NCBI GenBank assembly: GCA_902794155.1
Contig: CADBGN010000011.1
Coordinates: 1 to 46,365, forward strand
Reading direction: 5' to 3'
From: an uncultured Bacteroidia bacterium
GTDB lineage: Bacteria; Bacteroidota; Bacteroidia; Bacteroidales; F082
DNA: 46,365 nt
This document shows, piece after piece, positions 1-46,365 of the stretch. The notes below the pieces were generated by a model, which was not told the origin of the DNA, ran no database searches, and was given only the letters and a program-made list of their open reading frames with translations. The position numbers and the translations under genes are program-made. The stretch's first letter is position 1. Every line of letters begins with the position of its first letter.

Positions 1-366
1 ACCGCCGAGAGGCAGGTTGGTCAAGCTGTTCTTGAAGATCTGTTCGAAGCCCAAGAACTTCAGCATTGACTCGTTTACTTTGGGGTGGAAGCGGAGACCA
101 CCTTTGTAGGCGCCGAGGGCAGCATTGTACTGCACACGGTAACCGAGGTTGACCTGGGTCTGACCTTTATCGTCAACCCACACAACGCGGAACTTGAAGA
201 TACGGTCGGGCTCAACAATGCGCTCGACAATCTTAGCAGCCTCGAACTCGGGGTGCTTGTTGTATTCTTCTTCGATGGTTTCCAGGACTTCGCGAACGGC
301 CTGTAAGTACTCATTTTCGCCCGGATGCTTAGCTTCCAGAGCGGTCATAATTTCATTGACTTTCAT
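1..366 (-). CDS. gdhA: NADP-type glutamate dehydrogenase, N-terminal 122 codons (cut by window edge)
   Basis: Reading the minus strand from the ATG at 364-366 gives MKVNEIMTALEAKHPGENEY and stays open to base 1. It ends in the family hallmark YKGGLRFHP, then LKFLGFEQIFKNSL and LPLGG. This is the substrate-binding N-terminal region of hexameric glutamate dehydrogenase, including the first part of the glutamate-binding segment. The family interconverts 2-oxoglutarate plus ammonium and glutamate in the cytoplasm. The catalytic lysine and the Rossmann domain lie outside the window, so NADP preference is inferred from the N-terminal sequence type only. A -7 box lies about 65 bases upstream of the start. 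Together with the glutamate synthase-like gene at the right edge, it gives nitrogen-assimilation genes at both ends. Confidence 0.95.
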   Translation of the reverse strand, partial: MKVNEIMTALEAKHPGENEYLQAVREVLETIEEEYNKHPEFEAAKIVERIVEPDRIFKFRVVWVDDKGQTQVNLGYRVQYNAALGAYKGGLRFHPKVNESMLKFLGFEQIFKNSLTNLPLGG

Positions 367-430
367 TTTTTGACTTTAATTAAGGTTTATTTAATTGTTA
401 GAAAGTTTGCTTACTACTAGTAAATCGGTG

Positions 431-438
431 CAAAGATA
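431..438 (-). promoter_or_regulatory. -7 promoter box for gdhA
   Basis: TATCTTTG on the minus strand matches the Bacteroidota TAnnTTTG -7 consensus. A TTTG on the same strand at 461-464 leaves a 22-base spacer and could be the -33 element. The implied leader is about 60 bases. Confidence 0.6.
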
Positions 439-495
439 AGGTTTTTATTTAAACAATTTCCAAATTCCACAAAATATTTTCATTTTCCTCTTTTA

Positions 496-1161
496 CTAGT
501 CTGCATTTTGCGGATCATCGTCTTCAAACACCACCTTACCCTCTTCATACTCAACGATTTTCGTAATCCTGCCATCGGGATTATAATAGATTTCCTTACC
601 GTGTTTCAGATTATTGACATAAGGTACTTCTAAGCATTTGTAGCCCGACTCCTCATAACAGATTTGCTTGCCCGTACCCATCTTATAATCCGCCTTGCTC
701 GCCAATGCACCGCTGGGATAAAAGATAAACCATGAGCCGTCCATCATGCCATCCTTGTATTGGCCTTCCTGAAAGACCTGCCCGTTGTCGAACCATTTCT
801 TCGTCTCACCGTTGAGTTTACCGTTGACATAATAATCCTCTGAAGCCAAAACGCCTTTTACGCTGTAACTTCGATAGATGCTGTCGCGTAGTCCATTCTT
901 ATACCAACACTCAACATCCAATTCGCCATTTTGATGGAAACGCTGATATCGTCCCTCAAGTGTGTCGTTCCTGTAAAATGCCCGAGTCATCACCTTGCCC
1001 TGTTTGGTATACCAAACGCCCTCGCCGTTCAGCTTGTCACCTTCATAGCGCAACTCCGACTTCAACTTACCATTCTCCCAATAGGTCCTTTGAATTCCAT
1101 CGTTGCATGCGCCAAGGAACAATATGGACATAAGAAAGAGTATACAACAAGGCTTAGTCAT
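496..1161 (-). CDS. YwqK/MORN-type repeat lipoprotein
   Basis: The 221-residue product starts with a lipoprotein signal peptide (MTKPCCILFLMSILFLGAC, lipobox LGAC). It should be acylated at Cys19 and anchored in a membrane facing the periplasm or cell surface. The rest is tandem repeats of about 22 residues of the form xNGxxxGxxxxYxxNG (for example GKLNGEGVWYTKQGK, GKLNGETKKWFDNGQ), the MORN-like repeat of the YwqK family. Database names often call YwqK proteins antitoxins, but nothing here supports a toxin pair. Its start overlaps the end of the LysM gene by 8 bases, so it is the last gene of the guaA operon. A second YwqK protein lies at 43198-43869. Molecular function is unknown. Confidence 0.8.
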   Translation of the reverse strand: MTKPCCILFLMSILFLGACNDGIQRTYWENGKLKSELRYEGDKLNGEGVWYTKQGKVMTRAFYRNDTLEGRYQRFHQNGELDVECWYKNGLRDSIYRSYSVKGVLASEDYYVNGKLNGETKKWFDNGQVFQEGQYKDGMMDGSWFIFYPSGALASKADYKMGTGKQICYEESGYKCLEVPYVNNLKHGKEIYYNPDGRITKIVEYEEGKVVFEDDDPQNAD

Positions 1162-3697
1162 CCTCAGCAGGTTTCTTGAACGGGTCGACAGGGACTAATT
1201 CGATGTTATCCTTATCGTATTGATAAATACTCCAATACAGGTTTTCCTTGCCTTCATTGCCTCCCGCATTCAAATAGTTCTTATAGTAGAAACGGTAATT
1301 TGTATGCAACATCGAAGCTTGATAGCAATGCAGGCAATTAATCAAGTCATCGCTTCCATATTGCATCAGGGCGTTGAGGAAATATTTACCTACATCATAA
1401 CCTTCAAAGGCATATCGTTGTGGATCAACGACATACTTTTGCCTAAAGTGGATTACAAAGTTTTTTGCTTCTTCACTATTATAGTCGACAAAATAGTCAC
1501 TGACATAGATGGCATTCATCTTAAGCAAGTTGTCGACCAATAGCTTTTCATGCTTCTGCCAGTCAGGAGCGCATATCAGGGTAACAGGATACCGTTCGGC
1601 CGTCCGAGTCAATGAGTTGAGCATTTGTGTGGCAAACACATTATCATCACCGTAGGCAATAATCACATTGTCGCGCACACCCGAAAGCCTCGACCTCACT
1701 TCGCCCATTTTGCTGTAGGGATAGCGATTCACCTTGTTGGACAAAACGACTTCATTGGTCATGCCCGTTTGGAAGTCACCCGTGGAATACACTTGGCCTT
1801 CCACATCAATGGTAGGCACCATTCGGCTACCCATCTCCAAACGTTCGCTTTCATTGCGGGCATATTGGAGAAATTCGTCGCCAGAAACTGTAACTTCTTC
1901 ATTAATGGCCATGTTCAGATGGTGTTCCAGTTGATCCAAAAAAGCCGTATCGGTATCCTTTTCACGACTGACAATGAACACATTAGCATTGGGATAACGG
2001 TTTTTCACCAAGTTGGAGATGGACAAAATCATGCCTACATCACCCGACTTTGCCTTGATGACATTAGGATTGTCTTCAATTACCGATTTACGGGTCGTCA
2101 TAGGATTGACCACCGCGATGTCGTTGGCCTTGGCGTATTCCTCAACAATGTCGAATGAGTTGCCAAAGAAAGGTCCAACTATCAAATCCAAGTCTTTGTT
2201 TTGAATCTTGGCCACGGCATTTTCAGCAGTAGCGGTATTATCGGTCACGTCGATGACGGTCAAATCAAGTTTCATCCCCTGTTTCTCCATGGCCTCAGCG
2301 GCAATCATGAAGCCCTCATAGAACTGAAGGAACGACATGGGACGCGACTTTTTGGTCTTGGATGCATTATCTTTCGAAACATCGACGCTGCCGATGTTAT
2401 TCAAATACAAAGGTACCATCAGCGCCACATGATAACGTTTGGAAGCATTTTCAGGCGCTGCGACGCAATCCGGAATATCACCCGTCTCAAAATCAAATTC
2501 CAATGGCTGATGTTCTTGGATGTCCTGAGACTCTTCAGGCTCTTCCACTTCCACCACCTCTACAACTTCATCCTGTTCCTTTTCTTGTGGAATCCAATAG
2601 AAATCGGTTATCGGTTGGATAGGTATCAGCACCACTTGGTTTTCAAACACATGGGAACCCACGGAAACATTTATGTTTCTAAAAGCATTTTCGTCTACTT
2701 TCCATCGTTTCAGCAAAGACGAAACACGCTCATTATATTCACATGAGTGCACAATGTAATCGTTTTCATTGGTCACTTGAGGAATAACGATGCGAGTCCC
2801 TTCTTTGGGATCCTCAAAGGTCATTCTAGGATTGGCCTGCTTCAAATCTGCGACATCAATACCATATTCCTTGGCGATATCATAAAGGTCCTCTCCATGC
2901 TGCACAATGCGTGCCTTACCGTCGAAAAATGGCTTATGATTGGGTTGCGGTTCAATAACGACAGGCGTCTCCTGCTCTTTAGGCTGTTCCACAACGGGTT
3001 CTGGTTCCGGCTTAACAGGCTTCACCACAACCGTTTTGGGTTCAAGTTCAGGTTCTGGAGCAGGTTCTTGTTCCACAACAGGTACTGGCTCGGGGTTGAC
3101 AGGTTCCACCACGACAGGTTCAGGTTCCGGTTCTGGCTGTACCACAACAGGCTCCTCTTTGGGTTCTGGTTTCACGGGTTTAACCTTCACCGGTTCTGGC
3201 TCGGATTCTGTCTCTGGCTTCTCCACAACGGGCTCTTCTTTCGGCTCTGGTTTCACGGGTTTAACCTTCACTGATTCTGGCTCGGGCTTCACCACGACAG
3301 GTTCTTCTTTAGGCTCAGGTTTAACTGGTTTAACCGTAACTGGTTTCTGTTCAGACACTGGCTCAGGTTCAGGTTTGACCGTCACAGGCAAAGGCTCTTC
3401 CACCTTCGGCTCTTGGACGGGTCGGACAGGAATACCCAACACATGCCCAACCTTTAAGCCGTCCTTCACCTCCGGATTCAACAATTCTATTTCTTCAACA
3501 GACACGTTGTATGCCTTCGACAGGCTATAGAGTGTCTGCCCTTGCCTCACGCGGTGCAAATAGTACTCCTTACCACCAATTTTTGTCTTATCAGTCGAAC
3601 GTTCTATCACCTCTTGAGCCATCACATTGCCCGAAAGCAACGTGCTAAAGAGGAAAAAGAGGAAGAAAAACAGTTTATTCTTCATTGTCTTACTCAT
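1154..3697 (-). CDS. LysM-repeat protein fused to a periplasmic-binding (ABC receptor-like) domain
   Basis: 847 residues with a cleavable signal peptide (MSKTMKNKLFFFLFFLFSTL, then SGNVMAQ). LysM 1 spans about residues 45-91 (VRQGQTLYSLSKAYNVS). A Pro/Glu/Val/Lys-rich repetitive linker spans about 92-255, with a KPVKPEPKEEPVV unit recurring. Two more LysM-like segments lie at about 262-306 and 313-360. From about residue 420 there is a type I periplasmic-binding fold (YHVALMVPLYLNN, then DLIVGPFFGNS). LysM domains bind peptidoglycan, so the protein is probably tethered to the wall and senses or holds a ligand; no permease gene is adjacent. It starts 8 bases after guaA and overlaps the YwqK gene, so it is mid-operon. 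Ligand unknown. Confidence 0.85.
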   Translation of the reverse strand: MSKTMKNKLFFFLFFLFSTLLSGNVMAQEVIERSTDKTKIGGKEYYLHRVRQGQTLYSLSKAYNVSVEEIELLNPEVKDGLKVGHVLGIPVRPVQEPKVEEPLPVTVKPEPEPVSEQKPVTVKPVKPEPKEEPVVVKPEPESVKVKPVKPEPKEEPVVEKPETESEPEPVKVKPVKPEPKEEPVVVQPEPEPEPVVVEPVNPEPVPVVEQEPAPEPELEPKTVVVKPVKPEPEPVVEQPKEQETPVVIEPQPNHKPFFDGKARIVQHGEDLYDIAKEYGIDVADLKQANPRMTFEDPKEGTRIVIPQVTNENDYIVHSCEYNERVSSLLKRWKVDENAFRNINVSVGSHVFENQVVLIPIQPITDFYWIPQEKEQDEVVEVVEVEEPEESQDIQEHQPLEFDFETGDIPDCVAAPENASKRYHVALMVPLYLNNIGSVDVSKDNASKTKKSRPMSFLQFYEGFMIAAEAMEKQGMKLDLTVIDVTDNTATAENAVAKIQNKDLDLIVGPFFGNSFDIVEEYAKANDIAVVNPMTTRKSVIEDNPNVIKAKSGDVGMILSISNLVKNRYPNANVFIVSREKDTDTAFLDQLEHHLNMAINEEVTVSGDEFLQYARNESERLEMGSRMVPTIDVEGQVYSTGDFQTGMTNEVVLSNKVNRYPYSKMGEVRSRLSGVRDNVIIAYGDDNVFATQMLNSLTRTAERYPVTLICAPDWQKHEKLLVDNLLKMNAIYVSDYFVDYNSEEAKNFVIHFRQKYVVDPQRYAFEGYDVGKYFLNALMQYGSDDLINCLHCYQASMLHTNYRFYYKNYLNAGGNEGKENLYWSIYQYDKDNIELVPVDPFKKPAEDD

Positions 3698-3705
3698 TTA
3701 CAGTG

Positions 3706-5280
3706 TTATTCCCATTCGATGGTCGCCGGCGGCTTCGATGAGATGTCGTAGCACACCCGGTTGACGCCTTTCACCTTATTAATAATATCATTCGACACCT
3801 TGGCCATGAATTCATACGGCAGATGCACCCAGTCGGCGGTCATGCCGTCGGTCGAGATCACCGCACGCAGGGCAATAGTATATTCGTAGCTGCGTTCATC
3901 GCCCATCACACCCACCGATTTCACGGGCAAAAGAATGGTTCCTGCCTGCCAGATGCTGTCGTACAGGTTGTCAGCCATTTCATTAGGATATGAAGCACTT
4001 GGCAATTCACATGGCCAGCTACGCAGCCCCTTGATGAAGATGTCGTCAGCCTCGCGCAAGATGCGAAGCTTCTCTTCGGTGACTTCGCCCAAGATACGGA
4101 TGCCCAGACTCGGCCCAGGGAAAGGATGGCGACCGATGAGTTCGCGCTTGATGCCCAAGGCGCGGCCCACACGGCGTACCTCGTCCTTGAACAGCGAACG
4201 CAACGGCTCCACAATCTTCAGGTTCATCTTTTCGGGTAGACCGCCCACGTTGTGGTGCGACTTGATCTTGCAGCTCGGTCCGTTGACACTCACGCTCTCG
4301 ATAACATCGGGATAGATGGTGCCTTGGGCCAGCCAGCGGGCGCCTTCAATTTTTTGCGCCTCAGCGTCAAACACATCAATAAACGTGGATCCAATGGCCT
4401 TGCGTTTGGCCTCAGGGTCGGTCACACCCGCCAGTTTCTGCAGGAACAGTGGTCCAGAGTGTACGCCAATGACATTGAGGCCCATCTCCTTATAGGAGTC
4501 AAGCACATCTTCAAACTCATTCTTGCGAAGCAAGCCGTTATCCACAAAGATGCAAGTCAAGTTCTTGCCAATCGCCTTATTGAGCAACACGGCAGCCACG
4601 GTGCTGTCGACACCACCCGAAAGGCCAAGGATGACCTTGTCGTCGCCCAATTGTTGCTTCAAGATGGCGACGGTATTGTCGATGAAGGAATCCGGAGTCC
4701 AATCGCCTTTGCAGCCACAAACGCCGAGGGCGAAGTTGGCCAACATCTGCGGGCCTTCCTTGGTGTGGAACACCTCGGGATGGAACTGAACCGCGTAAGT
4801 CTCCTCACCTTCAACCTTATAAGCTGCATTTTCCACATCGTCGGTCGAGGCGATGATACGAGCATACGTAGGCAATTTGGCGATGGTGTCGCCATGGCTC
4901 ATCCACACTTGTGAAGTCTTGCTCACACCTTTAAACAACGGTGACGCCTCGTCAATCACAGTCAGCATGGCACGGCCATATTCACGGGCGATGCTGCCAT
5001 TGACCTCACCACCAAAATGCTGGGCGATGAACTGGGCGCCATAGCAGATGCCCAGCAATGGAAGCTTACCTTTGATATTCGACAAGTCGGCAATGGGGGC
5101 CTTCTCATCACGCACCGAGAACGGGCTACCACTAAGGATCACGCCTTTGACATTAGGGCCGATGGCCGGTATCTTATTAAATGGATGGATTTCGCAATAG
5201 ACGTTCAACTCGCGTAGGCGACGACCAATTAGCTGGGTCACCTGAGAGCCGAAGTCAAGAATGAGAATCATTTCTTGCAT
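3706..5280 (-). CDS. guaA: GMP synthase (glutamine-hydrolysing)
   Basis: The 524-residue protein converts XMP to GMP using glutamine and ATP in the cytoplasm. The class I amidotransferase domain comes first: [15 protein letters not shown], the nucleophile region LLGICYGAQ and the partner His-Glu in VQFHPEV. The ATP-pyrophosphatase domain follows with the P-loop LSGGVDST, and then the dimerisation domain ending PPATIEWE. I place the start at the ATG at 5278-5280 ([11 protein letters not shown]), as in Bacteroides relatives. The upstream TTG at 5296-5298 lies inside the -7 box and cannot be the start. The gene leads an operon with the LysM fusion and the YwqK lipoprotein. Confidence 0.97.
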
Positions 5281-5295
5281 AACGAAAATTTTGTG

Positions 5296-5303
5296 CAAAA
5301 ATA
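5296..5303 (-). promoter_or_regulatory. -7 promoter box for guaA operon
   Basis: TATTTTTG on the minus strand, 15 bases upstream of the chosen guaA ATG, giving a very short leader. It lies 23 bases from the opposing -7 box of the PrsW-like gene, so the two -33 regions overlap each other's -7 boxes. Confidence 0.7.
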
Positions 5304-5326
5304 AGCTTTTTTCACGGATAAAGCCG

Positions 5327-5334
5327 TATTTTTG
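5327..5334 (+). promoter_or_regulatory. -7 promoter box for the PrsW-like gene
   Basis: TATTTTTG, 17 bases upstream of the ATG at 5352, divergent from the guaA promoter. No clear TTTG -33 element is seen. Confidence 0.65.
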
Positions 5335-5351
5335 CAGAAAAGAAAACTATT

Positions 5352-6125
5352 ATGGTCATAAATCTACTGCTTTACCACGTACTCCTGTTCCTCTCCGTGC
5401 TTCCAGCTGCCCTGCTGATCATATTTATTTATCGTCAGGACAAATACCAAAAAGAGCCTTTCAAATCATTGTGCAAGGCCTTCTTCGGTGGCATGCTGGC
5501 CGTGGTGTTCACTATCGTCACCGTCAGGATCATCGACTACACCATAGGACTTATCCCCTACCTCAACCAGACCGTTTTTTACGACTCATTCATCACCGCA
5601 GGCATTCCTGAAGAGCTTTGCAAGTTCTTGATCTTCATGATATTCATTTGGAACGACAAGAACTTTGACGAATATTTCGACGGCATCGTATATGCCTCCT
5701 TCATCAGCTTAGGCTTTGCCACCGTCGAGAACATCATGTACGTCATGCCTGGTGGCATTGGCACGGGTATCGTACGCGCTTTGATCTCCGTTCCCGCCCA
5801 TTTCCTCTTCGGCGTCATCTTAGGCTATTTCCTCTCTTTGGCCAAGTTCAACAGCGACAAGAAAGGACGTTACATCATCATCGGCTTGCTCATCGCCATG
5901 GCTGCCCACGGCTTGTTTGACTGGCTGCTCATGTTCAGCGACCGGATAGGAGGTGCGTTAAGTTCCTTCATCTACACTTTCTTCATCGCCGGCGACGTCA
6001 TGCTTTGGCGTCTGGGCATCCGACTCATCAAGAAGCACCAAAACAACTCGCTTATGCAGGCTCAAGAAGTAACCACCGAAAACGAATACGACCAAATCGA
6101 CTGGAACGCGGGCGACAAGCAATAA
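5352..6125 (+). CDS. PrsW-family intramembrane metalloprotease
   Basis: A 257-residue polytopic membrane protein with about seven or eight hydrophobic segments. The family motifs are present in order: PEELCKF with Glu87-Glu88 and Lys91, GFATVENIMY with Glu126-Asn127, the His of PAHFLFG (His150), and HGLFD with His186 and Asp190. These belong to the CAAX-protease/PrsW glutamic-abortive superfamily. PrsW in Bacillus clips an anti-sigma factor in the membrane; no anti-sigma gene is nearby, so the substrate here is unknown. It has its own promoter and is followed 36 bases later by ychF, which has a separate -7 box. The C-terminal 25 residues are polar and cytoplasmic. Confidence 0.85.
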   Translation: MVINLLLYHVLLFLSVLPAALLIIFIYRQDKYQKEPFKSLCKAFFGGMLAVVFTIVTVRIIDYTIGLIPYLNQTVFYDSFITAGIPEELCKFLIFMIFIWNDKNFDEYFDGIVYASFISLGFATVENIMYVMPGGIGTGIVRALISVPAHFLFGVILGYFLSLAKFNSDKKGRYIIIGLLIAMAAHGLFDWLLMFSDRIGGALSSFIYTFFIAGDVMLWRLGIRLIKKHQNNSLMQAQEVTTENEYDQIDWNAGDKQ

Positions 6126-6130
6126 ATTCA

Positions 6131-6138
6131 TATCTTTG
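6131..6138 (+). promoter_or_regulatory. -7 promoter box for ychF
   Basis: TATCTTTG, 23 bases upstream of the ychF ATG and 5 bases after the stop codon of the upstream gene. No good -33 TTTG is visible. Confidence 0.6.
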
Positions 6139-6161
6139 CAGCAAATTTAAACCTTATCATT

Positions 6162-7232
6162 ATGGCACTCAATTGCGGAATCATCGGCCTTTCGAGCACT
6201 GGAAAGACCACCATATTCAACTGTATATCAAACACCAAGGCAGAAATCGGTTTTGCCTCAAAATCCAATATCGGCATGTGCGAGGTGGTGGACGAACGCC
6301 TCAAACTCATCGACAACATCTCCCACTCGAAGCGCATCGTGCCTGCCACGGTCGAAATCGTCGACCTGCCAGGCTTGAGCAAAGGCGGTCAAGGCGTGGG
6401 TAACAAGCTCCTCGCCGAGGTGCAGACCATGGATGCCCTCATCCATGTACTGCGTTGCTTTGATGACCCCAACATCCCTCACAGCGAAGGCAGCATCGAC
6501 CCCGTTCGTGACATGGAACTCGTTGATCTCGAGCTGCAGGTGCGCGATTTGGATCTGGTCACCCGCAAGTTGGAACGTGTGCAAAAGCTTTTGAAGAATG
6601 GCGAAAAGGACAACAAGAAAGCCTTCGATGTGCTCAGCGTCTACAAAGAAACCCTGGAGAACTTCGGCAATGCCCGCGATGCCAAGGTAGCCGAGGAAGA
6701 CAAGAAGTTCGTTCAGGACATCCAACTGCTGACGGCCAAACCCATCATCTACGTCTGCAACGTGGACGACGCTTCAGCCACCACTGGCAACAAGTACTCA
6801 GATGCAGTAAAAGCATCCTTGAAAGAAGGTCAAGAGATGCTGATAATCGCTGGTAAGTTGGAGGCTGAAATTGCCGAACTCGACGCTGATGACAGAGCTC
6901 TGTTTATGGAAGATGCCGGCTTGACCGAGCCAGGCGTGAATAAGTTGGTACGTACCGCCTACCACACTTTGAACCTGCATTCCTTCTTCACCACTGGCCC
7001 TGATGAGACAAGAGCTTGGACCATCCATGTAGGCGACACCGCTCCTATCGCAGCCGGTGCCATCCACAGCGACCTGCAACGTGGCTTCATCCGCGCTGAG
7101 GTGATGAGCACGGAAGACTTCCTAAAGTACGGTTCTGAAGCTGCAGTGAAGGAAGCGGGCAAGTTCCGCGTGGAGGGCAAGACGTATGTTGTTCAGGACG
7201 GGGATATTTTGAATATTCGATTCAATGTATAG
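6162..7232 (+). CDS. ychF: YchF/Obg-family ATPase, divergent G-domain
   Basis: 356 residues with the YchF layout: N-terminal P-loop NTPase, helical insertion (about residues 125-190), and a C-terminal TGS-like domain ending VEGKTYVVQDGDILNIRFNV. YchF binds ribosomes and prefers ATP. The P-loop here reads GLSSTGKTTIFN instead of the usual GLPNVGKSTLFN. The switch region is about four residues shorter and lacks the NFPF-type segment normally seen before the next conserved motif. Switch II reads DLPGLSKGGQGVGN, also shorter than usual. Key Lys and Thr of the P-loop remain, so nucleotide binding is plausible. It may be a paralogue rather than the housekeeping YchF. Confidence 0.85.
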   Translation: MALNCGIIGLSSTGKTTIFNCISNTKAEIGFASKSNIGMCEVVDERLKLIDNISHSKRIVPATVEIVDLPGLSKGGQGVGNKLLAEVQTMDALIHVLRCFDDPNIPHSEGSIDPVRDMELVDLELQVRDLDLVTRKLERVQKLLKNGEKDNKKAFDVLSVYKETLENFGNARDAKVAEEDKKFVQDIQLLTAKPIIYVCNVDDASATTGNKYSDAVKASLKEGQEMLIIAGKLEAEIAELDADDRALFMEDAGLTEPGVNKLVRTAYHTLNLHSFFTTGPDETRAWTIHVGDTAPIAAGAIHSDLQRGFIRAEVMSTEDFLKYGSEAAVKEAGKFRVEGKTYVVQDGDILNIRFNV

Positions 7233-7240
7233 TCTTCAAA

Positions 7241-7795
7241 AACTACAGATTACACAGATTAAACTGATTTTCGACAGATAATTATGGGGACGCAAGCGTC
7301 CAAATTGGTACAGATGGTTGGAGAAACAAATGGAAACAGATCAGTTTATATATAAAAAAGAAACCTATAACATTATTGGGGCTGCCATGGATGTGCATAG
7401 GACTCTTGGCATGGGATTTCTAGAATCTGTATATCAAGAGGCTATGGAAGTAGAATTGGCAAAGCGAAGTATTCCTTTTGTCTCACAAAAAAGAATTCAA
7501 ATTCAATACAAAGATGTATTATTGAATCAGTATTATGTGTCAGACCTGTTTTGTTATGACAAAATCATAGTTGAATTGAAGGCTGTTTCAACCATTCTTC
7601 CCGAACACGAAGCTCAAATCATCAATTATATCCATGCCACTGGCATAAAATTGGGAATGCTTTTGAATTTTGGAGAAGAAAGTCTTTATTTCAAACGTTT
7701 TCCTAACATCATCCCAAAACCCATCTGTATAAATCCGCAGCTTTAGCTGCTAAATTGCCACGATTCGTTCTGTATAATCTGTATAATCTGTAGTT
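7241..7795. mobile_element. Inverted-repeat element carrying a GxxExxY gene
   Basis: Left end 7241-7261 (AACTACAGATTACACAGATTA) and right end 7775-7795 are inverted copies differing at one of 21 positions. Inside each end is a small hairpin with a two-base loop: GGACGC-AA-GCGTCC at 7288-7301 and GCAGCT-TT-AGCTGC at 7737-7750. A second inverted pair (TACAGATGG) lies at 7309-7317 and 7721-7729. The whole encloses one gene of the GxxExxY family. It starts 8 bases after the ychF stop and ends 10 bases before idi. No transposase is present, so movement would need help from elsewhere. I infer mobility from the architecture and from the related element at 9668-9811. Confidence 0.6.
7330..7746 (+). 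CDS. GxxExxY protein (PD-(D/E)XK nuclease-related family)
   Basis: 138 residues from the ATG at 7330; the TTG four codons upstream is less likely. The naming motif is seen as GFLESVY (Gly-x-x-Glu-x-x-Tyr) about a quarter of the way in, after GAAMDVHRTLGMG. The middle contains VSDLFCYDKIIVELKAV, which has the Asp ... Glu-x-Lys arrangement of PD-(D/E)XK nucleases. The function of the family is not established to my knowledge. The stop codon lies inside the right-hand hairpin of the surrounding inverted-repeat element. The gene is more AT-rich than ychF and idi on either side, which fits acquisition together with the element. Confidence 0.8.
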   Translation: METDQFIYKKETYNIIGAAMDVHRTLGMGFLESVYQEAMEVELAKRSIPFVSQKRIQIQYKDVLLNQYYVSDLFCYDKIIVELKAVSTILPEHEAQIINYIHATGIKLGMLLNFGEESLYFKRFPNIIPKPICINPQL

Positions 7796-7805
7796 AAATA
7801 AAAAA

Positions 7806-8339
7806 ATGGAATTTGTAATCTTAGTAGACAATAACGATCACCAAATAGGTTTGATGGAGAAGCAGGCCGCCCATATCGGCCCGCATCTCCATAGGGCTTT
7901 CTCGATTTTTATATTTAATTCGAAAGGCGAACTGTTGATGCAGCAGCGGGCCTTGTCGAAGTACCACTCCCCTGGCTTGTGGACCAACACCTGCTGCAGC
8001 CATCCACGTGACGGCGAGACACTGGAAGAAGCCACCTCACGGCGACTTTGGGAGGAGATGGGCATGCGATGCGAGATGCACGAAGTTTACACCTTTATTT
8101 ATAAGGCACCTGTCGGACAAGGCCTCACTGAGCATGAATTCGACCATGTTTTCATCGGTCAAAGCGATGACATCCCTTGTATCAACACCGAAGAAGTCGC
8201 CTCATGGAAATACGTGTCAATAGACGCACTTTCAAAAGATCTTGAATTGTATCCTAACCATTATACCGAATGGTTCAAAATCACTTTTGAGGAAATGTTG
8301 CACCATGCCAAATCAGTTTTTCCACATTTGAACCAATAG
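7806..8339 (+). CDS. idi: Isopentenyl-diphosphate delta-isomerase, type I
   Basis: The 177-residue Nudix-fold enzyme interconverts isopentenyl and dimethylallyl diphosphate for isoprenoid synthesis in the cytoplasm. The signature WTNTCCSHPRDGETLEEA carries the catalytic Cys (Cys64 by alignment with TNSVCGHP of E. coli), followed by the Nudix-like RRLWEEMG. The second catalytic element is EHEFDHVF with Glu109 and Glu111. The length matches the family. No -7 box lies just upstream; the right end of the GxxExxY element is only 10 bases away. Transcription must therefore come from within the element or by read-through from ychF. Confidence 0.93.
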   Translation: MEFVILVDNNDHQIGLMEKQAAHIGPHLHRAFSIFIFNSKGELLMQQRALSKYHSPGLWTNTCCSHPRDGETLEEATSRRLWEEMGMRCEMHEVYTFIYKAPVGQGLTEHEFDHVFIGQSDDIPCINTEEVASWKYVSIDALSKDLELYPNHYTEWFKITFEEMLHHAKSVFPHLNQ

Positions 8340-8452
8340 GCCTCTTCTATTACAACTTGTTGAAAATAAAGCACTAATCATATAAATTCATCTTGAATTA
8401 CTTTTTTCTACACAAAATAATTAGTAAATATACTTACTATAAGTATTTTTAC

Positions 8453-8460
8453 TATTTTTG
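8453..8460 (+). promoter_or_regulatory. -7 promoter box for porin gene
   Basis: TATTTTTG, giving a leader of about 35 bases to the ATG at 8503. An in-frame ATG-like start at 8458 overlaps this box and is excluded. The 160 bases between idi and the porin hold nothing else I recognise. Confidence 0.7.
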
Positions 8461-8502
8461 CCGCGTAAAATAAAATTGAAAACGTTTAATTCTTTAACTA
8501 CT

Positions 8503-9651
8503 ATGAAACGCAAATTTCGCATCATTGTCGGAATGCTGCTATTAGCCATTCCATTGTGCATGAATGCACAAGTAAAACCTGTTAAAAAAGAGGCTGACAA
8601 AACTATTGAAGTAAAGCCCAAGGCTGAAAAAGCTGAAGCTGAAAAGAATGTAATTCCCGAAAAGCCCAAGGATGGATTGACCATGCCTAAAATCTCCGGC
8701 TTTGTGCAAGGAATGTACCAAGCCAACCTAAGTGACAAAGGAGACCTTCTCGACAACACCTTGAGAATGCGCCGCGTTCGTCTGTCGGTGGACGGCAACC
8801 TTTCGAAGACAGTGAGCTATAAAATCCAAGGCGACTTCACCCGCAGCCCCATGCTGGTTGACGCATATGTGAAGTACAAACCCTGCAGAGAGTTTGCCAT
8901 CCAGGTCGGTCAGTTCAAGACCCCGTTCACCTTGGAAAGCCCCATCAACCCCGTCAACCTCGAGATCTTCGATTACGGCGAGAGCGTCCAACAATTGGTC
9001 GGTTACAAAGACGTTTGTGGCGTCGGTGCCCTCGGTCGTGACCTTGGTCTAATGGCCACCGGTAGCCTCTTCCCTGTTGAGAATGCCAATGGTTACCAAT
9101 ACAGCATCGTTGACTACGCCGTCGGCGTGTTCAACGGCAACGGCGCCAACCAACTCGACAACAACAACCGCAAGGACATCGTCGGTCGCCTCGAAGTACA
9201 TCCTGGCCTGAAAGACCTGACCTTGAGTGGTTCATATTACTACGGCCACTATTACAAGGATGAAGGAAACAACGGCACTCGTAACCGTTGGGCAGCCGGC
9301 GTCCAATACAACGACGGCAAACTCGTTCTTCGTGGCGAATACATCGGCGGCAAAACAGGTCTGTCTCATACAGTTATTCCAGAAGACCTTGTCTATTACA
9401 ACAGCAACGGTTACTATGGCGTAGTTGGATACAACTTCCAAGCTGGTGAACAGAAGATTATGCCCGTGCTGCGTTATGAGCACTTCACCAAAGATGCCAG
9501 CATCACAAATGGCGGCACAAATTGGTACACTGTAGGCATCAATTATTGGCCGCTGAAGTCCGTGAACTTCAAACTTGACTATTCACTGGTACAGAAAGAA
9601 GCTGGCGACAACTCACACCGTGTGGTTGCCATGGTCAGCTATAAGTTCTAA
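8503..9651 (+). CDS. OprO/OprP-type outer-membrane porin
   Basis: 382 residues. Signal peptide MKRKFRIIVGMLLLAIPLCM ends at NAQ, followed by a Lys/Glu-rich stretch (about 24-60). A 16-strand-type beta barrel then begins PKISGFVQGMYQANL and ends in a terminal Phe (VAMVSYKF), the outer-membrane insertion signal. The segment YVKYKPCREFAIQVGQFKTPFTLE is typical of phosphate-selective porin O/P family members, where the conserved QxGxFKxPF motif lines the channel entrance. Family names imply phosphate or pyrophosphate, but in Bacteroidota these proteins are widespread and selectivity cannot be read from sequence. The start is set by the promoter position and the signal peptide. Confidence 0.88.
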   Translation: MKRKFRIIVGMLLLAIPLCMNAQVKPVKKEADKTIEVKPKAEKAEAEKNVIPEKPKDGLTMPKISGFVQGMYQANLSDKGDLLDNTLRMRRVRLSVDGNLSKTVSYKIQGDFTRSPMLVDAYVKYKPCREFAIQVGQFKTPFTLESPINPVNLEIFDYGESVQQLVGYKDVCGVGALGRDLGLMATGSLFPVENANGYQYSIVDYAVGVFNGNGANQLDNNNRKDIVGRLEVHPGLKDLTLSGSYYYGHYYKDEGNNGTRNRWAAGVQYNDGKLVLRGEYIGGKTGLSHTVIPEDLVYYNSNGYYGVVGYNFQAGEQKIMPVLRYEHFTKDASITNGGTNWYTVGINYWPLKSVNFKLDYSLVQKEAGDNSHRVVAMVSYKF

Positions 9652-9667
9652 TCCAATTCACCCTAAA

Positions 9668-9811
9668 AACTACGAATAACACGAATGGAACAAATGTCTA
9701 AAACTGAATTTTGCAGCTAAAGCTGCGAATTATACGAATTCGTACTCATTTGCAACGAAGTTGCCAAATTCATTCGTGAGAAATTAGACAATATTCGTTC
9801 AATTCGTAGTT
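9668..9811. mobile_element. MITE-like inverted-repeat element, non-coding
   Basis: Left end 9668-9686 (AACTACGAATAACACGAAT) and right end 9793-9811 are inverted, matching at 16 of 19 positions. The interior holds two hairpins: GCAGCT-AA-AGCTGC at 9713-9726, identical to the right-hand hairpin of the 7241-7795 element, and GCAAC-GAA-GTTGC at 9752-9764. No ORF lies within. It occupies nearly the whole gap between the porin stop and the transporter start. It shares the AACTAC ends and layout of the GxxExxY element but replaces the CAGATT word with CGAAT. Confidence 0.6.
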
Positions 9812-9833
9812 AACTAAACCAACTATTCAACTT

Positions 9834-11195
9834 ATGGAAAACAATAAAATCTCCAATCTCTGGAAAAAGGAAGACTGGCTGGCCGTGTGGATTGGCTTCA
9901 TTGTCATTGCCATCGGCTGTATCTCCATCCTTACCCAAAGCTTCGACTTCTCCGCCGCCAAGTTCAGCACCTGGCATTGGTGGGAAAATGTAGACGAAAA
10001 GAAATCTCTTATTGACCAATTCAACGGTGCCTTCTGGATCAAGTTGCTCCGCACCTTCTTGGTGCTCGGCATCCTGTTTGCCATCGGCATCAAGCTGCAA
10101 GGCGAGAAGATCGGCAAGTTCATCCCTGCCTTCATTGTGCTGTTTATCATCTGCATCGTGGTGCGCTTGGTGAGCGCCGAGTTCACCCTGAACCGTTACC
10201 TCGAATGGGCTTTCTGGGCTTTGCTCATCGGCCTGTTGATCTCCAACACCGTTGGCACGTCCGAATGGCTGAAACCTGCCATCCGTACTGAGTTCTACAT
10301 CAAGACGGGCTTGGTCATCATGGGCTTCTCGGTGCTGTTCTCCAACATCGCCAAGTTCGGTCTTTACGGTCTCGGCATCGCATGGATTGTGACGCCTATC
10401 GTCATCATCTTCATGTGGTGGTTGGGCACCAAAGTGCTGAAGATCGACAACAAGCCTCTGGTCATCACCTTGGCTTCGGCCACCTCGGTGTGCGGTACCA
10501 GTGCCGCCATCGCCACGGGTGCTGCCTCCAAAGCCAAGAAGGAAGACCTTTCATTAGCCATCAGCATCTCCATTATCTTCACCATCCTCATGATGGTATT
10601 CGAGCCTATGATCATCCGCGCTTGCGGTATGAGCCAACTCATGGGTGGTGCCCTCATCGGCGGCACCGTCGACTCAACGGGTGCTGTGGTGCTGGCCGGT
10701 AACGCCCTCGGCGAAGAAGCCGAGCAAGCTGCCGTGCTTGTGAAGTCCATCCAGAACATCCTCATCGGTTTCATCGCCTTCTTCGTGGCCATCTTCTTTG
10801 CCACCAAGGTCGACAAAGACCCGAACCAAAAGGTCGGTGCTGGTGAGATTTGGAATCGTTTCCCGAAGTTCATCATCGGTTTCTTCGTGGCTTCACTCGT
10901 TGCCTCCTTCATCATCCAACCCCTCACCAAAGGCATGGATTTCAACGGCGCCTCAGCCGTGAAGGCCATCAACGGCGTGCTTGACCAATACAAGAACTGG
11001 GCCTTCGTGCTGGCCTTCACCAGCATCGGCTTGGACACCAACTTCAAGAGCCTCTTCAAGCGTATGCAAGGCGGCAAGGTGCTCTGGCTCTACATCATCG
11101 GCCAGGTCTTCAACATCGCCCTTACGCTGTTTGCAGTGTGGTTCCTGCTGTCAGGAAAGATCTTTGACATTCCTTCCCTCGACATGTTCAAGTGA
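9834..11195 (+). CDS. YeiH-family putative sulfate exporter
   Basis: A 453-residue membrane protein with about ten or eleven hydrophobic segments. It matches the UPF0324/YeiH family: conserved SNTVGTSEWLKPAIRTEFYIKTGLV near the first third, then VCGTSAAIATGAA and GGTVDSTGAVVLAGNALG, and GLDTNFKSLFKRM near the end. Members are annotated as sulfate exporters from limited evidence, so substrate is uncertain. The right end of the MITE-like repeat is 22 bases upstream of its ATG and no -7 box is visible in between. The stop overlaps the ATG of a small membrane protein by one base (TGATG), which suggests coupled translation. Confidence 0.88.
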   Translation: MENNKISNLWKKEDWLAVWIGFIVIAIGCISILTQSFDFSAAKFSTWHWWENVDEKKSLIDQFNGAFWIKLLRTFLVLGILFAIGIKLQGEKIGKFIPAFIVLFIICIVVRLVSAEFTLNRYLEWAFWALLIGLLISNTVGTSEWLKPAIRTEFYIKTGLVIMGFSVLFSNIAKFGLYGLGIAWIVTPIVIIFMWWLGTKVLKIDNKPLVITLASATSVCGTSAAIATGAASKAKKEDLSLAISISIIFTILMMVFEPMIIRACGMSQLMGGALIGGTVDSTGAVVLAGNALGEEAEQAAVLVKSIQNILIGFIAFFVAIFFATKVDKDPNQKVGAGEIWNRFPKFIIGFFVASLVASFIIQPLTKGMDFNGASAVKAINGVLDQYKNWAFVLAFTSIGLDTNFKSLFKRMQGGKVLWLYIIGQVFNIALTLFAVWFLLSGKIFDIPSLDMFK

Positions 11196-11485
11196 TGAAC
11201 AAAAACCACAAAATATTCAAAGTGATTACCATCATCGTGGTGGTAATCACTTTGTTTTTGGCCGGTTGGATCATGGCCAACCAGCTTGGTCTCGTCGAAG
11301 GCTACGACTTCGGCGCAGGCGCCTATTACTATGCCGACATCCCCACCGAGCAATACAACGAAATCGACAAGGAAGGCGCCTACCAAACCTCCATCCCAAA
11401 ATGGATTTTCTACGTTCTCTTCTTCGCTTGGGGCTGGCTGATGTGGCGGCTTTGGGTGTGGATTGAGACGCGGGGAAAGAAATAG
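11195..11485 (+). CDS. Small two-helix membrane protein, unknown function
   Basis: 96 residues from the ATG at 11195, which shares its A with the stop of the YeiH gene. The ORF could be extended by one GTG codon, but the ATG fits coupling better. One hydrophobic helix lies at about residues 9-27 (FKVITIIVVVITLFLAGWIM) and another at about 72-88 (WIFYVLFFAWGWLMWRLWVW). An acidic, Tyr-rich loop between them (GAGAYYYADIPTEQYNEID) probably faces the periplasm. I do not recognise a family. The gene order suggests it works with the transporter as an accessory subunit. The 5' end contains a strong terminator-like hairpin, described separately. Confidence 0.75.
   Translation: MNKNHKIFKVITIIVVVITLFLAGWIMANQLGLVEGYDFGAGAYYYADIPTEQYNEIDKEGAYQTSIPKWIFYVLFFAWGWLMWRLWVWIETRGKK
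11218..11260 (+). terminator. Terminator-like hairpin inside the start of the small membrane protein gene
   Basis: CAAAGTGATTACCA (11218-11231) pairs perfectly with 11241-11254 over 14 bases. The stem extends further toward a short loop with one G-T position, and TTTGTTTTTG follows directly. It lies 23 bases after the YeiH stop, so it could end the transporter transcript while sitting in codons 8-20 of the next gene. Whether it terminates or only slows ribosomes is not determinable here. Confidence 0.45.
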
Positions 11486-11517
11486 TCCACAAATACCTTA
11501 ATTCCATTTTTTCTTTG

Positions 11518-11525
11518 TAACTTTG
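11518..11525 (+). promoter_or_regulatory. -7 promoter box for kinase/RapZ-C gene
   Basis: TAACTTTG, 25 bases upstream of the ATG at 11551. It probably drives the three-gene run of kinase fusion, nucleotidyltransferase and AddB-like nuclease. Confidence 0.6.
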
Positions 11526-11550
11526 CCACAATAGAAAACAATGGCATTCC

Positions 11551-13011
11551 ATGCAAACTCCTGATATTCAAAACATATTAGCTGAACTAACGCGTTCCAT
11601 CGGGAAAACGCCCTACGAAATCCAACCCATTGCAGAATCAGGCTCAGCGAGAAAATATTTCCGCATCATTACATGGAACGGCAGTCTGATTGGAACTTAT
11701 AGCAACAATGTGGAGGAAAACGAGGCTTTCCTCACTTTCAGCAAGCATTTTCATGACTTGGGATTGAATGTGCCAGAGGTCTTTGCCGTAAACGAGGAAA
11801 AGACCTGTTATCTGCAAAGCGATTTCGGGGATGACAATCTGTTTGCGCATGTGCAGAAAGCTTTGATGGTAAGTGGTTTCGGCGAGAACATTATCAATCT
11901 TTATAAAAAAGCACTGAGCCATCTGGTAAAGCTGCAAGTGCTGGGTCATCAAGGATTGGACTACAGCAAGGCCTATCCTACTGAGCGCTTCGACCGTCAG
12001 GCCATCATCGACGACCTCAACTATTTCAAGTATTACTTCGTCAAGCCGCACGAGGAAATAGACTTCAACGAGACACGCTTGGGCAAGGACTACGAAGCCT
12101 TCGCCGACTTCGTCAGCCATGCGCCCTGCGACTTCTTTATGTACCGCGATTTTCAATCGCGCAACATCATGGTGAAAGATAGCGAGCTATATTTTATTGA
12201 CTTCCAAGGCGGTCGCAAAGGCCCGCTCAACTACGATGTGGTCTCGCTACTCTATCAGGTGAAAGCACAAATCCCACAAGCCATACGAGATGAATTGGTC
12301 GGGTATTACAAGGCTAAGTTGTCGCAATACATGAGTCCGGAAGCCGTCAAATTCGACACCTACCAGCCTTATTTCGTCTATCTGAGGTTGATGCAAGTGC
12401 TTGGTGCTTACGGTTTTAGAGGCCTCATCCAAAAGAAGTCACACTTCATCGAGAGCATCCCATACGCCTTGAAAGAACTGAAAGCCTGGAATGAAACCCA
12501 CCCATTAGACAAATACCCCGAACTCCAAAGCGTCATCTCCCAACTCTCAACTCTAAACTATCCACTCCCAACTGACTCTCAACTCTCAACTCTAAACTCT
12601 AAACTCACCGTCACAATCAATAGCTTCTCATTCAAGAAGGGTTACCCAGCCGACTTCAGCGGCAACGGCGGCGGCTTCGTGTTCGACTGCCGTGCCTTAC
12701 CCAACCCTGGCCGTGAGCCAGAGTTCAAGACCAAGACCGGCCGCGACTGGGAGGTCATCGACTACCTCATGGCCAAGCCGCCCGTCCATGTCTTCCTCAA
12801 TCATGTGAAAGGCATCGTCGGACAAAGTGTCGACAACTACCGCGAGCGGCATTTCAGCAACCTGATGGTCTCCTTTGGCTGCACGGGCGGACAGCATCGT
12901 TCGGTCTTCTTCGCCCAAACCATCTACGAATGGCTCAAGGCGACCTATCCCGACATCCACCTTAAACTGAACCACATCGAACGCAAAATCACGGAGGAAA
13001 CTGGCTTATGA
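11551..13011 (+). CDS. AmgK-like amino-sugar kinase fused to RapZ C-terminal domain
   Basis: 486 residues. Residues 1 to about 330 are an aminoglycoside-phosphotransferase fold with MYRDFQSRNIMV as catalytic loop (Asp and Asn kept, His replaced by Tyr) and YFIDFQGGRKGPLNYDVVSLL as metal-binding segment. That pattern is like AmgK, the anomeric MurNAc/GlcNAc kinase. Residues about 331-352 are a Leu/Ser/Thr-rich linker encoded by heptanucleotide repeats. Residues about 353-486 are a RapZ C-terminal domain: SFKKGYP, FVFDCRALPNPG, FGCTGGQHRSVF. In E. coli that domain senses glucosamine-6-phosphate. The next gene overlaps by 4 bases and resembles MurU, so the pair probably makes UDP-MurNAc from salvaged sugar. 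The sensing role of the fused domain is inference. Confidence 0.82.
   Translation: MQTPDIQNILAELTRSIGKTPYEIQPIAESGSARKYFRIITWNGSLIGTYSNNVEENEAFLTFSKHFHDLGLNVPEVFAVNEEKTCYLQSDFGDDNLFAHVQKALMVSGFGENIINLYKKALSHLVKLQVLGHQGLDYSKAYPTERFDRQAIIDDLNYFKYYFVKPHEEIDFNETRLGKDYEAFADFVSHAPCDFFMYRDFQSRNIMVKDSELYFIDFQGGRKGPLNYDVVSLLYQVKAQIPQAIRDELVGYYKAKLSQYMSPEAVKFDTYQPYFVYLRLMQVLGAYGFRGLIQKKSHFIESIPYALKELKAWNETHPLDKYPELQSVISQLSTLNYPLPTDSQLSTLNSKLTVTINSFSFKKGYPADFSGNGGGFVFDCRALPNPGREPEFKTKTGRDWEVIDYLMAKPPVHVFLNHVKGIVGQSVDNYRERHFSNLMVSFGCTGGQHRSVFFAQTIYEWLKATYPDIHLKLNHIERKITEETGL
12541..12606 (+). repeat. Heptanucleotide repeat tract inside a coding region
   Basis: Copies of CTCAACT/CTAAACT recur with a 7-base period, for example CAACTCTCAACTCTAAACT at 12541-12559 and again from about 12580. 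The tract keeps the frame open and encodes the linker between the kinase and RapZ-C domains. Confidence 0.75.
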
Positions 13012-13766
13012 GTCCAAGAATCGAAACCACTGCAATGATTTTGGCCGCCGGCTTGGGCACCCGCCTCAAAGCCTTGACCCAGGACAAGCCCAAAGCCTTA
13101 GTCCCGCTTAACGGCAAGCCATTGTTGCAGCATTGCATCGAGAATTTGATTGTCAACGGATTCTATCACATTGTCATCAATGTGCATCATTTTGGCGAAC
13201 AAATCATCGACTTCATCAACCAACATCAGTTTGACGCTGTCATACAGATTTCCGACGAACGCGACCTGCTGATGGACACAGGTGGCGGCATCGTCAAGGC
13301 CACTCCCCTTTTCAAGGACTCAAAAGCCGTGTTGGTGCATAACGTGGACATCATCAGCAATGTGAATCTTGGCGAGATGAGTCAACAGTTTCTCTCCTCT
13401 GGTGACGATGCTTGGTTGCTGACACAGGATAGGGAGACGAATAGAAAGTTGTTGTTTGATGATGAGAACCAGCTTGTTGGGTGGATGAATAAGTCGGAAG
13501 AGAAATTCAAATGGGTTCATAACGAGTCGGCCCTTCGACGGGCTCAGGGACCTTCACTTAAAGAAATGGCCTTCAGCGGGCTGCATTTCTTCAGGAGTGA
13601 TTTGTTTGCCAAGTTTGAATGCAAGCCTCAGAGTGTCATTGATTTATACCTCAATTTGGCTAAAACCAACCGCATCATTTCAAAACCTATCCAACCCAAT
13701 TATTGGTTCGATTTGGGCAAACCCGAACAACTGCTAGCTGCCGAAAACTATATAAAAACGCTTTGA
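13008..13766 (+). CDS. MurU-like sugar-1-phosphate nucleotidyltransferase
   Basis: 252 residues. The N-terminal Rossmann-like nucleotide-binding motif is MILAAGLGTRLKALTQDKPKA (residues about 10-30; Arg and Lys present). Next come LMDTGGGIVKA and VHNVDII, which supplies the metal-binding Asp. The same motifs occur in MurU, the MurNAc-1-phosphate uridylyltransferase, and in mannose-1-phosphate guanylyltransferases. The 4-base ATGA overlap with the AmgK-like kinase favours the MurU reading. The residues ESALRRAQGPSLKE (about 172-185) come from a palindromic repeat inserted in frame at 13530-13553; they lie just before the conserved FSGLHFF. Substrate is inferred from context. Confidence 0.82.
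   Translation: MSPRIETTAMILAAGLGTRLKALTQDKPKALVPLNGKPLLQHCIENLIVNGFYHIVINVHHFGEQIIDFINQHQFDAVIQISDERDLLMDTGGGIVKATPLFKDSKAVLVHNVDIISNVNLGEMSQQFLSSGDDAWLLTQDRETNRKLLFDDENQLVGWMNKSEEKFKWVHNESALRRAQGPSLKEMAFSGLHFFRSDLFAKFECKPQSVIDLYLNLAKTNRIISKPIQPNYWFDLGKPEQLLAAENYIKTL
13530..13553 (+). repeat. Palindromic intragenic repeat, in-frame
   Basis: GGCCCTTCGACGGGCTCAGG and the next few bases form an imperfect palindrome (CCCT ... AGGG around TCGACGGGCTC). It resembles the interspersed CCCTTCGAC-GCTCAGGGACC motif I know from several bacterial genomes. It adds residues to the nucleotidyltransferase without breaking the frame. Confidence 0.5.
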
Positions 13767-13767
13767 A

Positions 13768-16665
13768 ATGAACGAAGACACCTTCATAGCCAAGCTGGCA
13801 AACCATATCCAAAGCCACTACGACCTCACGAAACAGGAACTGACAATAGTATTCCCCAACAAAAGGGCAGCTTTCTATTTGCGAAACGCGTTCAAAACAA
13901 GCTGCGCCCAGACCCTTTGGCTGCCGCAAATGATCTCCATCGAGGAGGCCGTCACCCAATGGAGCGGCATCGCCTTAGCCGACACTATCGACTTGTTGTT
14001 TGAACTCATCGACATCGATGCGGGACTACATGTGGAGCAAGATAGCGACCTAAGTGTCTTTGGCAGCCAAGCCACACAAATGGCAAAAGACTTTGACGAA
14101 ATCGACCAATATGGCATCGACGCCAAACATGTTTTCAACTATGTCTTGGACAATAAAAAGCTGGAAATCTGGAACTTTGACGAGGAAAAAAGCAAAGAAA
14201 AAGAAATAAAATATCTTCATTTTTTCCAATCGCTTTACGACTATTATCTCCGACTCCGAGACAGGCTAAGCAAGCAAGGCAAAGGCTATTACGGCATGAT
14301 TACCAGACATTTGTCGGAATTACCAGAGACGATGTTATTGGAAAAAATCGGGGGAAGAAGCATCCTTTTCGCCGGCTTCAATGCCTTGACCACTACCGAA
14401 GAACGCATCGTTAACACGCTCATTAGAAACGGCAAGGCTGAGATTCTGTTCGATTACGATGCCTATTATGTCGATGATGAGAACAATGAGGCAGGTCTTT
14501 TTGCGAGGAAGTACAAAAAGGTTCATCCACAATGGATTGAAAACGGCATCTCCCATGCGCTGACCACCGAAGCCAAGACCATACACATCATCCAAGCCAG
14601 TGGCAATGCACTACAGGCCAAAGCCTTACAAGCCAAGCTTCAAGAAACAAATGATGAAAAACAAGCCGTCATCCTTGCCGATGAGAACTTGCTGATTCCT
14701 GTCTTGAACAGCATTCCAAATACTTATTCAGGCTTCAAAGTATCGATGGGCTATCCCGTAACAAAAACACCTGTCAACCAACTTATTAAGGAATGTTTTG
14801 CTCTGTATCGACACAAAAGAATCTCCCGAAAAATCAACGACAACGGAATAGAGCGTGTGGCAGAAGGTTGGTACATTTGGCCCGTCCTGCACTTGATGGA
14901 TCTTGAAATCGTTAAAATCGTCTTCTCCAGAAACGAGCTTGAAGTCTTTAGCCATTGGAAGCAAAATGCGGTGAAGAAAGGCAAATTCATCTTTGAGGAC
15001 GGTGACATTGAGTCATTCCAACAGATGCCTAACATTCAGGCGTTACTGAGGGTTATCCTAAACAAGAAAGACGGATCATCGCCTGCCATAGTTTTGGAAG
15101 ATCTCAATCAAGTGTTGGTTTTCATCTCACATTTACTCCAATCAAAACCAGAGCAAGAAAGGAACTTTTTCCTCCTCAACCAAGTTAGCGAAATCGGAAA
15201 AATCATTAGCCGGTTGGAAAGAGTAGTCGCGCAAAACGCCCAATATGTCAAAGACACGCACAGCCTTGAGTCTTTGTATCGGGTGCTGTCGTCAGCAGCG
15301 AGTCTGAAGCTGAACAGCAGCGAGACCGATGGCCTACAAATCATGGGCTTGCTCGAGACCCGCAACCTTGACTTTGAGCGTCTGCACCTGCTCAACGTCA
15401 ACGAAGGCATCATGCCACCCGACAAATCGCGAGGCAGCTTCATTCCACAATTCATCCGTCGTGCCTGCGGCCTTCCAGGCTACACTGAAAGCCAAGCTGT
15501 CGTGGCTTATCACTTCTACCGCCTGCTACAGAACGGAAAAGACATTTATTTGTATTATAACAATTTAGGCGACACATCAGGCGGCGAAGCCAGCCGATTC
15601 ATCTTGCAAATCAAGCACGAATTAGCCAAAAACGCCAACATCAAAGTCGAGGAAGAATCGTTCAACAGTGCGGCAAAATCCTCTTTGGAGTCACAGAAGC
15701 TCAGCGCACAGAAAACCAATGCCTTAGACCGTCTCCACTACCTCATTGAAGAGAAAGGCCTATCCCCTTCCGCCTTGTCCACCTATCTGAATTGTCCGTT
15801 GAAGTATTATCTGCGGTATATCGCCCAAATTGAAGACAATAGCGTTGAGGAAGACACGGGCGTCAATGTCATTGGCACCATCATCCACGACACATTAGAG
15901 TTTATGTTTGCCGACTACCTGCCGAAAGACGGAAAAACACAACTCATTGACAAAGAACTTTTTGACAAAGTAATCAAGCCGCAATGGGAACAAAAACTGT
16001 CCCTGTCAATAGCGAAAAACCTGCCCAATGGCCTTCCCGATGTGGGCTTCAACTATTTGAACCGTGTCACCATTGAGCAACAGCTGAAGAACTATCTCAA
16101 CTACACCTCCAAACAATTGGGAAACAGCACCTTGACCCTACTGGAAACCGAGGGCGAATTGAAGTCAAACCTGCCAACTGGTCATGGAGATTGCATTTTC
16201 TATGGCCGCACCGACCGCATAGACCAATTTGAAGGTCTTATCCGAGTCATCGACTACAAGACGGGGCATGTGAACAGCACCGACCTCAAGGTTCCCGTGC
16301 GCCATCAAAACGAAAACGAACTCGATTATCTGAAAAAGATTCCGGAAAAAGCGTTACAATTACTGCTTTACAAATACATGTATCTCAAGGAAAACCCAAA
16401 TATCGCACCCGAGCAAGTCATCGCAGCCATCCATGGGTTAAAGTACGCTAATGCCATTGAGTTCAGTCTGACAAAAGCCTCGCCGACCAAAAACGACAAC
16501 GATGCCGTCACTGATTTCCTTGAAGGCGGCCGTTTCATTCCCGATATGGAGGTTATGCTCGAGGCTGTTGTGGATGAGATTTTCGATTCTGAAATCCCCT
16601 TTTCGCAGGCCGAGGACGACAAAAAATGCAAATTTTGCGATTTTAAGCTGATTTGCAAGAGGTAA
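13768..16665 (+). CDS. AddB-like PD-(D/E)XK nuclease with Fe-S cysteines
   Basis: 965 residues, starting one base after the nucleotidyltransferase stop. The N-terminal and middle parts resemble an inactivated UvrD-type helicase as in AddB: FPNKRAAFYLRNAF without a P-loop Gly-Lys-Ser, and ETRNLDFERLHLLNVNEG later. The C-terminal nuclease carries GRTDRID and VIDYKTG (Asp ... Asp-Tyr-Lys) and LQLLLYKYMYL. Four cysteines fit the AddB iron-sulphur staple: Cys676 in YLNCPLKYYLRY and Cys954, Cys957, Cys963 near the C-terminus. AddAB processes double-strand DNA ends for recombination. An AddA partner is not in the window. The stop lies 2 bases from the stop of the convergent DUF721 gene. Confidence 0.85.
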   Translation: MNEDTFIAKLANHIQSHYDLTKQELTIVFPNKRAAFYLRNAFKTSCAQTLWLPQMISIEEAVTQWSGIALADTIDLLFELIDIDAGLHVEQDSDLSVFGSQATQMAKDFDEIDQYGIDAKHVFNYVLDNKKLEIWNFDEEKSKEKEIKYLHFFQSLYDYYLRLRDRLSKQGKGYYGMITRHLSELPETMLLEKIGGRSILFAGFNALTTTEERIVNTLIRNGKAEILFDYDAYYVDDENNEAGLFARKYKKVHPQWIENGISHALTTEAKTIHIIQASGNALQAKALQAKLQETNDEKQAVILADENLLIPVLNSIPNTYSGFKVSMGYPVTKTPVNQLIKECFALYRHKRISRKINDNGIERVAEGWYIWPVLHLMDLEIVKIVFSRNELEVFSHWKQNAVKKGKFIFEDGDIESFQQMPNIQALLRVILNKKDGSSPAIVLEDLNQVLVFISHLLQSKPEQERNFFLLNQVSEIGKIISRLERVVAQNAQYVKDTHSLESLYRVLSSAASLKLNSSETDGLQIMGLLETRNLDFERLHLLNVNEGIMPPDKSRGSFIPQFIRRACGLPGYTESQAVVAYHFYRLLQNGKDIYLYYNNLGDTSGGEASRFILQIKHELAKNANIKVEEESFNSAAKSSLESQKLSAQKTNALDRLHYLIEEKGLSPSALSTYLNCPLKYYLRYIAQIEDNSVEEDTGVNVIGTIIHDTLEFMFADYLPKDGKTQLIDKELFDKVIKPQWEQKLSLSIAKNLPNGLPDVGFNYLNRVTIEQQLKNYLNYTSKQLGNSTLTLLETEGELKSNLPTGHGDCIFYGRTDRIDQFEGLIRVIDYKTGHVNSTDLKVPVRHQNENELDYLKKIPEKALQLLLYKYMYLKENPNIAPEQVIAAIHGLKYANAIEFSLTKASPTKNDNDAVTDFLEGGRFIPDMEVMLEAVVDEIFDSEIPFSQAEDDKKCKFCDFKLICKR

Positions 16666-16667
16666 AC

Positions 16668-16958
16668 TCAGTTGAGAATGATTTCCTTAACAATCTCCTT
16701 CCCTACCATCTCGTTCAGGTTCTTCATCAACAAGGACTTGGAATAACTCAGTTCGCTGCGCAAGGCATCGCTGTCGACGCGGACATAGAGCACACCGTTT
16801 TTGATGGAAAGGTCGATGGTATGCGAGGCAATGAAAGGTCCGACCACCTTGGGCCATGATTCGACGACCTTGACTTCGTCAAGATATTCAAGGCCACGAT
16901 GCTGTTCGTAGAACGCCTTGATAAGATCGCCCAAAGGCTTAACGTCGTAGTATATCAT
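16668..16958 (-). CDS. DUF721 (DciA-like) protein
   Basis: 96 residues with the DUF721 pattern: LGDLIKAFYEQHRG, VESWPKVVGPFIASHTIDL, then LYVRVDSDALRSELSYSKSLLMKNLNEMVG. DciA proteins load or stabilise the replicative helicase in bacteria that lack DnaC, and this small Bacteroidota form is usually placed next to recF. Its start overlaps the recF stop by 4 bases, so the two are co-translated. Function is inferred from the family; the short form has only the KH-like core. Confidence 0.8.
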   Translation of the reverse strand: MIYYDVKPLGDLIKAFYEQHRGLEYLDEVKVVESWPKVVGPFIASHTIDLSIKNGVLYVRVDSDALRSELSYSKSLLMKNLNEMVGKEIVKEIILN

Positions 16959-18073
16959 AGCTCCCCTCCTATCTCTTTGACGCAGCCCTTCTCCACCTCG
17001 AAAATCTTGTGGTCGATGTTGGTGTTTTCAAACAGTTTCTCCACTCTACCCTGTTGTGTGTCAGTGATAAATACCTGACCAAAATGCTCGTCACCAACGA
17101 GGCGCACAAGTTTCATCACGCGTTGGTCGTCGAGCTTGTCGAAAATGTCGTCCAACAAAAGTATGGGTTTATAACCAATCTTTTGATAGTTGAACTCGAA
17201 CTGTGCCAAGCGAATCGACACCACAAACGACTTCTGCTGTCCCTGCGATCCGAAGCGCTTCAACGGATGGCCGTCAAGAGTAAACTCCAGGTCATCCTTG
17301 TGGATGCCCACATTGGTATAGCCCGAATAGCTGTCTTGTTGCAGGCTTTCCTCCAACAATTCGTACAATGGCTTTTCATCCAGTCGCGACTGGTAGATAA
17401 CGTTTACCTTCTCCGTGCCGCCCGAGACAATCTCATAGTAATGCTGGAAAATGGGCAGAAACTCCTCCAAAAAGCGATGGCGCTTGGCATGGATGTCGTC
17501 GGCATGCTGAGCCAGCTGATCTTCCCAAAGTCGGAGCAACTCACGGTCGAAATGACGGCTTTCTGCAAATTGTTTCAGCTGCATATTGCGTTGCAGCAAG
17601 GCACGATTGTATTTCAGCAAGGCATTGAGATACAAGGGATCAAACTGCGAAATCACGCCGTCGATGAACTTGCGGCGCAGGTCGCTACCTTCATTAATAA
17701 GGTCACGGTCGTAGGGCGAGATCATCACCAAGGGAAACTTGCCTATGTGGTCGGTTAAGCGGTCGTATTCCTTCTTGTTGAAACGGAACGATTTCTTCTG
17801 GTCACGTTTCTGCACACACGACACCAACTCGTCATCCTTGCCATCGTGGGAATACACGCCATGGATGGCGAAGAAATCCTGCTCGTGGCGGATGTTCTGC
17901 TTGTCGGTGGCGCCAAAGAAGCTCTTGCAAAACGAGAGGTAATAGATGGAATCGAGGATGTTGGTCTTCCCTGCCCCGTTGAGACCCACGAAACAATTGA
18001 CGTTCTCCGAAAACAGCAAGTCGGCCGATTCGCAGTTCTTGAAGTTGGTCAGTTTGAGTTCGTGGAGATACAT
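16955..18073 (-). CDS. recF: RecF recombination/repair ATPase
   Basis: 372 residues. Walker A is GLNGAGKTN (from residue 30), after the typical opening MYLHELKLTNFKNCESADL. The ABC signature is FGSQGQQKSF and Walker B is PILLLDDIFDKLD, both in the last third. RecF binds single-strand gaps with RecO and RecR to load RecA. The neighbour DUF721 gene is in the same operon, as is common in this phylum. I see no TAnnTTTG box in the 100 bases upstream, which are filled with repeats. Confidence 0.96.
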   Translation of the reverse strand: MYLHELKLTNFKNCESADLLFSENVNCFVGLNGAGKTNILDSIYYLSFCKSFFGATDKQNIRHEQDFFAIHGVYSHDGKDDELVSCVQKRDQKKSFRFNKKEYDRLTDHIGKFPLVMISPYDRDLINEGSDLRRKFIDGVISQFDPLYLNALLKYNRALLQRNMQLKQFAESRHFDRELLRLWEDQLAQHADDIHAKRHRFLEEFLPIFQHYYEIVSGGTEKVNVIYQSRLDEKPLYELLEESLQQDSYSGYTNVGIHKDDLEFTLDGHPLKRFGSQGQQKSFVVSIRLAQFEFNYQKIGYKPILLLDDIFDKLDDQRVMKLVRLVGDEHFGQVFITDTQQGRVEKLFENTNIDHKIFEVEKGCVKEIGGEL

Positions 18074-18086
18074 ATTGTTTTGGCTA

Positions 18087-18173
18087 AGGGACGGGGGACT
18101 GCGGGACTGCGAGACGGTATTTCACAAGAGCAGTAGCCTTGTCCCGTGTCTCGCGTCTCGAAGTCTCGTGTCA
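18087..18173. repeat. Inverted 7-8 base periodic repeat cluster
   Basis: The left arm has GGGACTGC-type units (GGGACTGCGGGACTGCGAGAC around 18095-18115). The right arm has GTCTCGC/GTCTCGA units (about 18141-18171), roughly the reverse complement. It fills the gap between the recF start and the porQ stop and could fold into a long imperfect hairpin. Confidence 0.6.
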
Positions 18174-18174
18174 A

Positions 18175-19224
18175 TTAGAACTTACTAAGGTCGATTCGGA
18201 GTGTCAGGAAGTTGGGCGAGCCCACGATATTGTTCCTTGAGCGGGCATAATCGATTTGGAAGGCCTTGATCCTCACACCAAAACCGGCAGAGAAGCCCAC
18301 CAAACTACGTGCCTCGGGCACACCCATTTCGCGGTGCGTTTCATAGTTGTAGGACGCCCTCAAGAAGAGATTCTTGCCGATGGCCAACTCACCGCCAATC
18401 AACAGATGGCAACCCAAATTGGTGAAAAATTTGGCAGCCTTTGAAGGCTCCTGATATTGGCCCGTGATGGGGTCGTAATATCCAGCCAAGTCAAGCGGGT
18501 CGTCATAGAGTTTGTTCCAATGCTGTATGTCCTTGTAGCCCATGACGATGGTCAGCGGCAGGTGATCAAGTTTCTTAGAAGCCATGAAATCCAGGGAGAA
18601 AGGCAACCACTTGTTTTCCACATTCATCTCTTGTGAAAAGAGTTGCATTCCAATGTTGCGTGCAGCAAGAGTGAATGCCCAGTTGGAATACGACCAATAA
18701 GTGCCTGCCACATCCACGCCCAAGGCACCCGCACGGCCTGCTTCATATTGCACGCCGGCATATTTCAAGTTGGCGCCGATGCTCCATTTGTCGGTCAGCT
18801 CACGACCCCAGCCGAGGGTGACGGCGTAGTCGGAGACATTAAAGGTACTACCATCGGTTTGGCCGCTTTCGGAAGCATACTGCATCGCACCATAGTTGTA
18901 GTATTGCACCGAGGTTGCAAAGCTGCCCAGGTTCTCGAAAGTGTGGCTGTATTGTGCCGTGGCGAAATTGGTACCTACATTGAAATCACCAACATACGAT
19001 AAGGTCAGTTGGTTATTCATTTCGGGCGAGATGGCCGAAGGATTGAATACGGCCGTCTGCAAGTCGCCGTCATGCACGGGCAACGGCAGTCCTCCCAAAG
19101 CCACCACACGGGCCGAGTTGGCATCTGTCAAGGCACGATACAAACCATTGCTCACTTGTGCATTGGCTTGCAATGCGAGGACTGACAGCACCAAAGAGCA
19201 TATAACGTAGATAGTTCGTTTCAT
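18175..19224 (-). CDS. porQ: Type IX secretion system protein PorQ
   Basis: 349 residues from the ATG at 19222-19224. Signal peptide MKRTIYVICSLVLSVLALQA ends at NAQ. An outer-membrane barrel follows, opening with SARVVALGGLPLPVHDGDL and NPSAISPEMNNQLTLSYVGDF. It ends in a terminal Phe (LRIDLSKF). This is the PorV/PorQ type of barrel from the type IX secretion system, which moves C-terminal-tagged proteins across the outer membrane in Bacteroidota. The first candidate Met, nine codons upstream, would place residues before the signal peptide and is rejected. It lies downstream of nusB on the same strand. Confidence 0.82.
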   Translation of the reverse strand: MKRTIYVICSLVLSVLALQANAQVSNGLYRALTDANSARVVALGGLPLPVHDGDLQTAVFNPSAISPEMNNQLTLSYVGDFNVGTNFATAQYSHTFENLGSFATSVQYYNYGAMQYASESGQTDGSTFNVSDYAVTLGWGRELTDKWSIGANLKYAGVQYEAGRAGALGVDVAGTYWSYSNWAFTLAARNIGMQLFSQEMNVENKWLPFSLDFMASKKLDHLPLTIVMGYKDIQHWNKLYDDPLDLAGYYDPITGQYQEPSKAAKFFTNLGCHLLIGGELAIGKNLFLRASYNYETHREMGVPEARSLVGFSAGFGVRIKAFQIDYARSRNNIVGSPNFLTLRIDLSKF

Positions 19225-19281
19225 AGATTCATATTTGTAGGATAACGGCACCTATTTCATTATTATTGCACTGATGTGCAA

Positions 19282-20235
19282 TTATTTGTCCACCAATCCC
19301 AAGCCCGTCTTCACCAGCCTGCCCTGCTTTTTCAGCTCGGTCGAGAGGCGGTCGAGCATGCCGTTGACGAAACGACGGCTCTCAGGCGTGCTGTAGAACT
19401 TGGAAATTTCGATGTATTCGTTAATAGTGACCTTAACAGGGATGGAATGGAACTCAACAAACTCCGTCAAAGCCATGAAAATCAATATCTTGTCCATCAA
19501 AGCCAGACGGTCGTAATCCCAATTGGAGATATTAGCCTTCACCAACTCCATATACTCGTCGGCGTGAAGGATGGTCTTTTCGAAAAGCTTAACGACAAAT
19601 TCCTTGTCCTCAGCCTCATCCTTGTACACTGGAGGAAGCAAACTGGAGGCATCAAAACTGGTGGGCAGCTCACTGATGAACTTCCAAAGCAAATAAACAG
19701 CCAGTTGATAGTCACTGTTATAGGAAAGCTCACGATCGGAATAATAGTCGTAAAGCAAGCCGTTCTCCGGCATGTATGTGTCGATTACCGAAGCCAAGAA
19801 GCGCTTGTCGTCGCTGAAACTGTCCTTGCCATTGTTCATGTACTCCTGATATTCAGGCGTCTCCGTCAGTTTCACAAACATATTACGAATGAAGTCCTCA
19901 CGAGAGTCGGTCCAGTCAATTTTATATTGATCAACGAGTTTGTTCAAATGCTGGTTCTCGTCCAAAGCCTTGAGGATCCTGTTGTCGACAAACTTCATGT
20001 TGGGATTCAGGTCCTCCTCGGTCGGGAAATGCTTTTGCTTGTTCTCCTCGATGCGGCGTTCGGCAAACTGCCTGATTTCGACCCAGAAAGAAAGCTGACA
20101 AACAAAGAGCTTGTATAAATCATCAACCCCTGCGAGCAATAGTTTCTCGGCTTGGGGCAGGTTGGAGCTTTCGGATTGATGATAGGCGTAAATTGATTGT
20201 AACGCCTTGACTCTCAGAAATCTTCTATTCAACAT
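19282..20235 (-). CDS. nusB: Transcription antitermination factor NusB (long Bacteroidota form)
   Basis: 317 residues from the ATG at 20233-20235 (MLNRRFLRVKALQSIYAYHQ), placed by the -7 box 30 bases upstream. Family NusB proteins have about 140 residues. Members of this phylum carry a long N-terminal extension, and the conserved helical core here is at the C-terminus: NWDYDRLALMDKILIFMALTEF and PVKVTINEYIEISKFYSTPESRRFVNGMLD. NusB binds boxA RNA with NusE in rRNA antitermination. A 7-bp hairpin follows the stop (19265-19282) but lacks a U-run. The extension contains a predicted charged helical region (QFAERRIEENKQKHFP). Confidence 0.92.
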   Translation of the reverse strand: MLNRRFLRVKALQSIYAYHQSESSNLPQAEKLLLAGVDDLYKLFVCQLSFWVEIRQFAERRIEENKQKHFPTEEDLNPNMKFVDNRILKALDENQHLNKLVDQYKIDWTDSREDFIRNMFVKLTETPEYQEYMNNGKDSFSDDKRFLASVIDTYMPENGLLYDYYSDRELSYNSDYQLAVYLLWKFISELPTSFDASSLLPPVYKDEAEDKEFVVKLFEKTILHADEYMELVKANISNWDYDRLALMDKILIFMALTEFVEFHSIPVKVTINEYIEISKFYSTPESRRFVNGMLDRLSTELKKQGRLVKTGLGLVDK

Positions 20236-20265
20236 ATTGATTGGTCTATATGGGAAAATAATTTG

Positions 20266-20273
20266 CAAAGATA
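20266..20273 (-). promoter_or_regulatory. -7 promoter box for nusB
   Basis: TATCTTTG on the minus strand, 30 bases upstream of the nusB ATG; it divides nusB from the divergent Dabb gene. Confidence 0.65.
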
Positions 20274-20308
20274 AAACAAAATCCTGTGCAAATACAACAA
20301 AAATGGAG

Positions 20309-20316
20309 TATTTTTG
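20309..20316 (+). promoter_or_regulatory. -7 promoter box for Dabb gene
   Basis: TATTTTTG, 20 bases before the ATG at 20337. It excludes the longer ORF beginning at 20286, which would start upstream of the promoter. Confidence 0.65.
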
Positions 20317-20336
20317 CGGCATCAACGACAATCGCC

Positions 20337-20654
20337 ATGACAAAAGTTTTGAAACACATCGTAATGTGGAAATTCCTCGACGAGGCCGAAGGACGCACTC
20401 GCCAAGAAAACGCGCAATGGATGAAGAACCACTTGGAAGCCTTAGTAGGACAGATTCCCGAGCTGCTCAGCGCAGAGGTGGGTATCAACTGCAAGGACTC
20501 GGCGGCGGCTTACGACGCTGTGCTGACGGCAACATTTCATTCCTTTGAGGCAATGGAACGTTACAAGAACCATCCGTTGCATCAACAGATAAGCCAATAC
20601 TGTAAAAAGGTCAGGAAAGACCGGGTCGCGTGCGACTATTTCATTGAATCATAA
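20337..20654 (+). CDS. Dabb-family (stress-responsive alpha/beta barrel) protein
   Basis: 105 residues, a single dimeric ferredoxin-like barrel: MTKVLKHIVMWKFLDEAEGR at the start, then LLSAEVGIN and FHSFEAMERYKNHPLHQQI, and CDYFIES at the end. The His of KHIVMWKF and the YKNHPLH segment are the usual Dabb features. Dabb proteins are small soluble dimers seen in stress responses and some enzymes; the substrate is unknown. It has its own promoter and stands alone, with rubrerythrin downstream under a separate promoter. Confidence 0.85.
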   Translation: MTKVLKHIVMWKFLDEAEGRTRQENAQWMKNHLEALVGQIPELLSAEVGINCKDSAAAYDAVLTATFHSFEAMERYKNHPLHQQISQYCKKVRKDRVACDYFIES

Positions 20655-20714
20655 GGCATAAAGCGCTTTCAATAGATTTTTTTCAATAAGTCACGCCATG
20701 TGTAATAAAAACCC

Positions 20715-20722
20715 TATCTTTG
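20715..20722 (+). promoter_or_regulatory. -7 promoter box for rubrerythrin
   Basis: TATCTTTG, giving a leader of about 45 bases to the ATG at 20776. Confidence 0.65.
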
Positions 20723-20775
20723 CGTTTCTATCCGTCAAGAACAACTAACTCAATATCATTAAATACAGAACATCT

Positions 20776-21324
20776 ATGAAGAAAAAATTCATCTGCCCCA
20801 TCTGTGGGTATGTACACGAAGGTGAGGAAGCCCCTGAGCGCTGCCCCCAATGCAAGCAAATCGTCGAATGGAAAGTCGTTGACGAAAGCGCTGCCCTGAA
20901 TTTCGTCACCGAACACGTCGTCGGTATCGCCAAAGGCACTGGCGACGACATGATCAAGGACCTCAACGCACACTTCATGGGCGAAGCCACAGAAGTCGGC
21001 ATGTATCTGGCCATGAGCCGTCAAGCCGATCGTGAAGGCTATCCCGAAATCGCCGAGGCATTCAAACGCTATGCCTTCGAAGAGGCCGAGCACTGCGCCA
21101 AGTTTGCCGAACTGCTGGGTGATGTGGTTTGGGACACCAAGACCAACCTCTACAAGCGCATGATTGCCGAATGCGGCGCCTGCGAAGACAAAATGCGCAT
21201 CGCCCGCGTGGCCAAGGAACGCAACCTCGACGCCATCCACGACACCGTCCACGAAATGGCAAAAGACGAAGCCCGCCACGGAAAAGGCTTTGAGGGATTG
21301 TATAAACGTTATTTCGAAAAATAA
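20776..21324 (+). CDS. rbr: Rubrerythrin with N-terminal rubredoxin domain
   Basis: 182 residues. The rubredoxin-type iron site comes first (Cys7, Cys10, Cys23, Cys26 in [10 protein letters not shown] and CPQC), then the four-helix diiron domain with [25 protein letters not shown] and the C-terminal [17 protein letters not shown]. This order is reversed from classical rubrerythrins and is found in anaerobes. The enzyme reduces hydrogen peroxide in the cytoplasm. The ferritin gene follows after 82 bases that hold an inverted heptanucleotide repeat. The pair suggests oxidative-stress and iron handling. Confidence 0.94.
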
Positions 21325-21327
21325 TTT

Positions 21328-21393
21328 GGAATGATGAATGCTGAATGACCTCCGTCAGGAACATTCAGCATTCCTAATTCCACATTCCGCATT
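21328..21393. repeat. Inverted heptanucleotide repeat (ATTCAGC word)
   Basis: Left arm GGAATGATGAATGCTGAATGA (21328-21348) and right arm CATTCAGCATTCCTAATTCC through CATTCCGCATT (21362-21393) are inverted, with a 7-base period. The same word and the same CCACATTCCGCATT end occur at 26460-26546. Confidence 0.7.
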
Positions 21394-21406
21394 AAAACTT
21401 AATACT

Positions 21407-21919
21407 ATGATTAGCAAGAAATTAGCAAAAGCAATCAACGACCAGATCAATGCTGAGATGTGGTCGGCCTATCTCTATCTGAGCATGTCGCAAGACATCT
21501 ACGCCAAAGGTTTCCATGGCATCGCACATTGGTACAAGGTGCAGTTCCTCGAGGAACAAGCCCACGCCGCCATTATGATCAACTACCTGCACGCACAGGA
21601 TGAGAAAGTCGTCCTGGCCCCCATCGCCAAGGTGCAGACCAGTTGGAAGAGCGTCCTGGCCACCTTCGAAGACACCCTCGCCCACGAGAAGAAAGTGACC
21701 GCCATGATCAACAACCTCTGCGATATCGCCGATGAAGACAAAGACCGCGCTGCCGCCAACTTCCTCGCCTGGTTCATCGACGAGCAGGTGGAAGAAGAGG
21801 AGAATGCCCGCGACCTCGTGCGTCAAGCCAAGATGATTGGCGACCATATCGGTGGCATGATCATGCTCGACAAGGAGCTGGGTGCCCGCGAGTACCACAC
21901 TCCTGCCCCGCTGAAGTAA
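21407..21919 (+). CDS. ftnA: Bacterial non-haem ferritin
   Basis: 170 residues from the ATG at 21407. All ferroxidase-site residues are visible: Glu17 (INAEMWSAYLYLS), Glu50 and His53 (FLEEQAHA), Glu94 (AHEKKV), Gln127 and Glu130 (DEQVEEEENA). It stores iron in a 24-subunit cage. An in-frame ORF extends upstream through the heptanucleotide repeat, but it adds residues with no family match. The gene probably depends on read-through from rubrerythrin, because no -7 box lies in the gap, and a strong terminator follows. Confidence 0.95.
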   Translation: MISKKLAKAINDQINAEMWSAYLYLSMSQDIYAKGFHGIAHWYKVQFLEEQAHAAIMINYLHAQDEKVVLAPIAKVQTSWKSVLATFEDTLAHEKKVTAMINNLCDIADEDKDRAAANFLAWFIDEQVEEEENARDLVRQAKMIGDHIGGMIMLDKELGAREYHTPAPLK

Positions 21920-21942
21920 AAACTAAATTGTTATTGACCTTG

Positions 21943-21980
21943 AAGAGGGTGACTAAAAAGTAGTCATCCTCTTTTTTTGT
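21943..21980 (+). terminator. Rho-independent terminator after ferritin
   Basis: AAGAGGGTGACT (21943-21954) pairs with AGTCATCCTCTT (21962-21973), with one G-T position and a 7-base loop, followed by TTTTTTG. Confidence 0.85.
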
Positions 21981-22050
21981 ATACCCAGGGTTAAAGGGGA
22001 GCGAATAGTTTGTTTTGCAAAAAAACACTTTTACTTTATCAAAACTATTG

Positions 22051-22058
22051 TAATTTTG
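22051..22058 (+). promoter_or_regulatory. -7 promoter box for small AT-rich operon
   Basis: TAATTTTG, 29 bases before the ATG at 22088. It probably serves both the small membrane protein and the glycosylase. Confidence 0.6.
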
Positions 22059-22087
22059 CAATCGTATGATTAGAGAAGAGGACTTTT

Positions 22088-22468
22088 ATGAAAACAAACA
22101 AAAACAGGGGTAATAATGCCTTACTAATAATGCTGGTAACAAGTCCTATCTGGATTATTTTGTTAGCGTTGCTTGTGAATTATTTAGATGAAAGATACTC
22201 AGCTCCAAAAGTGGAGAAGGTGCGTAATTATCCAAGGTATGAATATCCAGATGATACCATTTTAGCTCACCCGGAAAGAATCCCTAAAAAAGGAGAATCA
22301 ATTATGCCAAGGGTAAATAGCTATGATGGGAACAATGGAGTAGTCTTAACTTTACCTGGTGATAACAAGATAAATACCAACCTGTCTTCTGAGGAAATCT
22401 TAGAACAATTAGACTTTGATTATCAAGATGTCTACGATTACTATGGTGGGGCTGAGGAATTATACTAA
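22088..22468 (+). CDS. Hypothetical single-pass membrane protein
   Basis: 126 residues. One hydrophobic helix lies at about 11-31 (ALLIMLVTSPIWIILLALLV) after a Lys/Asn-rich start, so the C-terminal 95 residues probably face out of the cytoplasm. That part is polar and acidic, ending DFDYQDVYDYYGGAEELY. No family is recognised. Base composition is clearly more AT-rich than the ferritin and rubrerythrin genes, as is the next gene, so the two may have been acquired together. The gap to the next gene is 25 bases. Confidence 0.6.
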   Translation: MKTNKNRGNNALLIMLVTSPIWIILLALLVNYLDERYSAPKVEKVRNYPRYEYPDDTILAHPERIPKKGESIMPRVNSYDGNNGVVLTLPGDNKINTNLSSEEILEQLDFDYQDVYDYYGGAEELY

Positions 22469-22493
22469 TCTATCTTATCTTCATTAAACTGAC

Positions 22494-23000
22494 ATGAAAA
22501 AGAATGATTCAACTATTGTAGAAGGTTTTCCTCCACTAATGTGTCATGAGCCTCGAATATTGCTTTTGGGAACAATACCAGGGAAGAATTCTATTAGTGC
22601 CAATGAGTATTATTATGATAATAGCAATCGGATGTGGAAGATGTTGGCAGAATTATCAACACAAAAATTGCCTACAAATTATACCGAGAAAAAGGTGTTA
22701 TTAGAACACTTGCATGTCGTACTTTGGGATTATTATCAGTTTGTTAAGCGAACTAATAGCACGGATAAAGGTATCCTAGAAGGAACTCCAAACGATATTG
22801 TTGGTTTTGTTAGAAAAAATCCGACTATAACAAAGATAGCCATAAATGGTTATGGAAAATACAAAGAGTTTGGAGAAAAACTACAAAATCAGTTCGGACA
22901 ATCCATCAAAGTGTTTCGTTTGCCAGAAACAAGCGGTCTCAACGCTTCTTGGACTTTAGAAAAACTGTGTAAGGAATGGAGCGTTGTGTTTGAACTATGA
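22494..23000 (+). CDS. Uracil/hypoxanthine-DNA glycosylase family protein
   Basis: 168 residues with the family 6 (hypoxanthine/uracil-DNA glycosylase, HDG) pattern. GFPPLMCHEPRILLLGTIPG comes at the start, then YYYDNSNRMWKML, where relatives have the catalytic or base-contact Asn, and RLPETSGLNAS in place of the usual LPSTSPAN motif. It probably removes deaminated bases from DNA. The second motif is altered (TSGLNA), so activity is uncertain. It lies in an AT-rich pair with the upstream membrane protein. Confidence 0.8.
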   Translation: MKKNDSTIVEGFPPLMCHEPRILLLGTIPGKNSISANEYYYDNSNRMWKMLAELSTQKLPTNYTEKKVLLEHLHVVLWDYYQFVKRTNSTDKGILEGTPNDIVGFVRKNPTITKIAINGYGKYKEFGEKLQNQFGQSIKVFRLPETSGLNASWTLEKLCKEWSVVFEL

Positions 23001-23053
23001 CCTGTTGAAGCTTCGCCTCAGCATTTGCAATACGAGACAAAAGTTAAACAAAT

Positions 23054-24085
23054 CTATAGTTCCCCTGCCATTTTCTTGGCCCAGTATTCCTTGAACACCT
23101 CGTAGTTCTTTTCCAAGAGCGTCGGTGTATCAAGGCTGTAAGGGCACTTGCTGCTACATTGCTTGCAGTGCTTACACTTCTCAATCATCTTCATCTTCTC
23201 GGCCCATTCCTCAGTGAGATAGACACTATACGGTGCGCGCTTCAAGAAAAGACTCATACGGGCACAGTTGTTGATTTCAATGCCAGCCGGACACGGCATG
23301 CAATAGCCGCAGCCACGGCAGAAATCACCCGACAATTCGGCACGTTCCTTCTCAATCTTGCGCCATGAAGCGGAAGACAGCTCTGGCTCGTGGTCTTGGT
23401 ATGAGAGGAACTCATCCAACTCGCTCTCGCGCTGAATGCCCCAGATGGGCAAGGCATGATCGAACTGATTGAGGAAAGCATAGGCCAAAGCCGAGTCGTT
23501 GATAAGTCCACCCGCCAAGGCTTTCATGCAGATGAAGCCCATATTGTGTTTAAAGCATGCCTCCACAATCTTCTGATCGTCCTCCGAAGAGAGATAGGAG
23601 AACGGATATTGCAGCGTGTCATAGCAATCACGCTCGATGGCTTCCAAAGCCACATTCTGGCGGTGGTTGCTGATGCCTATGAAGCGCACCTTGCCTTGGC
23701 GTTTGGCCACCTTCATGGCATCATACAAGCCTTCCTTATCACCTGGTCGGGGGCAATAATCGGGATTATGGAACTGATATAAATCCAGATAGTCGGTCTT
23801 CAGGTTTTTCAAAGTGGTATGAAGGTCTTTCCAAAAATCTTCGATGGTGGTGGCAGCCGTCTTGGAAGCAATGATGACTTTTTTCCTTCTGTCGGCAAAG
23901 GCCGCGCCGATTTTCTCCTCACTGTCGGTGTAGAACCGCGCCGTGTCATAAAAATTAATGCCATTATCGTATGCCTTATGCAGCAGATACACGGCTTCCT
24001 TTTCGCTGATTCTCTGAATGGGAAGGGCTCCGAAACCATTCTTGTTCACCTTCAAGTTGGTTTTGCCTAATGTAATGATCTTCAT
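23054..24085 (-). CDS. Aldo/keto reductase with two C-terminal 4Fe-4S motifs
   Basis: 343 residues from the ATG at 24083-24085. The aldo/keto reductase barrel shows the usual tetrad region: NFYDTARFYTDSE (Asp and Tyr), IIASKTAA (Lys) and LYQFHNP (His). The C-terminus has two cysteine clusters, CRGCGYCMPCPAGI and CKHCKQCSSKCPYS, typical of ferredoxin-type 4Fe-4S binding. Such proteins are common in anaerobes and their physiological substrates are largely unknown. The upstream TTG start falls within the -7 box and is rejected. Convergent with the glycosylase gene. Confidence 0.9.
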   Translation of the reverse strand: MKIITLGKTNLKVNKNGFGALPIQRISEKEAVYLLHKAYDNGINFYDTARFYTDSEEKIGAAFADRRKKVIIASKTAATTIEDFWKDLHTTLKNLKTDYLDLYQFHNPDYCPRPGDKEGLYDAMKVAKRQGKVRFIGISNHRQNVALEAIERDCYDTLQYPFSYLSSEDDQKIVEACFKHNMGFICMKALAGGLINDSALAYAFLNQFDHALPIWGIQRESELDEFLSYQDHEPELSSASWRKIEKERAELSGDFCRGCGYCMPCPAGIEINNCARMSLFLKRAPYSVYLTEEWAEKMKMIEKCKHCKQCSSKCPYSLDTPTLLEKNYEVFKEYWAKKMAGEL

Positions 24086-24103
24086 AACTACCTGATTTTG
24101 GCA

Positions 24104-24111
24104 CAAAAATA
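24104..24111 (-). promoter_or_regulatory. -7 promoter box for aldo/keto reductase
   Basis: TATTTTTG on the minus strand, 18 bases upstream of the chosen ATG. Confidence 0.65.
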
Positions 24112-24175
24112 CAAAAAGAATTTAAATACACCAAATTCATGGAGAAAAAAACATTTCAAGTCGACTTGATACACA

Positions 24176-25525
24176 TTACGCCCAAAGCAAGAGTCCGCCA
24201 CAGATAATCAGTCCCGTGACAAACAAGTCGATGATGCAAAAACCCATGATGTCCTTGGCATTGAGCTTGGCGATAGCCAAAGCAGGCAAAGCCCAGAAAG
24301 GCTGGATGAGGTTGGTCCAGGCATCGCCCCAAGAAATGGCCATGCCCGTCAAGCCAGGAGCTACACCTAAGGCGGCTCCTGCCGTAAACATAATGGGTGC
24401 TTGAATTGCCCAGTGGCCACCACCAGAAGGCACGAACATGTTCAAAATAGCGGCACAGAAGAAGGTGAACAGCGGATAGGTCTTTGGCGTGGAGATGGAA
24501 ACGCAAGCGTTGCTTACCACTTCACCCAAGCAGATGCCCGACTCTCCTACTCCCGTGATGATGCCCATGATACCCGCATAGAACGGAAACTGAAGCAGGA
24601 TGCCAGCTGCACCACCCACCGACTTACCGAAGGCCTTGACGTAAGCCAAAGGCGTGCCGTGCAAGATGACGCCCAAAAACAGGAACAACATAATGACGGC
24701 TCCAAGGTCGAAACTGCCACCTTTGACGAACAGTTTGATAACGAGATAGGTTAAGCCCAACAAGGCTATGATCCATGAGAGCACACGGCTGTTTTCAAGC
24801 TTCTCGGCAGGTGTCGAGGCCTTCGGCGCAGGTTTGGGTTCCTCCTCAAACAGCAACGAGGGCTCAATGGTCACCACATGCTCGCCTTTGGGATGCATCA
24901 ATGCGTTGACCACCACAATGGCCACGATGACCACTGCCACCATGATGAGGTTCTGATAAGCTAAAATCGTCTCACCAACAGGTATAGGTTGTGTGAGTGT
25001 GCCATTGGTAACTTTCTCAAGGTTAGACTCCATCGATGCCATGGTCAGCGGGATGGAACCCGAGAGGCCGGCATGCCACACCACGAAGCCGCTATAGGCC
25101 GAGGCGATGAGCAGACGGTAGTCCACGCCTTTCAGCTTCTTGGCGATCTCTTTGGCGAAGATGACGCCCACGATGAGGCCGAAGCCCCAATTAAGCCAGC
25201 AAGCCAAGGCCGAGATGCCCGTCACCAAAGCAATGGCGCCCGCTGGTGTCTTGGGCAGACCCGCCAAGGCGCTGATGCCTTTCTTGATGGCTGGAGCCGC
25301 CGCCAAGGCAGAACCCGTCACCAGTACCAAGGCCATCTGCATGGCAAAGGCCAACAGCGACCACACGCCATTGCCCCAATGCTCGACCACCTCAAGTGGT
25401 GTCTGCTTGCATACTGGCATGGCGATGATGAAGGCCAATAGGGTCAGCACTACGGCAAAGATGAAAGGCTCAGGGAGATATTTCTGAACGAGTTTTACGC
25501 AAAAACGGATGATTTTTTGGAACAT
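24176..25525 (-). CDS. atoE: Short-chain fatty acid transporter, AtoE family
   Basis: A 449-residue polytopic membrane protein opening MFQKIIRFCVKLVQKYLPEP. The family-specific segments are GLPKTPAGAIALVTGISALACWLNWGFGLIVG, YSGFVVWHAGLSGSIPL and NMFVPSGGGHWAIQAPIM. AtoE-type carriers move short-chain fatty acids such as acetoacetate or butyrate across the inner membrane, an activity suited to a fermentative anaerobe. A polar loop (residues about 220-250, EEEPKPAPKASTPAEK) separates two halves. No -7 box is seen directly upstream; the region is filled with GATTTAA repeats, so its promoter may lie beyond or it may be co-transcribed with truA. Confidence 0.9.
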   Translation of the reverse strand: MFQKIIRFCVKLVQKYLPEPFIFAVVLTLLAFIIAMPVCKQTPLEVVEHWGNGVWSLLAFAMQMALVLVTGSALAAAPAIKKGISALAGLPKTPAGAIALVTGISALACWLNWGFGLIVGVIFAKEIAKKLKGVDYRLLIASAYSGFVVWHAGLSGSIPLTMASMESNLEKVTNGTLTQPIPVGETILAYQNLIMVAVVIVAIVVVNALMHPKGEHVVTIEPSLLFEEEPKPAPKASTPAEKLENSRVLSWIIALLGLTYLVIKLFVKGGSFDLGAVIMLFLFLGVILHGTPLAYVKAFGKSVGGAAGILLQFPFYAGIMGIITGVGESGICLGEVVSNACVSISTPKTYPLFTFFCAAILNMFVPSGGGHWAIQAPIMFTAGAALGVAPGLTGMAISWGDAWTNLIQPFWALPALAIAKLNAKDIMGFCIIDLFVTGLIICGGLLLWA

Positions 25526-25531
25526 GGTTGG

Positions 25532-25663
25532 GGATTTAAGATTTAAGGATTCAAAGATTCAAGATTTAAGATTCAAGATTCAAGGATTGGCTCTCAGCTG
25601 TCAGCAATCAGCTTTCAGCTCGCTAGTGGCAAAGCTGATGGCTGACTGCTGATAGCTGATGGC
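25532..25663. repeat. Two adjoining heptanucleotide repeat arrays reaching into truA
   Basis: From 25532 to about 25588, GATTTAA/GATTCAA units repeat with a 7-base (sometimes 8) period. From 25591 to 25620 and 25633 to 25663, inverted arms use a CAGCTTT/AGCTGAT word (for example AGCTGATGGCTGACTGCTGA). The second array overlaps the last 21 codons of truA. Confidence 0.7.
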
Positions 25664-26419
25664 TTTATTATTATTACAAAATTGTGTTTTATACTCCACC
25701 TCTTCAAGGAACAATGCATGCGCAGGCACAGAAGTACCGGCTTCGCAACGGTCCTTGCGTTCGATTACGGCACGGAACTCCTCCAAGGTCATGCGTCCCT
25801 TCCCTATCTCCAACAAGGTGCCGACGATGGCACGCACCATATTGCGCAAGAATCGATCCGCCTTAATGCGAAACACAAGCAGTCCGTCTTGTTCAAACCA
25901 GCGTGCTTCCATGATCTTGCAGTTGTTGGTCTTCACCTGGGTATGCACCTTCGAGAAACTCGTGAAGTCCTCATAATCAAAAAGGATATTGGCGGCTTCC
26001 TGCATCTTTGCGACGTCCAAATCACCATAAAGGAAATAGGCATCATCGGTATGGAAGGGATTCTTGGTGCGGGTAATGTAATAATGGTAGGTACGCGATA
26101 GAGCATCGAAACGGGCATGCATCTCGGGCGCGACCTGCCAAATCCGATAAATCACTATGTCCTCGGGAAGGAAGGCATTCATCTGATGGGCAAGCGTTTC
26201 CGGGTCTTTCAGCTCAAAATCAATGTCGAAATGGGCATAATAGTTCCTCGCATGGACACCTGTGTCGGTGCGCCCACAGCCCGTGATAGAAACCGTCTGC
26301 CCCAACTTGAGGCTCAGGCATTGCTCCACCTTGGCCTGCACACTCTCGGAGTGCGGCTGGATCTGGTAACCGTGATAGCGGCTGCCGTTGTAGGCCATTT
26401 TTATGAAGTATCGAGGCAT
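25601..26419 (-). CDS. truA: tRNA pseudouridine synthase A
   Basis: 272 residues. It converts uridines 38-40 of the tRNA anticodon arm to pseudouridine. The catalytic Asp52 is in GCGRTDTGVHARNYYAHFD; the RNA-binding and structural motifs YRIWQVAPEMHARFDALSRTYHYYI and RNMVRAIVGTLLEIGKG follow. The last 20 or so residues (KAISYQQSAISFATSELKAD) are not family sequence; they are encoded by the heptanucleotide repeat and look like a read-through tail after the normal end at about EVEYK. The gene has its own -7 box and divergent neighbour aat. Confidence 0.95.
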   Translation of the reverse strand: MPRYFIKMAYNGSRYHGYQIQPHSESVQAKVEQCLSLKLGQTVSITGCGRTDTGVHARNYYAHFDIDFELKDPETLAHQMNAFLPEDIVIYRIWQVAPEMHARFDALSRTYHYYITRTKNPFHTDDAYFLYGDLDVAKMQEAANILFDYEDFTSFSKVHTQVKTNNCKIMEARWFEQDGLLVFRIKADRFLRNMVRAIVGTLLEIGKGRMTLEEFRAVIERKDRCEAGTSVPAHALFLEEVEYKTQFCNNNKAISYQQSAISFATSELKADC

Positions 26420-26438
26420 ATACTCCTATTTGAAGGCA

Positions 26439-26446
26439 CAAAAATA
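26439..26446 (-). promoter_or_regulatory. -7 promoter box for truA
   Basis: TATTTTTG on the minus strand, 19 bases upstream of the truA ATG. Confidence 0.65.
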
Positions 26447-26459
26447 GAGAAAAAAATAA

Positions 26460-26546
26460 TGCGGAATTATGAATGCTGAATGAGGAATGTGTTTCCCTTC
26501 ATTCAGCATTCAGCATTCAGCATTCAGCATTCCACATTCCGCATTC
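26460..26546. repeat. Inverted heptanucleotide repeat (ATTCAGC word)
   Basis: Left arm TGCGGAATTATGAATGCTGA onward (26460-26489) and right arm with five CATTCAG/CATTCCA-type units (26500-26543) are inverted and could fold into one long hairpin. It shares its word and end sequence with the cluster at 21328-21393 and separates the truA and aat promoters. Confidence 0.75.
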
Positions 26547-26557
26547 AAAAAAAATCC

Positions 26558-26565
26558 TATTTTTG
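26558..26565 (+). promoter_or_regulatory. -7 promoter box for aat
   Basis: TATTTTTG, 18 bases before the ATG at 26584; it excludes the longer ORF that begins inside the repeat. Confidence 0.65.
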
Positions 26566-26583
26566 CGCCTCGATTTCACCGAT

Positions 26584-27366
26584 ATGAACATTTTGTACCA
26601 ACTCAATGACGACGACTGTTTCTTTCCGCCCGCCGACCGTGCCAACAAGGACGGCTTGCTGGCCTTTGGTGGCGACCTCTCTCCACAGCGTCTCGTGGTG
26701 GCCTACGCCAACGGCATCTTCCCTTGGTACAGCGAAGACGAGCCTTTGCTCTGGTGGTCGCTCGACCCGAGGCTCATCATCCGCCCAGGCGAAATGCGTG
26801 TGAGCAAGTCGCTGAGACGTACAATAAAATCAGGAAAGTTTGATGTTCGCATCGACACCAACTTCCGCGAGGTGATGCTGCATTGCGCAGAGACACCACG
26901 TAAAGACCAAGACGGCACCTGGATCCAGGACGAGATGGTGGACGCCTACTGCGAACTTCACGATATAGGCATCGCCCATTCCTTCGAGACCTACCAAGAC
27001 GGTGAGTTGGTCGGGGGACTCTACGGCGTTTCCATCGGCAAGGTGTTTTTCGGCGAGTCGATGTTCCACACCGTCACCGATGCCTCGAAAGTGGCCTTCT
27101 ACCATCTGCATCAGTTTTTGCAGGAACATGGTTTCAAGCTCATCGACTGCCAGCAGGAAACGGAGCATCTGATGAGTCTGGGGGCCTACGCCATTCCCCG
27201 CAAGGACTTCATTGAGGAGCTCAAGGTCCTGACACAAGAAGCCACTTTGTGCGGTCAATGGGGCACGAATGATTGCGAGGAACTTTACCTCAATATCAAG
27301 CAACCCGAGAAACTGCAATTCAGGGCCTACAACATGGACGAAGACCTTGCCCTATCCAATGATTGA
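26584..27366 (+). CDS. aat: Leucyl/phenylalanyl-tRNA-protein transferase
   Basis: 260 residues from the ATG at 26584. Family hallmarks are FPPADRANKDGLLAFGGDLS, YANGIFPWYSEDEPLLWWSL followed by DPR, and GGLYGVSIGKVFFGESMF. The enzyme adds Leu or Phe to proteins with N-terminal Lys or Arg, marking them for ClpS-ClpAP degradation in the cytoplasm. The family is usually about 200-240 residues; a C-terminal extension of about 30 residues past PRKDFIEELK is present. Single gene with its own promoter; no clpS or clpA in the window. Confidence 0.95.
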   Translation: MNILYQLNDDDCFFPPADRANKDGLLAFGGDLSPQRLVVAYANGIFPWYSEDEPLLWWSLDPRLIIRPGEMRVSKSLRRTIKSGKFDVRIDTNFREVMLHCAETPRKDQDGTWIQDEMVDAYCELHDIGIAHSFETYQDGELVGGLYGVSIGKVFFGESMFHTVTDASKVAFYHLHQFLQEHGFKLIDCQQETEHLMSLGAYAIPRKDFIEELKVLTQEATLCGQWGTNDCEELYLNIKQPEKLQFRAYNMDEDLALSND

Positions 27367-27441
27367 CAGTGGATTGCAAGCTCCAAGACATAAAACGGCC
27401 CGATTTTCCACTTTTTTCTTTGGCCTTTCCGAGTTTTTTCC

Positions 27442-27449
27442 TAATTTTG
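27442..27449 (+). promoter_or_regulatory. -7 promoter box for arcA
   Basis: TAATTTTG, giving a leader of about 50 bases to the ATG at 27508. Confidence 0.6.
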
Positions 27450-27507
27450 CACCCATCTTTGGAGCGTGGCCAAGGCCTGCTCTTATTGTTTCACCAAAAC
27501 ACATTTT

Positions 27508-28758
27508 ATGGATTCACTAGAAGGAATCAAAGTCAGTGTCAACTCTGAAATCGGAAAACTCCAACACGTTTTAGTTCATACTCCAGGTCCGGAGCTGGAA
27601 AAAGTAACCCCGGAAAATGCGCACACCTTCCTGTTCAGCGACATCTTGAACATGCAAGTGGCGCAAAAAGAATACAGCTATTTCAAGAAAGTGCTGCAAA
27701 AAGCGGCTGAAGTGCACGAGATTGGCGACTTGCTCACCGACATCCTACAGATGGAGAACGTGAAGAACGCCATGGTCGACCGCGTGTGCAAGACCGAGGA
27801 CAAAGGTTTCCTCGCTCCATACCTGAAGTCGTTGCCGGCCAAAGAACTCTCACGTCAACTTATTGAAGGTGTCCGCTTGGAAGACGTCACCTACATCAAC
27901 AAGGACCCGTATGCCCTGCTGCCGATTCCCAATCTCTTCTTCATGCGCGACGCCTCGTTCACCATGTTCGACAACATCATGATCAGCAACATGGCCACCA
28001 CGGTGCGTGCCCGTGAGTGCTTGATTCTCAACAGCATCTATAACCTACACCCCTTGTTTGAGACTAAGGTCATCAACCCTGTGTTGAGCTACGACATCCA
28101 CGGCGAGGGCACGGTGGAAGGCGGCGACGTGCAGATCATCCGTGACGACGTGGTGATTTGCGGTTTAGGCTCTCGCACCAACATGCACGGTGTGGAGGCG
28201 CTGGTCGAGCACCTAAAGACCAAAGAGGGCGTGAAACACCTCATTTTCCAAGAACTGCCTTTGGAGCCTGAGTCGTTCATACATCTCGACATGGTGTTCA
28301 CCATGCTCGACGTCGACAGATGTATGATCTACGAGCCCGTCATCATGAACAGCAAATACAAGACCTTCCATATCACCATCGACGGACAGAAAGCCATTGG
28401 CAAAGAAGTCCCAGATTTGATTGCCGGACTGAAAGAAGTCGGCATCGACTTGGAGCCTGTGTATTGCGGTAACCGCAACAACGACTGGGCGGCACGCGAG
28501 CAGTGGCACAGCGGCTGCAACTTCTTCTGCCTTGAGCCTGGCAAGTTCATTGGCTACGGTCGCAACCAGCACACCTTGGAAGCCTTGAACAACGCAGGCT
28601 TCAACATCGTAACTGCTTCTGATGTGGCCAACAACAGGGTCAACCTGAACAACGTGAAGAAATGCATCGTCGCCTTCGAAGGCAACGAGCTCTCTCGTGG
28701 TGGTGGCGGCGCACGATGCATGACCATGCCGGTGCAGCGAATGGCTGTGGAATGGTAA
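27508..28758 (+). CDS. arcA: Arginine deiminase
   Basis: 416 residues from the ATG at 27508 (MDSLEGIKVSVNSEIGKLQH). The guanidino-group-modifying fold is marked by VLVHTPGPELEKVTPENAH, NLFFMRDASF, the catalytic Asp and Glu in EGTVEGGDVQII, His in FIHLDMVFT, and the nucleophile Cys404 in GGARCMTMPV. It hydrolyses arginine to citrulline and ammonia. No ornithine carbamoyltransferase, carbamate kinase or antiporter is adjacent, so it is not part of a complete arc operon here. Own promoter and a strong terminator make it a single-gene unit. Confidence 0.94.
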   Translation: MDSLEGIKVSVNSEIGKLQHVLVHTPGPELEKVTPENAHTFLFSDILNMQVAQKEYSYFKKVLQKAAEVHEIGDLLTDILQMENVKNAMVDRVCKTEDKGFLAPYLKSLPAKELSRQLIEGVRLEDVTYINKDPYALLPIPNLFFMRDASFTMFDNIMISNMATTVRARECLILNSIYNLHPLFETKVINPVLSYDIHGEGTVEGGDVQIIRDDVVICGLGSRTNMHGVEALVEHLKTKEGVKHLIFQELPLEPESFIHLDMVFTMLDVDRCMIYEPVIMNSKYKTFHITIDGQKAIGKEVPDLIAGLKEVGIDLEPVYCGNRNNDWAAREQWHSGCNFFCLEPGKFIGYGRNQHTLEALNNAGFNIVTASDVANNRVNLNNVKKCIVAFEGNELSRGGGGARCMTMPVQRMAVEW

Positions 28759-28764
28759 GAAACG

Positions 28765-28792
28765 AAAAAGGCGCCTTGAGCGCCTTTTTTTT
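28765..28792 (+). terminator. Rho-independent terminator after arcA
   Basis: AAGGCGC (28768-28774), loop CTTGA, GCGCCTT (28780-28786), flanked by five A and eight T, so it could also work in the opposite direction. Confidence 0.9.
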
Positions 28793-28961
28793 ATATTACC
28801 TGATGCCGTATCATCCCCGTTGGTTTGTGTTTCTCTAACCGAAATGACCCGAACCATACCGAAGCCTTTCTGATTCATCGGATTCATTCAGTTTGAGATT
28901 ATGCTCTGGTACATTACTGCAACCATGTCATGTCGAAGCTGGCTTGTGCGATGGCGGACAT

Positions 28962-29240
28962 CTATGGCAGCGATGTTTTAAAAACAAGCAGCACCACCCC
29001 TACGGCCCAGATCATCGTCCAAAGCGGGACAAGAATCTTAAAGCGAATATGCTTGGTCTTATGCCTAAAGAGCGCCATGCCGAGCCAACAACCCGCTCCC
29101 CCGCCTATGCGTGCCATCCAAAGCAAAATCCGCTCAGGAATGCGGCCACCCTTGCGCTTCGCCTTCGCCTTGTCGAGACCATAAAGGAAAAAGCCTATGA
29201 GGTTGATGAGGATGAGATATATGATTAGGATGATATACAA
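28962..29240 (-). CDS. DUF1294 small membrane protein
   Basis: 92 residues. The family pattern is GFFLYGLDKAKAKRKGGRIPE, then LGMALFRHKTKHIRFK, between hydrophobic helices at the two ends (YIILIIYLILINLIGF and LWTMIWAVGVVLLVF). Function unknown. There is no ATG: the only sensible start is the TTG at 29238-29240, because a stop codon lies two codons upstream and no ATG or GTG follows in the first 40 codons. The 170 bases between it and the arcA terminator hold nothing recognisable. Confidence 0.75.
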   Translation of the reverse strand: MYIILIIYLILINLIGFFLYGLDKAKAKRKGGRIPERILLWMARIGGGAGCWLGMALFRHKTKHIRFKILVPLWTMIWAVGVVLLVFKTSLP

Positions 29241-29332
29241 AGGTCAGTTGTTTTTGTTATTATTGTTTTTATTATAGTTTTTTGCAATAGAAGCATATCA
29301 GATGCAATGATAATCCATTCTATCACTCATTT

Positions 29333-32300
29333 CTATGCTTGCAAATAATCCAAATCACTCAGCATTCGAGTGATAACGCTTCGGAAATCAGCCTTAAAGC
29401 CTTCGTTTTGCTGGTACTCTTTGTACAATGAGTTGTCGCCTTTGCGTTTCTTCCTCATAATCTTGTCGATGATGGTTATCATAAGGTCATCAACGGCCTG
29501 TTGGTCAGGATTGCCCACCACCAAGGTCTGGTAATCCTCATCGGCGGCTACAGCTTGTGCGACGCTAACCAATTTCATCTTCTGGTCGTCGGGGGTGGCC
29601 TCCCAGCCGTTGAACCAACGGTTGTTGAACTCTTGAAGGATCACGTCCAGAGGGTCTTTGACTTCCACCTCCGAGCCTGCGTTGACCATCGTTGGCTTCA
29701 GCGGGTCGATGGTGGCCTCTTCGGCATCCAAGGTGATGGCCTCGTTCAAAGCGGTGCGACGCAGTCCGTAGGTGTTCAGATCCACCGAATCCAACAAGTC
29801 TTTCAAGCTGTCGATGTCAGGGCCGGCGATGTGTAGGCCAGGAATGAGATAACGCAAGAACCAGAAGAGCTTTTCCCAGTCTTTCATCTCAAAAGGCATG
29901 ATGGCAGCCACCCGAGAGTAGATTCTCACAAACTGTTTGCACTTCATCTTGAAGTCAGCCTTGCCGTTTTCGGGCCAATCGATCTCAAAGTTGAAACGGT
30001 CGGCGGCGGCATCAATGATGGGTGCCCATTGGTCGGCACTGGCACCGTGAATGTACAAACCGATGAAGGCTTCAACCTCGTCCATATCGAAAACGCCAAA
30101 CGAGAGCAAAGTGTTCTTCAACTCATGCAAGATATTGACATCCGTGGCTTCCGACAAGGTCGTGGAGGTGTAGAACGGGTCAAAGGCTTCCTTGATGTCG
30201 TCCTGGGTGTTGTAGAAGTCAAGGATAAACAAGTCTTCGCTCAGTTTTCCCAAGTCGGGAGCGGAACGGTTGAGACGCGAAAGGGCCTGCACGGCTAACA
30301 CGCCAGCCAAAGGCTTGTCGACATACATGGCACAGAGCTTGGGTTGGTCGAAGCCGGTAAGGTATTTGTTGGCCACCACCAAAATGCGGTAGTCGTCAGA
30401 GTCGAATTTCTCGGCCGTCTGACTATCGGGGAAGCCATTCATACCCGCTTCAGTATAGTCAGACCAAGCAGTTCCGCTTTCTTCGGCAGCGATTGAGCCA
30501 TACAGGTTATCCGTGATGGGATATATCGAGGCCTCTTGGTGCTGAAGGCGTTTCTCGCCACTGAAGGCGATCAGAATCTTGTACGGCAGCTCTTTGTCCA
30601 CCACAATCCGATTCAGCGCCTGATAATACTTGATGGCACATTCAATGTCCTTGGTCACCACCATGGCTTTGGCCTTGCCTTTCATCTTGTGGCTGCGGAA
30701 CACCTTGGCGTCGAAATGGGTCAGCATCACGTCGGCCTTGGCCGCGATGGTCTTCGGGTCGCGCTCCACGGCCCCTCGCAACTTCTTCTGCGCCCGCTCG
30801 TTGTTGTATTCCGGATTGTCCTCGATGCTCTTGGTGAGTTCGTAATAGCTACGATAGGTGGTGTAGTTGGTCAGCACGTCGAGGATGAAGCCTTCCTCAA
30901 TGGCTTGTTTCATGCTGTAGAGATGGTAAGGATGGAACTTGCCTTCGGCATCCTCGCTGCCAAAACGCTCCAGTGTTTCCCTCTTCGGTGTGGCCGTGAA
31001 GGCAAAATAGGAGCAGTTGGTGCTCATCTTGCGGTCTTTCATCAGTTTCTCCAACAAGGCATCGGTGTCGCTACCATCGGTGTCGGCGTCTTTTTGCACC
31101 GTGGCATTGAGTTTGTCGGCGGCGATGCCGCTCTGCGAGCTATGTGCCTCGTCGATGATGACGGCAAAGTTATGGTCGCTCACGTCGCTGATGGCGTCGC
31201 AGATGAAGGGGAACTTCTGTATCGTAGTGATGATGATACGTTTGTTGTTCTCGATGGCTTCCTTCAAATCCTTCGAGGTGTCGGCATGTGCCACGATTTT
31301 GGCGCTTTGCCCGAACATCTTGATGTTGTCGGAAATCTGCTTGTCGAGCAGGCGGCGGTCGGTGACCACGATGACGGAGTTGAACAACGGCGCATCCACG
31401 GCTTTGGCTCTCACCGCCTCCATTGTATTAGGGCAGGTCTTGATGAGTTTGTAAGCCAGCCATGTGAGCGAGTTAGACTTGCCCGAACCGGCAGAATGCT
31501 CGATGAGGTAGGTCTTCCCCACTCCCTTTTCCGCCACATCGTCCACCAACTTGCTTACCACATCCAACTGATGGTAACGCGGGAAGACCAGCTTCTTGGC
31601 GTTCTTCATGATGTGCGGCACCTTCTTCTGGGTCTTGGCCTCGTCGTAGTCGAAGCAGACGTAGTTCATGATGATATCGGCCACGGTGTCCTTTTGCAGG
31701 ATTTGTTCCCACATATACGAGGTCTTGTAGCCACCTTCGGGGTTTGCGGGGTTGCCCGCGCCCTGGCCATTGGGCAGACCCTTGTTGAAAGGCATGAAAT
31801 AGGTCTTGTCTAGGTTGAGACGTGTGGTGAAAAAAACCTCGTCCTTGTCCATGGTGAAATGGGCGAGGCAACGGCCGAAGTTGAGCAAGGTCTCTTTGGG
31901 GTTGCGTTCCGTGGACTTGTATTGCTTCTGACCGTCGTATTTAGCGGTTTGGTGTGTCCAGGGGTTCTTCAGCTCAAAGGTGAAGATAGGCAAACCGTTG
32001 ACGAACAGCACCATGTCAATTTCCAGACCTGGGTTGGCGACCGAGAACGTCTGCTGGCGGGTAAGCGAAAACTGGTTTTGGGCGTATTTCAGCTTTGAGG
32101 TCTCACTGTCGGCTGCCGAGGGCTTGGGGAAGAACAGCGAAAGATGGATATTGTCCACATCCACACCCTCGCGCAGCGCCTTGATGACGCCGAAGGTCTC
32201 AATGTCCTTCGAGATGCGCTTAGGCAGTTCGCTTTTCAGGTCCTTGCCCTTGTATTCTTTCAGCACTTCATGTTGTGTGCTCTCAAGGAAAGCCCACAGC

Positions 32301-32488
32301 CTTCGCAAGTCGATGGCCAGTTTCTTGTCCATGTCCTTGGGCAGGCCCCAATAGTATTGTTGCGCGTTGGGCGACTGGGCTTCCACGTCGTTCTGCCCGC
32401 TCGCCGTGCGTTCCTCGTGGGTGCTGCCCACTAGGGCTTTTTCTATGAGTGCCTCGAAGGCCTGTTCGTTGGTTTTGGATGTATTCAT
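29333..32488 (-). CDS. hsdR: Type I restriction enzyme, R (endonuclease/translocase) subunit
   Basis: 1051 residues. The PD-(D/E)XK nuclease is near the N-terminus, with Asp158 in GLEIDMVLFVNG and Glu172-x-Lys174 in FTFELKN. The helicase-like motor has Walker A HSAGSGKSNS (from about 331), DEAH at 446-449 and TATPKRE after it. The C-terminal helical region binds the methyltransferase core. HsdR cuts unmodified DNA after ATP-driven translocation. It is the last gene of the operon, its ATG overlapping the stop of the AlbA_2 regulator by 4 bases (ATGA). Its first 56 bases occur again, degenerate, at 33933-33988. Confidence 0.97.
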   Translation of the reverse strand: MNTSKTNEQAFEALIEKALVGSTHEERTASGQNDVEAQSPNAQQYYWGLPKDMDKKLAIDLRRLWAFLESTQHEVLKEYKGKDLKSELPKRISKDIETFGVIKALREGVDVDNIHLSLFFPKPSAADSETSKLKYAQNQFSLTRQQTFSVANPGLEIDMVLFVNGLPIFTFELKNPWTHQTAKYDGQKQYKSTERNPKETLLNFGRCLAHFTMDKDEVFFTTRLNLDKTYFMPFNKGLPNGQGAGNPANPEGGYKTSYMWEQILQKDTVADIIMNYVCFDYDEAKTQKKVPHIMKNAKKLVFPRYHQLDVVSKLVDDVAEKGVGKTYLIEHSAGSGKSNSLTWLAYKLIKTCPNTMEAVRAKAVDAPLFNSVIVVTDRRLLDKQISDNIKMFGQSAKIVAHADTSKDLKEAIENNKRIIITTIQKFPFICDAISDVSDHNFAVIIDEAHSSQSGIAADKLNATVQKDADTDGSDTDALLEKLMKDRKMSTNCSYFAFTATPKRETLERFGSEDAEGKFHPYHLYSMKQAIEEGFILDVLTNYTTYRSYYELTKSIEDNPEYNNERAQKKLRGAVERDPKTIAAKADVMLTHFDAKVFRSHKMKGKAKAMVVTKDIECAIKYYQALNRIVVDKELPYKILIAFSGEKRLQHQEASIYPITDNLYGSIAAEESGTAWSDYTEAGMNGFPDSQTAEKFDSDDYRILVVANKYLTGFDQPKLCAMYVDKPLAGVLAVQALSRLNRSAPDLGKLSEDLFILDFYNTQDDIKEAFDPFYTSTTLSEATDVNILHELKNTLLSFGVFDMDEVEAFIGLYIHGASADQWAPIIDAAADRFNFEIDWPENGKADFKMKCKQFVRIYSRVAAIMPFEMKDWEKLFWFLRYLIPGLHIAGPDIDSLKDLLDSVDLNTYGLRRTALNEAITLDAEEATIDPLKPTMVNAGSEVEVKDPLDVILQEFNNRWFNGWEATPDDQKMKLVSVAQAVAADEDYQTLVVGNPDQQAVDDLMITIIDKIMRKKRKGDNSLYKEYQQNEGFKADFRSVITRMLSDLDYLQA

Positions 32489-33879
32489 TTTGTTGATTTT
32501 TCTGATTTTAACACAATCCAGTGTCCTCCTTTGTCGGGGCCATCGCGACGGATAAAACCTTCGGCCTGCATTTCTTTAAGGATTTTCTTAACCGTAGTAT
32601 GCCCTACACCCAATTCATTCTCAAAATCCGAAATTGTAACTCCTTGATTTTGATTTATCATAGACACAATTGTCTCGGCTTTTTCTGGCCACTTTTCTGG
32701 CCACTTTTCTGGCCACTTTTTCTGGTCAATCCCTGTTTCCACCCTGTTTTTCTGGCCACCCTCATTGAACTCTTCATACTCCGCCTCACCCTCTTCAGGA
32801 ATCCAATTGTAGGGCACAATCATGCGAATATAGTTGCCGCCAAACTCAAAATTCTCACGTCCGTATGTGCGCATGATGCGGTTCATGCCTGAGCCAAGCG
32901 ACTCCACCATCTCCACATCGCGGAAAACGCGCATCAACTCCCTGTTGCGAGGCAGACTCACCCCATTGAAAAAGTCTTCTTTGGTCAGACCCAACGGGAT
33001 TCGGCCTATGGAGGTGATTTCCAAACGGTCGGAAAAGAGTTCGATTTTTGAGGGTGCTCCGTAAATGTAGTCATTGTGGACAACAGCATTGATAACCGCC
33101 TCTCTCACTGCGATTTTGTCCCATTGCGGGGTGTCGATGCGCCTTGTCGAGGTAATCACCGACGACACCTTGTTTTCCACGTCCAGCTTGTCAAGCACTT
33201 TCATTGTGGCGGTAATCAAGCAGCAATAGCCGTACTCATTGTTTGAAATAAGGTCGCAACGGTCTTTGCCTGCGTATTTTGCCAACTTCATCGAATTGCC
33301 GTTCTCATCGGCGAGCAAGTATGCCACATAATTGTATTTTCCGTCGTCGGTCATCAAATCAAGCGAACGGATGAAGTTGTCGTTGAGCTGAAATCCTTTT
33401 TCAGTGTAATAGATTTTGAGTTGGGCGAAGGTCAAGTCTTGGCGCGGAGAAACCACATTCTTGAGCGAGTTGTGTACCCTTCGGGCAAAAAGGTCTTCGA
33501 TTTGTTCATTCGTCATTGGCTCGGCTGCCGTACCCACACGGATAAAACAGCCCTTTTCCGAAAGGCCGTAACGTGTTTTGTAATAAGGCTTTTCGCTTCC
33601 ACTGGCGATAAAAATCTTGATAACGGGGATATTGTCGAACTCCTCGACCTTGACATCGAACAATCCCATCGGCGAAGGTGAAATCCCCGTGCGGATGCGA
33701 TCCTTGATTTTCAGCATATCGCCGTCAATGTCCTTCACCCCGACGGCTTTCCCGTCATCATCCACACCGATGTAAATGATTCCGCCTTCCCGGTAGTTGA
33801 GAAACGCCACCACCTCGCGCTCCAAATCAAGCTCGCGCGTCAGTTCCCGTTTGAATTCTATGCGATTTGTCTCCGTCAT
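32485..33879 (-). CDS. AlbA_2 / GHKL-type ATPase / winged-helix regulator within the RM operon
   Basis: 464 residues from the ATG at 33877-33879 (MTETNRIEFKRELTRELDLE). Residues 1 to about 120 are an AlbA_2 (Schlafen-like) domain: LNYREGGIIYIGVDDDGKAVG. The middle is an HATPase_c_4 domain with AVREAVINAVVHNDY and MVESLGSGMNRI. A Lys-Trp-Pro-Glu repeat follows (WPEK three times), then a C-terminal winged helix (FENELGVGHTTVKKILKEMQAEGF). Such proteins are usually called transcriptional regulators. An in-frame GTG at 33910-33912 lies upstream of the -7 box and is rejected; an ATG two codons earlier (33885) is an alternative. It overlaps hsdR, so it may control or sense the restriction subunit. 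Role inferred from position. Confidence 0.82.
   Translation of the reverse strand: MTETNRIEFKRELTRELDLEREVVAFLNYREGGIIYIGVDDDGKAVGVKDIDGDMLKIKDRIRTGISPSPMGLFDVKVEEFDNIPVIKIFIASGSEKPYYKTRYGLSEKGCFIRVGTAAEPMTNEQIEDLFARRVHNSLKNVVSPRQDLTFAQLKIYYTEKGFQLNDNFIRSLDLMTDDGKYNYVAYLLADENGNSMKLAKYAGKDRCDLISNNEYGYCCLITATMKVLDKLDVENKVSSVITSTRRIDTPQWDKIAVREAVINAVVHNDYIYGAPSKIELFSDRLEITSIGRIPLGLTKEDFFNGVSLPRNRELMRVFRDVEMVESLGSGMNRIMRTYGRENFEFGGNYIRMIVPYNWIPEEGEAEYEEFNEGGQKNRVETGIDQKKWPEKWPEKWPEKAETIVSMINQNQGVTISDFENELGVGHTTVKKILKEMQAEGFIRRDGPDKGGHWIVLKSEKSTK
32685..32720 (-). repeat. 12-bp tandem repeat, three copies, in regulator gene
   Basis: Three perfect copies of CTGGCCACTTTT (plus strand) encode Trp-Pro-Glu-Lys in tandem between the ATPase and winged-helix domains. 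A fourth partial copy is at 32751-32758. Copy-number change would alter the linker by four residues without a frameshift. Confidence 0.85.
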
Positions 33880-33901
33880 TTGCATCCTTTGTTCGTCTTT
33901 G

Positions 33902-33909
33902 CAAAAATA
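33902..33909 (-). promoter_or_regulatory. -7 promoter box in front of the AlbA_2 regulator
   Basis: TATTTTTG on the minus strand, 22 bases upstream of the regulator ATG. It would give the regulator and hsdR a promoter separate from the hsdM promoter. Confidence 0.65.
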
Positions 33910-33932
33910 CACTTTTTAGTTGAGTTTCAGCC

Positions 33933-33988
33933 AAGGCTTTCTCTATGAGGGCCTCAAAGGCTTGTTCGTTGGTTTGGCTAGTAGTCAT
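33933..33988 (-). pseudogene. Degenerate second copy of the hsdR 5' end
   Basis: The 56 bases from the ATG at 33986-33988 read MTTSQTNEQAFEALIEKALA, against MNTSKTNEQAFEALIEKALV at the start of hsdR (32433-32488). Roughly four fifths of the bases agree. The frame runs on for about 30 more codons without hsdR similarity and stops inside the regulator gene. It begins 24 bases after the GHKL gene stop, where a normal hsdR start would be expected if the regulator were absent. Confidence 0.8.
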
Positions 33989-34012
33989 ACTAAACACATT
34001 ATTCAATTGAAA

Positions 34013-37000
34013 TCACTTTACATCTTTCATACTTATCTTCTGTTCGATAACGCCTTTAATTCTATTAATTAAATCATCAAAAGTAGGTGTGTCCTTTGGC
34101 TTAAACAATTCTTGCGGAACCGTTAGGCTATAACTACCCCCAATGTGGGGTCGCTCTTTTGTCTGTTGGACACTTTCAATGCACCATTCATTTCTTTTTC
34201 CTATGTCGTGAAGAACTTTTGTATGATTAAGGCATGTCCCAATATCATCATATTCTCTTTCACCAACATCATTGGTGTTTTTCCATGTCATATCCACAAA
34301 ACAAAGAGAATAGTTTTCTTTATGATCCACGGAATTCTTAAACTGCATTGGGCTCATCTCCACAACATCACTGGTCGTCCATCTCGATTTCACTTCAACA
34401 TAGTAAATCTCTTCCCCTCCAAGCCGCACTATGTAGTCTTGGCCACCTTGTTGATCACTAACTTCTACTTCAAGGTCAATATCGTTGATTTGTTCTTTCA
34501 ACTGTTCCAAAAGCAAGTTCTCTACATATTGGCCAAGTTCACGGATAAAGCAATCGTGTTTATATTGGAAATCAAGCAGAGTTACCGCTTTCAATCCTTC
34601 CTCAATAATTTTATCCATTTTTTCATTCGCAGCCAAATCTGCAAGTTTTTTTAGTTTTTCTTCGTCGCTGGTAGCCAAATCTGCAAGCTTTTCCAACTTG
34701 CTCTCTTCGGTTTTCATTATGGTATAAACATGTGCCTTTTGTCGACCTTGTATTCGATTTAAGAATATATTGGCTTTATTGTCGTTGATGTTAGAGAACC
34801 AGTAGCACCATATTTCTTCTTGATGGTCTAAATGGTCAAGAATCTGCATAAAAGTATTCGGAACATAATTTTTCGATTTAAGTTCCTCGTCAATAGTATT
34901 GGCAATCGACTTAGTACTTTCTGTTTGGAATGATTGAAAACATGCAAAACGTTCATCGACCCAATAATCGCGTTTGTCCTCGCCCACTACATCTATGTAA
35001 AAAGTGCATAGATCATCTATATCAGATTTTTCATGTGAATGGCTGGGGTCGTTTTCCAATACAAACAGCGAAGATGGTTCGCAAAGCTTGCCATTTTGAT
35101 TGGGAAAGATGGCATAATCTGGCATAATTTTGCTCTGATACAAAGTAGGTCGATCTATGTTACTCAACGATTTAATCAGATTGAACAAATAGTTTGAGTT
35201 TTGTTCTTCTTTATACCAATTCTCATTTTGATTGGCTTCTGAGACGATTTGTCGGAATTCGTATTTAACAAGTGCATCAAATACCACCTTATACATAAGT
35301 TGTTCTTTATCCACGTCTCCAAGGTGTGGAACATAATTGACTGCGAATTGCACATCTTGGTATTTTTCACAGATAATACTTATAGCTTTGTAACGGTCGT
35401 TGTTCTCAGGATTACTGGTAGGGAATGTCATGCAAAAACGCAACACGTCAGGAAGCTGGTCTTTAAAGGGAATTTCTTTCTGTTCTTGCTCTTCGACATA
35501 TTTTGAAAGTGCCGTCTTCAGGTCGTCTCGGGTAGATGGAGCAAACTCATCCAATTTAACAAAATCCACGTCAATTAACTTAGAAGTAAACTCTGGCACC
35601 AATGTTTTGCAAACATTATACAATTCATTAGGGATGTCTTTGCCATCTCGCAAGCCACTAAAAGAACATAAATTCCCTTCCCTGTTAGGGATAATTGCTT
35701 TTGTCTTGAAATAGTGGCTTTGACCGCTTGCCTTAAGATATTCTAAGAATCGCAACAGTGTTTCTCTATCTCTCATCGACTTGATCTGCTCAACAATTGC
35801 CTCTATGGTAACGTACCATTTTGTTTCATCAGGATTCCATTGATATACTATATCTGACCATTCAACGATTTGTTCCTTCTTGGGTAGAGAAGATACCATG
35901 CTGGCATATTCATAAACCACATCCAAATATTTCCAGTTTTCATCTTGTTTAAGGAACTCCACGATGTTATGGTCAAGTACTTTTACCTTATCTGTTTGCT
36001 CAATACTAACATTACCGTCATTCAATTCAATCAAAGGAAGATTTTTGAACACTTCCACCCATGCTTCATGGCGACTCCTAAAAAACTCCATCGTTTTTTC
36101 CTTGTGCAGTGCCATGTCAAATCCGATTGGGGCAAGATAGATGGAATTCTTGATTTGCTTTGCATGCTCCTTCAGATAATCAAACAACATAGAGCTCATC
36201 TCTTTCAATACCTCAACATCATTATCTATTTTGTACTGATGCTCTGCATTGCCATCGGGTAAAACAATAAGATCACGAGATTCTGTTGGAAAAAAGCGTT
36301 CAGAATGAAAAACGTAATTTATGGAATTCACTTCCGTGCCTAATAATGGAAAGAAAATGAACAATCGTGGGACCAAGTCCATTTTTTTAGCCTCTAAGGC
36401 TTTTTTGAGAGGAAGTATTATGATGTCTTTATTATCATCAGACTGTAAATAGAAGCAATCAATCGGAATTTCATTTTTCCAAATCCTCATCACATGCAGC
36501 CCCTCTACGTCTTCTTGTTGTTCTTTTTTGAACACAGTGACGTTGCCATCTTTATCTTTAATGCTGCATTCAACAATTCGTTCATTGAAAGTCATCACAT
36601 AAGGCATAAGATCCATTGCAGATTTAACTCCTTGTTGAGCTGCTTTTTTACGATCTTCATTATCTGTCAAATATACGAATTCAGTCCATTCTTCTTTGGT
36701 TGAAGACGTATCCTTTTCCATCAGCTTATTGACATTTAACAATTGCTGAGTCATTGCATCACGCATCGATGATAATTCATCCGCACTTCTATCTATTATA
36801 AACTCATCAAGACTGACATATGTATTGGGGGCTACTTCATACGATCCGTTTATATACAACTTGCGGCTAAATTTATGTGTGGTCATAAAGCCTGTTCCAA
36901 ACTGGCCAGCAGCATCAGGGTCTTCTTTCTCTTCCGAAGAAACCTGTTTTATCAGCGATGACAAACAATCAAAATTGAAATGTTTGCCGTTATGAGCAAA

Positions 37001-37237
37001 CGACAGCTTGTCTTCAGTCAAGACAATTCTAACACTAACTTGCTTCTTTCCTCCTTTCTCATCAGCCAAGTCTCGTGCGTTTTGCACCAATTCCCATATA
37101 GCTCGATGAGCCGTGTTTTCGTCAAATTTGCCAATACCTTGAAGGATCTTCAGACAATGTTGTTTGGTGTCTTGTCGAAGGGATTTTTTGTCATTATTTT
37201 CTTGAATAGTCTTTCTAGTTTGTTCGTCAAGTATCAT
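34013..37237 (-). CDS. Sacsin-like GHKL ATPase with C-terminal DUF3883-type nuclease domain
   Basis: 1074 residues. The N-terminus is a GHKL ATP-binding fold of the sacsin/NOV type: ELVQNARD (residues 49-56; Glu and Asn of the N-box), HNGKHF (82-87) and GQFGTGF (111-117). A long helical middle of unknown fold follows. Near residues 840-890 a short internal repeat occurs (EKLADLATSDEEKLKKLADLA). Residues about 920-1000 match DUF3883: GGQDYIV then EIYYVEVKSRW, with the Asp ... Glu-x-Lys spacing of PD-(D/E)XK nucleases. The gene is more AT-rich than hsdM and hsdR. Its place between hsdS and the regulator suggests an extra DNA-targeting effector coupled to the RM system. Activity untested and role inferred. 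Confidence 0.78.
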   Translation of the reverse strand: MILDEQTRKTIQENNDKKSLRQDTKQHCLKILQGIGKFDENTAHRAIWELVQNARDLADEKGGKKQVSVRIVLTEDKLSFAHNGKHFNFDCLSSLIKQVSSEEKEDPDAAGQFGTGFMTTHKFSRKLYINGSYEVAPNTYVSLDEFIIDRSADELSSMRDAMTQQLLNVNKLMEKDTSSTKEEWTEFVYLTDNEDRKKAAQQGVKSAMDLMPYVMTFNERIVECSIKDKDGNVTVFKKEQQEDVEGLHVMRIWKNEIPIDCFYLQSDDNKDIIILPLKKALEAKKMDLVPRLFIFFPLLGTEVNSINYVFHSERFFPTESRDLIVLPDGNAEHQYKIDNDVEVLKEMSSMLFDYLKEHAKQIKNSIYLAPIGFDMALHKEKTMEFFRSRHEAWVEVFKNLPLIELNDGNVSIEQTDKVKVLDHNIVEFLKQDENWKYLDVVYEYASMVSSLPKKEQIVEWSDIVYQWNPDETKWYVTIEAIVEQIKSMRDRETLLRFLEYLKASGQSHYFKTKAIIPNREGNLCSFSGLRDGKDIPNELYNVCKTLVPEFTSKLIDVDFVKLDEFAPSTRDDLKTALSKYVEEQEQKEIPFKDQLPDVLRFCMTFPTSNPENNDRYKAISIICEKYQDVQFAVNYVPHLGDVDKEQLMYKVVFDALVKYEFRQIVSEANQNENWYKEEQNSNYLFNLIKSLSNIDRPTLYQSKIMPDYAIFPNQNGKLCEPSSLFVLENDPSHSHEKSDIDDLCTFYIDVVGEDKRDYWVDERFACFQSFQTESTKSIANTIDEELKSKNYVPNTFMQILDHLDHQEEIWCYWFSNINDNKANIFLNRIQGRQKAHVYTIMKTEESKLEKLADLATSDEEKLKKLADLAANEKMDKIIEEGLKAVTLLDFQYKHDCFIRELGQYVENLLLEQLKEQINDIDLEVEVSDQQGGQDYIVRLGGEEIYYVEVKSRWTTSDVVEMSPMQFKNSVDHKENYSLCFVDMTWKNTNDVGEREYDDIGTCLNHTKVLHDIGKRNEWCIESVQQTKERPHIGGSYSLTVPQELFKPKDTPTFDDLINRIKGVIEQKISMKDVK

Positions 37238-37278
37238 AAAACCATCATTTTTTACTGGTTCATTTTAGTTGAATTTCA

Positions 37279-37335
37279 TTACATATCTTCCCATACAGCT
37301 TTAGCAAAGTGTTTTGTATATCTAAAAAACGTCAT
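37279..37335 (-). CDS. Possible 18-codon micro-ORF overlapping hsdS stop
   Basis: The hsdS stop overlaps an ATG (ATGA), from which MTFFRYTKHFAKAVWEDM reads to a stop in the 94-base gap before the GHKL gene. The overlap geometry is typical of coupled genes, but length and lack of homologues make it doubtful. It may be a remnant of a lost gene. Confidence 0.25.
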   Translation of the reverse strand: MTFFRYTKHFAKAVWEDM

Positions 37336-38672
37336 ACCACCTTCACCTTTCCCGTCACCACTTCATTGATGATAATCTGCTTCCGCTCCTGAAGGAGGGA
37401 GATTTGCTTCATTTTACTATTTAGACATAAGTCTATTTCATTAATCTCTCGCTTCAAATAATTGGCTATGTTACATTGTTCTTGTAAAGGAGGCAACAAA
37501 ACAGGTAAACCTCTCAATAATTGCTGACTTAGAGAAGCACGAATAACAAGATTCATTTCCTTTACAAAATATGAACGATGGATATGTGCTCTAAAATAAT
37601 ACATAGAGAAATTCGGGTCTAATATACCTGCCTGAGGTCTAAATCTAATTAGAAATCCTGCAAACACAGCATTAGGGATAGTTTCTAAACAAGTACTTGT
37701 AAAACCGATTTCTTCTGCTGTTTCAGAAGTTCTTGTAAAAAACACATCTCCCTTCTCAACAGAGAAAACCATTCTTTCCTGTATTGAAGATTTTGCAAGA
37801 CCTGAAACGGACTTTGGTAATGAATAGTTCTTATATACATCTGAATAATTGACAAAAGGCTCTCCCTCTCCAAAATAAGAAGAATCATGGCTCACACCAT
37901 TTATTGTTGAACCTATTGTACCAAGTTTTCGAATATCCCAATGTTCCGGCACCTCTCCAATCCATTCCACGCCGCTGTCCTTCATTTTCGCATTGGGATT
38001 GAGGCCTTTGGTTACGGCACGGTTGATGATGATTTGCTTGCGCTCGTTCAAGAGCTCGATCATCTTCTGCTGCTGCGCTATGGCGGCGTCTATCTTCGAG
38101 GTGGCGGTGTCGAGGTAGGCGGCGATGGCGGTTTGCTCTTCAAGTGGCGGAAGAAAAACCGTTTGATTTAGGTATTCCTTGATTTTTAAATTTTGAATAC
38201 CAGTTGTCTGATTATAAAAGAGTCCATTAACTTTCTTTGTATACATTGTACTAAGTAGGTAACAAAGAAATGAACTACAGTATTTTTGAGAAGGTGATAG
38301 TTTTTGAATAAAATTTGAGCAAGTCGTCTTACCCAAATCTAAATTAAACCTTACAACACGTCCAACAGGGAATAGCTCTCCACCTCCTGATTTTTCAAGA
38401 AGCAAATCTCCTTTTGTTAGTTTCTTGTTTTCAGATAGCAGATTACCATAACTCCTCAATGTGAGATGTTCAGTTTTTATACTGAATTTTGAATAGTCAA
38501 AGTCTGCTACTCTGATACATATTGCATCATCATCGTTTTGTTTTGGGTCATCCCCCCACAAACCCGATTCTGAACTTATAAAGCACTTCTTCAATGGTAT
38601 AGATTCCCAATGGCTTGGAATCTCTCCGAGCCATTTCACGCCGCTGTCCTTGTATGTATCGTATCGTTGCAT
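37332..38672 (-). CDS. hsdS: Type I restriction enzyme, S (specificity) subunit
   Basis: 446 residues with two target-recognition domains. Each begins with the same phrase: KDSGVKWLGEIPSHW near the start and KDSGVEWIGEVPEHW at about residue 230. Each ends in a conserved helical spacer: LPPLEEQTAIAAYLDTATSK ... LNERKQIIINRAVTKGL and LPPLQEQCNIANYLKREI ... LQERKQIIINEVVTGKV. HsdS sets the DNA sequence recognised by HsdM and HsdR. The variable halves are visibly more AT-rich than the central spacer, as expected for swapped domains. A 15-base direct repeat (CACGCCGCTGTCCTT) lies at 37968-37982 and 38637-38651. It starts 5 bases after hsdM. Confidence 0.95.
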   Translation of the reverse strand: MQRYDTYKDSGVKWLGEIPSHWESIPLKKCFISSESGLWGDDPKQNDDDAICIRVADFDYSKFSIKTEHLTLRSYGNLLSENKKLTKGDLLLEKSGGGELFPVGRVVRFNLDLGKTTCSNFIQKLSPSQKYCSSFLCYLLSTMYTKKVNGLFYNQTTGIQNLKIKEYLNQTVFLPPLEEQTAIAAYLDTATSKIDAAIAQQQKMIELLNERKQIIINRAVTKGLNPNAKMKDSGVEWIGEVPEHWDIRKLGTIGSTINGVSHDSSYFGEGEPFVNYSDVYKNYSLPKSVSGLAKSSIQERMVFSVEKGDVFFTRTSETAEEIGFTSTCLETIPNAVFAGFLIRFRPQAGILDPNFSMYYFRAHIHRSYFVKEMNLVIRASLSQQLLRGLPVLLPPLQEQCNIANYLKREINEIDLCLNSKMKQISLLQERKQIIINEVVTGKVKVV

Positions 38673-38677
38673 AAGGC

Positions 38678-41008
38678 TTACATCAGATTAAACAATGACT
38701 GGATAAACCCTTGGCTCTGGCGGTCGAGTTCGAGGATGTCGCGCTCGTTCTCTTCAAGGGTGCGCAGCGGCACAGGCTTGTAGAAATACTTGTTGAACGA
38801 GATTTCGCAGCCTATCTTGGTCGGCGGCAGGTTGATCCACGCATCGGCTACGTAGGGGCGCACCTCGCGCTGGAAATATGTGTAGATGTCTTCCTTCACG
38901 GGAATCTTCTCCGTGTCGCGCAGGTCGCTGTCACTTTCGTATTCAACATATTGGCACACATAGCTTCCCTTCTCGCCAGGATAATAGCCATAGTCCGCCA
39001 AACGCTTCTCATCCACACCGAAGGTAGTCTGCAGTTTCTCCACCTCCTTGCTGCCCACTTTGTGTTGTTTCTTGACGACGGGAGCGGCCTCGGGGTCGGT
39101 CACCGACATGGCACGGGCGATGGCATTCAACTTGTTGCCTTTCACGTCCATCTTCAATGCCTTGGCAGCAGCCTCAATCTTGGCGACAAACTGGTTGTAG
39201 TCCATGAAGACCTCTGTGCCGATGGCATGCATCAGTTGTTTGGCCGCATCCATCAACTCGCGGCGGCCCTGCCATTCCTTGACGCTGATGAGTTTCGCCA
39301 GTTTCTTGTCGGTCAGCTTTATCTCGTTGTCGTTCAAATACTCCTTGATGTCCGGGATTACAGCGTCCAAACCTTCAAACACTTGGTTGCCGTAAGTCTG
39401 GTACAGCCATTTCGAGAGTTCGAGTTCGCCATTGTCGTAAAGCATCTCATCGATTTTCAGGGCGTTGAACTGGCTCTTCAAGCGCAACGGCCGCTCGATG
39501 GTGACATTGTAGAAGCGGAAGTCGTCGCCGTCGAAAATCTTGGAGGCCACCTTGTCGCCATCGGCTTCCTTTTCCACGAAGTCCATGTAGGTCTTCAGGA
39601 TGGTCGAACGATGTTCGGGCGTGATGGTGCAGTTGCGCGAGCCTTGGTTTTTCCTCAATTTTTCAAAGGCCTGCGAAGCGTCAATCAGTTGCACCTTGCC
39701 CTTGCGGTTTTCGACTTTCTTGTTGGTGAGCAGCCAAACGTATGTAGTGATGCCCGTGTTGTAGAAGATGTTGTTTGGCAATTGGATGATGGCATCCACC
39801 AGGTCATTCTCAATCAGATAGCGACGGATGTTGCTCTCGCCGCTGCCCGCATCGCCCGTAAACAATGACGACCCGTTGTGAATGGAAGCCACGCGGCTGC
39901 CTTGGGGCTGGAACTCCAAAGGTTTCATCTTGTCGACTTCTTCGAGCATAAACAGCAGTTGTCCGTCGGAAGTGCGTGGTGTGCTGTCAAGCACCTCTTC
40001 TTCGCCGGCGAAATTGGTCAACGGCAGTTCAAAACGGTGGTCGAGCAGCGTCTTCTCGTGGTAAATCTTCTCCTTGTCGGTCTTCCACGACTTGCCATAA
40101 GGCGGATTGGTGATCATATAGCCAAACGACTTGTCGGAAAAGGCGTTGTCAGTGATGGTGTTGCCCAAGTGCATCCCACCCGGGTCAACGCCCTTGATAA
40201 TCAAGTCGGACTTGCAAATGGCGTAGGTCTCCGGGTTGATTTCGGTTCCCGAAAGTTGGATGGCCGCACTCCTGACGCCAATATCCATAAGGTATTCGCG
40301 GCTTTCCGTCAACATTCCACCAGAGCCACAAGCCGGGTCGTACAACGAGATAATCTTGGGGAGGTTGTTCTTCACGGGTTCAAAAACAAGGTGAGCCAAC
40401 AGCGAGATGGCATCACGGGGCGTAAAGTGTTCGCCTGCTTCCTCGTTGTTCTCCTCGTTGAAGCGACGCAGCAACTCCTCAAACACGGTGCCCATGCCGA
40501 TGTTAGTCATGGCGGGCAGCATGATGCCATCGGGGTCTTTCACCTCCTTATCCGTCAAGTTGATGCGCGGGTCGGTGATTTTCTCAATGATAGACAAGAG
40601 TCTATCGTTATCAGCCAGTTTGCGTGCCTTGTTGTAATACTCGAAGTTCTTCAGCACATCGCGCACGTTCTCGCTGAAGCCGTTGAGGTATTCAATGAAA
40701 TTATCGTAAAGGATGTCATTATTGTCCGAAGCCTGTGATTTCAGTCGGTTCAGCGTCCATTTGCTGGTGTTGAAGAAACTCAAGCCTGTGATGTCTTTCA
40801 ACACGCCCTCGTCCAGATTCTCCAGCCCGCTTTCCTTGATTTCCTGTTCCACTTCTTCCTTGGTAGGCTCAAGCAAGGCATCCAAACGGCGCAACACCAC
40901 CATGGGCAAAATTACATCACGATATTGGCCACGCAAAAACACATCGCGCAGCACATCGTCGGCAATCGACCAAATAAAAGAGACTATTTGATTATGAGAG
41001 GTTTCCAT
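38678..41008 (-). CDS. hsdM: Type I restriction enzyme, M (N6-adenine methyltransferase) subunit
   Basis: 776 residues. The HsdM N-terminal helical domain opens METSHNQIVSFIWSIADDVL. The SAM-binding motif I is DPACGSGG (224-231), with GTEINPE after it, and the catalytic NPPY lies at 301-304 (gamma-type N6-adenine methylase). The C-terminal 250 residues are longer than in the E. coli enzyme and contain RELMDAAKQLMHAIGTEVFM and PYVADAWINLPPTKIG, a form seen in many Bacteroidota systems. It methylates the host DNA at the sites chosen by HsdS. First gene of the operon; its -7 box is about 30 bases upstream. Confidence 0.96.
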   Translation of the reverse strand: METSHNQIVSFIWSIADDVLRDVFLRGQYRDVILPMVVLRRLDALLEPTKEEVEQEIKESGLENLDEGVLKDITGLSFFNTSKWTLNRLKSQASDNNDILYDNFIEYLNGFSENVRDVLKNFEYYNKARKLADNDRLLSIIEKITDPRINLTDKEVKDPDGIMLPAMTNIGMGTVFEELLRRFNEENNEEAGEHFTPRDAISLLAHLVFEPVKNNLPKIISLYDPACGSGGMLTESREYLMDIGVRSAAIQLSGTEINPETYAICKSDLIIKGVDPGGMHLGNTITDNAFSDKSFGYMITNPPYGKSWKTDKEKIYHEKTLLDHRFELPLTNFAGEEEVLDSTPRTSDGQLLFMLEEVDKMKPLEFQPQGSRVASIHNGSSLFTGDAGSGESNIRRYLIENDLVDAIIQLPNNIFYNTGITTYVWLLTNKKVENRKGKVQLIDASQAFEKLRKNQGSRNCTITPEHRSTILKTYMDFVEKEADGDKVASKIFDGDDFRFYNVTIERPLRLKSQFNALKIDEMLYDNGELELSKWLYQTYGNQVFEGLDAVIPDIKEYLNDNEIKLTDKKLAKLISVKEWQGRRELMDAAKQLMHAIGTEVFMDYNQFVAKIEAAAKALKMDVKGNKLNAIARAMSVTDPEAAPVVKKQHKVGSKEVEKLQTTFGVDEKRLADYGYYPGEKGSYVCQYVEYESDSDLRDTEKIPVKEDIYTYFQREVRPYVADAWINLPPTKIGCEISFNKYFYKPVPLRTLEENERDILELDRQSQGFIQSLFNLM

Positions 41009-41038
41009 CGGGGAAAGAATTCAAACTGATTAATTCTA

Positions 41039-41046
41039 CAAAGATA
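41039..41046 (-). promoter_or_regulatory. -7 promoter box for the type I RM operon
   Basis: TATCTTTG on the minus strand, 30 bases before the hsdM ATG. Confidence 0.65.
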
Positions 41047-41130
41047 CAAATAATTCTGAAATGTGCCATTAATAGTGATGGTACAATAATAAAAAACTCC
41101 CCACAAGCCTTTCAACTCATGTGGATACGA

Positions 41131-41242
41131 CAACTGAACAACTGCTAACTGAAGATTCAACTCTAGACAGCTTCGTTTTGCTTCGTGCCTCGCAATGACG
41201 TTCCTCGCAGTGACGCAAGCGTCAACTGAACAACTGCTAACT
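41131..41242. repeat. 20-bp direct repeat flanking a short interspersed repeat
   Basis: CAACTGAACAACTGCTAACT is perfectly repeated at 41131-41150 and 41223-41242. Between them lie CCTCGCAATGACG (41188-41200) and CCTCGCAGTGACG, the CGTCATTGCGAGG-type palindromic repeat known from many genomes, and a TGACGC-AA-GCGTCA hairpin (41211-41224). The AACTGCT word continues with a roughly 7-base period to 41268, just into the TonB receptor stop. Confidence 0.7.
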
Positions 41243-41262
41243 AAACAATTGCCAACTGTTAA

Positions 41263-43194
41263 CTAATACCTAAACTCCCCCATCACCTCAAAACTCCTAC
41301 CCGGCATGGCACGCCAAATAACGTTTTGATAATCTTTGTCGGTGAGGTTGTTGCAGCGCAACTCGATGCGGAACTTCTTGAGTTGCTTGCCAAGGGCAAC
41401 ATGGTGCAACACATACGAAGGCAGGTCGTAAGCAAAAAACTCCTGTTCGTTGTAGGAGGTGCTGCGACGACCCGTCACTTCAACGGTGTAGCTTAGGTTC
41501 CATGTCTTCCACTGGGTGTTGAGAAACACGTTGGCATGGTGGCGCGGAATGTAAATCAGCTGCTTGCCGTTGGTGCCCTGCTGGTAGGCTTTCTCGCTCT
41601 CGTCGGTGGTAACGGTGAAGACGTAGTTGCCCGACAATGTAACCTTCCAGTTTTCTTTAACAAAAGCCGCATCAATATGGTTCTCTATACCGCGCGCATA
41701 AACCTTGGAAACGTTCTCAGGCACCCAAAAACGATATGAGGTCGGCATCCATTGAATCCAATTCTTCACGTTGGAGAAATAGCCACCCGTACGCAGGTCG
41801 AACTTGAAAGGCCCTTTCTGCAAGCCATATTTCACGGCCAAGTCGACGGTACGGCCGTTCTCTGGCAAGAGGTCGGGATTGCCGCCGGGATACCAATAGA
41901 GGTCATTCAGCGAAGGATTGCGATAGTTATGGCTGTAGCCCAAGGTGAAGCTCATGGCCTTGTAGAAAGGCAACTGGTAGGAGAAAGTGGCCGTTGGAAA
42001 AAGGCCCATGGCCTTGCCGTCGGTCCAGTCGTAGCGCGCCGTGAGATTGAGTTGGGCGCAATCGAAAGGCTCGCCGTTGACTGCTGCGTAGGCTGACACC
42101 AGGTTGCGACGCTTCAACCCCTCATAGTTGTTGCTCCTCACCTGCTCATTGTCCCACTGTAACTTGGCTTTCAGGGTCCAGCTCTTGTAGAGATGCTGTT
42201 CCAAGTTGGCTATCTGGTGCAGGATCAAGGCATGGTTTTCGGAGTTGATAAAGGTGACCGAATCATTGGTGACAGGATTGCGGGTCAAGAGGAAATAGCG
42301 CTGGTTTTCCACGAAGGCCGCCGACTTCAGCTGCAGGCTACCCGTCTCCCAAAAAGTCTTGAACGAGACGAAGTTGCGCGAGAAATTGTCCCTCGTCCAC
42401 TCCTCGGAGTTGACGTTGAATACATTGGGCATGATGGGCGGTAGGTTGCGGTTGTTCCACTGATTCCACGATGATAGGGAGATGACATTCCTGCCCAGCA
42501 AGACGCTCATCTCAGGCATCACGCCATAGTCGACAAAATCAGCATTGCGTTGTCGCATCTTCTGATGCGGGATGGTGGCCAAGTTCTCGTATTCGAAGTC
42601 GTTGTCCGACGAGTTGCGGTAGGCCTTCACACGGAAGGAAAAGTGCTTGCCGTAGTTGCCTATTGTGACAAAACTACCCAAAGTGTTGAAGCTACCGTAG
42701 GTCTGCTTCAAATCGAGCAGGAAGCCGTCGCCAAAGTGGTGGGTGTTGTCGATGTTGACTGCCCCGCCAAGACCGCCACTGTTGTTGGAAGTGCCGCTGC
42801 CCCAGTTGAGGCTGACGTCGTCTGCCAAAAACACGGGGATGGTGCTGAAATCAACTTGCCCCAGGCTCGGCGCATTGAGCTGAAAGCCGTTCCAAAGCAC
42901 GAGGGTGTGACTGGCCGTCGTGCCACGAAATGAAGCCGTGGAAGTGCCACCGGGACCGTAGGTCTTGATGAAGACTGGACTGTGTTGAATGAGCAAGTCA
43001 GAGAGGTTGGACGTGCTTTTCGACTGCAGCACTAAGGTATCCAACTTCTTTGCCACCAAAGGTCTCAGCGCCTCAATATCGTTCTTCTCCGCCGTTATCT
43101 CAACGGATTGCAACAAAATCGTATCTTGGGCATGAAGCATCAAAGGCGTCACGCCAAAACAAAGAAAAAAGAGAATCAGGAAATTACGATTCAA
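41263..43194 (-). CDS. TonB-dependent outer-membrane receptor
   Basis: 643 residues. Signal peptide MNRNFLILFFLCFGVTPLML ends at HAQ. The plug domain has LQSVEITAEKN and the conserved FRGTTASHTLVLWNGFQLNA. The barrel shows alternating strands and the terminal NLTDKDYQNVIWRAMPGRSF, ending in EFRY. No N-terminal carboxypeptidase-like domain is present, so it is of the BtuB/FepA size class rather than SusC. Such receptors take up cobalamin, haem or siderophores with TonB energy; the substrate is not clear from neighbours. The YwqK-type gene lies 3 bases upstream in the same operon. Confidence 0.92.
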   Translation of the reverse strand: MNRNFLILFFLCFGVTPLMLHAQDTILLQSVEITAEKNDIEALRPLVAKKLDTLVLQSKSTSNLSDLLIQHSPVFIKTYGPGGTSTASFRGTTASHTLVLWNGFQLNAPSLGQVDFSTIPVFLADDVSLNWGSGTSNNSGGLGGAVNIDNTHHFGDGFLLDLKQTYGSFNTLGSFVTIGNYGKHFSFRVKAYRNSSDNDFEYENLATIPHQKMRQRNADFVDYGVMPEMSVLLGRNVISLSSWNQWNNRNLPPIMPNVFNVNSEEWTRDNFSRNFVSFKTFWETGSLQLKSAAFVENQRYFLLTRNPVTNDSVTFINSENHALILHQIANLEQHLYKSWTLKAKLQWDNEQVRSNNYEGLKRRNLVSAYAAVNGEPFDCAQLNLTARYDWTDGKAMGLFPTATFSYQLPFYKAMSFTLGYSHNYRNPSLNDLYWYPGGNPDLLPENGRTVDLAVKYGLQKGPFKFDLRTGGYFSNVKNWIQWMPTSYRFWVPENVSKVYARGIENHIDAAFVKENWKVTLSGNYVFTVTTDESEKAYQQGTNGKQLIYIPRHHANVFLNTQWKTWNLSYTVEVTGRRSTSYNEQEFFAYDLPSYVLHHVALGKQLKKFRIELRCNNLTDKDYQNVIWRAMPGRSFEVMGEFRY

Positions 43195-43197
43195 CGC

Positions 43198-43869
43198 TTA
43201 CTTCTTTCCTTGCTTTTCCTTTTCGAGGATTTTGGTCTTCGGCTTCTCAGAGAAGGTCTTTTCCTTGCCAACAAGCTTACCGTTTTTGTAGGAAGCCTCT
43301 TTCTTGAGCGAGCCATCTTCATAGAAAGCCTGCTGCAGCCCATCGAACTGGCCGTCCTTGTATTCGATGGTCATTTTCTTGACGCCGTTTTCATAGAACC
43401 AAGTCGTCAAGCCATTGCGGTAACCGTTCTTGTATTCCGACACTTCGAGGTTGCCACCCTTTTCATAGCAAAGCACCTGCTTGCCATCCATGGCACCATT
43501 TCTATAGGTATGCATCTTGGAGAGGCGACCGCCACGGTACCATTCGCTGTACTGTCCATCGAGTTCGTCGTTCTTATACTCGGCCTTTTTCGTGATCGAA
43601 CCCGTCTTGTCAATCTCGACATAAACGCCATTACGCTTGCCGTTCAGATAATACACAATCTTCTTGGGCAGATAGGTGTTATTGTTGAAATACTCAATCC
43701 AAGCACCTTCTTTCTTCCCATTCACAACGGTACCTTCGATGATGCCATCCGATGTGGTGGTCGAGAATTTACCGTTTTGGGCTTTCGAAACATCAACACT
43801 TTCAATGGTTTGGGCAAACACAGGCATGGCAAAAAACGCCATCATAATAACAATCAAGGTTTTACGCAT
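43198..43869 (-). CDS. Secreted YwqK/MORN-repeat protein
   Basis: 223 residues. Signal peptide MRKTLIVIMMAFFAMPVFAQ has no lipobox Cys, so it is probably periplasmic or exported rather than lipidated, unlike the YwqK protein at 496-1161. About seven MORN-like units follow (NGKRNGVYVEIDKTG, NDELDGQYSEWYRGG, DGQFDGLQQAFYEDG). The C-terminus is Lys-rich. It leads an operon with the TonB receptor, 3 bases apart, which suggests an envelope role linked to it. Function unknown. Confidence 0.8.
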   Translation of the reverse strand: MRKTLIVIMMAFFAMPVFAQTIESVDVSKAQNGKFSTTTSDGIIEGTVVNGKKEGAWIEYFNNNTYLPKKIVYYLNGKRNGVYVEIDKTGSITKKAEYKNDELDGQYSEWYRGGRLSKMHTYRNGAMDGKQVLCYEKGGNLEVSEYKNGYRNGLTTWFYENGVKKMTIEYKDGQFDGLQQAFYEDGSLKKEASYKNGKLVGKEKTFSEKPKTKILEKEKQGKK

Positions 43870-43893
43870 TGTCTTATTCTTTTAATGGTTGGA

Positions 43894-43901
43894 CAAAATT
43901 A
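43894..43901 (-). promoter_or_regulatory. -7 promoter box for YwqK - TonB receptor operon
   Basis: TAATTTTG on the minus strand, 24 bases upstream of the ATG. Confidence 0.6.
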
Positions 43902-43986
43902 TAAAATTCACGGCAAACGGATGCAATTTTCGTGCAAAAACTTCATAATTCAGTTTTTTTTCGGATTTTTGTAGGAGTTAATTGCT

Positions 43987-44053
43987 TCTGGCCTCTGGCT
44001 TTTGGCCTCTGGCTGTACTGCCAAATAAGCCAATAGCCAGCAGCCAGTAGCCA
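43987..44053. repeat. Inverted heptanucleotide repeat (GGCCTCT/AGCCAGT word)
   Basis: Left arm (about 43987-44016) holds GGCCTCTGGCTTTTGGCCTC, right arm (about 44028-44053) holds AGCCAATAGCCAGCAGCC, both with a 7-base period and inverted to one another. It fills the leader of the small gene at 44065. Confidence 0.7.
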
Positions 44054-44064
44054 AAGTAATTACC

Positions 44065-44364
44065 ATGAAAAAAATCGAAGTCAAAAACTTTAAGCTCTAC
44101 ACCACTGCGGTTATCAGCATCGAGTGGAAGCAAGAACTCCTCAATGTCAACCTCGACCTCGCCATGATGCTTAAGATGATGCGCATGGAAGGTCTCACCG
44201 AAGCCGACATCGAACGTTACAGCAAAAACGGACAACCCATTCCTTTCAAGAAAGTGACGCTCATCCTCTTCCAGGACGACGACAAACCCGGACAATACTA
44301 TACTGATGAGTCATTCTGCGAGGATGACGACCCGACGGTGTTTTACGTTGAAATCAAAGAGTAA
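44065..44364 (+). CDS. Hypothetical small acidic protein
   Basis: 99 residues, soluble, with an acidic C-terminus (FQDDDKPGQYYTDESFCEDD). Strand-helix-strand pattern: IEVKNFKLYTTAVISIEW, LDLAMMLKMMRMEGLTEADI, then FKKVTLILFQDDD. No family is recognised. The codon and base use is like its neighbours. The ATG at 44065 follows 11 bases after the inverted repeat. A GATTTTTG at 43965-43972 is one base off the -7 consensus and could be its promoter. Convergent with the glutamate synthase gene; a structured repeat separates them. Confidence 0.6.
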   Translation: MKKIEVKNFKLYTTAVISIEWKQELLNVNLDLAMMLKMMRMEGLTEADIERYSKNGQPIPFKKVTLILFQDDDKPGQYYTDESFCEDDDPTVFYVEIKE

Positions 44365-44370
44365 AAAAAC

Positions 44371-44480
44371 ATCCCCCTTTGTCCTCATTGCGGGCTTGAC
44401 CCGCAATCTCCCAAACGATAGAGACTCATCTCCGCGCTTGGGAGATGGCGGATGTTCCTCCGCCATGAGGGAAAAGGGGT
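44371..44480. repeat. Three-hairpin cloverleaf repeat element
   Basis: The outer stem pairs CCCCCTTTGTCCTCAT (44373-44388) with ATGAGGGAAAAGGGGT (44465-44480), three positions imperfect. Inside are three back-to-back hairpins: TTGCGGG/CCCGCAA (44388-44406), TCTCCCAA/TTGGGAGA (44407-44414 with 44438-44445), and TGGCGGA/TCCGCCA (44446-44452 with 44459-44465). The first contains TTGCGGGCTTGACCCGCAA, a motif I recall as an interspersed repeat in other bacteria. It may also end transcription from both sides. Confidence 0.65.
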
Positions 44481-44503
44481 ATTGTTTCCTAAGCAGCTAA
44501 GCG

Positions 44504-46365
44504 TCAATGCAGGCTCTTAATGTACTCATCAATCGCCTTGGCGGCCTTCTTGCCGGCACCCATGGCGAGGATGACCGTTGCGGCACCACTCACTGCATCG
44601 CCACCAGCGAAAATGCCAGGACGTGAGGTAGTGCCCACCTCATCGGCCACGATACAACCCTTCTTATTAAGGTCAAGGTTGCGGGTCGTGCTGCCAATCA
44701 GCGGGTTCGGCGAAGTACCGAGAGCCATGATGATCATGTCGACATCGAGGACAAACTCCGAATCCTTGATCGGGACGGGGCTCCTACGGCCAGAAGCATC
44801 AGGCTCACCCAGTTCACATTTCACGCACTTAAAGCCTTTCACCCAGCCGTTTTCGTCACCCAGCACCTCGACAGGAGCCGTCAGCAGGTCGAAGATGACG
44901 CCTTCTTCCTTGGCATGATGCACCTCCTCCACTCTGGCAGGCAGCTCGGCCTCGGAACGACGGTAGACAATATGAACCTCGGCGCCGAGACGCAAGGCGG
45001 TACGCGCGGCGTCCATGGCCACATTACCGCCACCGACCACAGCAACTTTCTTACCCACATAGTTCGGGGTCTGATAGCCTTCCTTATAAGCGAAGAGCAG
45101 GTTGTTACGGGTCAGGAACTCATTGGCCGAAACCACACCGCAGAGGTTCTCGCCAGGCACGTTCAGCATCATCGGGAAGCCAGCACCCGAGCCGACAAAC
45201 ACAGCCTCAAAGCCTTCGCGTTTCATCAACTCGTCGATGGTAATGGTGCGACCGACAACCACGTCCTTCTCGAACTTGGCGCCCAACTTACGCACACTCT
45301 CCACCTCTTTCTTCACGACGGTGTCCTTCGGCAGACGGAACGACGGGATGCCATACATCAACACGCCACCCAACTCGTGCAAAGCCTCGAAGATTGTAAC
45401 ATCGTAACCCATTGACAACAAGTCTTTTGCACAGGTTAGGCCTGAAGGACCACTACCGATAATAGCCACCTTATGGCCATTCGGGATGCTTTGGCTGCTG
45501 AAATGCAGGTCGTGCTCGATGGCATAGTCGCCGACGAAACGTTCCAGCTTGCCGATAGCGATAGGCTCGAACTTCTTGCCCATCACGCAGGAACCTTCGC
45601 ACTGCGTTTCTTGCGGACACACGCGACCGCAAACGGCAGGCAGTGCAGAGTCACAACTGATGACGCCGGCAGCACCCTCGAAGTCGCCTTTGGCAACGCG
45701 GGCGATAAAGCCAGGAATGTCGACATTGACAGGGCAATGTGCCACACACTGCGGGTTCTTGCAATGTAGGCAACGCTGGGCTTCCATGATGGCCATGTCA
45801 GCCGAATAGCCCAAGCAAACCTCGTCAAAGTTGTGGGCGCGGATTTCGGGTTTCTGTTCTGGCACCGGGACGCGCTTCTTCTTGTCGAAGGTTTCTTCTG
45901 AAATGCCTCCGATGTGACACTTGTGGCCTTCAGCTTTTTCCTCGGCTTCGAGTTGCTTGCGCGTTTCCACATTGTTATACATGGCTTGACGTTTCATGGC
46001 ACCGTCGAAGTCGACATCCTTTCCGAGGAACTCGGGACCGTCGATGCAGGTGAACTTGGTCTTTCCGCCAATGCTCACACGGCAGGCACCGCACATGCCC
46101 GTACCGTCGACCATAATCGAGTTGAGCGACACCGTACAGCGGATGCCCAACTCCTCACAGGTCTTGGTGGCGAACTTCATCATGATCATAGGACCGATGG
46201 CAACGGCTTCGTCATACTGCTTGCCGCTGGCCACGAGTTGACGCAACACGTCGGTAACCAAGCCCTTACGACCCGTAGAGCCGTCATCGGAAGTGACATA
46301 CAGGTTACTGACCTCAGCCAATTCTTTCTCGAAAATCAGCAAGTCCTTGGTACGCGCACCAATGA
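44504..46365 (-). CDS. NADPH-type glutamate synthase small subunit fused to ferredoxin-NADP reductase-like domain (cut at right edge)
   Basis: The frame is open to the window edge (IGARTKDLLIFEKELAEVSN), so the start is outside; the TTG at 46342 is not a start. The visible 620 residues begin in an electron-transfer domain with the [2Fe-2S] segment GTGMCGACRVSIGGKTKF. A GltD-type subunit follows: cysteine cluster CLHCKNPQCVAHCPV, FAD site VAIIGSGPSGLTCA, NADPH site VAVVGGGNVAMDAA and the closing FAGGDAVSGAATVILAMGAG. Databases name such fusions dihydroorotate dehydrogenase electron-transfer/glutamate synthase, and NfnAB/SudAB-like transhydrogenases are related. It could therefore make glutamate or move electrons between ferredoxin and NADPH; the sequence alone does not decide. 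Confidence 0.9.
   Translation of the reverse strand, partial: IGARTKDLLIFEKELAEVSNLYVTSDDGSTGRKGLVTDVLRQLVASGKQYDEAVAIGPMIMMKFATKTCEELGIRCTVSLNSIMVDGTGMCGACRVSIGGKTKFTCIDGPEFLGKDVDFDGAMKRQAMYNNVETRKQLEAEEKAEGHKCHIGGISEETFDKKKRVPVPEQKPEIRAHNFDEVCLGYSADMAIMEAQRCLHCKNPQCVAHCPVNVDIPGFIARVAKGDFEGAAGVISCDSALPAVCGRVCPQETQCEGSCVMGKKFEPIAIGKLERFVGDYAIEHDLHFSSQSIPNGHKVAIIGSGPSGLTCAKDLLSMGYDVTIFEALHELGGVLMYGIPSFRLPKDTVVKKEVESVRKLGAKFEKDVVVGRTITIDELMKREGFEAVFVGSGAGFPMMLNVPGENLCGVVSANEFLTRNNLLFAYKEGYQTPNYVGKKVAVVGGGNVAMDAARTALRLGAEVHIVYRRSEAELPARVEEVHHAKEEGVIFDLLTAPVEVLGDENGWVKGFKCVKCELGEPDASGRRSPVPIKDSEFVLDVDMIIMALGTSPNPLIGSTTRNLDLNKKGCIVADEVGTTSRPGIFAGGDAVSGAATVILAMGAGKKAAKAIDEYIKSLH

What the first reader, a model, noticed from the sequence alone, without database searches (positions are those of the whole stretch)
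29333..41008. Type I RM operon with two embedded accessory genes: a sacsin-like GHKL ATPase/DUF3883 nuclease and an AlbA_2 ATPase regulator
All five genes lie on one strand with short gaps or overlaps, in the order M, S, GHKL-nuclease, regulator, R. The GHKL protein has intact ATP-site motifs (ELVQNARD, HNGKHF, GQFGTGF) and an Asp ... Glu-x-Lys end, so it looks like an ATP-gated nuclease of its own. Two different GHKL-type ATPases in one RM operon is unusual. I infer a combined defence module in which the extra nuclease backs up or replaces restriction when phage evade HsdR, and the AlbA_2 protein sets HsdR level through coupled translation.
Basis: partly seen in the sequence, partly recalled or inferred. 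Interest (0 to 1): 0.75.

Follow-up and report, generated by a model that had tools for sequence, protein, structure and literature searches.

The report
Restriction operon with swappable antiviral genes
A bacterial DNA-restriction operon carries two extra, probably antiviral genes in a slot whose contents differ in related strains, and a leftover gene fragment beside them suggests how such genes were swapped in.

Summary
The five genes exist as described, at the stated coordinates. The GHKL protein is a full-length match to PADLOC's TmtA profile (Tiamat, a single-gene anti-phage system, name recalled). The "AlbA_2 regulator" has the architecture of Schlafen-family predicted RNases that sit beside BREX systems. 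Neither is fixed in this operon. Twelve other genus genomes carry a close hsdM (83-99%; two only in part). In the ten whose hsdM-to-hsdR interval I could read, none has Tiamat, and the genes there vary: PIN, ApeA-HEPN, PD-T4-4, YhcG, Fic, Schlafen. The gap between the two accessory genes holds a 58-nt remnant of a different hsdR 5' end. So Tiamat once stood directly before an hsdR, as it does in two other families. I read the locus as a type I RM operon used as a recombination platform for exchangeable defence genes, not one integrated machine. Embedding defence genes in type I RM operons is already known; Tiamat as occupant and the recombination remnant appear new in what I searched. Tiamat's nuclease domain has its motif but no confirmed fold. 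Activity is untested.

The parts
38678..41008 (-). hsdM, 776 aa, type I N6-adenine methyltransferase (DPACGSGG and NPPY motifs)
   Evidence: Pfam N6_Mtase 182 bits and HsdM_N 91 bits; PADLOC MTase_I E 4.4e-245; NCBIfam TIGR00497 101.8 bits, below its cut-off 242.75
37332..38672 (-). hsdS, 446 aa, specificity subunit; differs between strains apart from conserved 5' end, centre and 3' end
   Evidence: Pfam Methylase_S, two stretches; PADLOC Specificity_I E 1.5e-106; nucleotide blocks
34013..37237 (-). TmtA (Tiamat) homologue, 1074 aa: N-terminal GHKL (Hsp90/sacsin-like) ATPase, long middle, C-terminal predicted PD-(D/E)xK nuclease
   Evidence: PADLOC TmtA PDLC03967 E 2e-212, residues 10-1066 against profile 3-1062 of 1063
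36833..37123 (-). GHKL ATP-binding domain (residues 39-135)
   Evidence: HATPase_c 19.0 bits, below cut-off 26.4; NCBIfam P_loop_sacsin 69.8 bits, cut-off 50; motifs conserved in relatives
34292..34522 (-). NOV_C-like C-terminal domain (residues 906-982), E..D..ExK motif
   Evidence: NOV_C 20.6 bits, just below cut-off 22.1; 7 of 12 homologues match at E<=0.01, best 1.3e-6; E906, D934, E948, K950 invariant in 12
33931..33988 (-). 58-nt remnant (stub) of the 5' end of an hsdR allele other than the resident one, 24 nt after the tmtA stop
   Evidence: 47 of 58 identical to resident hsdR 5' end, next best place in the window 30 of 58; 53 of 58 to hsdR of genome G012; same stub-to-A joint in genome G807
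32485..33912 (-). Schlafen-family AlbA_2 + HATPase_c_4 + winged-helix protein, 475 aa as listed (start more likely ATG 33885 or 33879)
   Evidence: Pfam SLFN_AlbA_2 76.7 bits, HATPase_c_4 54.3 bits, MarR-type wHTH below cut-off; E14, E19 and GVDDD near the Schlafen active-site positions
29333..32488 (-). hsdR, 1051 aa, restriction/translocase subunit (Walker A AGSGKS, DEAH, D..ELK)
   Evidence: SWI2_SNF2, T1R_D3-like, ResIII and HSDR_N above Pfam cut-offs; TIGR00348 202 bits, below its cut-off 284.55

Best explanation
This is a mobile type I RM operon. Its fixed parts (hsdM, the conserved segments of hsdS, and hsdR) flank a slot in which anti-phage genes are exchanged by recombination between operons. 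Here the slot holds Tiamat and a Schlafen-family predicted RNase. SHOWN by sequence: the families, the intact motifs, turnover of the slot content among close relatives, hsdM and hsdR more alike than a core gene in several genomes, and an hsdR fragment left between the two cargo genes. INFERRED: HsdM2S methylates the host and HsdR cuts unmethylated DNA. Tiamat is an independent second layer, in which a phage-borne trigger makes the GHKL domain close with ATP and activates the C-terminal nuclease. The Schlafen protein is a third, possibly suicidal, RNA-cutting layer. Sharing one operon gives co-transfer and co-expression rather than a physical complex. Tiamat arrived in a block shaped hsdS-tmtA-hsdR, which recombined into an operon of the shape hsdS-Schlafen-hsdR and left the first 58 nt of the old hsdR as a remnant.
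For: Full-length TmtA profile match. 12 genomes besides the window's own, among 99 genus genomes searched, carry hsdM at 83-99% identity; G010 and G022 only in part. Ten of the 12 show hsdM, hsdS and an hsdR start or remnant in one fetched stretch; with the window they hold 9 different gene sets in 11 operons, none of the others with Tiamat. Genome G820 has hsdM-Fic-hsdS-Schlafen-hsdR with Schlafen 94% and HsdR 91% identical, and no Tiamat. In the eight of these ten without a Schlafen gene, nucleotide homology resumes at the hsdR start codon (six) or within 13 nt of it (G627, G018). hsdM and hsdR are far closer at nucleotide level than guaA in several genomes: G813 95.2 and 94.6 against 79.5; G774 95.2 and 92.8 against 81.8; G819 95.2 and 93.4 against 83.4. 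The stub, and the same joint in G807. hsdS 3'-end stubs before ApeA in G627 and G802, keeping the 4-nt stop/start overlap of intact hsdS-ApeA pairs. S-T-R operons in G061 and G1024. Across the class, 19 of 20 complete hsdM-to-hsdR intervals hold at least one ORF besides hsdS.
Against: No activity was tested. The genomes are mostly incomplete assemblies (window genome 88.6% complete, 205 contigs). G802, G018 and G807 give little evidence for horizontal transfer (hsdM nt identity 94.1, 85.5, 85.4 against guaA 89.3, 83.1, 83.0; G802 also arginine deiminase 93.2), and G014 goes the other way (77.1 against 81.8). Protein identities alone were ambiguous (guaA 90-97%). The nuclease fold was not confirmed: AlphaFold mean pLDDT 34 (whole) and 46 (C-terminus), no PDB fold match at E<=0.001, no credible PDB profile match. 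Repeated S-T-R embedding leaves room for a functional link.
Confidence: 0.72

Rival explanations
1. PrrC-type guard: Tiamat is held silent by the RM complex and is released when a phage anti-restriction protein disables HsdR or HsdM, so the operon is one integrated two-stage machine.
For: Tiamat lies between hsdS and hsdR in three operons of the same hsdM/hsdR subfamily (window, G061, G1024), directly after an hsdS-like gene in G1102, and near an HsdR fragment in G040. On the tree the embedded label (first four) needs 4 changes, at least 3 forced by supported branches. PrrC in EcoprrI is the tested precedent (passages of PMC12707154).
Against: The closest relative, L005, has no RM genes beside it; 26 of 32 loci have no BLAST hit to the window's Hsd proteins; 10 of 10 readable close operons do without Tiamat. 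No PrrC-like domains.
Confidence: 0.17
2. The Schlafen-type gene is a transcription regulator that sets HsdR level through coupled translation.
For: C-terminal winged helix (below cut-off); its stop overlaps the hsdR start by 4 nt here and in G820; a Bacteroidota-like -7 box TATTTTTG stands upstream in the window, G807, G820 and G022 (box recalled).
Against: Eight of the ten readable close operons have no Schlafen gene, six with the PD-T4-4 pair before hsdR, so HsdR does not need it. The architecture equals Schlafen RNases listed as backup effectors. The promoter evidence is weak: 4 of the 14 relaxed matches in the window fall in this stretch.
Confidence: 0.2
3. Tiamat acts as an Hsp90/sacsin-like chaperone that assembles or protects the large RM complex; its C-terminal domain binds DNA without cutting.
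For: Sacsin-type ATP-binding domain above cut-off; only Hsp90 ATPase domains appear, weakly, in the PDB profile search (E 0.019 at best).
Against: E..D..ExK invariant in 12 divergent homologues; occurrence away from RM genes; 10 of the 14 homologues without the nuclease domain have a candidate effector gene nearby instead.
Confidence: 0.08
4. Assembly chimera: the Tiamat block was joined to the RM operon wrongly.
For: Fragmented assembly; tmtA and hsdS are 38-39% GC against 52-53% for hsdM and hsdR.
Against: The stub-to-Schlafen joint is seen independently in G807; S-T-R operons exist in two other families; low GC is shared with hsdS, which is a normal part.
Confidence: 0.03

Closest known systems
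Tiamat (TmtA) single-gene defence system
   Same: Full-length profile match, GHKL domain, long middle, C-terminal nuclease-like domain
   Different: Sits inside a type I RM operon; passages seen list Tiamat in Pseudomonas island hotspots and as mostly chromosomal in Actinobacteria (PMC12629846, PMC10482375). Phage protection recalled from Millman 2022, seen only as a citation.
TgvAB inside the Vibrio cholerae VPI-2 type I RM operon
   Same: Two defence genes embedded in a five-gene type I RM operon; protection did not need HsdR nuclease activity (passages of PMC11411939)
   Different: GmrSD-type modification-dependent system; here a GHKL nuclease and a Schlafen-type gene
DarTG2 between hsdS and hsdR (EPEC RRDM island)
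   Same: Defence genes at the same position; the authors call the site a potential recombination hotspot (passages of PMC12255303)
   Different: Toxin-antitoxin cargo, RptR repressor; no recombination remnants in the passages seen
PrrC in EcoprrI; rlo and mlo genes of Campylobacter jejuni hsd loci
   Same: Accessory genes inside type I RM loci; rlo between hsdR and hsdS, mlo between hsdS and hsdM; extensive rearrangement within hsd families (passages of PMC12707154, PMC5183652)
   Different: PrrC is a tRNA nuclease guarded by the RM enzyme; no PrrC-like domains here
Schlafen-type backup effectors of BREX
   Same: Schlafen domain + minimal histidine-kinase domain + wHTH (passages of PMC12839542)
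   Different: Here beside a type I RM enzyme and overlapping hsdR
Shedu-type VcSduA (GHKL + PD-(D/E)xK)
   Same: GHKL domain hypothesised to control a C-terminal PD-(D/E)xK nuclease (passages of PMC12137116)
   Different: Nuclease is DUF4263; here NOV_C-like, with no Shedu profile match

Membership tests
Tiamat (TmtA) | Full-length match to the TmtA profile | tested here: met
   E 2e-212, residues 10-1066; that TmtA is Tiamat is recalled
Tiamat (TmtA) | Intact GHKL motifs | tested here: met
   Invariant core residues in 12 homologues; recognisable in 29 of 30 aligned, the other being cut at its N-terminus
Tiamat (TmtA) | Protection against phage | not testable with these tools
   No experiment
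PD-(D/E)xK nuclease | E..D..ExK motif | tested here: met
   E906, D934, E948, K950 invariant in 12
PD-(D/E)xK nuclease | Restriction-endonuclease fold | tested here: inconclusive
   NOV_C below cut-off; model pLDDT 46, strands in a suggestive order, no fold match
Type I RM | HsdM, HsdS and HsdR with catalytic motifs | tested here: met
   Pfam and PADLOC matches; motifs read. TIGR00348 and TIGR00497 below their cut-offs
Type I RM | Site-specific methylation and restriction | not testable with these tools
   No methylome or transformation data
PrrC/RloC guard | ABC-type ATPase with HEPN tRNA nuclease | tested here: not met
   No such domain in either accessory protein
PrrC/RloC guard | Gene inside a type I RM locus | tested here: met
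Schlafen-family RNase | SLFN AlbA_2 domain | tested here: met
   76.7 bits, cut-off 25.3
Schlafen-family RNase | Two Glu and one Asp of the Schlafen13 active site | tested here: inconclusive
   Glu pair with spacing 5 and downstream Asp residues present; position equivalence judged by eye, no Schlafen13 sequence aligned
Schlafen-family RNase | RNA cleavage | not testable with these tools
   No experiment
Shedu | DUF4263 nuclease domain | tested here: not met
   No Shedu or DUF4263 match
MADS / BREX | Core MAD or Brx genes in the operon | tested here: not met
   Only cross-matches of hsdM and hsdS, far below NCBIfam cut-offs

The most novel reading that the evidence does not exclude
Type I RM operons act as defence-exchange platforms. 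hsdM/hsdS and the 5' end of hsdR are the homology arms through which whole defence blocks are swapped between species, leaving hsdR and hsdS stubs as a readable record. In parallel, Tiamat is a modular sensor whose effector is exchangeable: a fused nuclease in 17 of 31 homologues, and in 10 of the 14 homologues without it a separate gene nearby instead (six AlbA_2, one of them with a TIR domain and two with sub-threshold HEPN matches; four AAA ATPases).
Probability: 0.4. Interest if true: 0.72.

Novelty: new member of a known kind. Interest (0 to 1): 0.52.

Why it matters
If right, an RM operon is not only a weapon but a carrier that lets bacteria trade whole antiviral genes while keeping a conserved enzyme around them. 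The gene stubs make the trading history readable and testable, and can be searched for in other genomes. The Tiamat comparison gives a concrete mechanism to test (GHKL sensor, interchangeable effector) for a defence gene that one paper lists among systems of unknown mechanism (PMC10482375 passage).

Tried and rejected
Searching for "TmtA" in papers gave only unrelated uses among the 20 of 35 listed. Single-protein scans found few relatives: 1 locus in genome contigs, 3 distant plasmid matches, none in phages; an alignment query found 1 viral contig. In the first sample of 60 genomes (own included, 35 others of the genus), only the window's own genome had a full-length match. PDB searches by sequence gave no useful relative of Tiamat; the A2 profile matched designed repeat proteins, and the Schlafen-type protein matched one uncharacterised structure, 3lmm. 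AlphaFold with two sequences failed for the whole protein (pLDDT 34) and was poor for the C-terminus (46); Foldseek gave nothing at E<=0.001. Protein identity of a single slow marker was ambiguous as evidence for horizontal transfer (guaA 90-97%; the faster arginine deiminase 67-98%), so I used nucleotide identity. A Tiamat/AlbA_2 pair as the reason for T next to A in the window was rejected: the stub separates them, and G820 has A without T.

Dropped before counts: places matching only the GHKL or only the nuclease part of the profile were not examined for context, although five such stretches were fetched (L043, L044, L045, L073, L074); L035 and L133 (broken copies) were left out of the tree and of the domain count, L071 and L136 out of the tree; genome G956 (1 of 23 class matches other than the window's own) was not fetched; L145 and L155 end before hsdR and are not in the interval count.

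Full report
OBSERVATION. The five ORFs are intact, on one strand and at the stated coordinates. Pfam, PADLOC and NCBIfam identify hsdM, hsdS and hsdR (the NCBIfam hsdM and hsdR models score below their cut-offs). The 1074-residue protein is a full-length match to PADLOC's TmtA profile (E 2e-212), which I recall as the single gene of the Tiamat system. Its GHKL domain is of the sacsin type (NCBIfam 69.8 bits, cut-off 50). Its C-terminus matches NOV_C just below cut-off (20.6 against 22.1); 7 of 12 homologues match NOV_C at E<=0.01, and E906, D934, E948 and K950 are invariant in the 12. The 475-residue protein is SLFN_AlbA_2 + HATPase_c_4 + winged helix.

THE SLOT. A search of 99 genus genomes (own included) with HsdM found 12 others with a close copy (83-99%), G010 and G022 only in part. 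I fetched all 12. Two cannot be read through to hsdR (G010 ends inside hsdM; the G807 contig ends after the Schlafen remnant). In the other ten, hsdM and hsdR are conserved but the interval is not: PIN_8, a 1233-residue protein without Pfam match, the PD-T4-4 A/B pair, ApeA-HEPN, YhcG/DUF1016, Fic and Schlafen-type genes occur in different combinations. With the window this is nine different sets in eleven operons (G819 and G813 share one, G820 and G022 another); G022 is a decayed copy. None of the ten has Tiamat. Nucleotide homology covers hsdM, the first ~70 nt of hsdS, the hsdS centre and 3' end, then resumes at the hsdR start codon in six and within 13 nt of it in two (G627, G018); G820 and G022 share the Schlafen gene as well. 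G820 is the informative neighbour: hsdM-Fic-hsdS-Schlafen-hsdR, without Tiamat.

MOBILITY. At nucleotide level, hsdM and hsdR against guaA are 95.2 and 94.6 against 79.5 (G813), 95.2 and 92.8 against 81.8 (G774), 95.2 and 93.4 against 83.4 (G819), 95.4 and 92.0 against 85.8 (G627), 91.8 and 85.8 against 83.4 (G820), 91.7 and 86.0 against 83.7 (G012); G010 has hsdM 86.7 (part of the gene) against 80.9. G802 (94.1, 92.6 against 89.3), G018 (85.5 against 83.1) and G807 (85.4 against 83.0) give little signal, and G014 goes the other way (77.1, 75.1 against 81.8). G022 hsdM was not measured. A second marker, arginine deiminase, measured in 8 of the 12, gives 71.2-93.2. Of six window flank genes, two lie beside the operon in G774, G802, G018 and G807 and none in the stretch fetched from the other eight, so the operon also changes site.

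THE STUB. The gap between Tiamat and the Schlafen-type gene holds, at 33988-33931, the first 58 nt of an hsdR gene. It agrees with the resident hsdR at 47 of 58 positions (the next best place in the window scores 30) and with the hsdR of G012 at 53 of 58. In a search of 99 genus genomes with this stretch, 13 matched (own included); the window's genome is the only one with two places. G807 has the same joint from stub to Schlafen gene, but another cargo gene (525 aa) in front. Stubs of the hsdS 3' end stand before ApeA in G627 and G802 (82-85% identity), and keep the 4-nt overlap that intact hsdS-ApeA pairs show in G819 and G813. I read these as joints left by recombination between operons with different cargo. 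They imply that Tiamat once stood directly before an hsdR. That arrangement exists in two other families: G061 (hsdM 49%, Tiamat 27%, hsdR 50%) and G1024 (51%, 27%, 53%).

HOW GENERAL. In a class-wide sample, 24 of 295 genomes had an HsdM match at E<=1e-100, the window's own included. I examined 22 of the 23 others: 20 fetched plus G061 and G1024. Twenty have hsdM and an hsdR start in one stretch, and 19 of these hold at least one ORF of 90 codons or more besides hsdS. The threshold is mechanical, some small ORFs may not be genes, and a few operons have broken subunits (for example L144). Tiamat is in 2 of 20; a Schlafen/AlbA_2 relative by BLAST in 7 of 20, some weak.

TIAMAT CONTEXTS. Profile searches gave matches in samples of phylum, order and class (24 of 395 and 29 of 344 genomes at E<=0.001; 15 of 395 at E<=1e-40; the samples overlap). 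I looked at 32 loci including the window and L005, some on short contigs (L049 and L135 show almost no context). Tiamat lies between hsdS and hsdR in three (window, G061, G1024), directly after an hsdS-like gene in one (G1102, order R-S-T, no hsdM found beside it), and in G040 an HsdR C-terminal part lies nearby. 26 of 32 have no BLAST hit to the window's Hsd proteins; G561 has only a weak HsdM-like hit; BLAST missed the G1102 HsdR, so more may exist. Other neighbours scanned include a NACHT protein, a SMODS synthetase and a sub-threshold Wadjet JetD match, as expected of defence islands. On a tree of 29 the embedded label (four rows, G040 not counted) needs 4 changes, at least 3 forced by supported branches, and is no more clustered than shuffled labels. 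So embedding is recurrent, not one frozen event; within the seven-member clade holding three of the four, gain and loss cannot be told apart.

A SIDE RESULT. A profile of the C-terminal nuclease matches 17 of 31 Tiamat homologues and is absent from 14 (the profile was built from 12 of these proteins). Of the 14 without it, six have an AlbA_2 gene after them (five by Pfam, L136 by BLAST; one carries TIR, two have HEPN matches below Pfam's cut-off; in L131 it is 0.8 kb away) and four an AAA ATPase gene (two by Pfam, two by BLAST). I saw no such partner beside the 17, other than the window's own Schlafen gene; this rests on reading and BLAST and a Pfam scan of nine neighbours of eight of them, and L049 and L135 show no neighbours. 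Fisher's exact p is 2e-5, or 3.5e-4 with the window counted as partnered. Relatedness makes this optimistic: the AlbA_2 label and the AAA label each need only 2 changes, and two of the fourteen (L040, L131) are short ORFs. It suggests a GHKL sensor with an exchangeable effector. One viral-contig record (L136) has DUF1016, hsdR, an unknown gene, a Tiamat without nuclease and an AlbA_2 gene in a row.

THE SCHLAFEN-TYPE GENE. [quoted passage not shown] that is the domain order found here. Passages of PMC5862951 name E205, E210 and D248 of rat Schlafen13. The window protein has E14 and E19 at the same spacing and GVDDD downstream; several Tiamat partners keep the Glu pair but lack the Asp. I therefore favour effector over regulator, without excluding the latter.

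COMPARISON WITH THE LITERATURE. Defence genes embedded in type I RM operons are known: PrrC, rlo/mlo genes, TgvAB, DarTG2, whose authors suggest a recombination hotspot, and the guilt-by-embedding approach of Payne 2024, seen only as a citation. GHKL proteins in RM operons are known. I saw no report of Tiamat inside a type I RM operon, of hsdR stubs, or of two-gene Tiamats in paper searches; most of their hits were seen as listings only, and that library lacks most subscription papers and preprints. Thirteen papers were opened for passages; none was read in full.

VERDICT. The reading as one combined module is not the best. The locus is a new occupant and a well-preserved example of a known arrangement, with unusually direct sequence evidence of how cargo is exchanged. 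Function of every part is inferred.

Noticed in passing
L107:11821-11760 and L109:10221-10272: Stubs of the hsdS 3' end (82-85% identity) stand directly before the ApeA-HEPN gene, after the PIN gene, keeping a 4-nt overlap with its start.
   Followed up: yes
L036, L037, L038, L131, L132, L136: Tiamat homologues without the C-terminal nuclease are followed by an AlbA_2 gene, one with TIR and two with sub-threshold HEPN matches; not met in the papers I searched.
   Followed up: partly
L042, L069, L070, L071: Tiamat homologues without the nuclease are followed by an AAA_21/AAA_15-type ATPase gene and, in L042, L069 and L071, a small gene (sub-threshold DUF4276 match in L042).
   Followed up: partly
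L105:8506-12207, also L106 and L108: A 1233-residue cargo protein with no Pfam match and only a weak PADLOC match to PD-Lambda-4_A, in three of the close operons: a candidate unknown defence gene.
   Followed up: partly
L113:416-1993: A 525-residue cargo protein with only weak NTPase matches, followed by the same hsdR stub joint as in the window.
   Followed up: partly
L116, between the hsdS end (12747) and the Schlafen remnant: Tandem variants of a short unit resembling TTTTGGGGGATTTGACAAAA stand upstream of the Schlafen remnant; a related unit is in L111.
   Followed up: no
L127:7433-8239 and L125:6733-8511: Neighbours of Tiamat homologues: a SMODS nucleotide synthetase (CBASS-like) before one, a NACHT protein before another.
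   Followed up: partly
window 22088-23000 and 7318-7746: Small genes at 35-36% GC among neighbours near 50%, possibly acquired.
   Followed up: no
window 44381-44471: ARAGORN reports a tRNA-Ala with anticodon AGC, 91 nt long; perhaps a false call (Rfam found nothing above threshold).
   Followed up: no
L142:7297-8252: A pair resembling a RES-type toxin-antitoxin (my reading of the sequences, no profile search) lies between hsdS and hsdR in another family.
   Followed up: no
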